Shown here: one piece after another, positions 1-64,000 of the stretch
Layout of the letters: each line of letters begins with the position of its first letter
Numbering within the stretch: the stretch's first letter is position 1
Assembly: GCA_028824295.1 (NCBI GenBank)
Contig: JAPPED010000003.1
Coordinates: 62,001-126,000 of the forward strand
Reading direction: 5' to 3'
Length of the DNA stretch: 64,000 bases
Source: Rhodospirillales bacterium
Lineage (GTDB): Bacteria > Pseudomonadota > Alphaproteobacteria > TMED109
The notes under the pieces: generated by a model
Databases searched by the model: none
Told to the model about the DNA's origin: nothing
Seen by the model: the letters and a program-made list of their open reading frames with translations, nothing else
Program-made: the position numbers and the translations under genes

Positions 1-1944
1 GATCACATGATCGAAAGCAAGCTTGAAGGTGTGTCGTTCGTGGCGTGTAACACCGATCTTCAGGCCCTCCGGCGTTCCACCTGCCCGGTCCGAGTCCGTC
101 TTGGATTGGACAGCACGCAGGGTCTCGGGGCCGGGTCCAATCCGGTCATCGGCCGTGAAGCGGCTGAAGAGTCCTTGGACGAGGTGATGGATGCCATCGG
201 CGACACGCACATGCTGTTCATCGTGGCCGGCTTCGGCGGCGGCACCGGTACCGGGGCTGTCCCCGTGATCGCCCGGGCCGCCCACGAGCGGGGCATCCTG
301 ACGGTCGCCGTCGTGACGACCCCATTCACGTTTGAGGCGGTCAACCGGACGGAAGTGGCCCAGGCAGGCTTGCAAGACCTGCGCAATGCCATCGACACGT
401 TTGTGGTGATTGCCAACCAGAAACTGTTTGACGTGCAAACCGACGGGATGAGTCTCTTGGACTCGTTCAGACTGGTTGACAACGTTCTCTATGACGGGGT
501 CAGGGGAATCACCGACCTTCTCATGTGTCCCGGCCTGATCAATCTGGATTTCGCGGACGTCCGGTCGGCCATGAAGGACGCGGGCGCGGCCCTCATGGGT
601 ACCGGCGAGGCCACAGGCGAAGACAGAATCGAAGAGGCAACCAACGCGGCCATCAGCAACCCGCTTCTGAGCTACCAGGGTCTGGAGATGGACCAGGCGA
701 CAAACCTGCTGGTGAACATCACGAGCAGCGCCAACGTGAGCCTCACGCAGACTGAACGGATCATGGAGATTATTCGCGGACGGACCCATGAGCGCGTCAA
801 CCTCAAGGTAGGCGTGGCCATCGATGACAATATGGGCGATACGATCCGGGTATCCGTCGTCATGGCCGGGCTCGACCGGGAGCACGGATCGGGCCTCGAA
901 GCGACCCCGCCACGGATCCTGGGTCACCCCGAGAAATCATCGAAGCCATCCAGGTCGGAGCCACCCGGTGGCCAGGAGGCCCCGGCACGTCAGGGACATC
1001 TCGAGGTCCCGGGAGTGTTCGGTCATCCGTCGGCGCTCGCCGACAGCCCACGGTCACGTCCGACTTTCGACGATTCGGCGGGCTCGAGAACGGCCTCGAA
1101 CGGCCTGGATCCGGCGGGGCCGTCGATGACGCCGTGTTCGGAGTCGGTTGGCAATGGTTCCAGCCGCAGGGAGACGATGGAGCAGCGATCGACGGACCAC
1201 GGCGGCGACGTCGTACAGGCCGCCGACCAAGGCCGGAGCGGTCCGCCGGAGACGCGAGTCTCCGGGAGTGAAACCCGCGCGTCGCGCTCGGAACCGTCTG
1301 CCGCTTCCATGGGAAACGGCGCCGGTCGCCGGGCCGTCCCAGCGGCGGAGTTAGGGCCGGTGCGTCCGATGTCCGCCCACCGCGCCCGGAAGCCGCAGAG
1401 TGAGCTCGGTGGCGGACTGGGCGGCTCCTCGGCCGAGCCCATCCGTCCGACGCCGCGTGTCGTCGATCGCGACGGTCCGATTCAGGACCCGCTTCCAGGA
1501 GACTTGCGACGGGCCGCTGTCGGACGAGAGCGGACGCGCACTGCGCGGGATTCGGAAACCAACGGTCTGGGTTTGGGCAGCACGCCAGCTCCCGACCGGA
1601 TGGCGGGTGCCGCCGTAGCCCGCGGTTCCGTCGCCACGCCACAATTGCGTCCGGCAGTGCACGTTGACTCGGAGACGGGCCAGGCGTCGTCGTGGACGAA
1701 GCTGTTCGGCCTGCTCCCGGTTCGCCGGAAGTCCGGAAAAGGTCGTCAGGAACCTTCGCTGCAGCTGCATTCGCCGGGAGTGCGAGAGGGCGCGTCCGGC
1801 AACGCACGTTCGTCTGTTTCCGACGTGACGTCCGGGCGTGACTCGAGCGTTAGCTCGGGGGCGGCTTGGACAGGGGGGAAAACCGTCAGCGCACGTGCCG
1901 TACTGGGAATCGATCCGCGGCAGATTCCCAGTTTTCGGAAGTAG
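1..1944 (+). CDS. ftsZ: Cell division GTPase FtsZ, 5' end cut by window edge
   Basis: Tubulin-like GTPase that polymerises into the cytokinetic Z ring. The frame is already open at base 1, so the start and the first residues lie outside the window. Visible motifs are the NTD loop (ACNTDLQAL), the GTP signature GGGTGTGA, the core LINLDFADVRS and the GTPase C-terminal domain ending near MAGLD. After about residue 290 comes a very long linker of over 300 residues rich in Gly, Ser, Arg and Pro, then a terminal peptide (IDPRQIPSFRK) resembling the alphaproteobacterial FtsA-binding peptide. Core motifs are somewhat diverged (GFGGGTGTG for GMGGGTGTG, PFTFEA for PFHFEG). No other division gene is in view. 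Confidence 0.95.
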   Translation, partial: DHMIESKLEGVSFVACNTDLQALRRSTCPVRVRLGLDSTQGLGAGSNPVIGREAAEESLDEVMDAIGDTHMLFIVAGFGGGTGTGAVPVIARAAHERGILTVAVVTTPFTFEAVNRTEVAQAGLQDLRNAIDTFVVIANQKLFDVQTDGMSLLDSFRLVDNVLYDGVRGITDLLMCPGLINLDFADVRSAMKDAGAALMGTGEATGEDRIEEATNAAISNPLLSYQGLEMDQATNLLVNITSSANVSLTQTERIMEIIRGRTHERVNLKVGVAIDDNMGDTIRVSVVMAGLDREHGSGLEATPPRILGHPEKSSKPSRSEPPGGQEAPARQGHLEVPGVFGHPSALADSPRSRPTFDDSAGSRTASNGLDPAGPSMTPCSESVGNGSSRRETMEQRSTDHGGDVVQAADQGRSGPPETRVSGSETRASRSEPSAASMGNGAGRRAVPAAELGPVRPMSAHRARKPQSELGGGLGGSSAEPIRPTPRVVDRDGPIQDPLPGDLRRAAVGRERTRTARDSETNGLGLGSTPAPDRMAGAAVARGSVATPQLRPAVHVDSETGQASSWTKLFGLLPVRRKSGKGRQEPSLQLHSPGVREGASGNARSSVSDVTSGRDSSVSSGAAWTGGKTVSARAVLGIDPRQIPSFRK

Positions 1945-2012
1945 GGCCCGGACGTCGGGGCTGAGCACGGACGGATACCGTCCGCGGCCGAGGTAAAACA
2001 GGGCTTGGTGAC

Positions 2013-2039
2013 CGTGCCGGTGGTATTGCCACCGGCACG
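2013..2039. terminator. Perfect 11-bp inverted repeat between convergent genes
   Basis: Arms at 2013-2023 and 2029-2039 (CGTGCCGGTGG / CCACCGGCACG) are perfect complements around a 5-base loop TATTG. The repeat lies between the stop of ftsZ and the stop of the convergent HugZ-like gene, where a bidirectional terminator would be expected. There is no T-run directly after either arm, so intrinsic termination is plausible rather than proven. Confidence 0.5.
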
Positions 2040-2042
2040 AAG

Positions 2043-2753
2043 TCACTCCGGACGACCAAGGTGCCGCAAATAGACACCTGCCTGCTGGAGGTTCTCGAGG
2101 GGATTCGCGAACGAGAACCGCTCCAGTCGGCCTTCACACAGGAAATCCGCTCCTTCGGCATCGATTCCGATCAGCGTCCATTCGGCTAGCGAACCCGGTG
2201 ACCCGGGCAGGGTCCAGGGCTGATGATCGGCATTGAGCGCTTCCAGCAGCTGCGGCTCGTCCTCGCCGTATCCGGCATGGTCGGGAACCACCATGTCTTT
2301 AGCACTTAACCAGTGGATGGCGCCGAAACCGCCGATCAGATGCGCCGCCTCGACCCGAACGCGATAGAGCTTGAAGTCCGCTAGTTCCGCGTAGCGGCGT
2401 GCGTGCGGGTAACGCCGCAGAAACCGTTCGCCGACGGTTCGCTCCGATTCCGCGATCGCCGTTCCCATCACGCTTACACGGTTTCCCGACAGCGGCTCGT
2501 CGCCGCCGTCGTCGGCATCGTACAACACAGCGATCCTGGGGTCGGCGGCAAGGTTCTGCGTGTGGACCGCGAGATCGGACAGGAGCAGGAGTGGCTCTCC
2601 CTCCATGGTGCTGGCAGCGAGGGCGAGCGAACTATGCGGTCGCTTCTGATCCGCCGTCAGCGACGTCGCCAACGCTACCTTCGAACCTGACCGCACAAGG
2701 CGTCGAGCGAGTCGTCCAGGTGTACGGGCTTGGGGTTCTGTCGATGGCCGCAT
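2043..2753 (-). CDS. HugZ-like pyridoxamine-phosphate-oxidase-fold protein with DUF2470-like C-terminus
   Basis: About 236 residues. The N-terminal half has the split-barrel FMN/heme-binding layout: a start like RRLVRSGSKVALATSL, then LLLLSDLAVHTQNLAADPRIAVLY. The C-terminal half (LLEALNADHQPWTL onward) resembles the DUF2470 domain of HugZ-type heme-utilisation and heme-oxygenase-like proteins. The start at 2753 is chosen because the family begins near here; an upstream ATG at 2801 would add 16 unsupported Pro/Ser-rich residues. It converges on ftsZ. A role in heme or flavin chemistry is a family inference; the substrate is unknown. Confidence 0.8.
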   Translation of the reverse strand: MRPSTEPQARTPGRLARRLVRSGSKVALATSLTADQKRPHSSLALAASTMEGEPLLLLSDLAVHTQNLAADPRIAVLYDADDGGDEPLSGNRVSVMGTAIAESERTVGERFLRRYPHARRYAELADFKLYRVRVEAAHLIGGFGAIHWLSAKDMVVPDHAGYGEDEPQLLEALNADHQPWTLPGSPGSLAEWTLIGIDAEGADFLCEGRLERFSFANPLENLQQAGVYLRHLGRPE

Positions 2754-3144
2754 GGCCGAATTCCGCAGGAGGGGGCTAGGAGGAGACGCGGTCGGCGGCA
2801 ACTTCGACGGGCCGCCTGCCTGGCGAAGGGTCTCGCGACCATGGCATGCACGAGGCCGCCGCAGTCGGCCCGACGGGTTTTCGCATGGATGCCGCCGGCG
2901 GGCGTGAACGATACCACCAATGGATCCGAAGGAACTCCTGCAGCGGGTAGCCCCGCGGCATTGCCGCGATCGATGGCTGCAGGTGCGCGTCTTCCCCGAT
3001 GGCTGTTAGGGGTGGTGGCCTCAGGCGCGAGGGCGCCGGCCGGTCTAGGGCTGAGGAGCAGCGCCTGACTTGTGTTTCCTAAGAGTTTGTTCAATGTGGG
3101 CCGCGCCGGTTGGTGATTTGCCGTGCAGCGCCTGGGAGGTTGCC
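2754..3144. other. Intergenic, divergent promoter region with no gene seen
   Basis: This stretch separates the HugZ-like gene (minus) from the HAD hydrolase (plus). Open frames on both strands lack recognisable protein character. It presumably holds promoters for both genes, but I could not identify convincing -35/-10 pairs. Confidence 0.5.
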
Positions 3145-3843
3145 GTGATCTTTAAGCCTGAAACGGCGAAAGCATGCGTATTCGATATGTTCGGAACTTT
3201 GTTTGATGTCCATTCCTGCGTGGCTGCGTGTCAGGAAAACTTCGGGCCGGAGGGAACCGACTTCAGCGCTCGATGGCGGCAACGACAGTTGGAGTACTCC
3301 TGGCTGCGGGCAGGGATGAAGCGCTACGTGCCGTTCTGGCAGCTGACGCGGGACGCACTGGACGTGACCCTCCAGGAGTTCGATCGGGCAGCGGACCTGG
3401 AGCTTCGTGAACGGCTGCTGGATGCGTACTTGCGCATTGAGCCGTATCCGGACTCGGAGCCGGCGCTGACTGCCCTCGGGGAACAGGGCGTGCGCGCGAC
3501 GGTCCTTACCAATGGGAGTCGCGACATGACCGAAAGCGCGCTGGCCTCATCCGGCTTGGGAGACCGGATCGAGGAGGTCATGTGTGCTGACGATGTACGC
3601 ACGTTCAAACCCGATCCGGCGATGTATGCGATGGCGCCAAAGGCCCTCGGGGTGGAGCCGCACGAGATCGTCTTCATCTCGGCACATCCGTGGGACTTGG
3701 CAGGAGCGACGCTCGCCCGGTTCCAGACGCTCTGGGTCAACCGGACGGAAGAAACGCAGCCGGAGCTGCTGGGTTTCGGGCCGCATCTTGCGATTGCCAG
3801 CCTCGCGGAGCTGCCCGGGAAGTTTTCATCACGACAGCATTGA
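3145..3843 (+). CDS. Haloacid dehalogenase type II-like HAD hydrolase
   Basis: HAD-superfamily hydrolase of about 232 residues. Motif I FDMFGTLFDVHS carries the nucleophilic Asp, followed by an (S)-2-haloacid-dehalogenase-like cap (RQRQLEYSWLR, FWQLTRDALD), motif II LTNGSRDM, the motif III Lys in FKPDPAMY and motif IV SAHPWDLAGA. The catalytic-loop Asn of characterised dehalogenases (SSNAWD) is His here, a variant I believe common in uncharacterised relatives, so dehalogenase activity is uncertain. The GTG start at 3145 is chosen because GGGAGG lies 6 bases upstream and the family begins here; the frame stays open to an ATG at 3070 with no support. Confidence 0.85.
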   Translation: MIFKPETAKACVFDMFGTLFDVHSCVAACQENFGPEGTDFSARWRQRQLEYSWLRAGMKRYVPFWQLTRDALDVTLQEFDRAADLELRERLLDAYLRIEPYPDSEPALTALGEQGVRATVLTNGSRDMTESALASSGLGDRIEEVMCADDVRTFKPDPAMYAMAPKALGVEPHEIVFISAHPWDLAGATLARFQTLWVNRTEETQPELLGFGPHLAIASLAELPGKFSSRQH

Positions 3844-4425
3844 GCCGATGGGACGGCCGCTGTCCGGCGCGTTGTGGCGAGAGTCGCTCTTCTCGTATCG
3901 GGCTGGATTGGCTGACGAGTGCTCATCGGCAGATCCCGGTGTGCCAGGGGCGGGATCAGACGCGAGAATCTGGCTGACGGATTCCCGAGCTTCGTTTCGG
4001 CTGGTGATTTTCTTCAAATCGCGGGGAAACGGACCGCCGAAGCAGGAACCCCGCCGCCACGGCCGGACATCTTTGCCGGCGGGATCCGGGCGAACAGGCG
4101 TCGCGTCACGGTGTCCATTCCTTGATCGTCGTCGGCCGCACGGGCTGAACGTCTGAACCGCCGTGGTCCGCGACCGCTCCCGGTTGGTCCACGGACACCA
4201 CTGGCGCTCTTGGCTCCCCCCCCCCGGTGCCGGAAGAATCTGCTGCAGCCGGCCAGTGGTCCCGTCCAACGATCAGCCGTATCCGGGGGCGGCCCGTCGG
4301 CCTCCGGGTACAGCCTCTTGCAATGGCACCTCCACACGCTAGCGTCGAATCCGCTGACCCCCGGGCGAGTGTGCAAGGTGCGGTTCCGTGTAACGACCGT
4401 TTGACTACCAGATGGGAGCGTGGCG
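3844..4425. other. 582-bp intergenic region with a C10 tract, no gene recognised
   Basis: No frame on either strand looks like a protein I recognise, and I see no tRNA or obvious remnant of a PBP1A gene, which often precedes prfB in this class. A run of ten C lies at 4216-4225. The prfB ribosome-binding site (GGGAG, 4414-4418) is at its end. It may contain the prfB promoter or a decayed gene. Confidence 0.45.
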
Positions 4426-5545
4426 ATGCGAGCAGAGTTCGAGGATCTTGTGCATGAAATTCATACCTCCCTAGCGCTGCTCGGGAGGCATCTTTGACAA
4501 GGATGAAGCTGAGGCGCGCCTGGCAGAGCTGAACGCCGCCGCCGAGGCCGGGACACTGTGGGACGATCCCGACTACGCCCGTCGCGTGATGCGGCAGCGG
4601 GCCAGCTTGGAAGCACAGCTGAAGGCGTTGACCGGCCTTGAGCAAGAGTTGTCGGATACCGTCGAACTGCTGGAACTCGCCGAGTCCGAGGAGGACGAGA
4701 ACGCGGTATCCGACGCGGAACAGGACCTCCGGAACCTCGCCGCCGAGGCCCAGCGTCGTGCCACCGAAGCGTTGCTGTCCGGCGAAGCGGACAGCAACGA
4801 CTGCTTCTTGGAGATCCACGCCGGAGCAGGTGGCACGGAGAGCCAGGATTGGGCCGAGATGATGCTCAGGATGTACCTGCGCTGGGCAGTGCGCCACGAG
4901 TGTGGAACCGAGGAGCTGTCTAGGACCGACGGCGAGGAAGCCGGCCTGAAATCAGTGACGGTCCGGGTTAGCGGTGCGGATGCATACGGCTGGCTGAAGA
5001 CGGAGAGCGGGGTCCATCGCCTGGTCAGGATTTCGCCGTTTGACGCTCAGGGGCGCCGCCACACAAGCTTTGCGAGCGTCTGGATCTATCCGGTGGTCGA
5101 TGAAGACATCGAAGTCGAAGTGGAAGACAAGGACTTGAAGGTCGATACCTATCGTGCGTCCGGCGCTGGCGGCCAGCACGTCAACAAGTCAGATTCCGCG
5201 GTGCGGATCACGCACAAGCCGACCGGCATCGTGGTGCAGTGCCAAAGCCAGCGATCACAGCACCAGAACCGGGCAACCGCGCTGCGGATGCTCAAGGCGC
5301 GCCTCTTCGAACTGGAATTGCAAAAGCGTGAAGAAGAACGCCAGGCCATGGAAGCGGAGAAAACAGAGATCGGGTGGGGGCACCAGATCCGTTCATACGT
5401 GCTGCAGCCTCACCAGATGGTCAAGGACCTCCGGACCGGGGTCCAGACCAGCGATCCGCAGGCGGTGCTCGACGGAGACCTGGACGCGTTCCTGTCCGCC
5501 GCTCTTGCCGGCCGCTTGGGTGGACAGGGCGCGGCAGAGACGTAG
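4426..5545 (+). CDS. prfB: Peptide chain release factor 2, expressed through a programmed +1 frameshift
   Basis: RF2 releases the peptide at UGA and UAA codons. It is encoded in two frames: the 23-codon zero frame 4426-4494 ends at an in-frame TGA (4495-4497), and translation continues in +1 from GAC at 4496 to the TAG at 5543-5545. Skipping base 4495 gives 372 residues, the normal RF2 length. The joined product reads LLGRHLDKDEAEARL, as in other RF2 proteins. The codon-recognition SPF motif (RISPFD) and the hydrolysis GGQ motif (SGAGGQHVNKS) are present. The ATG at 4426 follows GGGAG at 4414-4418. An annotation starting at the internal ATG at 4586 would lose the N-terminal domain. Confidence 0.97.
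4483..4498 (+). promoter_or_regulatory. prfB recoding signal: internal SD, CTT slippery codon, TGA-C
   Basis: GGGAGG (4483-4488) is an internal Shine-Dalgarno element, followed after three bases (CAT) by the slip codon CTT (4492-4494) and the poorly terminating stop context TGAC (4495-4498). The layout and spacing match the classical AGGGGGUAUCUUUGAC site of E. coli. In that established system low RF2 lets the ribosome slip +1, so RF2 regulates its own synthesis. Confidence 0.96.
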
Positions 5546-5683
5546 GCCCTATCAGGCTGGGGCCGAAGCCCGCAACGAACGAGCGCGCGGCCTTCGACCA
5601 GGGCGGCCTTGGACGCGGCGACATGGAAGCGTGCCGCAGGGCGGGCTCCGCTGTTCCGGCACGGGAGAAGCAGTGAGGTTTGC

Positions 5684-6172
5684 TCAGGAGCCGGCTTTCC
5701 CCAATCGCTCGCCGGCGGCGGCAAGAACAGCTTCGACGTGACCGGGAACCTTGACCTTTCGCCAGGCCTCTGCAATTCGACCGGCCTGATCGACGAGAAA
5801 CGTCGAGCGCTCGATCCCCATATACTTCCGCCCGTACATGCTTTTCTCGACCCAGACTCCGAACGCCTCGCAAGCGGCCCCATCCTCGTCGGAGGCCAGG
5901 ACGACGCCAAGTTCATGCTTGTCACGAAACTTTGCGTGCTTTGCCAGCGAATCCTTTGACACCCCGATCACAGTGACGCCAAGGGCGTCGAACGCCGATC
6001 CATGCTGGGTGAACGAAATGGCTTCCTTCGTACATCCGGGCGTATCGTCCTTCGGGTAGAAGTAGACGACGTAGGCGCGGCCAGCGAGGGTGGAATCCGA
6101 CACGCGATCATCGAGCGTCGGAAGATCGAAGGCGGGGACCGGGTCTCCGGTGCTGGGCGAACGGTTTGGCAT
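5684..6172 (-). CDS. bcp: Thioredoxin-dependent peroxiredoxin, BCP/PrxQ family
   Basis: About 162 residues with a thioredoxin fold; it reduces peroxides with electrons from thioredoxin. The peroxidatic Cys sits in YFYPKDDTPGCTKEA. The resolving Cys found five residues later in E. coli BCP is Ile here (CTKEAI); another Cys in DGAACEAFG could serve, or the enzyme acts as a 1-Cys type. ERSTFLVDQAGRI is typical of the family. The start at 6172 (MPNRSPSTGDPVPAF) fits family length; upstream in-frame ATGs give an Arg/Pro-rich unlikely extension. It lies 193 bp downstream of glnE on the same strand, an arrangement common in this class. Confidence 0.92.
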   Translation of the reverse strand: MPNRSPSTGDPVPAFDLPTLDDRVSDSTLAGRAYVVYFYPKDDTPGCTKEAISFTQHGSAFDALGVTVIGVSKDSLAKHAKFRDKHELGVVLASDEDGAACEAFGVWVEKSMYGRKYMGIERSTFLVDQAGRIAEAWRKVKVPGHVEAVLAAAGERLGKAGS

Positions 6173-6365
6173 GCGGCTTTGGTCACGATCCTGGTGGGAA
6201 TCCTGGGGCCGGAGAGCGGGATCCCGCGGCATGCAGGATGGGCGCAGCAAATTATAGCGACGTGGTCCGGCGTGCGGCACGCTGGATCGGGATCCCGTCG
6301 GCGTGTGGGTATCCCGCCAGATGCGGTGGCGACGGGCCGAAGATGCCCACAGCCGACCCGCCCCC

Positions 6366-9248
6366 TCAGGCTGTCGCGTTGCTGATGTGCGCCTGGGTCA
6401 TGGCGCTGACGTTTGCCCGGGCTCCGAGGAGCGCGTCCATCAAGTCGTCACCACGGTCGAAGCCGGTCGCCTGACTGATCCTTTCAACCAGGGCCGGTTG
6501 CAGAGCCGCCGGATCCGTGCGACTGCCCACCATGATCCGGAGCATGGTCTGGACAGCCTGGTACAAATTCGCGGTTTCGGACAGCCGACGTTGGTCTGCT
6601 GCCGGCAGTACTCCGACCGTCCCGAGGGTTCGGATCACTTCCTCGGTTGACCCCCGGATAGCCCGACCGAGCCGCTGAGCCGACGTCACCGCGAGGAATT
6701 GCACCAGCAACTCAAGGTCGAGCAGGCCGCCGGGCGAGTGCTTCACGTCGAATGGGCCCGACGGCCGATGGGTGTCCTTGATCTTGGTACGGAGTGTCAG
6801 AAGGTCAGCGGCCAGGGCGTCGAACTCGCCTTCAGCGGTAAGCGTCCGGTCAATGATGGCGTTGAGCGTATCGACGGTTTCCTGCGCACCGGCAATGACT
6901 CGACTACGGACGAGCGCCAGCTTCTCGACCGGCCAGGCGTCCTTTGCCAGATACGTTTCATATCCGCTGAGCGCCGATGCAAGGGGACCGGCACGGCCGT
7001 GCGGTCGCAACAGGAGATCGAACTCCCAGAGTCGTCCAGCGACTGTATGCGCGGTGAAGCCGGTGATGAGGCGATTGGCAAAGCGTGTGAAGTACACCGA
7101 GGCCGCCAGAGGGGCCGCACCATCGGACTGGGCGCTGACACCGGAAGCGTCGTAAAAGAAGATGCCGTCGAGGTCGGATCCCGGTAACAACGTGCGCCCG
7201 CCCAGCTTTCCCAGGGCCAGGAACGCGGCTCCGCCGCCAGGCACGCGCCCGTGCTTGGGCTCGAATTCTCGGGCGACCCGGTCCATCAGGCGCCGAATGG
7301 CGATGTCGGCAACGTGCGTCAGTGCGACTGCTGCGTCTCCGGACGTCTCGACGCCACAAAGGAGCTTCAGAGCAACGGCGAAGCGCAGTTCACCGGCCCA
7401 GCGGCGGAATGCATCAAGGTCATCCTGGTAGTCCCCGAGCCCCAAGCCGAGCTCGGCGTCCAGAGCAGCTTCGATCACCGCCGGTCCCGGGAGTGGCGCC
7501 TCGAGCGGGGTCTCCAGCAGTTGATCCAGCAGCCTCGGATTGGCTGTGAGGGATTGTCCCAATTCTGGCGCTGAGCCCATGATTTCCACGACCACCGCCA
7601 TCAGCGACGGGTAGTTGGCAAACATGGACAGCAGTTCTACGCCCGCATTGAGGCTTTCGAGAAACCGGGCGAACCCGGCAAACGCCACCTCGGGGTCCGG
7701 TGCTTCGCCGATCGCGCCAAGCATTCGTGGCGTGACCTCGGTCAACAGGGCGCGCCCGCGTTCCGAGCGAGTCGCGGGTATCCGGCCGCGATGCCAGTCG
7801 GCAACTTGTGCGATCACGCGCTTGGGATTCCGGAAACCCATGCGGGTCAACGTGGCGACGGTTGCGGGGTCCGGGTCGACACCGGTGAATACGAGGCTTC
7901 CGAACGGATGGACGAGGCTTTCGTCCGCCGCGTCGCTTGCTGCCGTGAGGGTCTGGACCGCCATGACATGTCCGGTCAGCTCGTCATCGAATTCGGCCAG
8001 AGTGGCGTGGCCTAGGAACGATGCGAGGCGCGATCGATCGGTTTCATCTTCGGGCACCACATGGGTTTGCTCATCACGGATCATCTGCAGTCGGTTTTCG
8101 ACCTTGCGCAGGTACCGGTAGTGGACAATGAGCTCGTCTGCGACTGTGTCTTTCATGCGGCCTGCTGCGGCGAGCGCCCGCAGGCCTTCGGCGGTACCGC
8201 CGCAGCGGAGCGCCCGGTTGCGCCCGCCCCATACCAGTTGCTCGGTCTGCAGGTGGAATTCGATGGTGCGAATGCCGCCGCCGCCGAACTTCAGGTGAAA
8301 CCCGGCGGGGCTGAAGTCACTGTCGCCGCGGCTGGTCTGGCGCAGCATCGCTTGGATGTCCCTGACGGCGCTGAAGTCAAGACTCCGTCGCCAGACGAAT
8401 GGCGCGATGCAACGAAGGAACCGTTCGCCGGCCTCACAGTCTCCGGCGATGGGTCGAGCACGAATAAACACCGCGCGCTCCCAGTTTTGGGCAAGCCCGG
8501 AGTAGTAGAGCTCTGCTGACTCCATGGAGACGGCAAGGGGCGTCGAGCCTGGATCGGGGCGTAGTCGAAGGTCCATCCGAAAGAGATAACCATCAGCGGT
8601 ACGCTCCTGAAACAGGTTCACGAGGCGTTGCGTGATACGCGTGAAGTGCCGGGAAGCGCGGCCGTCGCGGGCGGCGGCCGGAAAGGCAGGACTCTGCTGG
8701 TCGTAGAAGATCGCCAGATCGACATCGCTGGAGTAGTTCAGCTCCCTGGCCCCGAGCTTTCCGAGCGCGATGATCGCGTATCCGGATTGAGCGGCTTCGG
8801 GCCCGAGCAAATGGAACGACGCGAGTTGCAACAAGTCGCCGGCGAACGCGCTCCATTCTTCCAGCACACGCGGGACGCTCCATGCGCCGCTGATGTCGGC
8901 CAGCGCGACCGCAAGTGCCATGCGGCGTCGCACGATCCGCAAGTGCTTGGCGGCATCGGGAGCCTCCATGGCGATGACGGTTTGCGGATCGGGGAGATCG
9001 TTACGGGCGGCGGCAACCGCTCCATCGGCTCCGTCGGCGACAAAGGCTTGGATGATTCGCGGTTCAGCAACGGCACTGTCACTTAGGAACGGACTATGAC
9101 CAAACACTCGGTTGAGCAGGTCCGTTCCCTCACTGCCCAGTTCTGCCCGTGTCGGATGGCCGGCTTCAGACCACTTCTTCCAGTACAAATCCTGCTGGTG
9201 CTGATCCCCGCTCCAAAATCCCGTCGCCATTCGAGATCGGCTCTGCAT
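6366..9248 (-). CDS. glnE: Glutamine synthetase adenylyltransferase / adenylyl-removing enzyme
   Basis: Bifunctional 960-residue enzyme that adenylylates GlnA (inactive) or removes AMP by phosphorolysis, under control of PII. It has two nucleotidyltransferase domains. The N-terminal de-adenylylase motif GKLGARELNYSSDVDL is at about residues 163-178. The C-terminal adenylylase motif is LGKLGGRTLLPGSDLDG, each with the paired Asp metal ligands. The central GlnE helical domain and the C-terminal TAxAL-like segment are present; length is normal. The start at 9248 has an AGGG about 8 bases upstream. It is divergent from the AsmA-like gene and probably cotranscribed with bcp. Confidence 0.97.
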   Translation of the reverse strand: MQSRSRMATGFWSGDQHQQDLYWKKWSEAGHPTRAELGSEGTDLLNRVFGHSPFLSDSAVAEPRIIQAFVADGADGAVAAARNDLPDPQTVIAMEAPDAAKHLRIVRRRMALAVALADISGAWSVPRVLEEWSAFAGDLLQLASFHLLGPEAAQSGYAIIALGKLGARELNYSSDVDLAIFYDQQSPAFPAAARDGRASRHFTRITQRLVNLFQERTADGYLFRMDLRLRPDPGSTPLAVSMESAELYYSGLAQNWERAVFIRARPIAGDCEAGERFLRCIAPFVWRRSLDFSAVRDIQAMLRQTSRGDSDFSPAGFHLKFGGGGIRTIEFHLQTEQLVWGGRNRALRCGGTAEGLRALAAAGRMKDTVADELIVHYRYLRKVENRLQMIRDEQTHVVPEDETDRSRLASFLGHATLAEFDDELTGHVMAVQTLTAASDAADESLVHPFGSLVFTGVDPDPATVATLTRMGFRNPKRVIAQVADWHRGRIPATRSERGRALLTEVTPRMLGAIGEAPDPEVAFAGFARFLESLNAGVELLSMFANYPSLMAVVVEIMGSAPELGQSLTANPRLLDQLLETPLEAPLPGPAVIEAALDAELGLGLGDYQDDLDAFRRWAGELRFAVALKLLCGVETSGDAAVALTHVADIAIRRLMDRVAREFEPKHGRVPGGGAAFLALGKLGGRTLLPGSDLDGIFFYDASGVSAQSDGAAPLAASVYFTRFANRLITGFTAHTVAGRLWEFDLLLRPHGRAGPLASALSGYETYLAKDAWPVEKLALVRSRVIAGAQETVDTLNAIIDRTLTAEGEFDALAADLLTLRTKIKDTHRPSGPFDVKHSPGGLLDLELLVQFLAVTSAQRLGRAIRGSTEEVIRTLGTVGVLPAADQRRLSETANLYQAVQTMLRIMVGSRTDPAALQPALVERISQATGFDRGDDLMDALLGARANVSAMTQAHISNATA

Positions 9249-9411
9249 TAGACTAGCCCTGGACGCGGCAGCCCGTGCGGGGTCTGCGGACGGATGGAAT
9301 CATGGACCGTGGCATAGCGGCCATGGCGGATACAGGCAATTCGTACACTGCGAGAGATTGCGTCACCGTGTTCGGTCTTGTGTGGATGGTCGTGGACCGG
9401 AGAACTCTAGC

Positions 9412-12400
9412 GTGACGGCTTCTAGTCTAGGGCCAGGGGTCGGTTACCGGGATCGGCGCCACCGGAACCGGCTGATTCGATCGGCACTAGTGATCGGAAC
9501 TATAGTGGTTTGTCTGTCGGCTGCAGGGATCTGGCGGTTGACCCTGGGGCCGGTGGCCGTGCCCTTCCTTTCAGCATATCTCGCCGGCCAGCTGGACCAC
9601 GCCGACCTGCCGGTTGAGGCACGCTGGGATGCCGCGGCAGTCCACTGGCCATTCATGGCTCCTTGGTTGTACGTGCGTTTCTCCGATTTCCGTGCCAGCG
9701 ATGTACTCACGGCGGAGGGAATTGGCATCCGGGTTCCCCTGCGCGATCTGGTAAGAGGCCAAACATCGGTGGCCGGTGTGGTGCTCTATGCCCCCACCGT
9801 TGTGTTGAAGCAGGGTGAGGGCGACGGCTTCAGCCTGGGCGACGGTGTGGCTCAATCTGGTTCCCAATATCCGTTGGCTGCGATCGCTTCGGGAACCATG
9901 ATTGAGGTGTTGGACGGGGCGATCTCGTTGGAGCTGCAGCGCTCCCCGGCCATGATCCAGGTTGTCGATATCCAAGCGAGCGTGGCGGAGGTCGACGGGC
10001 AGGTCGTGTTCGACGGAACCGGTGCGGCATCCCTTCCGGCGCATCCCGCAGTGCCGTTGAAGCTGGCGGCGCAGCTCTTGCCCGACCAAGGAGAAATCTC
10101 GGCCGAACTCGCCTTCCGCGGGGTCGAACCGAAGGCCCTCGCCGAACTGATCGGCCTCAGTGCGCCGCAGGCCGTACTGCAGGTGCCCTTGAGCGGCTCC
10201 GTTGCCGTAACCGGACCGCTTGAAGCGGTGGTCCTGACGCTGACTGCTACGGGAAGGGGCGGGCATCTGCAGGTCCCTGACGCCCGAACCGACGCGGGGA
10301 GAGCCTCCGTCCCGATCGGTTCAATGGAGGTAAGTCTCGAATATGCCGTCGAGAGCAGCGCGCTCGACCTCAAGGAATTGACCTTGACGGGTCCGGTCGG
10401 CGACCTGCGCATCGAGGGGAGCTTTCAGGACCCTCCAGTGGGGCCTTCGGAAATCCATGCCAGCTTTGCCGGCAGCTTGTCGATCGACGACCTTGCGGTC
10501 TGGCTTGGACCGACGCTCGATCCTTCGACCGAATCCTGGGTAAGGAGGCGCATCGACGGCGGAAGCCTGACGAACCTCACGTTGACCGCGGACCTTCCCG
10601 ACGGGTTTGCCGCGGGGAGCCGCCTTGACATCAGCGGTGTGGTGCGGGAGACCGCCATCCACTGGGAGGAAGGAGAGCCAACGCTCGACCTGGCTGTCGT
10701 GGACCTGGATCTGGCGGGATCTGAGCTGACCGTGGTTGCACCTACCGCGACGGTCGGGGCCGCGACGCTCGACGACCTACGGCTGCACAGCGCCGACCTG
10801 TTCACCGAAGCCGGTGCAGCGGAGTTGACCGCACGGTTGTCGGGTGACTCCGGCTCGCTCCTGCAGCAGATCGGGCTGGATCGAGGTTCCGCCGCAGAGC
10901 CCATGTTGCGGGGCCCTCTCCGGGATGCCGAGTTGCGTGTGCGGATCCCGTTCGCGAACGACCGGGAGGCGGAAGTCGCGCTACGCGGAGAGTTTCAGGA
11001 CATCCGTGTCGATCCGAAGTCTTTTCCGGCCGGGTACTCGGAGTTCGACCTTCACGGGCTTGCGGGAACCTGGACTTACGGTTCCGGCGGCATCGACGTC
11101 CAGTTCGCGGGAACACTCGGCAAGTCCATCCTGATCGACGACGCGGTGCTCACGGCCTCGGGCCCGGAAGCGTCGTCGTTTCGGATTGCGGCGACCCTGC
11201 ACGGACCGCTCGCCGATCTCATCGGACTTGGGGTGAAGGTGCAAGGTACAGGCCGCCCGCCACCTCGCATCGACACGCTGGCCGGAACGGCGCGAATTCG
11301 TGTCGTCATGGACGTCCCACGTCAGGAAGGCGTCGGTTCAGGTATCCGGCGGCTGGAGGGCGTTTTCGCTGTTCCGTCGTTCACGGCCGGAGGCTTTGGG
11401 TCCGGACCCTGGGAGGGCCACGAGTTTCGGGACGTGACAGGAGCCGTGGCGCTGCAGGGTGAGACCGTCACTGTCTCCGGCACTGCCGCTCTGGTTGACT
11501 CGGAACTGTCATTTGCTTGGCGGTCTCCCCTTCCTGATGTTCCCGGCGATCAGGAGCTGGCCGTTCGGGGTTTGCTGTGGCCTGAGGCCCGCAACGCCCT
11601 CGGAATTCAGTTCGTTGACATGGACGGGCCCCTCGATCTCGCCGGAAGTGCGCTGCGCCGCCCGGAATCAGGGGGGTGGGAAGTGGATATCGAGGCCGGA
11701 TTGTCCGCTGCCGAGGTGACAATCCCAGCCCTCGAATGGACCAAGCCGGCGCATGCGCCTTTGCATGCCAAGGTCCGAGGCCTGCTGGCCGAGGAAGAGC
11801 CTTTGCGGCTCCAACTGGTGGGCGGCGGGACGGACGTGGATGGCCGCGTATGGTTCGCGGACGGAGCTCTGGACCGGCTTGTGTTCGCGCGGCTGCAGAT
11901 AGGCGAACATCGACTGAGCGGCACCGTCACACAACATACGGACGGGAACCTCGGGGCGGTGCTGCAGGGCGACCAGGTTGATGTCCGCCCGTTCCTCTCG
12001 GCCGATTCCGAAACATTGGCCAGGCAAGGACCGCTGCGGGTCAGCGTGGACACCCGGTCTGCCCGCACCATGGCGCCTGCACTTGCGGGCCCGCTGGCGT
12101 TCACGCTGGAGGCCGATGAGCGCGGCGTTCAGGATCTGCATCTGACGCTCGGGCTTCCGGATGAGGAACGGATGGAGCTGCGGGGTGTCGGAGCCGAGGG
12201 CGCCCTGGAATTGGAGCTCACCGGTACAAACGCGCGATCGATGGCTGATGCCCTCGGATTGGGTGTGGCCGCAAACGACGGGGCGGTGCGGATCGAGGCC
12301 ATCCGGAAAGAGGGCCGGATCACCGGCACGGTCCAGGTCGGCGATTTCACCATGGTGAATGCGCCGGTGTTCCTGCAGCTGCTGCAGACTGTCACGGTGC

Positions 12401-12816
12401 TCGGCCTGCTCGAACAAATCGCCGGCGGCGGCGGCGTAGCGTTCTCCAGTTTTGATGCGGACTTCACGTTTTCGGACGGCGTGATCGATATTCGCAACGG
12501 CATCGCCCAGGGCCTGTCCCTAGGAGTCACAGTTGAAGGCGTCATTAATACCCGGAACCAGCTTGTTGACCTCCGAGGCTCGCTGATTCCGGCCTACGCC
12601 ATCAACCTTCTTCTCACGCGAGTGCCGGTCATTGATCAACTGATAACGGGTACGGACTCCATGGGCGTACTGGCGGCTGACTATGCCGTGTCCGGCCCGG
12701 CTGCCGAGCCAGAGATTGCTGCGAGCCCGCTGCAATTCCTGATGCCAGGGGTTCTGCGCAATGTGCTGCAAGGGTTTGGGGGCGCCCCGGCCTCGCCGCC
12801 GTCACCGGACGAGTAG
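9412..12816 (+). CDS. AsmA/YhdP-like (DUF3971-type) envelope protein
   Basis: About 1134 residues. A single N-terminal transmembrane segment (SALVIGTIVVCLSAAGIW) is followed by a very long beta-rich periplasmic region of repeating strands. It ends in an AsmA-like C-terminal domain (VTVEGVINTRNQLVDLRGSLIPAYAIN). Proteins of this family are thought to form hydrophobic grooves carrying phospholipids between inner and outer membranes. A GTG at 9412 preceded by GGAG (9399-9402) is the preferred start; an in-frame ATG at 9358 would add 18 residues. It is divergent from glnE, as in several relatives. Exact substrate unknown. Confidence 0.85.
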   Translation: MTASSLGPGVGYRDRRHRNRLIRSALVIGTIVVCLSAAGIWRLTLGPVAVPFLSAYLAGQLDHADLPVEARWDAAAVHWPFMAPWLYVRFSDFRASDVLTAEGIGIRVPLRDLVRGQTSVAGVVLYAPTVVLKQGEGDGFSLGDGVAQSGSQYPLAAIASGTMIEVLDGAISLELQRSPAMIQVVDIQASVAEVDGQVVFDGTGAASLPAHPAVPLKLAAQLLPDQGEISAELAFRGVEPKALAELIGLSAPQAVLQVPLSGSVAVTGPLEAVVLTLTATGRGGHLQVPDARTDAGRASVPIGSMEVSLEYAVESSALDLKELTLTGPVGDLRIEGSFQDPPVGPSEIHASFAGSLSIDDLAVWLGPTLDPSTESWVRRRIDGGSLTNLTLTADLPDGFAAGSRLDISGVVRETAIHWEEGEPTLDLAVVDLDLAGSELTVVAPTATVGAATLDDLRLHSADLFTEAGAAELTARLSGDSGSLLQQIGLDRGSAAEPMLRGPLRDAELRVRIPFANDREAEVALRGEFQDIRVDPKSFPAGYSEFDLHGLAGTWTYGSGGIDVQFAGTLGKSILIDDAVLTASGPEASSFRIAATLHGPLADLIGLGVKVQGTGRPPPRIDTLAGTARIRVVMDVPRQEGVGSGIRRLEGVFAVPSFTAGGFGSGPWEGHEFRDVTGAVALQGETVTVSGTAALVDSELSFAWRSPLPDVPGDQELAVRGLLWPEARNALGIQFVDMDGPLDLAGSALRRPESGGWEVDIEAGLSAAEVTIPALEWTKPAHAPLHAKVRGLLAEEEPLRLQLVGGGTDVDGRVWFADGALDRLVFARLQIGEHRLSGTVTQHTDGNLGAVLQGDQVDVRPFLSADSETLARQGPLRVSVDTRSARTMAPALAGPLAFTLEADERGVQDLHLTLGLPDEERMELRGVGAEGALELELTGTNARSMADALGLGVAANDGAVRIEAIRKEGRITGTVQVGDFTMVNAPVFLQLLQTVTVLGLLEQIAGGGGVAFSSFDADFTFSDGVIDIRNGIAQGLSLGVTVEGVINTRNQLVDLRGSLIPAYAINLLLTRVPVIDQLITGTDSMGVLAADYAVSGPAAEPEIAASPLQFLMPGVLRNVLQGFGGAPASPPSPDE

Positions 12817-12850
12817 GCGTCGGGATCTCAGCGACTTCCCGCCCTGGCGC

Positions 12851-14140
12851 TCAATCCGCATTGGGGGTTCGGACGGGCCGCAGCACGGCATGCCGTTTTC
12901 GCCCGGCCGACAAGCGCACCTCTCCATTGACCAGATCAGCCGGACCCAGTGTCCGGTGTTCGTCGATCACCTTCACATCGTTGACGCGCGCACCGCCGCC
13001 CCGGATCAGCCGCCGCGCCTCGCCATTTGTCGAGGCCAGTACCGAACCGCGCGCGAAGACCTTGACGACTGACATCCCGGCGTCGAATTCCTCCGCAGGC
13101 ACCAGGATCGTGGGTAGCGCTTCGCCGGTGCCGCCCTGCTCGAACGTGGCTTGGGCGGTCGCTTCCGCCCGCTCGGTTTCCCGGTCACCATGGGCGAGCC
13201 GGGTAGCTTCATTGGCCAGTCGGATCTTGGCAATGTTGGCCTCCTGGCCGCGAAGTGCTTCCAGCCGACGAATCTCGTCGAGCGGAAGTTCGGTAAAGAG
13301 GCTGAGGAAGCGGCCGATGTCGGCATCGGCAGCATTGCGCCAGAACTGCCAGTAGTCGTAGGGACTTCGCATTGCGGCATTGAGCCACACGGCGCCGCGA
13401 GCCGTCTTCCCCATTTTTTCCCCGCTCGCCGTTGTGACGAGGGGGGATGTCAGGCCGAACAGCGGGGGCAGCGTGTAGCCCGCACTGTCCAGACGGCGGG
13501 CCAGCTCCACACCGTTCACGATATTTCCCCACTGGTCCGATCCGCCCATCTGCAGGACGCATCCCTCCCGGTGCGCCAGCTCCGTAAAGTCGAACGCCTG
13601 CAGGATCATGTAGTTGAATTCCAGAAAGCTCAGAGGCTGCTCGCGCTCGAGTCGGAGACGCACCGAATCGAAGGTCAGCATGCGGTTCACGGAGAAGTGT
13701 CGTCCGACGGTCCGAAGGAAGTCGACATACCTGAGATCGCCGAGCCAGTCCTGATTGTCGACCATGATGGCGTCCGTAGGACCATCCCCGAAGGTGAGGA
13801 AACGTTCGAAGACACTCCGAATCCCGGCCGCGTTCGCTGCAATGGTCTCGTCATCGAGAAGTTTTCTGGACTCATCCTTTCCCGAAGGATCGCCGACGCG
13901 GGTTGTGCCGCCGCCAATCAGCACGATCGGTCGATGACCTGATCGTTGGAGATGCCGGAGCAGCATGATTTGCAGCAGGCTGCCGACATGCAGGCCCGGT
14001 GCAGTGCAATCGAACCCGATGTAGGCGCTGACCGGCGGGTGATCGGCAAGCAGACGGTCTAGCCCCTCGAAGTCGGTGCACTGGTGCACGTAGCCCCGCT
14101 CGGTCGCTAGTTGCAGGAAGGGGGAGCGAAAGTTGGTCAT
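12851..14140 (-). CDS. tyrS: Tyrosyl-tRNA synthetase
   Basis: Class I synthetase of about 429 residues that charges tRNA-Tyr. The HIGH-type motif is HVGS in [10 protein letters not shown], the KMSKS loop is KMGKT ([11 protein letters not shown]), and a C-terminal S4 RNA-binding domain ([16 protein letters not shown]) is present. Tyrosine-pocket features ([18 protein letters not shown]) are clear. The start at 14140 ([17 protein letters not shown]) matches the family; the frame stays open to 14209. It is divergent from anmK, a pairing seen in many alphaproteobacteria, and converges on the AsmA-like gene with a 34-bp gap. Confidence 0.97.
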
Positions 14141-14217
14141 GAGGCGACTATGGCGGGTGCTGCATTGGGGACCGGGGAAAGTACCATGGACGCGTTGAGA
14201 TCGGGGCAATTGTGGCG

Positions 14218-15285
14218 ATGCAGACCGCGATCGGGTTGATGAGCGGTACTTCGCTCGACGGGGTGGATGCGGCCCTCATTCGGACGGACGGCCGAAGCAG
14301 AGTGACGCTTGGGCCGGCGTTCACGCAGTCGTACGGAGATGCTTTCCAGGGCCTGGCCGCGAGGAACCTGGCGGAACCACCGAACGTTCGCCGGCTTACC
14401 GACCGCCATGTTGCCGCCGTGCAGGAGCTGCTGCGGCGAACAGACCTGAGCCCCGCTGACGTGCACGTCATCGGGTTCCCCGGGCAAACGGTCGCCCATG
14501 CTCCGGGCGAGGGCTGGACCTGGCAGGTCGGTGACGCCTGGCGGCTGGCCACGGCGACGGGAATCCGCGTGGTGACCGATTTTCGAAGTCGCGACGTGGC
14601 GCATGGGGGCCAGGGAGCGCCGCTCGTCCCGCTGTTTCATGAGGCACTGACCCATTCGATGGCCCGGCCGCTGGCGATGCTCAATCTGGGCGGCGTAGCC
14701 AATGTCACTTGGCTCGGCCGTGACGGAGCCCTTTCTGCCTTCGATACCGGACCCGGTTGCGCCCCCATCGACGATCACGCACGGCGTGCGCTTGGAACCG
14801 CGTACGATCGCGATGGTCGACTGGCTGCGCCGGGAACGGTGCCGGAAGAGACCTTGGAACAACTGTTGACCGACCCGTACTTTCGCTTACCGCCTCCGAA
14901 ATCGCTTGATCGCGATCACTTCGTTGACCGTTGTGCGCGGATCAGCCAGGCTCATTCACCCGCGGATGCGGCAGCGCTGCTGACCGCTTTCTGTGCAGCG
15001 TCCGTGGTCCGCGCTCAGGTGTGGATGCCCGAGCGGCCGGCGACGTGGCTGGTGACTGGCGGTGGCCGACGCAATCCGGTGCTGATGCGTGAACTCAGGC
15101 AAAGGCTCTCGACCACCGTCGAAGCCGTGGAAAGTGTTGGTTTGGATGGCGACGCCCTGGAAGCGCAGGCGTTCGGTTGGCTCGCGGTACGTTCGCTGCA
15201 AGGGCTACCGCTGGCTGTTCCGGCGACCACTGGGGTCGCACGGCCCATGAGCGGCGGGATTCTGGTGCATCCCGGACGTCCGTGA
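14218..15285 (+). CDS. anmK: Anhydro-N-acetylmuramic acid kinase
   Basis: It converts 1,6-anhydroMurNAc from cell-wall recycling to MurNAc-6-phosphate using ATP. The N-terminal sugar-kinase phosphate loop is [15 protein letters not shown], followed by [30 protein letters not shown] and the late loop [11 protein letters not shown]. About 355 residues, normal length. The ATG at 14218 is preferred on family alignment; a GTG two codons earlier (14212) has a slightly better-spaced GGGG at 14203-14206. It ends one base before the stop of the convergent hydrolase gene. Confidence 0.95.
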
Positions 15286-15933
15286 CTAATTGGTGGGCCG
15301 AACCTGCCCGGACACATAACGCACCACGCTCTGCGCAAGCACGTCTAGGCGGCCTTCGAAGAAATGATCGGCACCGGGGATCATCTGGTAGGTAATTGAG
15401 ACGTTCTTCTGAACCTCCATCTCCTTCGCCAGCTTGGCCACTGCCGCTTCTTGGACGATGGTGTCTTGGTCTCCCTGGAGGACGATGCCCGAACTCGGGC
15501 ACGGAGCCAGAAAGTTGAAGTCGTACTGATCCACCGGCGGCGCGACGGAAACAAATCCGCCCAATTCGGGTCGCCGCATCAGCAAGTGGAAGGCGAGCCA
15601 CGCCCCGAACGAAAAGCCGCTTACCCAAACGATGCGGCTGTCCTCATGGGCCGCCTGCAGCCAATCCAAGGCCGCGGCGGAATCCACGAGTTCGCCTTCC
15701 CCGTTGTCGTAGGTTCCCTCACTTCGACCAACCCCCCGGAAGTTGAAGCGGAGTACCGAGAAGCCCAAATGTGCAAAAGAGTGAAACAAGGCATAGACGA
15801 CCTTGTTGTTCATGGTTCCGCCACCCTGCGGATCCGGATGCAATACCAGGGCAAGTGGGGGATTTGACCCGACCCCGGCGTGGTACCGACCTTCCAAACG
15901 CCCGGCGGGCCCATTGATGATTACTTCGGGCAT
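15286..15933 (-). CDS. Alpha/beta hydrolase, dienelactone-hydrolase-like
   Basis: About 215 residues. The nucleophile elbow is SGFSFGAWLA (GxSxG), with a catalytic Asp candidate in LQGDQDTIV and His in GADHFFEGRL. LRFNFRGVGRSEGTYDNGEGE is characteristic of a widespread serine-hydrolase group of unknown substrate. The start at 15933 (MPEVIINGPAGRLEGRYH) fits the family; an upstream ATG at 15981 is less likely. It is divergent from cysE. In related genomes this hydrolase often sits beside cysteine desulfurase and suf genes, which fits its position here but does not define a function. Confidence 0.87.
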   Translation of the reverse strand: MPEVIINGPAGRLEGRYHAGVGSNPPLALVLHPDPQGGGTMNNKVVYALFHSFAHLGFSVLRFNFRGVGRSEGTYDNGEGELVDSAAALDWLQAAHEDSRIVWVSGFSFGAWLAFHLLMRRPELGGFVSVAPPVDQYDFNFLAPCPSSGIVLQGDQDTIVQEAAVAKLAKEMEVQKNVSITYQMIPGADHFFEGRLDVLAQSVVRYVSGQVRPTN

Positions 15934-16118
15934 AGCGGCTCTTGTGGCGAATGAGGTCTCACGCGCGGAGAGCGTCTCCACGACGAGTTCGCGATATCCG
16001 GTGGGTTGTTACGATTCTATATAAATTCGGCTGGCGTTCCAATATGTTCAGTCTCTCAGGCTTGGCCGGAAGCCTTGCCGCCGTGCGTCGCTTCTGTGAT
16101 CCCGCCTCCGGAGCAACC

Positions 16119-16844
16119 ATGTTCACGGCACTGCGCGACGAGTTCAGGGCGATACGTACCCGGGACCCGGCGGCGCGGGGCGCGCTGGAAATCGTCCTTT
16201 GCTATCCGGGTTTTCACGCGGTCGCCGGGTACCGCCTGGCACACTGGATGTGGCGGCGCGGACTAAAGCTGCTTGCTCGATGGTTGATGCATCTCGCGCG
16301 GTGGGTCACGGGCATCGAGATTCACCCGGGAGCCTCCATCGGCAGGCGGTTCTTTGTCGATCACGGCATGGGCGTCGTTATTGGCGAAACCGCGGAGATT
16401 GGGGACGATTGCTTTCTCTACCAGGGAGTCACGCTCGGCGGCACGTCTCTCAAACCCGGCAAGCGCCACCCGACGCTTGATGACGGCGTGATCGTCGGCG
16501 CGGGCGCAAAAGTGCTCGGGCCGATTACGCTCGGCAAGAACGCTCGCGTCGGAGCCAATGCAGTGGTGGTGCGCGATGTTCCCGCCGGGGCAACGGTTGT
16601 TGGCATACCGGCCCGCGAGACCAGCAGGTCGGACCGAGACCGGGGGCAACTGACGGCGTACGGCACGCCTCTCGACGCTCGGGATCCGAATGCGGTCGCA
16701 ATGGAGCGCATGGCGGCCGAGATATCGGCGCTGGGCGATCGGTTGGCCGCCCTTGAAGAGCGGGCGCCGTCCGACAGCGACGAACCCGGCGACACGGGGG
16801 CTGCCGACCAAGGGTCCGGTCACGGGACCCGCTCCGGGAACTGA
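16119..16844 (+). CDS. cysE: Serine O-acetyltransferase
   Basis: It makes O-acetylserine from serine and acetyl-CoA, the first committed step of cysteine synthesis. An N-terminal helical part ([20 protein letters not shown]) is followed by left-handed beta-helix hexapeptide turns with [30 protein letters not shown] and [15 protein letters not shown]. About 241 residues; the end is an acidic, Ser/Gly-rich tail. The ATG at 16119 is preceded by GGAG (16110-16113, spacing 5); the frame is open upstream to 15942 without support. The desulfurase gene follows 19 bases later, linking cysteine synthesis to sulfur mobilisation. Confidence 0.95.
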
Positions 16845-16863
16845 ACCCGGACCGGCGATCGTC

Positions 16864-17985
16864 ATGCCCCCTGCAGCACCTAGAAGGGGAGTGTATTTCG
16901 ACTACAACGCTTCGGCGCCCCTCCTGGACATTGCCCGGGATGCAGCGATTGAGGCGATGGGGTACACGGGCAATGCCTCATCGGTTCACGGCTGCGGACG
17001 CGCTGCCCGCCGCCTGCTCGAAGATGCGCGCGCCGCAGTCGCAAGCTCGGTGGCGGCCGCCCCGCAGGACGTTGTGTTCACCTCAGGTGCGACTGAGGCA
17101 AACGCGCTGGCATGCGCTGGGCGTGCTCCACACCGGATCGCGGCGACCGCCATTGAGCACGACTCGGTCCTCGCGGCGGTCGCCCCCGGCCGGCGCATCC
17201 CGGTACTCGCTGATGGCACGGTCGATCTGGCCCGGCTGAAGGTACTGCTGGAGGAGGAACCCCGTCCGGAGCTGGTGGCCGTGATGCTGGCCAACAACGA
17301 GACCGGGGTGATCCAGCCCGTGGCGGAAGCGGCATCACTTGCGCATGCAGCCGGGGTATCGGTCCACTGTGACGCGGTGCAGGGGTGGCGCCGTATGCCC
17401 TTCTCCATGGACGGCCTGGGAGTCGATTCGTTGGCCCTGTCGGCACACAAGGCCGGCGGGCCCAAGGGAGCGGGGGCGCTAGTCGTCCGCAATGGGCTAC
17501 TCCGCCAGGCATTGCTGCGTGGCGGTGGACAGGAACGTGGCTGGCGTGCAGGGACCGAAAACATTGCGGCGGCAGCCGGGTTTGGCGCCGTGGCCGCTGC
17601 CCGTCCGCCGGCGTGGACGGCACTTCAGGCAATGCGCGACAAACTTGAGTACGCGGTCTGCCAGGCCGTGCCAAAGACTTGCGTCATCGCACGGGATAGT
17701 GCCCGGCTTCCAAATACCTCCATGCTCGCGCTGCCCGGCTGCGACGCCGAAGCCATCGTGATCCGGCTGGACCTCGAAGGAATCGCCGTGAGCGCTGGCT
17801 CGGCTTGTTCCTCGGGCAAGGTCGGGCCGAGCCACGTGCTGGCGGCAATGGGTCTCGCACCGGAACTCCTGCATGGCGCGATCCGGGTCAGTTTCGGACC
17901 TGAGGTGACCGACGCCGGCGTGGACGCATTTGTGTCTGCCTGGGGGCGGGCTGCGGCCGTTTGTGGGCGCCGGCCGGCCGGCTGA
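16864..17985 (+). CDS. Cysteine desulfurase, NifS/IscS type
   Basis: PLP enzyme of about 373 residues that removes sulfur from cysteine as a persulfide for Fe-S clusters and thiolation. The PLP Lys lies in ALSAHKAGGPKGAGAL, the cofactor His region in ATAIEHDSVL, and the active-site Cys in SAGSACSSGKVGPSHVL. VYFDYNASAPLL is a typical start. The ATG at 16864 is chosen from family length. Probably cotranscribed with cysE. The sufBCD/iscU genes that often follow this type of desulfurase are not downstream; a convergent EF-G-like gene is. Confidence 0.93.
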   Translation: MPPAAPRRGVYFDYNASAPLLDIARDAAIEAMGYTGNASSVHGCGRAARRLLEDARAAVASSVAAAPQDVVFTSGATEANALACAGRAPHRIAATAIEHDSVLAAVAPGRRIPVLADGTVDLARLKVLLEEEPRPELVAVMLANNETGVIQPVAEAASLAHAAGVSVHCDAVQGWRRMPFSMDGLGVDSLALSAHKAGGPKGAGALVVRNGLLRQALLRGGGQERGWRAGTENIAAAAGFGAVAAARPPAWTALQAMRDKLEYAVCQAVPKTCVIARDSARLPNTSMLALPGCDAEAIVIRLDLEGIAVSAGSACSSGKVGPSHVLAAMGLAPELLHGAIRVSFGPEVTDAGVDAFVSAWGRAAAVCGRRPAG

Positions 17986-18161
17986 TCGACCCCCGGCAGC
18001 CGCAGTGACCGGCCCACTGCGTCGGGACGGCACCCTGGGTCGCGGCAAATGATGCGGGACAGCGCCAAGCCTGCGGATGGGGCTGTTGTCACTGCGTGCG
18101 AGACAGTCCGCGCCCGCATTCGGACCAGTGCGCTGGCACGGTGATCGCGATTAGTCGGCAG

Positions 18162-20198
18162 TCAGCGCTCCCGCTCCTCCTTACGGGACTCGGCGCGCGC
18201 CTGCACAATGTCGTTCGCAACTTTCCCGGTCAGCTCGTTCAGGTGGTCGAAGTCCGCGCGGTAGGTCCCGACTCCCTGGCTGAGCGAGCGAAGCTCGATG
18301 ATCAGGTCATGCAGTTCCGACTGGGGCATGTGAGCCTGCAGCGAATCCCAGCCGTTCCAACCTTCCTTGGGTTCGAATCCAAGAATCTGGCCGCGACGGA
18401 CACTGATCAATGCATGGACCTTGTTGGTGTACTCCGACGGGACGTCGATCGTCACCTTGGCAATGGGCTCTAGCAGCACCGGCGCACACTTCGGCATGCC
18501 CTCGGTCATCGCTACACGGGCAGCCAACTTGAATGACATTTCGTTGCTGTCAACGGAGTGGAACTGGCCATCGGTCAGCGTCACCGCGAAATCGACCACG
18601 GGGAAGCCCAGCGGCCCCTCGGTTGCAAATTCCCTGATGCCGGTTTCCACGGCCGGGATGTACTGACGGGGTACCGAGCCGCCAACGATCTTGTCCGCAA
18701 ATTCGAATCCGCTTCCACGGGGGCGTGGAGCAATATCGACGACAACATCGCCAAACATGCCGTGGCCGCCCGTCTGGCGCTTGAAGCGACCATGCTGGGT
18801 CACTGGTTTCCGAATCGTTTCCTTGTACGGAACGCTCGGTCGGTTCGACGTTGCCGTGACGTTGTACTTGGACCGGAGTTTGTCTAGGGCGATTTGCAGA
18901 TGAATGTCCCCTTGACCCAGGAGCACCAGCTCGTGGGTGTCTTCGTTCTGCAGGTAGGTGAGTGAGGGGTCCTCTTCGTTGAGGCGTTGCAGTCCACCGG
19001 TCAGCTTGACTTCATCACTTCGATTTTCCGGCGTGATGGCGAGGCCGTAAACAGCCGACAACGGCTCGGGCCAATTCGACGCGTCGGCCGAGTCGGCGTC
19101 AGCGCTCAAGACGTGTCCGGTGCGCACGGTCTCCATGCGACCGAGACCGACGACATCGCCGAAGGAGGCCTGCGAGATCTTTTCTGCTTGACTGCCAACC
19201 ATTACCTGCAGGCTTCCGATCCTGGTCCCGCCCAGGGTCTGGCCGTCAGAGACCTCGCCGCTCCACACCCGCGCCAACGAGATTTTTCCACTGTGCTGGG
19301 CATGAAAAGTCTTGAAGACCTGCACCGCGGCTTCGCCGTCAGCTTCAAAGCCGAGATCGGCGGCACGTTTTTCGGGTGGGGGAGCGTCGTGGCGAAGTGC
19401 CTTCAGCATCCTGCGTACGCCGTGGCTCCGTTCAGCAGACCCGAAGAACACCGGAACGATGTCTCCGTCCTGCATGATCTTGGCAGCCTTTTCGTAAACC
19501 TCTTCGGCTTCCGGGATCTCTTCCTCCAGCATTTTCTCAAGTATGGCGTCATCGAAATCGACCAGTACCTCCAGCATTTCCTCGCGAGCAATCGTGATCT
19601 CGTCGGATAGCGCTTCCGGGAACTCGATCTCTTCGGACTCTTTCCCGTCGACATACGAATAGGCCCGCCGACTGGCGAGATCGACGTAACCGACAACCGT
19701 ATCGCCGTCCGCAATCGGGTACTCCCGAAGGAACATTGGCGTGCCCGCTGCATCTTTCAGTGCGGCGACCACGTCGGGAATCGATTCGGTCAAGGTGTCG
19801 ACCTTGTTGATGAACACCATGTAAGGAACTCCACGAGCCCGCAGAGCTTGAATGACGGGTGTCAGCGTGAGGACCCGACTGACCGAGGGTTCGATTACCA
19901 GCACCGCGACGTCCGCAACGTGGAGAGCGTTCAGGGTCTCCTGCACCAACTCGATCGAACCGGGGCAATCGAGCACGGTCCAGTCGTCGCCCAGGTAGGT
20001 CATGCGCGCCGGGGTGAGTTCGGTACTCATGTTCCGTGCCCGCGCCTCCTCAGAAGAATCGCCGACCGAGGTTCCGTCCTTCACTGACCCCCGACGGTCG
20101 ATCGCTCCCGTTGCGAAGAGAAAGCTCTCGAGAAGGGTCGTTTTGCCGCTGAGATAAGGGCCGACCAATGCGGCACAACGGGCTCGATCAGACGCCAT
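18162..20198 (-). CDS. EF-G-like translational GTPase with altered switch II
   Basis: About 678 residues with the EF-G domain order: GTP-binding domain (P-loop GPYLSGKT at residues 13-20, G4 INKVD), domain II, domain III (LLGQGDIHLQIALDKL) and domains IV-V (KRQTGGHGMFGDV, PVLLEPIAKVTIDVPSEY). G3 reads DCPGSIE, so the His that activates water in EF-G (PGH) is Ser81. The canonical fusA is elsewhere in the window (41595), so this is a paralogue, an EF-G-like family annotated in many alphaproteobacteria. Start 20198 has GGAGA 6 bases upstream. Slow GTP hydrolysis or a non-elongation role is inference. Confidence 0.9.
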   Translation of the reverse strand: MASDRARCAALVGPYLSGKTTLLESFLFATGAIDRRGSVKDGTSVGDSSEEARARNMSTELTPARMTYLGDDWTVLDCPGSIELVQETLNALHVADVAVLVIEPSVSRVLTLTPVIQALRARGVPYMVFINKVDTLTESIPDVVAALKDAAGTPMFLREYPIADGDTVVGYVDLASRRAYSYVDGKESEEIEFPEALSDEITIAREEMLEVLVDFDDAILEKMLEEEIPEAEEVYEKAAKIMQDGDIVPVFFGSAERSHGVRRMLKALRHDAPPPEKRAADLGFEADGEAAVQVFKTFHAQHSGKISLARVWSGEVSDGQTLGGTRIGSLQVMVGSQAEKISQASFGDVVGLGRMETVRTGHVLSADADSADASNWPEPLSAVYGLAITPENRSDEVKLTGGLQRLNEEDPSLTYLQNEDTHELVLLGQGDIHLQIALDKLRSKYNVTATSNRPSVPYKETIRKPVTQHGRFKRQTGGHGMFGDVVVDIAPRPRGSGFEFADKIVGGSVPRQYIPAVETGIREFATEGPLGFPVVDFAVTLTDGQFHSVDSNEMSFKLAARVAMTEGMPKCAPVLLEPIAKVTIDVPSEYTNKVHALISVRRGQILGFEPKEGWNGWDSLQAHMPQSELHDLIIELRSLSQGVGTYRADFDHLNELTGKVANDIVQARAESRKEERER

Positions 20199-20591
20199 AC
20201 AGTTTCTCCAGTGCTGCGGTTGCATCCTTTGTCGCGGCGGCATTGGTGGGTGCCCCAAGGATCAGCCCGACAGCGCTTCGCGAATTCGGTCATTGTTGCC
20301 GCATAGGTACTGGCAATCAATGGATTGCGAAACGTCGGAGCGGCGGCCCCTCGGCGGGAAGGGCCGCGCCTCAGGGTCCGGTCTTGCAGAAGAGGCACTC
20401 CCGGAGGTCGGCGGGCTCTGGTGCGCGCGTTGCCGACGTCACCGCGTTCGTGGCATCCCGGCACTGCGATGCCGGTGCGCTGCGCGTGCTCCCGCGTTGG
20501 TATCCGAAGAGCATCGTCACGTTGATCCAGTGGTGCTCGTAGGCGGGAGGGAAGTCGAAATCCTCCCCGAGCGGGCCTCACGGGGCTTCCT
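20199..20591. other. Intergenic region, no convincing gene
   Basis: About 390 bp between two minus-strand genes. On the minus strand a stretch over roughly 20390-20560 can be read as a short frame ending ECLFCKTGP, but its only ATG is internal and its upstream stop is close. It could be a decayed gene end. I assign no function. Confidence 0.4.
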
Positions 20592-21689
20592 TCAAGTAGT
20601 TTCCAAGAATCGCTGCAGGGCTGTCACCGTGGCGTCGGGCCGTTCCTGCTGGACCCAGTGGCCCGCGCCCTCGATGAGGTGGACGGCGCGCATGTCAGCG
20701 CACGCCGTCGTCTGCATCCGGTCAAACGCTCCCGGCGCCTGATGCACGCCCCAGTCCGCAGCGCCCGCGATGAAGGCGGCCGGCACCTGCACGGCGGCGC
20801 CGGCATAGAGCCTCAACTCATCGAGATGAACGGGGTCCAGCATGACCCGGTACCAGTTCAGGCCCCCCTGAAACCCGGTTCGGGCGAACTCGGCTGCATA
20901 CACGGCAAGCTCATCGTCGGTGAGCCAGGCAGCTTCCCGAGGCGGTGCGTGGCGGGCGACGGTAGTCGCCATGGTTTCGTGGTAGTCCATCACGTAGTAG
21001 GTGGGAAGCTTGGCCAGCTCCCCGGCCGTCCACTCCTGCAGGGGATGCGGACGGTTGTCCAACCAGTCGGCGCTCTTGTGGTGCGAATAGGCGCGGAGGA
21101 ACGCGTGAATGCCGGCCGGTGCCTCCCGCATGTCCCGGTCGGCCGCAGGCGTGGTGTAGTAGTACTGGTAATGCTTGCGCGGACGAGCCAGCGCTTCGAG
21201 CGCAGGTTCCACCGCCAGCACGGCAGGCGGTTCCCGGCTCGCCGGAGGACCCCCAACGGGCGCGCTCATCAGGATCAGGCGGCGGAACAGGTCGGGGCGG
21301 GCGAGCGCGCTGTAGTACGCCACCATCGCTCCGAAATCGTGGCCGATCACGGCCTCGAACGATTCGATTCCGACCGCCGAGCGGAGCCCCACGACATCCC
21401 TGACTAGGTTCAGGAAGCGATAGGGGACAAGGTCGTCGTCGTAGGGGGCCGGCGCGGCTGCGGTAGGGCCGTAGCCACGCTGGTCAGGCGCCAGGATGTG
21501 ATAGCCGGCATCGGCCAGCAGGACCATCGCCTTCCGCCAGCTGTAGGCAAGCTCCGGAAAACCATGCAGCAGCAGCAGGCTGGGATTGCCGGCCTTTCCA
21601 GCTTCCAGGAAGTGCATCTGTAGATCGTTGCCGTTATCTACGACCCGGGCTCGGATCGTCGCCGGAAGCGATGCGTGGAGGTACGTCAC
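20592..21689 (-). CDS. Epoxide-hydrolase-like alpha/beta hydrolase
   Basis: About 365 residues. It has the oxyanion motif HGFPE (LLLLHGFPELAYSWR), a nucleophile Asp in GHDFGAMVAYY rather than Ser, as in epoxide hydrolases and haloalkane dehalogenases, and a catalytic His in GAGHWVQQE. The GTG start at 21689 is supported by AAGGA 6 bases upstream (minus strand, 21696-21700). It is the last gene of a five-gene minus-strand set, 87 bp after the acyl-CoA ligase. It may open an epoxide or hydrolyse an ester in the same catabolic route; the substrate is unknown. Confidence 0.85.
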   Translation of the reverse strand: MTYLHASLPATIRARVVDNGNDLQMHFLEAGKAGNPSLLLLHGFPELAYSWRKAMVLLADAGYHILAPDQRGYGPTAAAPAPYDDDLVPYRFLNLVRDVVGLRSAVGIESFEAVIGHDFGAMVAYYSALARPDLFRRLILMSAPVGGPPASREPPAVLAVEPALEALARPRKHYQYYYTTPAADRDMREAPAGIHAFLRAYSHHKSADWLDNRPHPLQEWTAGELAKLPTYYVMDYHETMATTVARHAPPREAAWLTDDELAVYAAEFARTGFQGGLNWYRVMLDPVHLDELRLYAGAAVQVPAAFIAGAADWGVHQAPGAFDRMQTTACADMRAVHLIEGAGHWVQQERPDATVTALQRFLETT

Positions 21690-21776
21690 GAGGATTCCTT
21701 CGTGGTTGCGGGCTATTCGCGGTCGCGGGGCGCCTGGCGATCGCTCGGCCGGGGCCCGTACGGCATGCCGGGCCGA

Positions 21777-23396
21777 TTACCGCACGGGTTCCGGGATTTC
21801 GGCCATGGCGCGCGCGCGGAGGGAAGACTTGACGATCTTTCCGTTCGCATTGCGCGGGAGCGGTTCGGCTTGCAGCGTGAACGTCTCCGGGACCTTGTAG
21901 TCGGCAATCCGCGCCGCGACGAAACGCGTCAGTTCCCGGGCAGTGGGTTGGTCCGAAGAGACCGTAACGAAGGCATGTACCCGCTCGCCGAGAACCGGGC
22001 AGGGGCGGGCGACGACCGCCGCCTCCACCACGCCGGAGTGCTGGACCAGCAGGCCCTCCACCTCCGCCGAGTACACCTTGTAACCGGCCCGGTTGATCAT
22101 GTCCTTGCTGCGATCCAGCACCTCGACGTAGCCGTCGGCATCGATTCTGCCGATATCGCCCGACCTCCAGCTGCCGTCGCCGAACGTATCCTCGTTGACT
22201 TCAGGAAGATTCCAGTAGCCCGGGACTACCATCGGACCGCCGATCCGAAGTTCGCCCACGCTGCCCCGCGGCAGTTCCCGGCCTTCGTCGTCGCAAACGC
22301 GGATCTCGGCACAATGCATCGGGAGCCCGACGCTGTCGCGTCGGCGCACCGCGTCGGCGGCAGGCAGCAACGTTGCCGGGGAGGTGGTCTCGGTAGACCC
22401 GTATGCGTTCATCAACTCCAGGCCCGGAAGCCGGCGGTGGATCTCCTTGATCAGCGCGGGCGGCATGGGGGCACCTCCATAGGCGCCGATCCGAAGATGG
22501 GGGAGCGGGGTCGCATCCAGTCCACCGGAACGCAGCATCAGGCTGTACATCGCGGGCACCATGACGGCGTGGGTCACGTGTTCATCGCGGAGCAGGCAGA
22601 CGGCAGCGTCTGCCTTGAATTCCCGTTGCACGACGACCGCGCCCGCACAGGTAAACATGGTCAGGATCTGGGCGACGAGCCCCGTAATGTGGGTAAACGG
22701 GACCGCCAGAAGCGTGCGTTCGCGCTGGTCGCTGAGGCGCATTGCGCGGATGTAGTGGAGTACGCTGTGCGCAAGGTTGAAATGGGTGATCATGGCGCCC
22801 TTGGGGCGACCGGTTGTGCCCGAGGTGTACATCAGGAAGGCAAGGGCTTCCTCGTCGCCGGCCGGCGGCGGCACCGGCTGACTGGTGGTGGTGGCGAACG
22901 TCCTATCATCGCCTTCGTCGGTCAAGGAAAATACGTGGCGCAGGTCCGGCAGCCGCCGTTTGCCGGGGACCCGTGCTGCGAGCGCGTCATCCACCATGAG
23001 CGCCCGAGCGCCGCTATCGTTCAGCATGTAGTCGACTTCGTCGGTCTGCAGCCGATGGCCGAGCGGGACCGCGACGAAATCGGCGCGGAGGCAGGCGACG
23101 ACCGCGGCAATCGCCTCCCATCGATTGCCGGACCAGATGCCGACCCGGTCACCCCGCGCCAGACCGATGCGGTGCATGGCAACGACCATCCCTTCGGCGC
23201 ACCGCAGCAGCCCGGCGTAAGTGAGCCGCCGCACGCCATCGACGACGGCGTCACCGTCGGGATGCCGCGTCGCCGTGGCACGGAGCATCGCGCCAATATT
23301 TCTCGGGCGGTCGGCGAAACAGGTGAGCGTGCGGCCGAAGTGGGTTTCGGTGATCAGACCACCTGGATCCTGGGTACGCCAGCCCGGCCGGTTCAC
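21777..23396 (-). CDS. Acyl-CoA synthetase (AMP-forming ligase)
   Basis: Adenylate-forming enzyme of about 539 residues that activates a carboxylic acid to its CoA thioester via acyl-AMP. Motifs: P-loop MYTSGTTGRPKGAM, AYGSTETTSPA, WRSGDIGRIDADGYVEV, the hinge RSKDMINRAGYKV, and the catalytic Lys in NANGKIVKSSL. The GTG at 23396 is preferred because GTGA overlaps the stop of the upstream kinase gene, a coupled start; a TTG at 23411 would add five residues. In this operon it probably supplies the CoA ester used by the ACAD11-type kinase and dehydrogenase. Confidence 0.9.
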   Translation of the reverse strand: MNRPGWRTQDPGGLITETHFGRTLTCFADRPRNIGAMLRATATRHPDGDAVVDGVRRLTYAGLLRCAEGMVVAMHRIGLARGDRVGIWSGNRWEAIAAVVACLRADFVAVPLGHRLQTDEVDYMLNDSGARALMVDDALAARVPGKRRLPDLRHVFSLTDEGDDRTFATTTSQPVPPPAGDEEALAFLMYTSGTTGRPKGAMITHFNLAHSVLHYIRAMRLSDQRERTLLAVPFTHITGLVAQILTMFTCAGAVVVQREFKADAAVCLLRDEHVTHAVMVPAMYSLMLRSGGLDATPLPHLRIGAYGGAPMPPALIKEIHRRLPGLELMNAYGSTETTSPATLLPAADAVRRRDSVGLPMHCAEIRVCDDEGRELPRGSVGELRIGGPMVVPGYWNLPEVNEDTFGDGSWRSGDIGRIDADGYVEVLDRSKDMINRAGYKVYSAEVEGLLVQHSGVVEAAVVARPCPVLGERVHAFVTVSSDQPTARELTRFVAARIADYKVPETFTLQAEPLPRNANGKIVKSSLRARAMAEIPEPVR

Positions 23397-24436
23397 GAAG
23401 TCTCGCCGCAAACCAGCGACCAGGCCGTCCGCGCGTACGGAACCGTCTGGGCGCCCACTTCCGTGGCGTTGGAAGAACTAGCGTTGCCGCTGAGCCCGCG
23501 GGCCAGGACACCTTCCGCGATGGCCGCGAACCGAAACATCGAGAAGGCCACGTAGAAATGGGTATCGATGGGCTTCCGATTGGTTCGTCGGCAATAGTCG
23601 GCGACGTAGCTTGCCTGATCGGGGATGCCGTACTCGGCTGGAAGCCCCATGATGCCGTGGCGGATCGACTGCGGAATCTGGAAGCCGGAGATGTTGTAGC
23701 CGAGATCGCCCAGTGGATGGCCGAGGGTTGAGAGTTCCCAGTCCAGTACCCCGATCACCTCGGGCCGGTCGGGCGCAAAGATCAGGTTTCCCAGGCGGTA
23801 ATCACCATGCACCACGCCGGTCTCATCGCCCGGCGGAATGTTGGCGGGGAGCCACTCGATCAACCGATCCATTTCCGGGACCTCGCGTGTCCGGCTGAGC
23901 TCCCACTGGCGGGTCCACCGTGCGATCTGTCTGGCGAAGTAGTTTCCCGGGCGGCCGAAGTCAGCGAGTCCAGCAACCTCGTGATCGACCAGGTGAATGG
24001 CTGCGAGTGTCCGATTCATCGCGTCATAGAGCGCCGTCCGGTCCGCCGGCCCCACATCCGGGAGCAACGGGTCATCGAAGACCCGGCCGCGCAGGCATTC
24101 CATCACATAGAACGGGGTACCGATGACGGAGTCGTCGTCACAGAACAAGTACATCTCGGGCACCGGCACGCCCTGATCCCGGAGTGCGGCTTGCACACGG
24201 TATTCGCGGTCGACCGCGTGCGCAGACGGAAGCAGGTCGCCCGGCGGCTTCTTCCGAAGTACCCAGATCGCCCCGTCGGCCTCAACCGCGAATGTCGGGT
24301 TGGACTGTCCGCCATGGAACTGTCGTATTCGATCAAGCGCGGTGAACCCAGGTAGCCGGCCCGCCAGGTATCCGGCTAGTGCGTCTTCGTCGAACCGGTG
24401 TGTCGCACGCACCTCGATCAAGCCCTCGACCGTCAT
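23393..24436 (-). CDS. APH-family kinase resembling the N-terminal domain of ACAD11 / LvaA
   Basis: About 347 residues with an aminoglycoside-phosphotransferase-like kinase fold. FHGGQSNPTFAVEADGAIWVLRKKPPG is the nucleotide-binding lobe, VHGDYRLGNLIF the catalytic loop with Asp and Asn, and VLDWELSTLGHPLGDLGYN the metal-binding region. In ACAD10/11 and in Pseudomonas LvaA this kinase phosphorylates the 4-hydroxyl of hydroxyacyl-CoA. The ATG at 24436 overlaps the upstream stop as ATGA. Here it is separate from the dehydrogenase, with one gene between them. Antibiotic resistance is unlikely given the context. Confidence 0.88.
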   Translation of the reverse strand: MTVEGLIEVRATHRFDEDALAGYLAGRLPGFTALDRIRQFHGGQSNPTFAVEADGAIWVLRKKPPGDLLPSAHAVDREYRVQAALRDQGVPVPEMYLFCDDDSVIGTPFYVMECLRGRVFDDPLLPDVGPADRTALYDAMNRTLAAIHLVDHEVAGLADFGRPGNYFARQIARWTRQWELSRTREVPEMDRLIEWLPANIPPGDETGVVHGDYRLGNLIFAPDRPEVIGVLDWELSTLGHPLGDLGYNISGFQIPQSIRHGIMGLPAEYGIPDQASYVADYCRRTNRKPIDTHFYVAFSMFRFAAIAEGVLARGLSGNASSSNATEVGAQTVPYARTAWSLVCGETS

Positions 24437-25077
24437 GACAAGGCCCGTTTCCGCGCGGCAAATGCGGCAAGCACCAATGCCGCCGCGCCCAGTGAGCCGG
24501 TCCAAATCCGGGTTCGTTCCGCGATAGTTTCAGCCCGGTGTTGGCCGCGGCTGAGCGCTCCCTCCACGCGCGACTTGGCCTGCAGCAGGACCTCGTCGAG
24601 GGCACGTGTCGATGCGCCGACTGATTCCAGCCGAGCCGAGTCGCCGGGCTCTTCGGCCAACGCCTCGGCGCTGACCACGACTTCGCCGACGGCCTGCGTT
24701 ACCAGTTGGAAGTCGCCAGCAAAGGACTCCCGCTCCTCTTCGGGGAGGATCGGACTTACTTCCGCAAGGTAGGTGCTCATGGCTCGGTTCTTCCGTTCGA
24801 GGGCGCGAGCCCCGTCGACGATCTCACGCGCCGCCCCCGTATCGACGCGTGAATTCGTCATCAGCAACCGGTTCGCAACGCGATGGAAGGCGGCGTCCCT
24901 GTCGGCGCGCTCGAGCGACAGTCCATGGACGCGGCTGAGCAGGCCGAGCCGCGCCTCGCTTTGGGGCGCAGCATCCTTGGCTAGCTGCGTCAGTGAATTG
25001 CTGGCGATCCCCAATGCGGCGAGCAGGGTCAGGATCGCCAGAGCTGCAAGATGATGGGCGCCGACACGTTGCCACAT
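24433..25077 (-). CDS. Unrecognised two-helix membrane protein inside the ACAD11-like operon
   Basis: 214 residues of unknown function. An N-terminal transmembrane segment (LAALAILTLLAALGIA) is followed by about 150 helical, charged, probably periplasmic residues, then a second hydrophobic stretch (WTGSLGAAALVLAAFA) and a short basic end (RKRALS). The topology resembles the sensory part of a chemoreceptor without its cytoplasmic domain. It starts 12 bases after the dehydrogenase stop and its TGA overlaps the kinase ATG, so it is translated as part of the operon. Shared expression suggests uptake or sensing of the substrate, but nothing shows this. Confidence 0.75.
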   Translation of the reverse strand: MWQRVGAHHLAALAILTLLAALGIASNSLTQLAKDAAPQSEARLGLLSRVHGLSLERADRDAAFHRVANRLLMTNSRVDTGAAREIVDGARALERKNRAMSTYLAEVSPILPEEERESFAGDFQLVTQAVGEVVVSAEALAEEPGDSARLESVGASTRALDEVLLQAKSRVEGALSRGQHRAETIAERTRIWTGSLGAAALVLAAFAARKRALS

Positions 25078-25089
25078 GGTCAGGTGCCG

Positions 25090-26292
25090 TCAGTTGTAGC
25101 TTCGCAGTTCAAGCTTCGCGATCTGGTTGCGGTGCACCTCGTCCGGCCCGTCGGCGAGCCGCAGGGTCCTTGCATTGGCGTACGCTGCAGCGAGCCCGAA
25201 GTCGGTCGTAACACCGCCGCCCCCGTGCGCCTGGATCGCCCAATCGACCACCTTGCATGCCATGAGCGGCGTGGCAACCTTGATCATGGCGATGTCCTTG
25301 CGGGCTTCCTTGTTGCCCACGGTGTCCATCCGCCACGCCGCATGCAGCACGAGCAGTCGGGCCTGGTCAATCGCAATCCGCGATTCGGCGATGCGTTCCT
25401 GGGTGACGGTCTGTTCCGAGATCGGCCGGCCAAAGGTGACACGGGACTTCACCCGTTTGCACATCTTTTCGAGCGCCCGCTCGGCCAGGCCGATCAGCCG
25501 CATGCAGTGATGGATCCGGCCTGGTCCGAGACGCCCCTGCGCGATTTCGAAACCGCGCCCTTCACCCAGCAGCATGTTGTCGGCAGGCACACGTACGTCC
25601 TTGAAGATGACTTCGGCATGCCCGTGCGGCGCATCGTCGAATCCGAATACCGGCAGGTGTCGGACGACTTCGACGCCGGGTGTGTCGAGGGGAACCAGCA
25701 CCATCGACTGTTGCTTGTGGCGGTCCGGATTCGCCGGATCGGTCTTGCCCATGACGATGAGGATCTTGCATCGTGGCGACATTGCGCCCGACGTCCACCA
25801 TTTGCGGCCGTTGATGACGTATTCGTCCCCGGTGCGTTCGATCCGGCATTCGATGTTCGTGGCGTCCGAGGAAGCCACCTCGGGTTCGGTCATCGCGAAG
25901 GCTGACCGGATCTCGCCTGCCAGCAGGGGCGTAAGCCATTGGTCTTTCTGGGCCTTGGTGCCGTAACGGGCGAGCACCTCCATGTTGCCGGTATCGGGCG
26001 CCGAGCAGTTGAAGACTTCCGGGGCGTATTCGGAGCGCCCCATGACTTCACACAGCGGCGCGTATTCGAAGTTCGACAGACCGGCTCCGTGTTCCGATTC
26101 GGGGAGAAACAGGTTCCAAAGGCCCTCCGACCGGGCCTTCTCTTTGAGTTTTTCCATCAAGGGTGGATGGGCCCACCGGTCACCCCCGGCGATCTGCGCG
26201 TCGATCTCTTCTTCGTTCGGATAGACATTGGCATCCATGAACATGTTCAGGCGTTCAAGCAGTACGTTGGTACGGTCGGAGAATTGCAGCAT
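25090..26292 (-). CDS. Acyl-CoA dehydrogenase, ACAD10/11 type
   Basis: About 400 residues. It carries stretches characteristic of ACAD11: [80 protein letters not shown] and [10 protein letters not shown]. These proteins bind FAD and handle 4-phosphoacyl-CoA intermediates derived from 4-hydroxy acids. The ATG at 26292 is preferred because AGGAAG lies about 9 bases upstream; an ATG at 26313 would add seven residues. It is the first gene of the minus-strand operon and divergent from the FOXRED1-like gene. Confidence 0.93.
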
Positions 26293-26585
26293 GGGGTCGG
26301 ACTTCCTGTGCATTTGGTGGTCGCCGGAACGCTGGATCGTGGATGGCGACAAGCGATGGAGATGAATTTTCCATCGTAACCCAGTGGCGCGGAAGCGTCA
26401 CCGGATCACGACACCCTGGGGTCGAGCGCGGGTACCGGATGCGGGGCGGTCGCGCGGCCTGGCGCGGGCAGAGCCCAACGGGCCGTATAGCTAGACTGGC
26501 AGGGGCGGCAAGGCGCCCGGGGGAGCCGGTTGCGGCGACAAACGGGTTGGCTCCGGCCGAGGACCGAGCAGGGCAGCTGTCCGAG

Positions 26586-27779
26586 ATGCGCGGAATGACG
26601 AAGTTCCACGACGTGGTCATTGCCGGTGGCGGCATCATGGGCTGTGCCGCAGCCTATTTCCTGGCTGCCGCCGACGACTTTGACGGATCGGTGGTGGTCA
26701 TCGAGCGTGATCCGACCTACCAGACCGGGGCAGCGACGCGTTCGTTGGGCGGCATTCGCCAGCAGTTCACCACTCCTGAGAACATCCGCATGTCGATGTT
26801 CGGCGCCGAGTTCGCCAAGATGGCGGCCAGGAAGCTGGCAGTCGATGGCACCGCGTGTGATGTGACATTTAGGGAGCAAGGCTACCTGCTGATGGCGTCG
26901 GGAAGCGATGTCGACCAGTTGCGGCGGAACTGGGAGGTGCAGCGCGGCCACCAGGCTGCGGTCGAGTGGCTGGCCGGCAACGCGCTCGCGGAGCGCTTCC
27001 CCTGGGTCAGTTGGCGAGGTGTCGACGCGGCCGTCTTCGGGTCGGCCAACGAAGGCTGGGTTGATCCGTATTCCCTGCTGATGGGGTTCCGCCACAAGGC
27101 ACAGTCGCTCGGGGTCCGTTTCCTGCACGGCGAAGTCACTCGCTTGGTCCGGAAGGGGAATCGCGTCACTGGCGTTGCGACCGCTGCGCATGGATTGATT
27201 CGGGGGGGCACCACGATTCTGGCAGCTGGCTCCCGGGCTGGTGCGCTGGCGGCGACCATTGAGGTCGATCTCCCCGTCTTTCCGAAGAAGCGCTACGTCT
27301 ACGTATTCGATTGCCGCGACGACCTACAGCACGCGCCCCTGACCATCGACCCGTCAGGGGTTACATTTCGGCCGGAGAGCGGCCGGTACATCGCCACCGT
27401 GTCGCCGGCACGAGAACTGGACCCGGACAGCGACCCGCTCGACTTCGAAATGGAATACACCGAGTGGGAAGAGGTCATCTGGCCAGTGCTGGCGGCCCGG
27501 GTTCCGGCGTTTGAGGCGGTCAAGCTAGCCGGTTCGTGGGCCGGTCACTATGACTTCAACGTCTTCGATCAGAACGCCATCCTGGGGCCGCATCCCGAGG
27601 TACAAGGTTTGCTGTTCTGCAACGGTTTCAGCGGCCACGGCCTGCAGCAGGCGCCGGCTGCCGGCCGGGCCATCGCTGAACTCGTCACGTTCGGCGAATA
27701 CCGAACCCTTGACCTGTCGCGATTCGGCGTCGCCCGGATCTATCGGGACATGCCGATCGTAGAAGCAAACATCTGGTAG
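26586..27779 (+). CDS. FAD-dependent oxidoreductase resembling FOXRED1
   Basis: About 397 residues of the DAO family. The N-terminal dinucleotide fold is VVIAGGGIMGCAAAYF. RSLGGIRQQFTTPENIRMS and the C-terminal FDQNAILGPHPEV plus NGFSGHGLQQAPAAGRAIAEL strongly resemble mitochondrial FOXRED1, a complex I assembly flavoprotein; the bacterial homologues are usually annotated only as sarcosine-oxidase-like. The start is 26586 or 26595; the frame is open back to 26343, but that N-terminal extension is Arg/Gly-rich and has no family support. The substrate is unknown; it may oxidise an amino acid derivative or assist respiratory assembly. Confidence 0.85.
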   Translation: MRGMTKFHDVVIAGGGIMGCAAAYFLAAADDFDGSVVVIERDPTYQTGAATRSLGGIRQQFTTPENIRMSMFGAEFAKMAARKLAVDGTACDVTFREQGYLLMASGSDVDQLRRNWEVQRGHQAAVEWLAGNALAERFPWVSWRGVDAAVFGSANEGWVDPYSLLMGFRHKAQSLGVRFLHGEVTRLVRKGNRVTGVATAAHGLIRGGTTILAAGSRAGALAATIEVDLPVFPKKRYVYVFDCRDDLQHAPLTIDPSGVTFRPESGRYIATVSPARELDPDSDPLDFEMEYTEWEEVIWPVLAARVPAFEAVKLAGSWAGHYDFNVFDQNAILGPHPEVQGLLFCNGFSGHGLQQAPAAGRAIAELVTFGEYRTLDLSRFGVARIYRDMPIVEANIW

Positions 27780-27918
27780 ACGCGGGCCGTCGGGCCTTTC
27801 GCCGCCCCCCCCAACGGTCGACCGCAGGGTGATGCAACCATCGCCCGCTTGGTGCCCGTCGGCTCCTGCCGGGCAAGCGTGACGAAAGGGGAGGGTCCTA
27901 GCCGGTGCGCCTCGGCCT

Positions 27919-27995
27919 TGGGGCGAGTGATGGGACTTGAACCCACGACCCCCGGTACCACAAACCGGTGCTCTAACCACTGAGCTACACTCGCC
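27919..27995 (-). tRNA. tRNA-His (anticodon GTG), CCA encoded
   Basis: On the minus strand the cloverleaf folds completely. An 8-bp acceptor (GGCGAGTG/CACTCGCC) includes the G-1:C73 pair special to tRNA-His. The D arm is GCTC/GAGC, the anticodon stem CCGGT/ACCGG with loop TTGTGGT (anticodon GTG), and the T arm GTGGG/CCCAT with loop TTCAAGT. The genomic CCA is at 27919-27921. It stands alone between the FOXRED1-like gene and the lipoprotein gene. Confidence 0.97.
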
Positions 27996-28121
27996 AGAGC
28001 GCTGGGCAGATGTGTAAGCAAGACTGGGGCCCGAGGTCAAGCGATTCCGACCGGTCGGAGCCCGACCCGGCCCCGCGGCACGGACTTCGCGCGGCGACGG
28101 TCCCGTGCCGCCGCCGCGTCG

Positions 28122-28670
28122 CTACTGGGCGACCAGCAACGCGCGGGCGCGGGTGAAGATTCGGTCTTCGAGCGCCGTTTCGGTCTCGGCGGCCACAGTC
28201 GCCGCTTGCGTCGTGCCGTCGTCGGCGCGCAACCGCCGGTACACGCGGACGCGCAAATTGCTGACTGCCAATTCGCGACCGGTAATCCGGGCCACGAATT
28301 TCATCTCTTCACTCGGGGCGTCGGCTAGCTCCGTCCATTCGGTGATGATGACCCCGCCAACCGAATCGACGGAATCCAGCGGCGCGAAATCGAGAATCTC
28401 GAGCGCGGCCTGCCAGAGCTGGGGATTGATCGCCATCTGCACGCCCGCTGCCGACTCGCCGTCGCCACCGAAGAGTTCGGAAAGGGAGAACCCGGGAGTG
28501 ATTCCCTGTGCCTCCAGCTGTTCACGCCTCGCACGATCGGCCGGCGTCTCTGGAGGGGGAGTGATTTCGACCGGGCCACTGCAGGCGGTGAACGCGATGG
28601 GGCCCAACCCGGCACACAACAGCGGCAGGACAAGCGTGGCGGCGAGGGCGCGGAAGGAGGGACAGGACAC
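28122..28670 (-). CDS. DUF3576-like lipoprotein
   Basis: 182 residues. An N-terminal signal sequence (LAATLVLPLLCAGLGPIAFTAC) ends in a near-lipobox FTAC, so it is probably an outer-membrane or periplasmic lipoprotein. The body (GVQMAINPQLWQAALEILDF, GGVIITEW, MKFVARITGRELAVSNLRVRVYRR) matches the pattern of DUF3576 proteins common in alphaproteobacteria. Relatives often sit upstream of leuS and lptE, which are not seen here. Function unknown; an envelope role is inferred from the family and the signal. Confidence 0.8.
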   Translation of the reverse strand: MSCPSFRALAATLVLPLLCAGLGPIAFTACSGPVEITPPPETPADRARREQLEAQGITPGFSLSELFGGDGESAAGVQMAINPQLWQAALEILDFAPLDSVDSVGGVIITEWTELADAPSEEMKFVARITGRELAVSNLRVRVYRRLRADDGTTQAATVAAETETALEDRIFTRARALLVAQ

Positions 28671-28799
28671 GTTGGTCGGCGCTCCACGGCATGGGTGGCC
28701 CGGAAGGGCAAGATCGTCATCCGCTTATATCACACGACCGCACACTGCGACCTGTCAGCCGTATGCTCGCGGGTCAGTTCGTCCGAAGGAGGTCGCCGC

Positions 28800-29891
28800 A
28801 TGGATCCCATGATGTTGCCCTATCGCGAGTACCGGCCCGCCGTCAGGCCGCTGCTTCGATGCGGCCCGGGGGCTGTCGTCATTGGTCGGACCGAGGTGGG
28901 TGACTCCGTGGATCTCGGGCGGCTCGCTGTGTTGCGCGGCGACGGCGAACGAATCTCCATCGGTCCCAGATGCTGGTTGGGCGCCAGGGCCACGGTGCAT
29001 ATCGCCGATGACGAACACGGCAGCGTGGTGGGAGCCGACGTCGTCGTGGGCCGCTATGCATTGGTGCACGGCTGCACACTGGCCGATCACGTCGTGGTCG
29101 GCGACGCTGCGGTGGTGATGGACCGGGCGGAGGTCGGCACCGGCGCGGTCATTGCGGCCGGTGCCTTGGTGCCGCCTGGAAAGAAGCTGGCGGGCAGTTG
29201 GCTGTACGCGGGGAGTCCGGCCCGTCCCGTCCGGACACTGGCCAGCGGTGAGGTCGATCGGATGGCTGTGGCGGTGCGGCGCTCAGAGCCCTCGCCGGCG
29301 ACGGCCACCGACGATGACCCGCTGCCGCCGCTGGAAGACACGGCATTTCGGCCACCTAGGGCAAGCGGACCATTGCATGGAAGTAACGGGTCATCGCCGG
29401 TGATTCCTGCCAGCGCCTACGTTGCGCCCACGGCGGCGGTGTGGGGCGACGTGCGTCTCGGCGAGAGTGCGAGCGTGTGGTTTTCCACTGCCATGCGTGC
29501 TGGTCGGGGGCGCATTGTGGTTGGCGACCGGACCAACGTGCAGGACAATTCCTTTGTCGACGTAGCCGAGATCGGCGCGTCGGCCGAGATCGGGAACGAC
29601 GTGACGATCGGCCACAACGTGCGGCTTGAAGCCTGCCGGATCGGCGACCGGTGCTTGGTCGGCATGGGGGCCACGGTCTGCACCGGCGTGACCATCGAAG
29701 ATGATGCACTGGTTGGCGCCCGGGCGTGGGTGGCGCCGGGCACGGTCGTGCGCGCAGGCTGGATTTGGGCCGGCCGGCCCGCCAAGCCGTTCCGGGAAGT
29801 TCGCCCCGAAGAGGTGGAATACTTCAGGCAGGGCAAGGAGGTCTACGAGGGGTACGCGCGCGACTATCAGGCCGGTGGATGTGAAGAGTGA
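28800..29891 (+). CDS. Tandem gamma-carbonic-anhydrase-like fusion (two left-handed beta-helix domains)
   Basis: 363 residues, twice the usual length of this family. Residues about 18-150 and 200-355 are each a CaiE/YrdA-type gamma-CA domain, joined by a Pro/Asp/Ser-rich linker. By alignment to Cam/YrdA the three zinc-ligand positions read His67, Arg85, His90 in domain 1 and Asp254, His272, Glu277 in domain 2, so each domain lacks what the other keeps. RGD (46-48) is present only in domain 1 and NVQD (246-249) only in domain 2. The ATG at 28800 follows a strong AAGGAGGT (28786-28793). The next gene overlaps its stop. CO2 hydration is not assured. Confidence 0.9.
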   Translation: MDPMMLPYREYRPAVRPLLRCGPGAVVIGRTEVGDSVDLGRLAVLRGDGERISIGPRCWLGARATVHIADDEHGSVVGADVVVGRYALVHGCTLADHVVVGDAAVVMDRAEVGTGAVIAAGALVPPGKKLAGSWLYAGSPARPVRTLASGEVDRMAVAVRRSEPSPATATDDDPLPPLEDTAFRPPRASGPLHGSNGSSPVIPASAYVAPTAAVWGDVRLGESASVWFSTAMRAGRGRIVVGDRTNVQDNSFVDVAEIGASAEIGNDVTIGHNVRLEACRIGDRCLVGMGATVCTGVTIEDDALVGARAWVAPGTVVRAGWIWAGRPAKPFREVRPEEVEYFRQGKEVYEGYARDYQAGGCEE

Positions 29892-30037
29892 TCCTCAAGT
29901 TCGCGGTCGCGATCTTGGCGGTGCTGCTGTTGCGGCTCATATTTCCCGCGCTGGTGCGGGGCGTGCGCCGGACCCTCCTGGTAATGGCCATTGCCGTCGT
30001 GGTCTTCGGGGCGGTGGTGTGGCTCACTGCCGGGTAA
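29888..30037 (+). CDS. 49-residue small membrane protein
   Basis: The GTG at 29888 overlaps the stop of the gamma-CA fusion as GTGA, giving a 49-codon frame ending in TAA at 30035-30037. The product has two hydrophobic stretches (FAVAILAVLLLRLIFPALV and LLVMAIAVVVFGAVVWLTAG) separated by RGVRRT, the pattern of a two-pass hairpin. The next gene starts 46 bases later. I recognise no family. Translational coupling suggests it works with, or anchors, the gamma-CA-like protein; this is inference. Confidence 0.65.
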   Translation: MILKFAVAILAVLLLRLIFPALVRGVRRTLLVMAIAVVVFGAVVWLTAG

Positions 30038-30083
30038 TGTGCCGCTCGGTTCGCTGCGGGCCGTTTGTCGATGGGAGAGCCAC

Positions 30084-31148
30084 ATGACGTCGAAGCGATA
30101 TCGGGTCGCAGTCATTCCCGGCGACGGGATCGGGCAGGAGGTGGTGCCGGAAGGCATGCGCGTGATGGACGCCGCCGCGAGCCGACACGGGTTCGCGTTC
30201 GAGTGGGACTCGTTCTCCTGGAGCTGTGAGACCTACCACGCGACCGGCCGGATGATGCCGGAAGACGGCTTGGATCAGATCGCTGATCACGACGCCATCT
30301 TCCTGGGAGCAGTGGGTTATCCGGGGGTCCCCGACCACGTCTCTCTGTGGGGGTTGCTCATCCCCATTCGCCGACGCTTCGACCAGTACGTCAACGTGCG
30401 CCCGGTACGCGTCCTGGACGGGATGGAGTCGCCGTTGCGGGATCGCGGGCCCGACGACATCGATTTCGTCGTGGTGCGGGAGAATGTCGAAGGAGAGTAC
30501 TCGGAAGTCGGGGGACGGCTCTACGCGGGTACCGACGACGAGATGGCGATGCAGGAGAGCATATTCACTCGACGCGGTGTGGATCGGGTGCTCGATTGGG
30601 CCTTCGAGCTTGCCGCGACCCGCCCCGCCCGGCACATCACGTCCGCCACGAAGTCCAATGGCATCGTGCACACGATGCCCTATTGGGACGAACGGTTCGC
30701 AGCCGCGAAGGGGCGTCACCCCGACATCCGTACCGCGCAATTCCACATCGACATCCTCACTGCCCATTTCGTGCTGCATCCTGACTGGTTCGATGTTGTG
30801 GTGGGCTCCAACCTCTTCGGAGACATCCTTTCCGATCTGGGGCCTGCAGTGGCCGGTACCATCGGCATTGCACCGTCGGCGAATCTCAACCCCCGACAGG
30901 AATGGCCCTCCATGTTCGAGCCGGTGCATGGCTCTGCTCCCGACATCGCGGGACGCGGCATCGCCAACCCAATCGGCCAGATCTGGTCGGGCGCCATGAT
31001 GCTGGACCATCTTGGGCAGTCGGCCGCTGCGACGGCGGTGGTGCGCGCGATCGAGGCCGTGGTTGCGGACGGACCGAGAACTCCGGACATGGGAGGTAAT
31101 GCCACCACCAGGGACGTCGGCAAGGCCGTAGCAGCGGCTGTCGCCTGA
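30084..31148 (+). CDS. Tartrate / D-malate dehydrogenase-type beta-decarboxylating dehydrogenase
   Basis: 354 residues of the isocitrate/isopropylmalate dehydrogenase family, which oxidise and decarboxylate 2-hydroxy acids with NAD and a divalent metal. VIPGDGIGQEV is the N-terminal strand. SLWGLLIPIRRRFDQYVNVRP and VRENVEGEYSEVGGR mark the TtuC/DmlA subgroup, with metal Asp residues in GSNLFGDILSDLGP and the nucleotide site in FEPVHGSAPDIAGRGIANPIG. The ATG at 30084 follows GGGAG at 30073-30077. It lies 46 bp after the small membrane gene and may be cotranscribed. The true substrate (tartrate, D-malate or related) cannot be told from sequence. Confidence 0.9.
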   Translation: MTSKRYRVAVIPGDGIGQEVVPEGMRVMDAAASRHGFAFEWDSFSWSCETYHATGRMMPEDGLDQIADHDAIFLGAVGYPGVPDHVSLWGLLIPIRRRFDQYVNVRPVRVLDGMESPLRDRGPDDIDFVVVRENVEGEYSEVGGRLYAGTDDEMAMQESIFTRRGVDRVLDWAFELAATRPARHITSATKSNGIVHTMPYWDERFAAAKGRHPDIRTAQFHIDILTAHFVLHPDWFDVVVGSNLFGDILSDLGPAVAGTIGIAPSANLNPRQEWPSMFEPVHGSAPDIAGRGIANPIGQIWSGAMMLDHLGQSAAATAVVRAIEAVVADGPRTPDMGGNATTRDVGKAVAAAVA

Positions 31149-31532
31149 CTCGCTAACGCGGCAGTGTCCCGTCCAAATGGAGGCTGTCTTCGCGGCAACG
31201 GTGACTGCCGATTTCGTGCCCCTTGAAGCAGCACGATGCCCACGCCGTACGCATGGACGAATCGCTCAACGGATCGCGAGTTCGATAGGCTGCGTCAATC
31301 CCCAAGCGACCCTTCCAGAGCTTGCTTATCGCGTGCTATTGCGCTAGGTTACGCGCTAGGCGATGGTCCCGGACGCGCTGGGCAACTACGGATTGAAACT
31401 ACGATCACGCCGTCTTCCCCTGAGGACGCGGCGTGGTTGCTTGCGCCTGCGTCACCGCGTTAGGCGGCGCACGGGCGTTGAGTTCGCCGTGCACCTCGTC
31501 CGGGCATTTGCGTGTGGGCCCAGGGGACCTTG
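31149..31532 (+). other. rpoB leader region, no gene; hairpin and candidate promoter
   Basis: Nothing here encodes L10 or L7/L12, which normally precede rpoB. It contains one promoter-like pair (listed separately) and a bulged hairpin with arms at about 31407-31414 and 31425-31434 around TTCCCCTGAG, without a T-run. The rpoB ribosome-binding site AGGGGA is at 31522-31527. Confidence 0.5.
31323..31351 (+). promoter_or_regulatory. Candidate promoter for rpoBC
   Basis: TTGCTT (31323-31328), a 17-base spacer and TAGGTT (31346-31351) form a weak sigma-70-like pair about 180 bases before the rpoB start. A promoter of its own is expected because the gene is detached from rplJL. The hexamer matches are modest. 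Confidence 0.3.
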
Positions 31533-34500
31533 ATGCTGACGAACTCCAACGACCTTTCCTTCACTGGCCGCAAGCGCCTTCGTCACCGTTTCGGCCGACA
31601 AGCTTCCGACCCGATGCAAATGCCCGATTTGATCGGGATCCAAAAAGTCAGCTACGACGCGTTCCTGCAGCGGAATATTGCCCCCGACACCCGTCTGGAA
31701 GACGGCCTGCAGCGCGCATTCACCTCCGTTTTTCCGATTACTGATGCCTCCGGCCGGGCCAAGCTGGAGTTCAAACACTACGAATTTGACCCGCCAAAGT
31801 TCCAGGTTGACGAGTGCCTCCGTCGCGGCAAAACCTACGCGGCGCCACTCAAGGTGACCCTGTCGCTGATCATTTATGACGAGGATCGCGGAGGAACCGC
31901 GCGGGCGCCGAAGGAGATCAAGGAGCAGGATGTGTTCATGGGCGACATGCCGCTCATGACCGACAAGGGCACGTTCATCATCAACGGTACTGAGCGCGTG
32001 GTGGTCAGCCAGATTCACCGCGCCCACGGCGTGTTCTTCGACAATTACAAGAAGACCACGCAGAGCGGCGAAGAACTGCTGCCGCAGGCACAGGTGATCC
32101 CGGCGCGCGGTTCGTGGCTCGCGTTCAAGATCGATGGCCGCAAGAAGGATGGCTACCGGATGAGCGTCCAGTTCGGCCGGGCGCTTGAGAGGATCCCGGT
32201 CACGGTCCTGCTGAGGATCTTGGGCATGACGTCGGAGGACATGCTGACCGAATTTTGTGACGTGGCTACTTACACCTACGGCCCCGTCGGAACCCCAGAC
32301 GGATCCACTGAATCGGGTTGGTCAACCCTACTGAACGTTGACGAATTTCGTGGCCGGGCGCCGCGATGGGACTTGGTGGACGCCGCAGACGGCAAGGTCA
32401 TTGTGCCCAAGGACCGAAATCTCTCTGCCGGTGAGTGGGAGGAGGTTGCGGCCAAGGGGGAACGCCGCCGCTGGATCGGGACCGAAGAGCTCTTCGACAT
32501 CCGGCTGGCTCGCGATGTCGTGGACACGGCAACCGGCGAGATCTTTTACGAAGCCGGCGAATGCGTCGGTCAGGTCGAGGACATGGCGCCCGGCACGCTG
32601 GCGCGCCTGCTCGAGGCCGGCATCACGGAGCTTCCCGCGGTAACGGTTCGGGAAACCGAGGGTCCTTTCGTGCTCAACGCACTGGAAGAGGAATGCCGGA
32701 AAATCCGTCCGGTCGACCTCATGGTGCTCGACCCCGGCAGCGGGGAAGGCTTGGAAGAGATCGCCGAAGCGGTCGCCCGCATTCTCAAGATCACGCCGCG
32801 CCGCGCAGAGGAAATGCTGAGCCGCGGCAAGGGACCACTGGTGCGGATGCTGTCGTGGGAGGAGGGCGAACGGGTCCTCCGCGTGCTGGGCGACGGTCGG
32901 GGCTTTCGTCGAGAGAGCCCGTGTGTGACGTCGCATCGCGCCAGCGGAATGACGTTCGCGCTCCGTAATCGCGGCGTCATGTCCCGGGACCGGATCTTGG
33001 AGCGCACCTCGGGTGCCCTCCGCGAAGGTGGGGTCTGGATGGGCGAGGAGGGTGCAGAGCGCTTCTTCTATAACCTGTTCTTCGCGCCGGCAGCCCTGGT
33101 TGACGAACTCACTCCCGGGTATTCGGCACCAAGCGAGACGGCCCGCCAAGCCTACGTCCTTGACCGCACTGCGCTGGGTGACGCCGGTGCGTGGGTGCTC
33201 GATGAACAGGACGGCTGGACGTTCCTCGGGGTGTCAGTGGCGCATCGTCCTCCCGGTGCACCCGCCACCATTTGGGTGCAGTCGAATGCCGTCGAGGAGC
33301 GGCTGTCCGAGAACTACGACCTGTCGGCCGTGGGCCGAGTCAAGCTTAACGGGCGGCTTGGTCTGGACATCGACGATTCGGTCCGTGCGCTGCGCCGCCG
33401 TGACGTGCTGTCAGTGGTGCGAACGCTGGTCGGGTTCCGCCCGGGCGCAAGCCACATTGACGACATCGATCATCTCGGCAACCGGCGGGTGCGTTCTGTC
33501 GGCGAGCTCATGGAAAACCAGTATCGCATGGGACTGGTGCGGATGGAGCGGGCGGTGCGCGAACGCATCGGGTCGGCGGACATCGAAAAGATGATGCCGA
33601 ACGATCTGATCAATGCCCGGCCTGTCGCGGCGATGGTCCGAGAGTTCTTTGGCGGTTCCCAACTCAGCCAGTTCATGGACCAGACCAATCCCCTGGCGGA
33701 GGTCACGCACAAGCGCCGCCTGTCGGCGCTGGGGCCGGGCGGACTTACACGGGAATGGGCGAACCTGGAGGCACGGGATGTGCATCCGACGCACTATGGC
33801 CGTCTTTGTCCCGTGGAAACGCCCGAAGGCCCGAACATCGGCCTGATCAGTTCGCTTGCCACGTTCGCCCGGATCAATCGGCACGGGTTCATCGAGTCCC
33901 CTTACCGGAAGGTTGAGGGCGGACGGGTCACGGACGCAATCGAGTACATGACCGCTCTGGACGAGCAGGGGCACACGATTGCGCAGGCCAGCACGCCGAT
34001 TACCAAGGATGGCCGGTTCGAGCGGGAAATCGTGAACTGCCGGCGCGGTGACAACTTCGTTCTGGCCCCTCGCGAGTCCATCGACTACGTCGATGTCTCG
34101 CCCCGGCAACTGGTTTCCGTGTCGGCAGCGCTGATCCCGTTCCTGGAGAACGACGACGCCAATCGGGCCCTCATGGGCTCGAACATGCAGCGCCAGGCCG
34201 TGCCGCTGCTGCAGGCGGAAGCGCCCCTCGTGGGCACCGGTATGGAGGCCCACGTGGCCCGTGATTCCAGGGCAGTGCAGACCGCCGGTCGCACCGGCGT
34301 GGTCGATCAGGTTGATGCGCGCAGGATCGTGGTCCGGGCCATTCAGGTGATCGGCGACGAGGAACGGACAATCGGCGTCGACATTTACAACCTGAGAAAG
34401 TTCGAACGGTCCAATCAGAGCACGTGCATCAATCAGCGCCCGCTGGTCAAGGTTGGCGACCGGGTTCAGGAAGGGGATGTGATCGCCGACGGGTCGAGTA

Positions 34501-36189
34501 CTGACCTTGGTGAACTCGCCCTCGGGCGGAACGTGCTGGTCGCGTTCATGCCGTGGCAGGGCTACAACTACGAAGACTCCATCCTGGTGTCCGAGCGATT
34601 GGTACGGGACGACGTGTTCACCTCGATTCACATCGAGGAATACGAGGTCATGGCCCGGGATACCAAGCTGTGGCCCGAGGAGATCACCCGCGACATTCTC
34701 AATGTCGGAGAGGAAGCTCTCCGGCACCTCGATGAGACCGGCATCGTTCACATTGGGGCGGAAGTGGGCCCGCGTGACATTCTGGTGGGCAAGGTGACGC
34801 CGAAGGGGGAGACGCCGTCCACGCCGGAGGAGAAGCTGCTGCGCGCGGTGTTCGGTGAGAAGGCCGCCGACGTGCGTGACACGTCGCTGCGGGTGCCGCC
34901 TGGGGTATCCGGCACGGTAGTGGATGTCCGGATCTTCTCCCGCCGGGGATTGGAAAAGGACGCGCGGGCCATCTCGCTGGAACGCGAGGAGATCGCACGC
35001 CTGACCAAGGATCGCGACGACGAGCTGGCGATCATCGAGGGCAACATCTATGACCGCCTGCGTACCCTCCTCATCGGGCAGACGGCGAACGACGGGCCGT
35101 TGACCGGTGTGATCGCGGCCGCAGATCTGGACGGCACGCCACGGGTGCGCTGGTGGCGCTTCCGGCTCGACAATTCCGAGGTTACCGAGCGTGTGGAGGT
35201 GCTGCACAGGGACCTTAAGCGGGCGCAGAAGGAACTTGAACAGAGCTACCTGGACAAGGTCGAGAAAGTTCGTGCAGGGGACGAGCTTTTGCCAGGTGTA
35301 CTCAAGATTGTGAAGGTCTACATCGCGGTAAAGCGCAAGTTGTCGCCGGGCGACAAGATGGCCGGCCGTCACGGCAACAAGGGAGTGATTTCCAAGATCA
35401 ACCCGATCGAGGACATGCCGCACACCGAAGACGGCACCCCGGTGGATATCGTTCTCAACCCGCTTGGCGTGCCGTCCCGCATGAACGTGGGCCAGATTCT
35501 GGAAACTCACCTGGGCTGGGCGTCGGCGGGCTTGGGGCGCCAGATCGGTGACGCGCTGGAAGGCGCGCGGAGCGCCGCGGAACGAGCGCGCAAGGCCGCT
35601 TCCGTGATGCGGAAGATCTACGGAGCGTCCACATGGAAGCACGTGCGCCGAGAGCTCGACGATTCGGCCGTGGTCGAGCTTGGAACCAATCTGGTGGGAG
35701 GCGTGCCGGTGGCGACTCCGGTGTTCGACGGCGCGGCAGAGGCAGACATCCGCGCGATGCTGAAGGCCGCCGGGTGTTCGGAATCAGGCCAGGTAACGCT
35801 GATCGACGGCCGCACCGGCGAACGCTTCGCCCGGCCGGTGACCGTCGGATACATCTACATGCTCAAGCTCCACCATCTGGTCGACGACAAGATGCACGCC
35901 CGTTCCACCGGGCCGTACAGCCTCGTGACCCAGCAGCCGCTCGGCGGTAAGGCGCGGTTCGGGGGCCAGCGATTCGGCGAGATGGAGGTATGGGCGCTGC
36001 AGGCCTACGGGGCGGCGTACACCTTGCAGGAGATCCTGACCGTCAAGTCGGACGATGTGTCCGGACGGACCAAGATGTACGAGGCGATCGTCAGGGGCGA
36101 GGACACGTTCGAAGCCGGCGTGCCAGAGTCATTCAATGTGCTGGTCAAGGAGCTGCAGGCGCTTGGCCTCGATGTTCAGGAAGTTCACC

Positions 36190-36197
<8 letters not shown>
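31533..36197 (+). CDS. rpoB: RNA polymerase beta subunit with a large insertion
   Basis: 1554 residues; typical alphaproteobacterial beta is about 1380 and E. coli 1342. Core elements are normal: [21 protein letters not shown], the rifampicin pocket [20 protein letters not shown] with Asp716, His726 and Ser731 matching E. coli 516, 526 and 531, the GYNYEDSI segment, and [17 protein letters not shown]. Between [11 protein letters not shown] and [11 protein letters not shown] lie about 206 residues where E. coli has about 40, an excess near 167 that accounts for the length difference from other alphaproteobacteria. The ATG at 31533 follows AGGGGA (31522-31527). The stop overlaps the rpoC start by eight bases. 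Confidence 0.97.
32694..33311 (+). other. RpoB insertion segment (residues 388-593), first part L7/L12-CTD-like
   Basis: This part of rpoB replaces the short segment containing IYRMMRPGEPPT in other beta subunits. Residues about 393-462 (32709-32918) line up by eye with the C-terminal domain of L7/L12: [10 protein letters not shown] with [28 protein letters not shown] with KEAKDLVESAPAALKEGVS, and [20 protein letters not shown] with [31 protein letters not shown] near residue 510 looks like the displaced native AAESLFENLFF. The rest, to residue 593, resembles nothing I recognise. Confidence 0.6.
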
Positions 36198-40452
<4,255 letters not shown>

Positions 40453-40534
40453 GGGGAGCAAGACAGTACTTCCTGGCGGTCGAATCCGGGCCGCTAGGGT
40501 GCTCCCTTCGCGGGCGCCCATTGCAAGAAACCCC

Positions 40535-40563
40535 TTGACGCGATGGGGCTAACGGCTTACGGT
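40535..40563 (+). promoter_or_regulatory. Candidate promoter of the str-S10-spc gene run
   Basis: TTGACG (40535-40540), a 17-base spacer and TACGGT (40558-40563) form a good -35 with a weak -10, 155 bases before rpsL in the only sizeable gap (265 bp) between rpoC and adk. A GGGAGCA...TGCTCCC inverted repeat just after rpoC (about 40453-40507) could attenuate read-through, but its loop is long. Confidence 0.5.
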
Positions 40564-40717
40564 GCGGCCCACCACGCGGGGTGCATGCCTTCGTCGGCCC
40601 ACGTCCCGTGGTTCAGTCGAAGCAAACGTTGGGTGGACCGTCGCGTCACGCCGACAGCGTGACCCGGATCGGTCTGTTTTCGCATGAACTCCTCCGGGGT
40701 TCGGAATTGAGGCGTCT

Positions 40718-41089
40718 ATGCCGACGATCAGCCAGCTCGTCCGCAAGGGGCGGAAGATGCCGGAGAAACAGCGCAAGGTCCCGGCTCTTCAGTCGTGCCC
40801 GCAGCGCCGGGGCGTATGCACGCGCGTTTACACCACCACGCCGAAGAAGCCGAACTCAGCTCTCCGCAAGGTTGCGCGTGTGCGTCTCACCAACGGTTAC
40901 GAGGTGACCAGCTACATCCCCGGCGAAAGCCACAATCTGCAGGAGCACTCGGTCATCATGATTCGCGGCGGGCGGGTCAAGGACCTGCCGGGCGTGCGCT
41001 ATCACGTGATCCGCGGAACCTATGACACCCAAGGCGTCTCTGGTCGCCGGCAGCGGCGTTCCAAGTACGGCGCCAAACGGCCGAAGTAG
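40718..41089 (+). CDS. rpsL: 30S ribosomal protein S12
   Basis: 123 residues, normal length; a decoding-centre protein of the small subunit. The streptomycin-target segments [15 protein letters not shown] and [22 protein letters not shown] are wild type, with Lys at the positions whose mutation gives resistance. First gene of the str operon; rpsG follows after 18 bases. Confidence 0.98.
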
Positions 41090-41107
41090 TCGAGCGGAGC
41101 CTTTTCC

Positions 41108-41578
41108 ATGTCACGACGGCATCGCGCGAACCCACGCGAGGTTCTTGCAGACCCGCGCTACGGCGACGTAATGGTCACAAAGTTCACCCACGCGCTCATG
41201 CGCGGTGGAGCCAAGTCTGTGGCTGAGCGGGTCCTTTATGGTGCGTTCGATCGAATCGCGGAACGCACCAATCAAGATCCGCTGACGGTGTTTCGTCAAG
41301 CGGTTGAAAACATTAAACCGGACGTCGAGACCCGTTCGCGGCGGGTCGGGGGTTCGACCTACCAGATTCCGGTCGAGGTACGCCCGGCACGGCGGCAGGC
41401 GCTGGCCATACGGTGGCTGATCGAGGCGGCCCGGGCTCGGTCAGAACGAACCATGCTCGAGCGTTTGGCCGGAGAGTTTACCGACGCCGCCTCCGCCAGA
41501 GGCGCGGCCTACAAGAAGCGAGAGAACACCCACAGCATGGCCCGCGCCAATCGCGCGTTCTCGCACTACCGCTGGTAG
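41108..41578 (+). CDS. rpsG: 30S ribosomal protein S7
   Basis: 156 residues, normal length; it nucleates assembly of the 30S head on 16S rRNA. The start [12 protein letters not shown], the segment [25 protein letters not shown] and the end NRAFSHYRW are typical. It lies between rpsL and fusA with 16-18 base gaps. In E. coli S7 represses the str operon; no repressor site is obvious here. Confidence 0.98.
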
Positions 41579-41594
41579 GTCCCGGAGTCGAAAC

Positions 41595-43670
41595 GTGGCG
41601 ATGACCGTTCCTCTCGACCGATATCGCAATATCGGGATCATGGCGCATATTGACGCCGGCAAGACCACGACCACCGAACGGATTCTTTACTACACCGGTC
41701 GGTCCCACAAGATTGGTGAGGTCCATGACGGGGCCGCCACCATGGATTGGATGGAGCAGGAGCAGGAACGCGGAATCACCATCACGTCGGCGGCGACGAC
41801 CTGCGCATGGCGCGACCACCGCGTCAACATCATCGACACGCCCGGTCACGTCGACTTCACCATTGAGGTGGAGCGCAGCCTTCGGGTGCTGGACGGTGCC
41901 GTGGCTGTGTTTGACGGCGTCGCGGGAGTGGAGCCGCAGTCAGAGACAGTCTGGCGCCAGGCGGACCGTTACGGCGTTCCCCGGATCTGCTTCATCAACA
42001 AACTCGATCGGGTGGGCGCCAATTTTGAGGGCTCTGTCGAGTCGATCCGTGAGCGCCTTGGGGCAGAGCCGCTGATTCTGCAATTGCCGATCGGCATCGA
42101 GGCCGAATTCGCGGGGGTCGTGGACCTGGTCTCGATGACATCGATCGTTTGGAAAGAAGAGGACTTGGGCGCCACCTTTGCGGTCGGCGACATACCGGCG
42201 GAACTGGTTAGCAAAGCCGAAGCGGCCAGGACCGCGCTGATCGAGACGGCGGTGGAGCACGACGATGCGGCTCTGGAACGCTACCTCGACGGCGAGATTC
42301 CGGACGATGACACGCTGCGCCGATGTATCCGGCTAGGTACGGTCAAGTCGGCGTTCACCCCTGTCTTTTGCGGATCTGCGTTTAAGAACAAAGGTATCCA
42401 GCCGCTTCTTGATGGAGTTATCAGCTACCTTCCGGCGCCGGCAGACTTGCCGGCAACGCGCGGACACCACCCGGATACAGGCGCGGAAGCGGAGCGAGCC
42501 AGTTCGCGAGATGCTCCCTTCGCAGGGTTGGTCTTCAAGATCATGAATGATCCGTTTGTCGGTTCCCTGGCATTCGTGCGAATCTACTCGGGAGTGCTGG
42601 AATCGGGCGCGACCGTCAAGAATTCGACCAAGAACCGGCGCGAACGGATCGGCCGGATGCTGCTCATGCACGCCAATTCGCGCGAGGACATCAAGGAAGC
42701 CTCGGCGGGCGACATCGTGGCGCTGGCTGGAATCAAGTCGGTGACCACCGGCGATACGCTCTGCGATCTTCACCACCCGGTCGTGCTCGAGCGGATGGAG
42801 TTTCCCGATCCGGTCATGGAGCTTGCGATCGAACCCAAGACCAAGACCGACCAGGAGCGCATGGGGCAGGCCCTGGGCCGGTTGGCAGCCGAGGACCCGT
42901 CTTTCAAGGTGTCGGTGGATGAAGAGACGGGCCAGACGGTGCTTAAGGGCATGGGCGAGTTGCACCTCGACATCCTGGTTGACCGAATGCGCCGTGAGTT
43001 CAAGGTAGACGCGAATGTGGGCGCGCCGCAGGTCGCTTATCGCGAAACCATTACGCGGGCGGCAGAGGTCGACTACGTGCACAAGAAGCAGACAGGCGGA
43101 TCAGGTCAGTTTGCTCGCGTGATCATGACTGTGGAGCCGGGTGAGTCCGGAGAGGGACTCGAATTCGTCAGCAAGGTCGCGGGCGGAAACGTTCCCAAGG
43201 AGTTCATACCGGCGGTCGAGAAGGGCATCAGCAGCGCCATGCAGAACGGAATCGTCGCTGGCTACCCGGTGATCGACGTGCGGGTGACGCTCACGGACGG
43301 CGCCTACCACGAGGTGGACTCGAGTGCAGTCGCTTTCGAGATCGCTGGCCGCGCCGCGTTCCGCGAGGCCATGCAGAAGGCTGCGCCGCGCCTCCTCGAA
43401 CCGATGATGCGGGTCGAGGTCGTCGTGCCGGAAGAATTCGTTGGTGACATCATTGGTGATCTCAATGGCCGACGCGGCCAGATTGAGGGCATGGAGCCAC
43501 AGGGCAACGCCACTCAGGTCCGCGCTCACGTTCCACTGGCAACGATGTTCGGCTATGTCAACGCAATCCGCTCTCTCTCGCAGGGTCGGGCGCAGTTCAC
43601 CATGTTTTTTGAGCGGTACGATCAGGTGCCGCAAATGGTTGCCGAAGAAGTGCGCTCCAAGCTCGCATGA
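41595..43670 (+). CDS. fusA: Elongation factor G
   Basis: 691 residues; the GTPase that drives tRNA-mRNA translocation and, with RRF, ribosome recycling. The P-loop is [16 protein letters not shown]3 [10 protein letters not shown] keeps the catalytic His, and G4 is INKLDRVG. Domain IV ([13 protein letters not shown]) and the C-terminal domain ([21 protein letters not shown]) are present. The GTG at 41595 follows GGAG (41584-41587) at 7 bases; an ATG two codons later is possible. It contrasts with the second EF-G-like protein at 18162-20198, which lacks the switch II His. Confidence 0.98.
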
Positions 43671-43696
43671 GTGCGCGAATGAAGGAGAAGTAGGCA

Positions 43697-44881
43697 ATGG
43701 CCAAAGAGAAATTCGAACGGACCAAGCCGCATGTCAACGTGGGCACCATCGGCCATGTCGACCACGGCAAAACCACACTGACCGCGGCCATCACAAGGGT
43801 GCTGGCGGAGCGCGGCGGCGCGGAGTTCGTCGGATACGAGGAAATCGACCGGGCGCCGGAAGAAAAAGAGCGCGGCATCACGATCAATACGGCACACGTT
43901 GAGTATGAAACCGACGCTCGCCACTACGCCCACGTCGACTGTCCCGGACACGCCGACTACGTGAAGAACATGATCACCGGTGCGGCGCAGATGGACGGGG
44001 CCATTCTCGTCGTGTCCGCGGCCGACGGTCCGATGCCGCAGACGCGCGAGCACATTCTGCTTGCCAGGCAGGTCGGCGTGCCGGCGCTGGTGGTGTACCT
44101 CAACAAGGTCGACCAGGTGGATGACGAGGAACTCCTCGATCTGGTTGAACTCGAGGTGCGCGAACTCCTTTCCGAGTACGACTTTCCCGGTGATGACATT
44201 CCTGTACTCCGAGGCTCGGCGCTTCAGGCGTTGGAAGGGGAGCAGGCGGGCGAGGAGTCGGTCCTGGAGTTGATGCAGTCGGTCGACGAATACGTGCCGG
44301 AGCCTGATCGTCCGATCGACGGTGCGTTCCTGATGCCCATCGAGGATGTGTTCTCGATATCAGGCCGCGGGACCGTCGTAACGGGCCGTGTGGAACGCGG
44401 CATCGTCAAGGTCGGTGACGAGGTCGAAATTGTTGGCGTCAGAGAGACCGAGAAGACGACATGCACCGGCGTCGAGATGTTCCGCAAGCTGCTTGACCAA
44501 GGTCAGGCGGGCGACAACATCGGCGTGCTCCTCCGGGGTGTCGAACGCACGGGCGTGGAGCGTGGTCAGGTGCTGTCGAGACCGGGGTCGATCACTCCGC
44601 ACACCAAGTTTCTCGCTGAGACCTATGTGCTGACCAAGGAAGAGGGAGGACGGCACACGCCGTTCTTCAAGAATTATCGGCCGCAGTTCTATTTCCGAAC
44701 TACCGATGTGACTGGAACCGTCGCGTTGCCGGAGGGGACCGAAATGGTCATGCCCGGCGACAACGTGGAGCTCCAGGGCGAATTGATTGCGCCGATCGCG
44801 ATGGAGGAGGGACTCCGGTTTGCGATCCGTGAAGGCGGCCGAACCGTCGCCTCCGGCGTCGTTACCAAGATCATCGCTTAA
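43697..44881 (+). CDS. tuf: Elongation factor Tu
   Basis: 394 residues; it carries aminoacyl-tRNA to the A site. The motifs [44 protein letters not shown] and [13 protein letters not shown] are normal, as is the C-terminal barrel ([16 protein letters not shown]). The ATG at 43697 follows AAGGAGAAG. It joins the str operon to the S10 operon with 24 bases before rpsJ. Only this copy is in the window. Confidence 0.98.
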
Positions 44882-44905
44882 GGCGAAGCTGGGGCGGAGT
44901 GGACG

Positions 44906-45217
44906 ATGGAACACCAGCGCATCCGGATCCGCCTCAAGGCGTTTGATCGGCGGCTGCTCGACGAATCCGCGCGCGAGATCGTGGGTACCGCGATGCGCAC
45001 AGGAGCCCAGGTTCGTGGCCCCGTCCCGCTTCCCAATCGGATACAGCGCTTTACGGTCAACCGCTCGCCGCACATTGACAAGAAGTCGCGGGAGCAGTTT
45101 GAGATTCGCACACACAAGCGTGTGTTGGACATCTTGGACCCGACTCCGCAGACCGTGGACGCACTCATGAAGCTTGACTTGGCGGCAGGCGTCAACGTCG
45201 AGATCAAGTTGGGCTGA
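44906..45217 (+). CDS. rpsJ: 30S ribosomal protein S10
   Basis: 103 residues, standard length. [22 protein letters not shown], the loop [29 protein letters not shown] and [19 protein letters not shown] are diagnostic. Besides its place in the 30S head, S10 (NusE) acts in antitermination. No E. coli-type S10 leader is present: the gene begins 24 bases after tuf, so L4-leader control is unlikely. Confidence 0.98.
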
Positions 45218-45221
45218 CGGG

Positions 45222-46001
45222 ATGCGATCCGGGGTTCTCGTACGCAAGCTGGGCATGACGCGCCTCTTCCTGGATGACGGCCAGCACTGTCCCGTCACGG
45301 TGCTCGCGTTGGAAGGTTGCGAAGTGGTCGGGCAGCGCACTCCGGAACGTGACGGGTACAGCGCCGTCCAGGTGGGTTCGGGCAGTGTGGCGGCTCGGAA
45401 CGTCGCCAAGCCGCAACGAGCCGCCGCCGAGAAGAGCAGCGTGGGGCTGAAGCGCCATGTGCGGGAGTTCCGGGTTTCGCCGGAGAACATGCTTGAGACC
45501 GGAAGCCGTTTCCGCCCCGGCCATTTTGTGGTTGGCCAGTACGTTGACGCCCGCGGTGTCACCATTGGAAAAGGCTTTGCCGGCGCCATGAAGCGCCATA
45601 ACTTCGGCGGCCTCCGGGCCTCGCACGGCGTGTCGATTTCGCACCGAAGTCATGGTTCCACGGGGAACAGCCAAGATCCCGGTCGCGTCTTCAAGGGAAA
45701 GAAGATGGCAGGGCAAATGGGCGCCCGACAACGGACCATCCAGAATCTTCAGGTGGTGTCGACCGACGAGGAACGTGGCGTGATTCTGGTGAAGGGCGGC
45801 GTTCCCGGTGCGCCAGGGAGCTGGCTCGCCCTGTCAGATGCAGTAAAACGGGCACTGCCACCCGGGGTGCCATTCCCGGCAGGGATTGAAGAGAAGCTAT
45901 CGCCGACGGCTGCCGACGATGCGCCGGATCAGATCGAGGAGAGCGCCGCATCGACGGAAGAAGGCAACGATGCCCCGGTCGAGGCGGGGGACGGGGAGTG
46001 A
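45222..46001 (+). CDS. rplC: 50S ribosomal protein L3 with acidic C-terminal tail
   Basis: 259 residues against about 210 usually. The body ([77 protein letters not shown]) is normal and binds near the peptidyl-transferase centre. The extra end, after about residue 222, is an Asp/Glu/Ala-rich tail ([19 protein letters not shown]). The ATG at 45222 is four bases after rpsJ. Confidence 0.97.
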
Positions 46002-46005
46002 TCCG

Positions 46006-46626
46006 GTGAAGCTCGACGTTCGTACGCTCGACAACGAGAAGACTGGCGAGACCGAGCTCGCGGATACCGTGTTCGCGGTGGAGGTACGGAAGGACATCCT
46101 CCACCGGATGGTGAGCTACCAGTTGGCGCGCCGTCGTCGCGGCACGCGCAAGGCCCGCGAGCGTGGAGAGGTGACCGGTTCGACGGCGAAGATCTGGCGG
46201 CAGAAGGGTACTGGACGGGCACGCCACAGCTCCCGGAAGGCAGTGATCTTTCGTGGCGGCGGTGCGGTGCACGGTCCACGCCCGAGGAGCCACGCTCACT
46301 CGCTCCCGAAGAAAGTACGGCGCATGGCGCTTCGCTGCGCCCTTTCGGCAAAGGTGGCGGACCAGCAGGTCGTGGTGTTGGAATCGTTGTCGCTCCCCAC
46401 GCCGCAAACCAAGGTTCTGGCAGAAAAACTCCGGGTGCTGGACGTCAAGCGCGCCCTGTTCGTTGCAGGTGGCGAAGTGGATCCCGGTTTCCGCCGGGCG
46501 GCCGCCAATCTCCCGGGCGTCAACTGCCTGCCGGTGCAGGGAGCGAACGTCTACGACATTCTTCGCCATGAGACGCTGGTGTTGCTTCCGGAGGCGATTC
46601 GCGCGCTGGAGGAACGGCTGTCATGA
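46006..46626 (+). CDS. rplD: 50S ribosomal protein L4
   Basis: 206 residues. The exit-tunnel loop [25 protein letters not shown] region is clear, as is the C-terminal domain with [13 protein letters not shown]. The GTG at 46006 is the start: GGGGAG at 45993-45998 is correctly spaced, and the frame upstream only overlaps rplC. Its TGA overlaps the rplW ATG (ATGA). Confidence 0.97.
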
Positions 46627-46916
46627 ACGTCGAACGCTCCTGTGAGATCGTGCTCCGCCCGCTGGTGACCGAGAAGTCATCGGCCGCGCTGGAACACAAT
46701 CAGGTCGTGTTCCGGGTTAGCCGACAGGCGACAAAGGCACAAATTCGCGAAGCAGTCGAGCGACTTTTCAAGGTCAAGGTCACCGCAGTCAACACGTTGG
46801 TAGCCAAGGGCAAGACCAAACGGCTGCGGGGCATCAAGGGGCGACGAAGCGACGTGAAGAAGGCGTTTGTGACGCTGGAGGCAGGGCAGTCAATCGATCT
46901 TGGGAGCGAGGTCTGA
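46623..46916 (+). CDS. rplW: 50S ribosomal protein L23
   Basis: 97 residues, standard length. It sits at the exit of the polypeptide tunnel and is the docking site for SRP and trigger factor. Diagnostic segments are [45 protein letters not shown] and [22 protein letters not shown]. The start overlaps the rplD stop; rplB follows two bases later. Confidence 0.98.
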
Positions 46917-46918
46917 CC

Positions 46919-47746
46919 ATGGCTCTGAAGCAGCATCGTCCCGTGACCCCTGGTCGCCGTCAGCTAGTCCTGGTCGACCGGTCGACCCTGCACCGCGGGA
47001 AACCAGAGAAGGCCTTGACGGAAGGACTGTCCAGTACTGGCGGTCGCAACAACCAGGGCCGGATCACGATTTGGCACCGCGGTGGCGGACACAAGCGGAG
47101 ATACCGACTGATCGACTTTCGGCGCCGTCGCGACGACAACCCTGCCACCGTCGAGCGTCTCGAGTACGACCCCAACCGGAGTGCCTTCATCGCGCTAATT
47201 CGGTACACGGACGGCACACTGTCCTACATCCTGGCGCCGCAGCGACTGGCCCCGGGCGACACCGTTGTTTCCGGCGACCGGACCGACATCAAGCCCGGTA
47301 ACTGCATGCCGCTCCGCAACATGCCGGTCGGATCGATCATCCACAACATCGAGCTGAAGCCCGGTGCAGGTGGCCAATTGGCCCGGTCGGCCGGGAGTTA
47401 CGCGCAACTGCTCGGCAAAGACCCGGACCGGGTTGTGATCCGACTGGTGTCCGGGGAACAACGCCTGGTGCGAGCCGACTGCCGGGCGACGGTCGGGTCG
47501 GTTTCGAACCCAGACCACCAGAATGCGAAGCTCGGGAAAGCGGGAAGAAGTCGCTGGTTGGGGCGGCGACCTCACGTGCGCGGCGTCGTTATGAATCCGG
47601 TGGACCATCCGCATGGCGGCGGCGAGGGTCGTACGTCAGGGGGGCGGCATCCCGTCACTCCGTGGGGTGTCTCCACGAAAGGTCACCGTACCCGTAGCAA
47701 CAAGTCGACCGACCGTTGGATCATCCGACGTCGGCGGAAAAAGTAG
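46919..47746 (+). CDS. rplB: 50S ribosomal protein L2
   Basis: 275 residues, normal length; essential for subunit joining and near the peptidyl-transferase centre. [23 protein letters not shown] and the C-terminal [24 protein letters not shown] (with the conserved His) are intact. ATG 46919 directly follows rplW. Its stop (TAG 47744-47746) overlaps the AGGAG that serves rpsS. Confidence 0.98.
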
Positions 47747-47757
47747 GAGCCCATACG

Positions 47758-48036
47758 ATGGCGCGGTCAGTGTGGAAGGGACCATTCGTGGATGGCTACC
47801 TGCTTCGTAAGGCGCAGCAAGCGAACGAAAGCGGTTCGCGCGCGCCGATCCGGACGTGGTCGCGTCGGTCCACGATCATGCCGCAGTTTGTCGGGCTCAC
47901 TTTTGCTGTCCATAACGGCCGAAAGTTCATTCCAGTGCTGGTGTCGGAGGATATGGTCGGACACAAGTTCGGCGAATTCGCTCCGACCCGCACCTTTTAT
48001 GGGCACGCCGGCGACCGCAAGGCGACCAGGCGTTGA
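47758..48036 (+). CDS. rpsS: 30S ribosomal protein S19
   Basis: 92 residues, standard. [46 protein letters not shown] and [14 protein letters not shown] are diagnostic; it binds 16S rRNA in the 30S head with S13. The ATG at 47758 has AGGAG at 47745-47749; the frame extends upstream into rplB but that part is not used. Confidence 0.98.
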
Positions 48037-48042
48037 TTGGCC

Positions 48043-48411
48043 ATGGGTAAACGTTCCGCTCCGAGCCGACTTCGCCCCAATGAAGCGATGGCCATGGCAC
48101 GGGCTGTCAGGGTCAGCCCGCAGAAGCTGAATCTGGTGGCCGGGCTCATTCGCGGGCTCAACGTCAGCGATGCGGCCCGGGCTCTCGAGTTCTCCCGCAG
48201 GCGGGTGGCGAACGACGTTCGCAAGGTCCTGCTTTCAGCTGTGGCCAATGCGGAAGGCAACCGGTTGGATGCGGGCAAGCTGGTCGTCGCGGACGCGTCG
48301 GTCGGGAAATCGCTGGTGATGCGGCGCTTCCGGGCTCGTGCCAGGGGCCGGATGGGGCGCTACCGGCGAGCGTTCAGTCGCCTGACGATAATCGTGCGGG
48401 AAGAGGAATAG
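48043..48411 (+). CDS. rplV: 50S ribosomal protein L22
   Basis: 122 residues. The body ([31 protein letters not shown]) and the tunnel-lining beta hairpin ([17 protein letters not shown]) are normal; the hairpin lines the exit tunnel near the macrolide site. The ATG at 48043 is given; a TTG at 48037, two codons earlier, sits better relative to the upstream AGG, so the exact start is open. Confidence 0.97.
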
Positions 48412-48417
48412 GCAGGC

Positions 48418-49563
48418 ATGGGGCACAAGGTCAATCCGATCGGTTTGCGACTCGGCATCAACCGAACGTGGGACTCGCGCTGGTATGCGAGTGCCGACTA
48501 CGCGGACTTGCTGCACGAAGACCTGCAGATCCGCCGCTACATCCAGTCCGACCTGAAGGGAGCCGGGATCAGCCGGATCACGATCGAACGCCCGCCCAAA
48601 AAGGCGCGGGTCATCATCCATACGGCCCGGCCAGGCATGGTGATCGGCAAAAAGGGCGCCGACATCGAGCGGATTCGCAAGAAGCTTGCCACCATGACCG
48701 AGAGCCAGATCCAGCTGAACATCGTCGAAATCCGCAAGCCGGAAATCGAGGCGCAGCTGGTAGCCGAAAATGTTGCCGAGCAGCTGGAAAGACGGGTTGC
48801 CTTCCGTCGTGCCATGAAACGCGCGGTCCAGGCGTCAATGCGCCTTGGCGCGCTCGGAATTCGAATCACGGTTGGTGGCCGGTTGGGCGGGGCCGAGATT
48901 GCGCGGGTGGAGTGGTACCGCGAAGGCCGCGTGCCGCTGCATACGCTGCGCGCCGACATCGACTATGGCATCGCCACCGCCCGTACCGCCTACGGAACCT
49001 GCGGCGTCAAGGTGTGGGTATTCCGTGGCGAGATCTTGGCGCACGACCCTTCGGCGATGGAGCGCACGCGGAGCGAGCAGCAGCAGCGACCACTCGCGGG
49101 CACTGGTCAGGGCGGCCGCTCCGGTTCAGGACGTGGAAACCGCTCATCACGGGCGGCCGGTGCGGAGCGTGCGCCCGCTGAAACCCCACCCGCCGACGCG
49201 GCTGCTGCGGTTGCGGACACGCCTCCGGTCGAATCGGATGCGGCCGTGGCAGCTACTCCCAATCCGGAACCGGCATCTGCGCCTGAGTCCGAGGAAGTCG
49301 CGACGCCTGCTCCCGATCCGAAGCCGGCATCTGCGTCAGAATCCGAGGAAGTCGCGGCGCCTGATCCGGAACCGGCATCTGCGCCTGAGTCCGAGGTAGC
49401 CGCAGCGCCAGCTTCTGATCCGGAACCGGAGTCTGGATCGGAGGCGGAGGTGACCACAGAACCTGCAGCCGACGTCAAGCCTGCAGCCGATGCTGAATCT
49501 CCGCCTGCTGATGGAACTGAAGAGTCGGCGGCCGACGAGGCAGAGGGAGATTCGCAGTCATGA
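48418..49563 (+). CDS. rpsC: 30S ribosomal protein S3 with a 160-residue repetitive acidic tail
   Basis: 381 residues; S3 is usually 210-240. Residues 1-215 are a normal S3: the start [21 protein letters not shown], the KH domain with [12 protein letters not shown] at 75-86, and the C-terminal domain [21 protein letters not shown], which lines the mRNA entry site. From about 221 the sequence changes to a Gly/Arg/Ser-rich linker and then a Pro/Ala/Glu/Ser tail with imperfect repeats of [13 protein letters not shown]. The stop overlaps the rplP start (ATGA). The tail is in frame, with no sign of frameshift. Confidence 0.97.
49262..49450 (+). repeat. Imperfect tandem repeat inside rpsC
   Basis: Units begin with ATCCGGAACCGGCATCTGCG or close variants at 49262, 49316, 49364 and 49418, spaced 54, 48 and 54 bases (18, 16 and 18 codons); the last unit is partial and more diverged. 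Spacing in whole codons keeps the frame. It encodes the [13 protein letters not shown]-like repeats of the S3 tail. Confidence 0.85.
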
Positions 49564-49973
49564 TGAGCCCGAAGCGGACCAAGTTCCGTAAAGCCCACAA
49601 GGGGCGGATCCGCGGCAACGCCAAGGGGGGAACCACGCTCAATTTCGGATCCTTCGGCATCAAGAGCCTGCAAGCTGAACGAGTCACGGCGCGGCAGATC
49701 GAAGCGGCCCGGCGTGCGGTGACGCGCCACATCCGCCGACAGGGACGGGTCTGGATCAGGATCTTTCCCGACGTTCCCGTCTCGACCAAACCTACGGAAG
49801 TGCGAATGGGCAAGGGGAAGGGTTCTCCCGAGTACTGGGTTTGTCGGGTCAAACCCGGCCGCGTCCTCTTTGAGCTTGATGGCGTCACTGCTGAGACGGC
49901 GCGACGCGCATTTGAATTGGCATCCGCCAAACTTCCGGTGCGGACGCGTTTCGTCACTCGGTTGGAGCAGTAG
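49560..49973 (+). CDS. rplP: 50S ribosomal protein L16
   Basis: 137 residues, standard length; it organises the A-site tRNA region of the 50S subunit. [67 protein letters not shown] are diagnostic. Two adjacent ATGs (49560, 49563) could start it; the first overlaps the rpsC stop. Confidence 0.98.
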
Positions 49974-49975
49974 CG

Positions 49976-50176
49976 GTGGCATTACGAATCGCGGAAGTGC
50001 GGCAAAAAACCGACGATGAGCTCGCCACCATGTTGGAAGAACGAGCCCGTGAGCGCCTGAACCTACGATTCCGGCAGGCCACCGGGGAGCTCGAAAACAC
50101 GGCGCGGGCCCGCGAAGCGCGGCGCGAGATCGCGCGGATCAAGACCGTGCTGAACGAACGCGCGAAAGGTTCCTGA
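49976..50176 (+). CDS. rpmC: 50S ribosomal protein L29
   Basis: 66 residues of two helices, normal for L29, near the tunnel exit beside L23. [47 protein letters not shown] are typical. The GTG start at 49976 follows GGAG (49964-49967) at 8 bases. It begins two bases after the rplP stop. Confidence 0.97.
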
Positions 50177-50179
50177 GGT

Positions 50180-50419
50180 ATGCCGAAACGCGTGATGCGT
50201 GGCGTCGTGGTGAGTGCTGCGCCGAAACAGACCGTCGTTGTTCGGGTGGAGCGTCTGGTCCGCCACCCGCTGTACAAGAAGTTCATCCGGCGGTCGGCAA
50301 AGTATCATGCTCATGACCCGGACAATGCCTGCCAGCCTGGTGACGTGGTGCGTATCCGCGAGCGCCGACCCATGTCCAAGCTCAAGTGCTGGGAAGTCCT
50401 TCCCACGGACGCCAACTGA
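50180..50419 (+). CDS. rpsQ: 30S ribosomal protein S17
   Basis: 79 residues, an OB-fold primary 16S rRNA-binding protein. [41 protein letters not shown] and [20 protein letters not shown] are diagnostic. The ATG at 50180 is three bases after rpmC; rplN follows after 12 bases. Confidence 0.98.
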
Positions 50420-50431
50420 GGTGCTGGAACA

Positions 50432-50800
50432 GTGATACAGGCCGAGACGAATCTGGGGGTTGCCGACAACTCCGGTGCCCGGCGTGTCCAGTGCATCAAG
50501 GTGTTGGGCGGCGCCAAGCGGCGCTATGCGTGGGTAGGCGATGTGATTGTGGTCTCGGTCAAGGAAGCCATTCCACGCGGACGCGTGAAGAAGGGTGACA
50601 TTCATCGCGCCGTAATTGTACGTACCGCGAAGGAAATTCGCCGTTCTGACGGTACCTCGATCCGGTTTGATTCCAATGCGGCAGTACTGATCGACCGCGA
50701 AAACGAGCCAATCGGTACCCGAATTTTCGGACCTGTGACCCGTGAGCTGCGCGCCAAGAGATTCATGAAGATCATCAGTCTTGCGCCGGAGGTTCTGTGA
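50432..50800 (+). CDS. rplN: 50S ribosomal protein L14
   Basis: 122 residues, standard length; it forms an intersubunit bridge. [39 protein letters not shown] and [26 protein letters not shown] are diagnostic. The start is GTG at 50432. Its TGA shares one base with the rplX ATG. Confidence 0.98.
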
Positions 50801-51123
50801 TGGCGGGCAAGTTCCGCATCCGCCGGGGTGACGAGGTCGTGGTGCGGACCGGTCGCGACCGGGGTCGTACCGGCGAGGTGATCAGGGTGGATCGCGAGCA
50901 GTCGCGGGTCGTCGTGCGCGGGGTCAATATCGCGCGACGCCACATGCGACCTTCGCCAGCCAATCCGGGTGGAATCGTGGAGCGGGAGCTACCGATTCAT
51001 GTCTCGAATGTTGCTCTGCGAGACCCCTCCGATGGCCGTCCTACCAAGGTCGGCTACCGGCGGATGGATGACGGCCGCAAGGTGCGGATTGCGAAACGAT
51101 CTGGCGATCTACTGGACGACTGA
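50800..51123 (+). CDS. rplX: 50S ribosomal protein L24
   Basis: 107 residues with an N-terminal KOW motif ([25 protein letters not shown]) and the L24 body ([21 protein letters not shown]); an assembly initiator of the 50S subunit. The ATG at 50800 follows GGAGG (50788-50792) at 7 bases and overlaps the rplN stop (TGATG). Confidence 0.97.
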
Positions 51124-51130
51124 GGTCACC

Positions 51131-51712
51131 ATGGCTGCACGTTTCCGTGAATTGTACGACACCCGCTACCGCGAGGAGCTGCAGCGGGAGTTGGAAATCG
51201 CCAACCTGTTTGCCGTGCCTCGGCTGGAGAAGATCGTGCTCAACATGGGTGTTGGGGTACCGACCCAATCGTCAATCCGAGGTGGCTTGGCCAAGGAGGA
51301 TGACAAGGGGGTCGAGGGCGCACTTCGAGACCTCGAGGCGATTGCCGGCCAGAAGCCCGTAGCGACGGAGGCGCGCAAGCCGATCGCCGGCTTCAAGATT
51401 CGCCAGGGCATGAAGATCGGTTGCAAGGTGACGCTTCGATCCACGCGGATGTATGAGTTCCTGGATCGGCTGATCAACATCGCTCTTCCCCGCGTACGCG
51501 ATTTCCGCGGGGTCGATCCGAACTCGTTTGACGGGAACGGGAATTTTGCGCTTGGCCTGCGCGAGCAGATCGTCTTTCCCGAAATCGATTACGACACGGT
51601 GGACCAGGTGCGGGGCCTCGACGTCGTGATCGGCACCACCACCACCAACGATGATTGGGCGCGTGCGCTGCTGCTCAAATTCAATATGCCCTTCCGTGGG
51701 CGGGGAGCCTGA
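51131..51712 (+). CDS. rplE: 50S ribosomal protein L5
   Basis: 193 residues, slightly long; it binds 5S rRNA and contacts the P-site t[65 protein letters not shown] and [14 protein letters not shown] are diagnostic. The ATG at 51131 is chosen; the frame is open upstream across rplX to 50969. A short insertion ([17 protein letters not shown]) explains the extra length. Confidence 0.97.
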
Positions 51713-51717
51713 TTTCC

Positions 51718-52023
51718 ATGGCCAAAGTGAGCGCCATCATGAAGAACCGTCGACGCCGTCAGATGGCCGAGCGTGGGCGTGGTGTCCGACTTGCTCTCAA
51801 AGCCAAAGTGCGCGATCGCAAGGCTCCGCCTGAGGAGCGGTTCCAGGCAGTGCTGACCCTGGCCAAGCTGCCGCGGAACGCCTCGCCCGTACGGATCCGC
51901 AACCGCTGCGAGCTGACCGGGCGGCCGCGCGGGTACTACCGGAAGATGCGGATTTCACGGATCGCGCTCCGGGAGCTTGCTTCCATGGGCCAGATTCCCG
52001 GCATGACCAAGGCGAGCTGGTAG
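51718..52023 (+). CDS. rpsN: 30S ribosomal protein S14, zinc-independent type
   Basis: 101 residues, the long form without the CxxC pairs of zinc-binding S14 (only one Cys, in [17 protein letters not shown]). [31 protein letters not shown] and GMTKASW are typical. The ATG at 51718 is the start; the open frame upstream overlaps rplE and is not used. Confidence 0.98.
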
Positions 52024-52036
52024 GAGACTCCGGACG

Positions 52037-52435
52037 ATGACCATGACGGACCCGCTGGCGGACATGCTGACTCGAATTCGCAACGGCCTGATGGCTGAGC
52101 GGCAGACGGTTCGCTGCCCGGATTCGCGGTTGCGAAGGAGCGTTCTCGAGGTGCTGCGGCAGGAGGGCTATATCCGCGCATGGAATGTCGAGGAGCTCGG
52201 CGGCCCGAAACGCGAGCTCGTGATCGAGCTCAAGTATCACAAGGGCGCGCCTGCAATTAAGGAGATCAAACGGGTTTCCAGTCCGTGCCGGCGTATCTAT
52301 TCGCCGGCGCGCGAGATTCCGCGCTTCTATGGGGGCCTGGGTGTGCACGTGTTGTCGACGCCAGCGGGGGTCATGTCTGATCGAGCCGCCCGCGAGGCCA
52401 ATGTTGGCGGCGAAGTTCTGTGTCGGGTGTTCTGA
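52037..52435 (+). CDS. rpsH: 30S ribosomal protein S8
   Basis: 132 residues, standard. MTDPLADMLTRIRNGLMAE, IELKYHKGAPAIKEIKRVSSPCRRIY and VLSTPAGVMSDRAAREANVGGEVLCRVF are diagnostic. S8 binds helix 21 of 16S rRNA and represses the spc operon in E. coli. The start is ATG 52037 or 52043. Confidence 0.98.
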   Translation: MTMTDPLADMLTRIRNGLMAERQTVRCPDSRLRRSVLEVLRQEGYIRAWNVEELGGPKRELVIELKYHKGAPAIKEIKRVSSPCRRIYSPAREIPRFYGGLGVHVLSTPAGVMSDRAAREANVGGEVLCRVF

Positions 52436-52437
52436 CC

Positions 52438-52971
52438 GTGTCTCGAGTCGGCAAGCACCCCGTTCCAGTTCCGGATGGCGTTACCGTCACGATTGCGGGG
52501 CCTCGCGTGACGGTCGAGGGAAAGCTCGGGGTCCTTAGCCAGTCCTTTCCGACGAGTGTCGAGATTCGACAGGCGGATCAGCTGATCGAAGTGGCGCCGC
52601 GTTCGAAGAGCGATAATTCGCAAGCTGCGTGGGGCATGACGCGGGCATTGCTCGCGAACATGGTGACCGGTGTAAGCGCCGGATTCAGAAGATATCTCGA
52701 CATTGAAGGGGTTGGTTACCGTGCTGCCTTCAAGGACGGCATTCTGAGCCTGCAGCTCGGTTACAGCCATGACGTCCACATCGCCGTGCCCGACGATCTG
52801 CAGGTAGCCTGCCCGAGGCCAACGGAGATCGAGATTTCAGGGGCCAGCCGGCAGCGTGTGGGGCAGCTGGCGGCTGAAATCCGGGCATTTCGCCCGCCCG
52901 AACCCTATAAGGGCAAGGGTGTCCGTTATCGGGGTGAGTACGTCCGCCGCAAGGAAGGAAAGAGGAAGTAG
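52438..52971 (+). CDS. rplF: 50S ribosomal protein L6
   Basis: 177 residues, standard length; two similar RNA-binding domains near the GTPase-associated region. SRVGKHPVPVPDGVTVTI, RYLDIEGVGYRAAFKDGILSLQLGYSH and EIRAFRPPEPYKGKGVRYRGEYVRRKEGKRK are diagnostic. The GTG at 52438 is preferred; an in-frame GTG at 52420 would overlap rpsH. Confidence 0.97.
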   Translation: MSRVGKHPVPVPDGVTVTIAGPRVTVEGKLGVLSQSFPTSVEIRQADQLIEVAPRSKSDNSQAAWGMTRALLANMVTGVSAGFRRYLDIEGVGYRAAFKDGILSLQLGYSHDVHIAVPDDLQVACPRPTEIEISGASRQRVGQLAAEIRAFRPPEPYKGKGVRYRGEYVRRKEGKRK

Positions 52972-52974
52972 GTC

Positions 52975-53340
52975 ATGGCTGTTTCTCCTCGGGAACGCAT
53001 GCTTCGGCGACGGCGGCGCAATCGCCGCCGGGTTCGCGTCGCGGCCAATGGGCGGCCGCGACTGTCCGTATTTCGTTCGAATTGCCACATTTATGCCCAG
53101 GTCATTGACGACGAAGCGGGCCGGACGCTGGCTAGCGCATCGACACTCGATCGCGCACTGAGATCAGAAGGCAAAGGTGGTGGCGGGATCGAGGCCGCGC
53201 GCGCGGTTGGCGCGTTGGTTGCCCAACGTTCGAAGGAAGTTGGCGTTGACACTGTGGTCTTTGACCGCGGAAGTTATCTTTATCACGGTCGTGTGCGGGC
53301 GTTGGCCGAGGCGGCACGGGAGGGCGGTCTCGGGTTCTGA
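52975..53340 (+). CDS. rplR: 50S ribosomal protein L18
   Basis: 121 residues, standard length; binds 5S rRNA with L5. [51 protein letters not shown] and [26 protein letters not shown] are diagnostic. ATG 52975 is three bases after the rplF stop; rpsE follows after 20 bases. Confidence 0.98.
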
Positions 53341-53360
53341 GCCCCGGACCGAGAGAGCGT

Positions 53361-54050
53361 ATGGCGCGTAGACAACGTAATCCTGAGGAACGTCAGGAAC
53401 TCACCGACAACCTGGTCAAGATTCGCCGGGTGGCCAAGGTAGTAAAGGGTGGGCGCCGCTTCGGGTTTGCTGCAATCGTCGTTGTCGGTGACGGCCAGGG
53501 ACGCGTTGGCTTCGGTTCGGGCAAGGCCAAGGAGGTTCCGGAGGCGATACGCAAGGCGACGGAAAACGCCAAGGGAAGACTCATCCGCGTCCCACTGCGC
53601 GAGGGGCGTACCCTGCACCATGACACAAGTGGCAGGCTCGGCTCCGCCAAGGTGATCCTGCGTGCTGCTCCGGCAGGGACCGGCATCATTGCCGGAGGTC
53701 CTGTTCGCGCGGTTCTGGAGCGGCTTGGGGTGCAGGATGCGGTCGGCAAGTCAGTGGGCAGCGGCAACGCCATCAACATGGTACGCGCGACGTTCGATGC
53801 CCTGCAGAAAGTGCAATCGCCGGCCGACGTGGCCTCTCGGCGTGGCCTCAAGGTTTCTGAAATCCTCAATCGGACTGATCGACGGCGCCGGTCGGGCAAG
53901 GGCGCAAACGGTACGGATGGGTCCGGCAAGACTGCAGGCGGGCGAGCAAGCGAAGAGACCGAAACGCCGGCGGCCGACTCAACTGATGCGGCGCCGGCCG
54001 CCGCCGATGAGCCCGGCAAGAATCTCACTGAAGGCGCGACTTCCGCGTAA
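53361..54050 (+). CDS. rpsE: 30S ribosomal protein S5 with C-terminal extension
   Basis: 229 residues against about 165-190 usually. The body is normal: [63 protein letters not shown] and [16 protein letters not shown]; it helps decoding accuracy and mRNA unwinding. After about residue 171 the chain continues with a Gly/Lys/Arg linker and an Ala/Asp/Glu/Thr-rich acidic tail ([20 protein letters not shown]), similar in composition to the S3 tail. Confidence 0.97.
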
Positions 54051-54056
54051 TTCGTC

Positions 54057-54272
54057 ATGGCGACTCCCCGTTCCGGACGCATTCGCGTCACCCAGATCAA
54101 GAGCCCAATTGGTCGCAAGCCCGTTCAGAGGAAGACACTGGTCGGACTAGGCCTGAATCGAATTGGTCGAGTTTCCGAACTCGAGGACACACCAGCCGTG
54201 CGCGGAATGATTACGCGGGTTCAGCATCTCGTCTCAATGGAAAAGATTACCGCCGGGGAGCCCAGCGAATGA
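54057..54272 (+). CDS. rpmD: 50S ribosomal protein L30
   Basis: 71 residues, near the usual 60-65. [45 protein letters not shown] is diagnostic. It lies six bases after rpsE, and its TGA overlaps the rplO ATG. Confidence 0.97.
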
Positions 54273-54787
54273 TGCTCCGAGAACTCGGGCCCTCCAAGGG
54301 GGCGCAACGCAACCGCAAGCGCGTCGGTCGCGGCATCGGCTCGGGCAGGGGAAAGACCTCTGGGCGGGGCCACAAGGGGCTGAAGGCTCGATCCGGTGCC
54401 AGCACTTCGGGTTTCGAAGGCGGGCAGATGCCGCTGTACCGCCGCCTCCCGAAGCGCGGATTTCGGCCTTTGTTTCGACGTAAGTTTGCCGAGGTGAATC
54501 TCAACCGGATTCAGGCGGCAGTTGATGCTGGCCGGCTGGACGCTGCTACGGTAGTGAATGCCTCTGTATTGCTGGAAACCGGGATCGTTCGGCGCGTGCG
54601 CGACGGCGTGCGCCTTCTCGGCTCCGGGTCCCTATCTGTGCCTATGACCTTTGAGGTTGCCGGAGCCTCTCGTTCCGCGATCACGGCCGTGGAACAAGCG
54701 GGCGGCAGTGTCCGTTTGTTGTCCTCCGGCAAATCAGGCGGAGACAAATCGCCTGCCGCGACGTCGGAAGAGTCCGCGGAGGCATGA
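54269..54787 (+). CDS. rplO: 50S ribosomal protein L15 with short acidic tail
   Basis: 172 residues, somewhat long. The Gly-rich N-terminal extension that penetrates the 50S subunit ([21 protein letters not shown]) and [23 protein letters not shown] are diagnostic. The end ([18 protein letters not shown]) is a small acidic, Ala/Ser-rich tail. Two adjacent ATGs (54269, 54272) are possible; the first overlaps rpmD. Confidence 0.97.
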
Positions 54788-54851
54788 ACGTGATGAACCG
54801 CTGTGATTTCCGCCCGGGCAAGGGTGGTGATCCGCTGGGGAGTGCCGGCTG

Positions 54852-56195
54852 ATGGCATCTGCCGCCGAACAACTCGCTGCCAATATCAATTTTGGTGCGA
54901 TAGCCCAAGCAACCGAGCTCAAGCGGCGCATCTGGTTCACATTAGGCGCGCTGATCGTCTACCGAATTGGGACCTACATCCCGCTGCCTGGGATCGAGAC
55001 CAGCGCGGTGGCAGACGTCTTCCAGCAGAATTCGGGCGGCATCCTCGGGATGTTCGACATGTTTGCCGGCGGCGCGCTGGGCAGAATGACGATATTCGCC
55101 CTGAATATCATGCCGTACATCTCTGCCTCCATCATCATTCAGTTGATGACGACTGTCTCGGCACATCTCGCGCAACTGAAGAAAGAGGGCGAATCCGGAC
55201 GCCAGCGGATCACCCAGTACACGCGGTACGGCACGGTGATCCTCGCGGCCATGCAGGCACTCGGGATTGCCGTCGGGTTGGAAAGCCTTTCCGGTTCGCA
55301 GGGGCCGGCCGTACGCGACCCGGGCCTGTTTTTCCGGTTCGTGACCGTGATCACGCTCACGGGCGGCACCGTGTTCCTGATGTGGCTTGGTGAGCAGATT
55401 ACCTCGCGCGGAATCGGAAACGGGATCTCGCTCATCATCATGGCCGGAATCGTTGCCGAGCTGCCCGCGGCTCTGGTGGCGACACTGGAGCTGGGCCGCA
55501 CTGGTGCCTTGTCGGGCGCGCTGATCATCCTGTTGATGGCGTTGGCGGTAGCAGTGATCGCTTTCATCGTGTTCATCGAGCGGGCGCAGCGCCGCATTCT
55601 CATCCAATACCCGAAGCGGCAACTGGGAACCAAGACATTCGGTGGCGATACCAGTAGCTACCTGCCGCTCAAGCTCAATACGTCGGGCGTGATTCCGCCG
55701 ATTTTCGCGAGCTCGATCCTCCTGCTGCCGGTCACGGCGCTCAGTTTCAATGCGGGACAGGGCCCGTCGTGGCTGCTGGACGTCACGGCCGCGCTGGGAC
55801 GAGGGCAGCCAGCCTACCTTGCCCTTTACGTCGGCGGGATCGTGTTCTTCGCATTTTTCTACACGTCAGTGGTCTTCAATCCCGCCGACACTGCGGACAA
55901 CCTCAAAAAGTATGGCGGCTTTGTGCCGGGTGTGAGGCCCGGTGCCAATACAGCGGCCTACATCGACCGCATCCTGACGCGTCTTACCACCGCCGGGGCG
56001 GCGTACCTTGCCTTGGTGTGTCTCTTGCCAGAGATGCTGATCTCGCAGTACGCGGTGCCGTTCTATTTTGGCGGGACCAGCCTGTTGATCGTGGTTAACG
56101 TAACGATGGATACCGTCGCGCAGATCCATTCCCACCTTGTCGCGCGCCAATTCGAGGGCCTAATCAAGAAAGCGAAGCTCCGGGGCCGATCGTAA
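54852..56195 (+). CDS. secY: Protein translocase channel subunit SecY
   Basis: 447 residues with the ten transmembrane segments of SecY, the inner-membrane channel for Sec export and insertion. RRIWFTLGALIVYRIGTYIPLPGIE is the first segment. GGALGRMTIFALNIMPYISASIIIQLM, the cytoplasmic loop RRILIQYPKRQLG and the motif LKLNTSGVIPPIFASSIL are diagnostic. A GGGGAG precedes the ATG at 54852. It is the last translocation gene of the spc run, and its TAA overlaps the adk ATG by one base. Confidence 0.98.
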   Translation: MASAAEQLAANINFGAIAQATELKRRIWFTLGALIVYRIGTYIPLPGIETSAVADVFQQNSGGILGMFDMFAGGALGRMTIFALNIMPYISASIIIQLMTTVSAHLAQLKKEGESGRQRITQYTRYGTVILAAMQALGIAVGLESLSGSQGPAVRDPGLFFRFVTVITLTGGTVFLMWLGEQITSRGIGNGISLIIMAGIVAELPAALVATLELGRTGALSGALIILLMALAVAVIAFIVFIERAQRRILIQYPKRQLGTKTFGGDTSSYLPLKLNTSGVIPPIFASSILLLPVTALSFNAGQGPSWLLDVTAALGRGQPAYLALYVGGIVFFAFFYTSVVFNPADTADNLKKYGGFVPGVRPGANTAAYIDRILTRLTTAGAAYLALVCLLPEMLISQYAVPFYFGGTSLLIVVNVTMDTVAQIHSHLVARQFEGLIKKAKLRGRS

Positions 56196-56839
56196 TGCGC
56201 TTGGTGCTGCTGGGTCCGCCGGGATGTGGGAAGGGCACTCAGGCAGCTGTTCTACGTGATCGTTTCGGGATTCCACATCTATCGACAGGCGCGATGCTGC
56301 GGTCAGCCGTGGAAGCGGACACCGAGATCGGACGTCGTGCCGCCTCGATCATGAGCCGGGGAGCTCTGGTTCCGGACGAGGTGGTCCAGAAAATCGTTGC
56401 ACTTCGGTTGGGCCTGGAAGACTGCGCGCGTGGCTACATCCTCGATGGCTTTCCGCGCACTGTGGCTCAGGCCGATGCCCTTGAACAGATGCTGGACCGG
56501 GCCGACCACGCGCTCGATCAAGTGATCGAGTTCACGATTTCGGAAGATGAGCTGGTGCGCCGCATCACAGGACGGTACGTGTGTACCAAGTGTGACGCCG
56601 TCTACAACGAGCATTCCAAGCCGACCCAGCGGAAGAATATCTGTGACGTGTGTGGCGGCACAGTGTTTCGTCGTCGAGAGGACGACCGTGCGGAAACCGT
56701 GGCGGAGCGCATGGCGGCATACCGGGCGGAAACGGCGCCATTGGTGCCCTACTACGGAAGCAGGGGCCTGTTGACGCAGATCGACGGCACCCAGAGTACG
56801 GTCAAGGTGACTGATGCACTGCTCGGAGCGCTTTCCTGA
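56195..56839 (+). CDS. adk: Adenylate kinase, zinc-lid form
   Basis: 214 residues; it interconverts AMP, ATP and ADP. The P-loop is GPPGCGKGTQ, the AMP site GFPRTVAQADAL, and the long lid (GRYVCTKCDAVYNE ... CDVCGGTVFRRREDD) has four Cys in two CxxC pairs, expected to bind zinc as in many Gram-positive and some proteobacterial enzymes. It starts on the last base of the secY stop. rpsM, rpsK, rpoA and rplQ, which usually follow, are absent; 147 bp later comes a photolyase. Confidence 0.97.
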   Translation: MRLVLLGPPGCGKGTQAAVLRDRFGIPHLSTGAMLRSAVEADTEIGRRAASIMSRGALVPDEVVQKIVALRLGLEDCARGYILDGFPRTVAQADALEQMLDRADHALDQVIEFTISEDELVRRITGRYVCTKCDAVYNEHSKPTQRKNICDVCGGTVFRRREDDRAETVAERMAAYRAETAPLVPYYGSRGLLTQIDGTQSTVKVTDALLGALS

Positions 56840-56986
56840 TTCCACCTTGAGGCGACTCTTCCTCGTTGCAGCTGCCAGCGTCCGAGGCGGGCCCCGCCAG
56901 GCCCACCGGGTGCCACTCCTCGGTTCCGACTGTGTCTGGTCCCGATCGCTGCGGCTCACGGTTTGTATGACCAGCGATGGGGCGGG

Positions 56987-58429
56987 ATGAAGCCCGTCCT
57001 GGCTTGGTTCCGCGACGACCTGCGGCTGTCGGACAACCTGGCACTTGGCTGGGCAGTCCAGACCGGCAGTCCAGTCATTCCCGTGTTCATACTGGATGGG
57101 GAGCCCGGCGCCCGGGCCGCCGGGAACGCCTCCCGATGGTGGCTGCACGGCAGCCTTCAGGCACTGACGGCCTCACTGGGTGTCCTGGGCAGTCGACTGA
57201 TTCTTCGTCGAGGCGCGCCTGGAGCCGCGCTCGAGACCCTGGCCAAGGAAGCCGAGGCATGGGCGGTCTGCTGGAATCGGCGATTCGATCCTGTGCTGAG
57301 CGGTCAGGACCGTGCGGTCGAAGCCCAACTGCGTGCCGCGGGCTTGGAGATTCGGACGTTCAACTCCGCGTTGCTGGTTGAGCCCCGCGAAATCCGAACC
57401 GGAAACGGCTCCCCCTACAAAGTCTTTGCCCCGTTTTGGCGGCGATGCCTTGCACGGGAGTTCCGGCGACCGCAGCGGCCCCCGTTGTCGCTGCCCCTGC
57501 CGACAACCTGGCCCGCCAGCGAACCGCTCGAAGCGTGGCGGCGTGGTCGCAGCAACCCGCAATGGCCCGATCGCCAGGCCGCCCATTGGAAGCCAGGAGA
57601 AGCTGGGGCGTTGTCCCGGCTGGAAGATTTTGTGCAGGGTGCGGCGAGCAGGTACGCAACCGATCGAGACAAGCCAGGAACGTCCGGTACCAGCAGGCTC
57701 TCGCCGCACCTGCACTTTGGTGAGGTCGGGCCATGCCAAATTGCAGATAGCCTCGCGCGGAGCGGCCGTGTTCGGGCGGAAGACGCGTACCTTCGGCAGC
57801 TCGGTTGGCGGGAGTTCAGCCAATACCTGCTGTTTCACAACCCGGACTTGGGAACCGTCAACCTGCGAGACGACTTCGACCGGATGCCGTGGCGAGACAG
57901 CCCGGCAGACCTGCGGAGGTGGCAGCAGGGGCAGACAGGCTATCCGCTGGTCGATGCCGGAATGCGCGAACTGCTCGCCACGGGCTGGATGCACAACCGT
58001 GTCCGGATGGTCGTGGCGTCCTTCCTGACCAAACATCTATTGATTGACTGGCGGTCGGGCGCGGATTGGTTCTGGCAAACGCTGGTCGACGCTGACTGGG
58101 CCAACAACAATACATCCTGGCAATGGGTGGCCGGCACTGGCACCGATGCCACTCCGTACGTTCGGGTCTTCAATCCGGTAGCCCAGTCGCAGCGATTCGA
58201 TCCCGAGGGAGGGTATGTCCGAACCTGGGTCCCGGAGCTGGGGCGAATGCCCGACCGCTTTGTCCACGCACCTTGGACGGCATCCGCACCGGTCCTAGCC
58301 GAGGCCGGAGTTCTGTTAGGCGAGACCTATCCGACCCCGATGGTGGATCACGCCGAAGCCCGGCAGCGTGCCCTTCGGGTCTATCGAAGTCTGGTTCGTG
58401 GCGACCGCATCGCCAGTCGTCGCGGATGA
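56987..58429 (+). CDS. Deoxyribodipyrimidine photolyase (cryptochrome/photolyase family)
   Basis: 480 residues. The N-terminal alpha/beta antenna domain starts VLAWFRDDLRLSDNLAL, and the C-terminal helical FAD domain has TSRLSPHLHFGEVGP, QLGWREFSQYLLFH, GYPLVDAGMRELLATGWMHNRVRMVVASF and WANNNTSWQWVAGTGTDA; it resembles class I CPD photolyases that repair UV dimers with blue light. The ATG at 56987 fits the family; an upstream TTG would add eight residues. It occupies the place of the alpha operon after adk and converges on the M24 peptidase. Confidence 0.93.
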   Translation: MKPVLAWFRDDLRLSDNLALGWAVQTGSPVIPVFILDGEPGARAAGNASRWWLHGSLQALTASLGVLGSRLILRRGAPGAALETLAKEAEAWAVCWNRRFDPVLSGQDRAVEAQLRAAGLEIRTFNSALLVEPREIRTGNGSPYKVFAPFWRRCLAREFRRPQRPPLSLPLPTTWPASEPLEAWRRGRSNPQWPDRQAAHWKPGEAGALSRLEDFVQGAASRYATDRDKPGTSGTSRLSPHLHFGEVGPCQIADSLARSGRVRAEDAYLRQLGWREFSQYLLFHNPDLGTVNLRDDFDRMPWRDSPADLRRWQQGQTGYPLVDAGMRELLATGWMHNRVRMVVASFLTKHLLIDWRSGADWFWQTLVDADWANNNTSWQWVAGTGTDATPYVRVFNPVAQSQRFDPEGGYVRTWVPELGRMPDRFVHAPWTASAPVLAEAGVLLGETYPTPMVDHAEARQRALRVYRSLVRGDRIASRRG

Positions 58430-58618
58430 TCAACAACAACGACCCGGCCATGGCGCTCGCTGCGCCTGCGGGGTACTTGCCCAATGCGAACCGTCAGGTG
58501 GCACCAGTTCACTGAACTTTCCTGGTGGGTTCGTTTCGCAGTTCGAACCGCCATACCAGCGGAATTGCGCCGGTGCCCTGCGGAAGTGGTGGTGAAGGGC
58601 TCCGCAGGAGCACAGACC

Positions 58619-60442
58619 TCATGTCCGCAACGGTGCGCACGCTTCAGCCAGCCAAGCCCGAGTGCTCGGGGCAAGCCTTGGGGAAAGGGTCGATTCGACG
58701 CGCCGGTGATAGCTATCAAGCCAATGCACCTCGTCCGGGTTGAGCATGTCCGCAACGACTAGCCGGCGGTCAATTGGCGCCAGTGTCAAGGTTTCGAAGC
58801 CAAGCAGGGCCAACTCGGCGCCTTCAGGTTCAGGCTCGTCGCGCACCGCAACAAGGTTCTCGATACGTATTCCGTATGCGTCTTCAAGGTAATAACCCGG
58901 CTCATTCGAGATCACCATCCCCGCCGTGAGCGGCACCAGGGCACTCTTTGAGACAGTGGGCGGGCCGCCCGCGCGGTTGATCCGAAAGGAGATCGACTGG
59001 GGACCTTCGTGCACATTGAGAAAGCTCCCTACGCCATGACCGGTGCCGTGGTCGTATGTGAGCCCAGCCTGCCACAGTGGCGCCCGAGCGAGGATGTCCA
59101 GTTGGCCGCCGGGCGTGCCGACGGGAAAGCGCGCCGACGCCAGCGCGATATGCCCTTTGAGCACGCGGGTAAACCGGTCACACATTTGCGGTTCCGGATG
59201 GCCCACTGCGACGGTCCGAGTGACATCGGTCGTGCCACCAGGGTACTGGCCGCCGCTGTCCACGAGGTAGAGATTTCCGGGACGAAGCTGCCGGTCAGTT
59301 TCCGGTGTTGCCCGGTAGTGGACGATGGCCCCGTGTGGACCAGTACCGGAAATCGTGGGGAAGCTGGGCGACTTGAAGTCGGGACACTCTCGCCGGAATG
59401 CCTCCAACTGCATGGCCGCGCGGCACTCGCTAACGTTTCCGGCCAGCGCGTTTGCGTCGAGCCAACACAGGAACTTGGCCATCGCCAAGCCGTCGATTTC
59501 GTGCACATCCCGCATGCCGCGCAGCTCGGCGGAATTCTTTACCGCTCTCGGAAGTTCGACGGGGTCGGGGGCATGTCGAACATCGGCCCCCGACTCAGTC
59601 AAGAGTGTCTGAATCCACACGGGAGTTGAGGCTGGGTCTAGTTGCACCGTGGCCTGGTTTGCTCCGAACTCAGACAAAGATTCCCGGAGCGTCGACCGAG
59701 GATGCAGGGACACTGCATCACCCAGATGCGACCGCACTTCGTCAGTCACGCTCGCGGGATTTGCGAACAATTGAGCGGACCCGTCACACATCAGGATGGC
59801 GATGGCCAGCGCCACAGGCGAATACGGCAGGTCGCTCCCGCGGACATTGAGGAGCCAGGCGACCGATTCGCAGGACGTCAGTACTGTTGCCGCGACCGCA
59901 TTTTGCTCGAGGACCGCCGCGAGTCGGGTGCGTTTGTCTGCACTCGATTCGCCCGCATATCGGATCGGGTGAGGGAGAATGCTCCCGGTCGGCAGCGGCG
60001 GTCGGTCGGTCCAGTGTTCATCGATGGGATTGGAGTCCGTGGGTACCAGTCGCCCGCCTGCCCGTTCGACGGCCTGAGCCATTTGTTTGGTGCGGCTGAC
60101 GCTGAACAGTCGTGGATCAAAGCCGATGCCTGCGTCCTCTCCCATCGCATCGGAGAGCCAGCGGCCAGGGGGGCAGGCACCGCTGTTGAGAACTTCGTAA
60201 CAGCTTGTTTCAACTTGCGAGCGTGCCTGTATCGTGTACCGGCCGTCGACAAACAACGCCGCCCGGTCCTCGAGTACTACTGCGGTTCCCGCGGAACCGG
60301 TGAAGCCGGTCAGCCACGCCAGCCGTTCCGCCGCAGCGGGGATGAACTCGCCAAGGAACTCGTCTTCATGCGGTTGTACGAAACCTCGGAGCCCGTGTTT
60401 TGTCAGCCAATTCCGAACCAGCTGCAGGCGTTTCCCGTTCAT
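58619..60442 (-). CDS. M24 family Xaa-Pro aminopeptidase (aminopeptidase P type)
   Basis: 607 residues, the long three-domain form: two creatinase-like N-terminal domains followed by the pita-bread catalytic domain. The metal ligands are visible as Asp in YLVDSGGQYPGGTTDVTRT (both Asp), His in GTGHGVGSFLNVHEGPQ, Glu in ISNEPGYY and Glu in IRIENLV. It removes an N-terminal residue before proline. The ATG at 60442 (MNGKRLQLVRNWL) is preferred; an upstream ATG at 60535 adds a Ser/Thr-rich stretch. It is divergent from clpX across 318 bp. Confidence 0.93.
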   Translation of the reverse strand: MNGKRLQLVRNWLTKHGLRGFVQPHEDEFLGEFIPAAAERLAWLTGFTGSAGTAVVLEDRAALFVDGRYTIQARSQVETSCYEVLNSGACPPGRWLSDAMGEDAGIGFDPRLFSVSRTKQMAQAVERAGGRLVPTDSNPIDEHWTDRPPLPTGSILPHPIRYAGESSADKRTRLAAVLEQNAVAATVLTSCESVAWLLNVRGSDLPYSPVALAIAILMCDGSAQLFANPASVTDEVRSHLGDAVSLHPRSTLRESLSEFGANQATVQLDPASTPVWIQTLLTESGADVRHAPDPVELPRAVKNSAELRGMRDVHEIDGLAMAKFLCWLDANALAGNVSECRAAMQLEAFRRECPDFKSPSFPTISGTGPHGAIVHYRATPETDRQLRPGNLYLVDSGGQYPGGTTDVTRTVAVGHPEPQMCDRFTRVLKGHIALASARFPVGTPGGQLDILARAPLWQAGLTYDHGTGHGVGSFLNVHEGPQSISFRINRAGGPPTVSKSALVPLTAGMVISNEPGYYLEDAYGIRIENLVAVRDEPEPEGAELALLGFETLTLAPIDRRLVVADMLNPDEVHWLDSYHRRVESTLSPRLAPSTRAWLAEACAPLRT

Positions 60443-60760
60443 GTCGTCTGTTGCCGAATCGAGTGGTGCCGGACTTGTCGATCGTGTCGTTGAAGTAGCG
60501 AAGTTCAATATTAGCACCGAAGCTTCGGCTGGCATCCCTTGCCGGTCGGGCCGTCCGGTTTGTAGCGCCGCTGGTGTTCTTCCGGGGGCCGGCGCCCAGG
60601 GGGACCTCGGCGTTCCGCCGGTTTCCCCCTAAATGAGATGTATGGAGCGGAAGGCCCTTCAAGGCATGGCATTTAGCTTGCGCCAACGGCCCGCGAAGGG
60701 CTAGATTTCTCTCCTTATTGGGGCCGTGACGAACGGTTCAGTTACGCGTGCGGGCGGCAA
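60443..60760. promoter_or_regulatory. Divergent intergenic region upstream of clpX
   Basis: 318 bp without a gene between the M24 peptidase (minus) and clpX (plus). It has a 7-bp inverted repeat GCCCTTC/GAAGGGC (about 60655-60661 and 60695-60701). A weak promoter-like pair for clpX is TTGCGC (60678-60683) and TAGATT (60702-60707), spacer 18. No clpP lies upstream, so clpX must have its own promoter. The assignments are tentative. Confidence 0.35.
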
Positions 60761-62065
60761 ATGAGCGATTCCACCGGCAAGGACGGAAAAAACAGTCTGT
60801 TTTGCTCGTTCTGCGGCAAGAGCCAACACGAAGTCCGAAAACTGATTGCCGGCCCGACCGTGTTCATCTGCGATGAATGCGTCGAACTGTGCATGGACAT
60901 CATTCGTGAGGACAATCACTCCAGTCTGGTAAAGAGCCGCGAGGGCGTCCCCACCCCGGCCGAGATTTGCTCGGTACTCGATGACTATGTCGTCGGTCAG
61001 GATCACGCCAAGCGGGTGTTGTCCGTCGCCGTACACAATCACTACAAGCGGCTTGCCCATGGCCTCAAGTCGTCGGATGTCGAGCTGGCCAAGTCGAACA
61101 TTCTCCTGATTGGCCCGACCGGGAGCGGCAAGACGCTCCTGGCACAGACCCTGGCTCGTATCCTGGATGTTCCGTTCACCATGGCAGACGCTACCACGCT
61201 GACCGAGGCCGGCTACGTGGGCGAGGATGTCGAGAACATCATTCTCCATCTGCTGCAGAATTCCGAGTACAACGTGGAGCGTGCCCAACGCGGCATCGTC
61301 TACGTCGACGAAATCGACAAGATCAGCCGCAAGTCGGACAATCCCTCCATCACGCGCGATGTGTCTGGCGAGGGCGTGCAGCAGGCGCTGCTCAAGATCA
61401 TGGAGGGCACGGTCGCAAGTGTCCCACCGCAGGGCGGCCGCAAACACCCGCAGCAGGAGTTTCTGCAGGTCGACACCACCAACATCCTGTTCATCTGCGG
61501 TGGTGCGTTCAGCGGTCTCGAACGGATCATCGCCGATCGGGAAACGGGAACCGGCATCGGCTTCGGTGCCGACGTACGTTCACCGGAAGAGGCGCGCAAG
61601 GACGACATCCTGAAGAAGGTGCAGCCGGAAGATCTGCTTCGCTATGGGCTGATCCCGGAGTTCATCGGTCGACTGCCAGTCGCGACCACCCTGCGGGAAC
61701 TCGATGAGCCAGCGCTTGTCGAGATCATCACGACCCCGAAGAACGCACTGGTGAAGCAATACGCGCGCATGTTCGAAATGGAAGGTGCGAAGCTGACGGT
61801 CACCGATGATGCGGTCCGTGTGATCGCGCGCCGGGCCATTTCACAGAAAACCGGCGCCCGTGGCCTTCGCTCGATCTTTGAGGCTATTCTGCTGGATACA
61901 ATGTTCCATCTGCCGTCGCACGATGGAGTACAGGAAGTCGTCATTGACTCGGAAGTCGCCGAGGGCCGTCGACAGCCCCTGATGATCTTCGCGGATCCCG
62001 CGGTCGGATCTTCGGTCGAACGCGCACAACCCCGCGCCATCTCTGGAGCGCGCGCAGGGTCTTGA
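60761..62065 (+). CDS. clpX: ATP-dependent Clp protease ATP-binding subunit ClpX
   Basis: 434 residues; an AAA+ unfoldase that feeds substrates to ClpP. The N-terminal zinc domain has Cys15, Cys18, Cys37 and Cys40. The Walker A GPTGSGKT is at 118-125, Walker B is [10 protein letters not shown], and the ClpP-binding IGF-type loop region and sensor 2 ([12 protein letters not shown]) are present. [24 protein letters not shown] is characteristic. clpP is not adjacent, so its partner is encoded elsewhere. lon follows 72 bp downstream, as in many proteobacteria. Confidence 0.98.
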
Positions 62066-62137
62066 AATAGGGCTTCGGAGTTCACAACTCTGCTAGGCAC
62101 CGCCAGCCGTTTCCGGAGCCACTAAGGACACATCACC

Positions 62138-64000
62138 ATGCAAGAAGACACCGAGAAGGCCGTCCCCACGGTGCCGGAACCCAAGAACAGGGTCTTGCCG
62201 GTGTTGCCGCTGCGCGACATCGTCGTGTTCCCGAACATGATCGTGCCGCTGTTCGTTGGACGCGAAAAGACGGTGCGCGCCCTGGAAGAGGCCATGGCGA
62301 ACGACAAGCAAATCCTGCTCGTCGCACAACGGGAATCCACGGAAGACGATCCAGGGCCGGACGATGTCTATCCGGTCGGCACAGTCGGGAAGATCGTCCA
62401 GCTGCTCAAGCTGCCCGACAATACGGTGAAGGTGCTGGTCGAGGGTGTGATCCGGGCGTCCATCGAAGAGTTCACGGTCACCGACAAGTTCTTGCAGGCC
62501 AGGATCACCGACCTTCCCGATGAAACGCCAGCGTTGGACAGCACTCTTGAAGCCCTGCTACGCGCCGTACACGCAAGGTTTGAGACCTACGCCAAGCTGA
62601 GCAAGAAGATCGGACAGGAGATGGTGTCGTCGATCGCGCAGATCGACTTTACCGATCCCGGCCGAATCGCGGATGCGGTATCCGCCCAAATCGGCAGCAA
62701 GATCTCGGACCGGCAAACGCTGCTGGAGACCGGCGACATCCGGAAGCGGCTTGATCTGATCCATTCGCTGATCGAGGCCGAAATCGAGGTACTGAAAGTC
62801 GAGCGCAAAATCCGGACCCGCGTCAAGACGCAGATGGAACGGTCCCAGCGGGAGTACTACCTCAACGAGCAGATGAAGGCGATCCAGCGCGAGCTGGGTG
62901 AAGGCAGCGACCGCGACGAGGACGATGCCGACAACTTCCGCTCAAGGATCATGGCGACCAAGTTTTCCAAGGAAGCCAAAGCAAAGGCTCTGGGAGAACT
63001 GCGCAAGCTTCGTTCCATGAGCCCGATGTCCGCCGAGTCCACGGTCGTCCGAAGTTACATCGAGTGGTTGCTGGACGTCCCATGGAAGAAGTCCAGCCGG
63101 GTCAATCGCGATCTCAAGAGGGCGGAGAGAATCCTGAACGAAGACCACTACGGATTGGAGAAGGTCAAGGAGCGGATTCTCGAGCACCTCGCTGTTCAGC
63201 AACGAACCAAGCGCGGGCACGGGCAGATTCTGTGCCTGGTGGGCCCGCCCGGTGTGGGCAAGACCTCCTTGGGTGAATCCGTTGCCCGAGCGACGGGCCG
63301 GAAGTTTGTACGCGTGGCGCTTGGCGGAATTCGTGACGAGGCGGAAATCCGCGGGCATCGTCGTACCTACGTCGGTTCGATGCCAGGTCGCATCATCCAG
63401 GGAATGAAGAAGGCCAAGGTGTCCAACCCGCTCTTTCTGCTGGATGAAATCGACAAACTGGGTGCCGACTGGAGAGGCGATCCGACGTCCGCCCTGCTTG
63501 AAGTTCTGGACCCGGAACAGAATGTCACCTTCAACGATCACTACCTGGAGGTCGATTACGATCTGTCGGGAGTGTTTTTCCTGACCACCGCGAATACGCG
63601 CAGCATGCCGCAACCACTGTTGGACCGAATGGAAATTATCCCACTGCCGGGCTACACGGAACGCGAGAAAATCGAGATCGCGAAATCGCATTTGATCGCC
63701 AAGCAGATGAAACGCAACGGAGTTCGTCCGCACGAGTGGAAGCTGCAGGACGATGCGCTGGAGACGATTATCCGTCGCTACACCCGTGAAGCCGGGGTTC
63801 GCGGACTTGAGCGGGAAATCGCAAAGCTATGTCGAAAAGCTGTCCGCAAGATCGTTGGCGATGAGATCGAGACGGTGGAGGTGGCACCGGAGGACCTGGC
63901 CGAATACCTAGGACCGCCGCGCTATCGCTACGGTGAAATCGAAAGCGAGCAGATGGTGGGCGTGGCAACCGGACTCGCATACACGGAAGTGGGTGGCGAC
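62138..64000 (+). CDS. lon: ATP-dependent protease La (Lon), 3' end cut by window edge
   Basis: 621 residues are visible; the protein continues beyond the window. It has the Lon N-terminal domain (VLPLRDIVVFPNMIVPLFVGR), the central coiled region (YYLNEQMKAIQRELGEG), and the AAA+ module with Walker A GPPGVGKT at 369-376, Walker B LFLLDEIDKL, and sensor 2 in REAGVRGLEREIAKLCRK. The Ser-Lys protease dyad lies past base 64000. The ATG at 62138 follows AAGGA (62124-62128, spacing 9). It degrades misfolded and regulatory proteins. Confidence 0.98.
   Translation, partial: MQEDTEKAVPTVPEPKNRVLPVLPLRDIVVFPNMIVPLFVGREKTVRALEEAMANDKQILLVAQRESTEDDPGPDDVYPVGTVGKIVQLLKLPDNTVKVLVEGVIRASIEEFTVTDKFLQARITDLPDETPALDSTLEALLRAVHARFETYAKLSKKIGQEMVSSIAQIDFTDPGRIADAVSAQIGSKISDRQTLLETGDIRKRLDLIHSLIEAEIEVLKVERKIRTRVKTQMERSQREYYLNEQMKAIQRELGEGSDRDEDDADNFRSRIMATKFSKEAKAKALGELRKLRSMSPMSAESTVVRSYIEWLLDVPWKKSSRVNRDLKRAERILNEDHYGLEKVKERILEHLAVQQRTKRGHGQILCLVGPPGVGKTSLGESVARATGRKFVRVALGGIRDEAEIRGHRRTYVGSMPGRIIQGMKKAKVSNPLFLLDEIDKLGADWRGDPTSALLEVLDPEQNVTFNDHYLEVDYDLSGVFFLTTANTRSMPQPLLDRMEIIPLPGYTEREKIEIAKSHLIAKQMKRNGVRPHEWKLQDDALETIIRRYTREAGVRGLEREIAKLCRKAVRKIVGDEIETVEVAPEDLAEYLGPPRYRYGEIESEQMVGVATGLAYTEVGGD

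What the first reader, a model, noticed from the sequence alone, without database searches (positions are those of the whole stretch)
28800..29891. Tandem gamma-carbonic-anhydrase fusion whose halves keep complementary zinc ligands
Seen: one 363-residue frame holds two gamma-CA-like beta-helix domains. At the three ligand positions domain 1 has His67, Arg85, His90; domain 2 has Asp254, His272, Glu277. Domain 1 keeps RGD, domain 2 keeps NVQD. Known: in Cam of Methanosarcina the metal lies between subunits, with His81 and His122 from one chain and His117 from its neighbour. Inference: a domain 1/domain 2 interface could rebuild one complete site while other interfaces would be dead, giving an obligately heterotypic trimer like plant CA/CAL in complex I. 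I know of no described bacterial fusion of this kind.
Basis: partly seen in the sequence, partly recalled or inferred. Interest (0 to 1): 0.82.

Follow-up and report, generated by a model that had tools for sequence, protein, structure and literature searches.

The report
Two-domain carbonic anhydrase sharing one site
This bacterial gene joins two gamma-carbonic-anhydrase domains that have each lost opposite halves of the active site, so that only the contact between them can form one complete metal site; ordinary bacterial enzymes of this kind are described as three identical chains with three sites.

Summary
ORF 28800-29891 (+, 363 aa) holds two gamma-carbonic-anhydrase (gamma-CA) domains with ligands H67/R85/H90 and D254/H272/E277.

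Among 26 alphaproteobacterial fusions (about 29-93% identity to the window's; several families), domain 1 always keeps Cam-equivalent R59, D61, H81 and H122. Domain 2 always keeps N73, Q75, D76, H117 and a C-terminal Tyr. The reciprocal positions drift. In 91 single-domain gamma-CAs all these positions are nearly invariant. These residues fall on one face of each beta-helix; the whole D1 "b" face and D2 "a" face are conserved, while D1 "a" and D2 "b" drift like the exposed face. Separate fusions in Solirubrobacterales (mirror image: D1 L-H-V, D2 H-D-H) and Chloroflexota (partial) show the same decay.

The composite single site is therefore well supported. The proposed heterotypic trimer is not: only one interface is under constraint. 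I favour a chain whose two domains pack together to form one site, possibly a monomer. AlphaFold2 packs the chain confidently (pTM 0.90). Metal binding, catalysis and stoichiometry are untested. No described bacterial precedent was found in the open-access library searched.

The parts
28786..28793 (+). Shine-Dalgarno-like AAGGAGGT, 6 nt before the ATG
   Evidence: sequence
28800..29891 (+). tandem gamma-CA fusion gene, 363 aa plus stop
   Evidence: homologous fusions
28800..29249 (+). domain 1 (residues about 1-150), supplies face b: R46, D48, H67, H90
28935..28943 (+). R46-G-D48 (Cam R59-G60-D61); R46 and D48 invariant in the fusions
28998..29000 (+). His67 (Cam H81), invariant in D1
29052..29054 (+). 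Arg85 at the Cam H117 position, varies R/E/Q/H in the fusions
29067..29069 (+). His90 (Cam H122), invariant in D1
29250..29384 (+). inter-domain linker (residues 151-195): short helix 151-160, then low-confidence stretch
29385..29879 (+). domain 2 (residues 196-360), supplies face a: N246, Q248, D249, H272, and the C-terminal helix with Y349
29535..29546 (+). N246-V-Q248-D249 (Cam N73-V-Q75-D76); N246, Q248 and D249 invariant in D2
29559..29561 (+). Asp254 at the Cam H81 position, varies (D/S/V/I/L/N/F/R) in D2
29613..29615 (+). His272 (Cam H117), invariant in D2
29628..29630 (+). Glu277 at the Cam H122 position, varies (E/D/A/G) in D2
29844..29846 (+). Tyr349 in the C-terminal helix, conserved in 99% of single-domain gamma-CAs and in all D2, with no equivalent in D1
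29888..30037 (+). 49-aa hydrophobic (membrane-type) protein whose GTG start overlaps the fusion's stop codon (GTGA); candidate partner or tether

Best explanation
It is a gamma-class carbonic anhydrase (closest to single-domain alphaproteobacterial gamma-CAs) made of two fused domains that have undergone reciprocal loss. Domain 1 presents only the face carrying R59/D61/H81/H122 equivalents. Domain 2 presents only the face carrying N73/Q75/D76/H117 equivalents plus the C-terminal-helix Tyr. The two domains of one chain pack side by side as two neighbours of a Cam trimer would, and a divalent metal sits between H67, H90 (D1) and H272 (D2): one site per chain. The other two interfaces of the ancestral trimer are no longer under selection, so the protein probably works without a closed trimer. 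The likely reaction is CO2 + H2O to bicarbonate + H+. Shown by sequence: reciprocal conservation, face-wide conservation, recurrence in separate fusions. Inferred: intramolecular packing (AlphaFold2 pTM), metal binding, catalysis, and monomeric state.
For: (1) In 26 fusions D1 keeps R, D, H, H and D2 keeps N, Q, D, H, Y in every readable row, while the reciprocal positions are free; 91 single-domain gamma-CAs keep all of them at 87-100%. (2) Faces read from the model's strands: N73/Q75/D76/H117 lie on strand face a, R59/D61/H81/H122 on face b. Mean column entropy is 0.77 bits for D1 face b against 1.69 (a) and 1.77 (c); for D2 it is 0.72 (a) against 1.68 (b) and 1.68 (c). P<0.001 for a versus b in both domains, also with 12 representatives under 70% identity and with catalytic columns removed; P<0.003 on rungs away from the site. 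(3) Mirror-image loss in a separate Solirubrobacterales fusion, with the mirrored face identity (D1 a 27/36, b 21/37; D2 b 30/37, a 21/36). (4) Chloroflexota fusions: D1 H-V-H with face b more conserved than a, D2 H-H-H or Y-H-H. (5) AlphaFold2 mean pLDDT 90.4, pTM 0.90 for the whole two-domain chain. (6) Literature: in Cam H81 and H122 come from one monomer and H117 from the neighbour (PMC4519908); plant heterotrimers live with one complete site (PMC7447434, PMC7567890). (7) Several near-complete relatives have no alpha- or beta-CA hit, leaving the fusion as the only CA found.
Against: No coordinates or PAE were available, so the D1b:D2a contact was not seen directly, only inferred from strand order, conservation and pTM. 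In L006/L007 D1 has His at position 85 (H-H-H), so a D1/D1 site would also be complete there. Hydrophobic content of the drifting faces stays near that of single-domain interfaces (0.49 and 0.48 against 0.50 and 0.53), although they are more polar, so some burial in an oligomer is possible. Some gamma-CAs of the CamH type show no activity (PMC7447434). The Chloroflexota model was too poor to use (pLDDT 54.6).
Confidence: 0.8

Rival explanations
1. One reading: an obligately heterotypic closed trimer of domains (for example D1-D1-D2 and D1-D2-D2 rings from three chains), with one live site per ring, as in plant complex I.
For: Trimer is the described state of bacterial gamma-CAs (PMC12854811, PMC5746736); the plant heterotrimer with one zinc site is a direct precedent; drifting faces keep fairly hydrophobic residues.
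Against: D1 face a and D2 face b have the same column entropy as the exposed face c, also on rungs away from the site. No covariation between position 85 and positions 254/277 that would mark a conserved second contact.
Confidence: 0.3
2. A pseudo-enzyme or scaffold: the fusion binds bicarbonate or holds a membrane partner (the overlapping 49-aa hydrophobic protein), and the conserved residues are structural only.
For: Tetrahymena complex I carries a zinc-free gamma-CA heterotrimer acting as scaffold (PMC10060162); a small hydrophobic protein overlaps or abuts the fusion in three genera.
Against: A scaffold has no reason to keep all three His and the N/Q/D/Y set on one interface while losing exactly the reciprocal set. 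The fusion is the only CA detected in several near-complete genomes. The small protein is absent next to the fusion in other genera.
Confidence: 0.15
3. Each domain forms its own homotypic trimer and works separately (D2 with a D/H/E carboxylate-type metal site, D1 with H/R/H).
For: Asp/His/Glu could bind a metal in principle (general knowledge); the window and L004 have D-H-E.
Against: The reciprocal positions are not conserved: D2 254 is D/S/V/I/L/N/F/R and 277 is E/D/A/G; D1 85 is R/E/Q/H. Homotypic interfaces would need both faces conserved; only one per domain is.
Confidence: 0.03
4. Chance or phylogenetic inertia: two degenerate hexapeptide domains whose residues happen to look complementary.
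For: All alphaproteobacterial fusions appear to descend from one fusion event (D1 and D2 each one clade), so rows are not independent.
Against: The pattern holds down to about 29% identity, where most columns have changed; it recurs in separate fusions in two other phyla, once with the domain roles swapped.
Confidence: 0.02

Closest known systems
Single-domain bacterial gamma-CA (CamH, YrdA, PaaY-like; for example 3ixc, 3r3r, 3tio; NCBIfam NF050158)
   Same: Left-handed beta-helix fold (Foldseek TM to target up to 0.95), same motif set and spacing, D2 close to the alphaproteobacterial single-domain clade
   Different: Two domains in one chain, each with half of the motif set; in the window neither domain can make a complete homotypic site
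Cam of Methanosarcina thermophila
   Same: Metal site between two units, H81 and H122 from one, H117 from the other (PMC4519908)
   Different: Cam is a homotrimer with three sites and a proton-shuttle glutamate; the fusion would have one site and two dead faces
Plant mitochondrial complex I gamma-CA/CAL heterotrimer
   Same: Heterotypic gamma-CA with only one complete site (PMC7447434, PMC7567890)
   Different: Separate chains from separate genes, closed trimer bound to complex I; CAL2 lacks two of the three His, whereas D1 lacks one and D2 lacks the other two; no link to complex I found here
Solirubrobacterales fusion (L042, L100) and Chloroflexota fusions (L014, L040, L101-L104)
   Same: Tandem gamma-CA domains with loss of ligands on one side and face-specific conservation
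   Different: Separate branches in the tree; the Solirubrobacterales one has domain roles swapped and an N-terminal stretch that looks like a signal sequence; in Chloroflexota D2 keeps all or most ligands and one member (L103) keeps both sets of His

Membership tests
gamma-class carbonic anhydrase | left-handed beta-helix (hexapeptide) fold with a C-terminal helix | tested here: met
   PF00132, AlphaFold2 model and Foldseek to gamma-CA structures
gamma-class carbonic anhydrase | three His ligands (H81, H117, H122) within each unit | tested here: not met
   Neither domain has all three in the window; the three are complete only across D1 and D2. Hence a variant, not a standard member
gamma-class carbonic anhydrase | second-shell R59, D61, N73, Q75, D76 present in the protein | tested here: met
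   Met only across the two domains: R and D in D1, N, Q and D in D2, invariant in 26 fusions; not met within either domain alone
gamma-class carbonic anhydrase | homotrimer with three interface sites | not testable with these tools
gamma-class carbonic anhydrase | metal-dependent CO2 hydration | not testable with these tools
   needs biochemistry
NCBIfam NF050158 gamma carbonic anhydrase (equivalog) | score at or above the curated cut-off of 250 bits | tested here: not met
   206.5 bits for the whole chain, 92.8 and 118.7 for the halves
Plant-type CA/CAL heterotrimer of complex I | separate CA and CAL chains | tested here: not met
   Both units are in one chain
Plant-type CA/CAL heterotrimer of complex I | association with respiratory complex I | not tested
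   Immediate neighbours are DUF3576, a 49-aa hydrophobic protein and an Iso_dh dehydrogenase, none a complex I gene; no interaction data

The most novel reading that the evidence does not exclude
Bacteria have repeatedly (at least three times) fused two gamma-CA copies and let them decay into complementary halves. This frees the enzyme from the trimer and yields a single-chain, single-site gamma-CA, a form not described so far as I could find. If real, it gives a natural series from intact tandem (L103) through partial (L014, L101) to fully split (window family, Solirubrobacterales).
Probability: 0.5. Interest if true: 0.82.

Novelty: new variant of a known kind. Interest (0 to 1): 0.72.

Why it matters
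Gamma-CAs are textbook examples of an active site made between identical chains; a review says the prototype is active only as a trimer (PMC5746736), and a 2026 paper contrasts bacterial homotrimers with the mitochondrial heterotrimer (PMC12854811). A bacterial single-chain form with one composite site gives a simple way to ask how many interfaces a gamma-CA needs. It is also a clean natural case of reciprocal loss after duplication that fixes a heterotypic interface, in a bacterial protein rather than inside complex I. In several streamlined relatives it is the only carbonic anhydrase detected, so its activity should matter to the cell and be testable.

Tried and rejected
A compensating salt bridge between Arg85 and Asp254/Glu277 at the dead interface: rejected, because position 85 (R/E/Q/H) does not covary with 254 or 277. 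Chance complementarity: rejected by relatives and separate fusions. An ancestor of mitochondrial CAL: CAL2 of Vigna lacks two of the three His (Ala147, Arg152; PMC7447434), apparently the H117 and H122 positions by their spacing, while D1 lacks only the H117 equivalent, so the pattern differs; no tree with CAL was made. AlphaFold2 of the Chloroflexota fusion (5 sequences) gave pLDDT 54.6 and was discarded. No coordinates or PAE could be read from the good model, so ligand distances were not measured. Foldseek against the PDB aligns about one domain at a time (TM to query about 0.45) and cannot show the domain arrangement. An order-level search added nothing because the order as held is one family. 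Two searches using locus ids as centre failed, as did two alignments with wrong coordinates. A paper giving the chain of Gln75 in Cam was not found in the open library; the face assignment rests on strand order and on the H81/H122 versus H117 statement.

Full report
The gene. The frame 28800-29891 is open for 363 codons, starts at an ATG with AAGGAGGT 6 nt upstream, and holds two hexapeptide domains that each hit gamma-carbonic-anhydrase profiles, below their curated cut-off.

Homologous fusions. The window's genome (G000, 3.0 Mb, 98% complete) has this one gamma-CA match. The fusion is in all seven genomes of the genus. In the rest of the family it is found full-length at 32-42% identity in genera g2, g4 and g7, as paired half-matches in one frame in g5 and g8, and as a contig-end fragment in g3. 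It is also in family f119 of another order at 47-53% identity, and a more divergent one is in family f67 (L149). D1 forms one clade (SH-aLRT 90) and D2 another (94), so these fusions probably descend from one event; D2 falls near the single-domain alphaproteobacterial gamma-CAs.

Reciprocal conservation. In the alphaproteobacterial fusions (25; 26 with L149), D1 has R46, D48, H67, H90 in every readable row, while position 85 is R, E, Q or H and the NVQD motif is gone. D2 always has N246, Q248, D249, H272, while position 254 is D, S, V, I, L, N, F or R, position 277 is E, D, A or G, and RGD drifts. Taken without choosing sites beforehand, the columns at least 85% conserved in 91 single-domain gamma-CAs split the same way: D1 keeps R/D/H/H and loses W, N, Q, D, H and the C-terminal Tyr; D2 keeps W227, N, Q, D, H and Y349 and loses R/D/H/H. 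All eight composite residues are among the 33 invariant columns of alignment A1 and none of the eight reciprocal ones is (P = 2e-9 by the hypergeometric, which ignores relatedness). Contig-broken fragments from three more genomes (L058, L060, L093/L094) show the same pattern.

Faces. The AlphaFold2 model of the fusion (24 sequences; mean pLDDT 90.4, pTM 0.90) gives the strand order. N59-, Q61-, D62-equivalent positions and R85 fall on or next to strands 59-60 and 82-83 (face a). R46, D48, H67 and H90 fall on strands 44-48, 65-67 and 88-90 (face b). D2 is the same plus 187. This fits the statement that H81 and H122 come from one monomer of Cam and H117 from the next (PMC4519908). Column entropy by face is 1.69, 0.77 and 1.77 bits for D1 a, b, c and 0.72, 1.68 and 1.68 for D2 a, b, c. 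The a versus b contrast has P about 0.00005 in both domains, and it holds for 12 representatives under 70% identity, without catalytic columns, and on rungs away from the site. In single-domain gamma-CAs both a and b are more conserved than c (1.29, 1.50, 2.04). So the fusion has kept one interface, D1b:D2a, and released the other two.

Separate fusions. A Solirubrobacterales fusion (L042, L100) has D1 R-D-N-Q-D-(L/T)-H-(V/R) and D2 with H-D-H and N73 and Q75 replaced: the same split with roles swapped. Face identity between the two relatives is mirrored (D1 a 27/36, b 21/37; D2 b 30/37, a 21/36). Chloroflexota fusions range from both sets of His intact (L103) through D1 H-V-H with D2 intact (L014, L040, L102) to D1 H-V-H with D2 Y-H-H (L101), and D1 face b is more conserved than face a in every pair. 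In the tree these lie apart from the alphaproteobacterial fusions (the Solirubrobacterales branches are long, so their exact place is unsure). This supports at least three fusions with decay of one side.

Mechanism. The best reading is a chain whose two domains pack as two neighbours of a Cam trimer and hold one metal between H67, H90 and H272, with N246, Q248, D249, Y349, R46 and D48 around it. A pTM of 0.90 over two domains joined by a lower-confidence linker implies that their relative placement is predicted with confidence; this is an inference, since no PAE or coordinates were available. A closed heterotypic trimer is still possible, because the drifting faces keep a fairly hydrophobic make-up, but it does not explain why those faces drift like exposed surface. 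Metal identity, catalysis and stoichiometry are untested.

Biology. All seven genomes of the genus also have a beta-CA, and no alpha-CA was found in the family. Several relatives, including G005 (97% complete) and G006 (91%), have no beta- or alpha-CA hit and no other gamma-CA match, so the fusion is the only carbonic anhydrase found there. A 49-52 aa hydrophobic protein overlaps or directly follows the fusion (GTGA or ATGA overlap, or TAATG) in three genera, with more synonymous than non-synonymous codon changes among close relatives. It was not found elsewhere in a sample of 143 genomes of the class and does not follow the fusion in other genera. It may be a tether or partner; this is speculation.

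Comparison. The plant complex I gamma-CA is a heterotrimer with one complete site (PMC7447434, PMC7567890), the nearest precedent for a single composite site, but with separate chains. A 2026 paper still describes bacterial gamma-CAs as homotrimers (PMC12854811). Four searches of the open-access library found no description of a bacterial tandem gamma-CA; most subscription papers are not in that library.

Verdict. Observation confirmed; the composite-site inference is strongly supported; the heterotypic-trimer inference is not. A new variant of a known kind, of good interest because it is directly testable.

Noticed in passing
window 29888-30037 (+): 49-aa hydrophobic protein overlapping the fusion's stop codon; homologues directly after the fusion in three genera, none found elsewhere in a sample of 143 genomes of the class; no Pfam hit
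   Followed up: partly
L006, L007 (close relatives of the window gene): D1 has His instead of Arg at position 85, so D1 is H-H-H there while D2 stays D-H-A: the only fusions in the alphaproteobacterial set with three His in one domain
   Followed up: partly
L110 (G692, same class as the Chloroflexota fusion L014): two adjacent, unfused gamma-CA genes, both with all three His; could resemble a stage before fusion
   Followed up: no
L103 (G661, same class as L014): tandem gamma-CA fusion in which both domains keep all His ligands
   Followed up: partly
L097 (G416): single-domain gamma-CA with Glu in place of the third His ligand (H122 position), as at the window's D2 Glu277, but with the other two His kept; one search counts three such singles
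   Followed up: no
L074 (G025): a genome of the window's genus also has an ordinary single-domain gamma-CA with all ligands
   Followed up: no
window 27919-27994 (-): tRNA-His (GTG anticodon) upstream of the fusion
   Followed up: no
window 28122-28670 (-): divergent neighbour with DUF3576 (PF12100) and a lipoprotein-like N terminus
   Followed up: no
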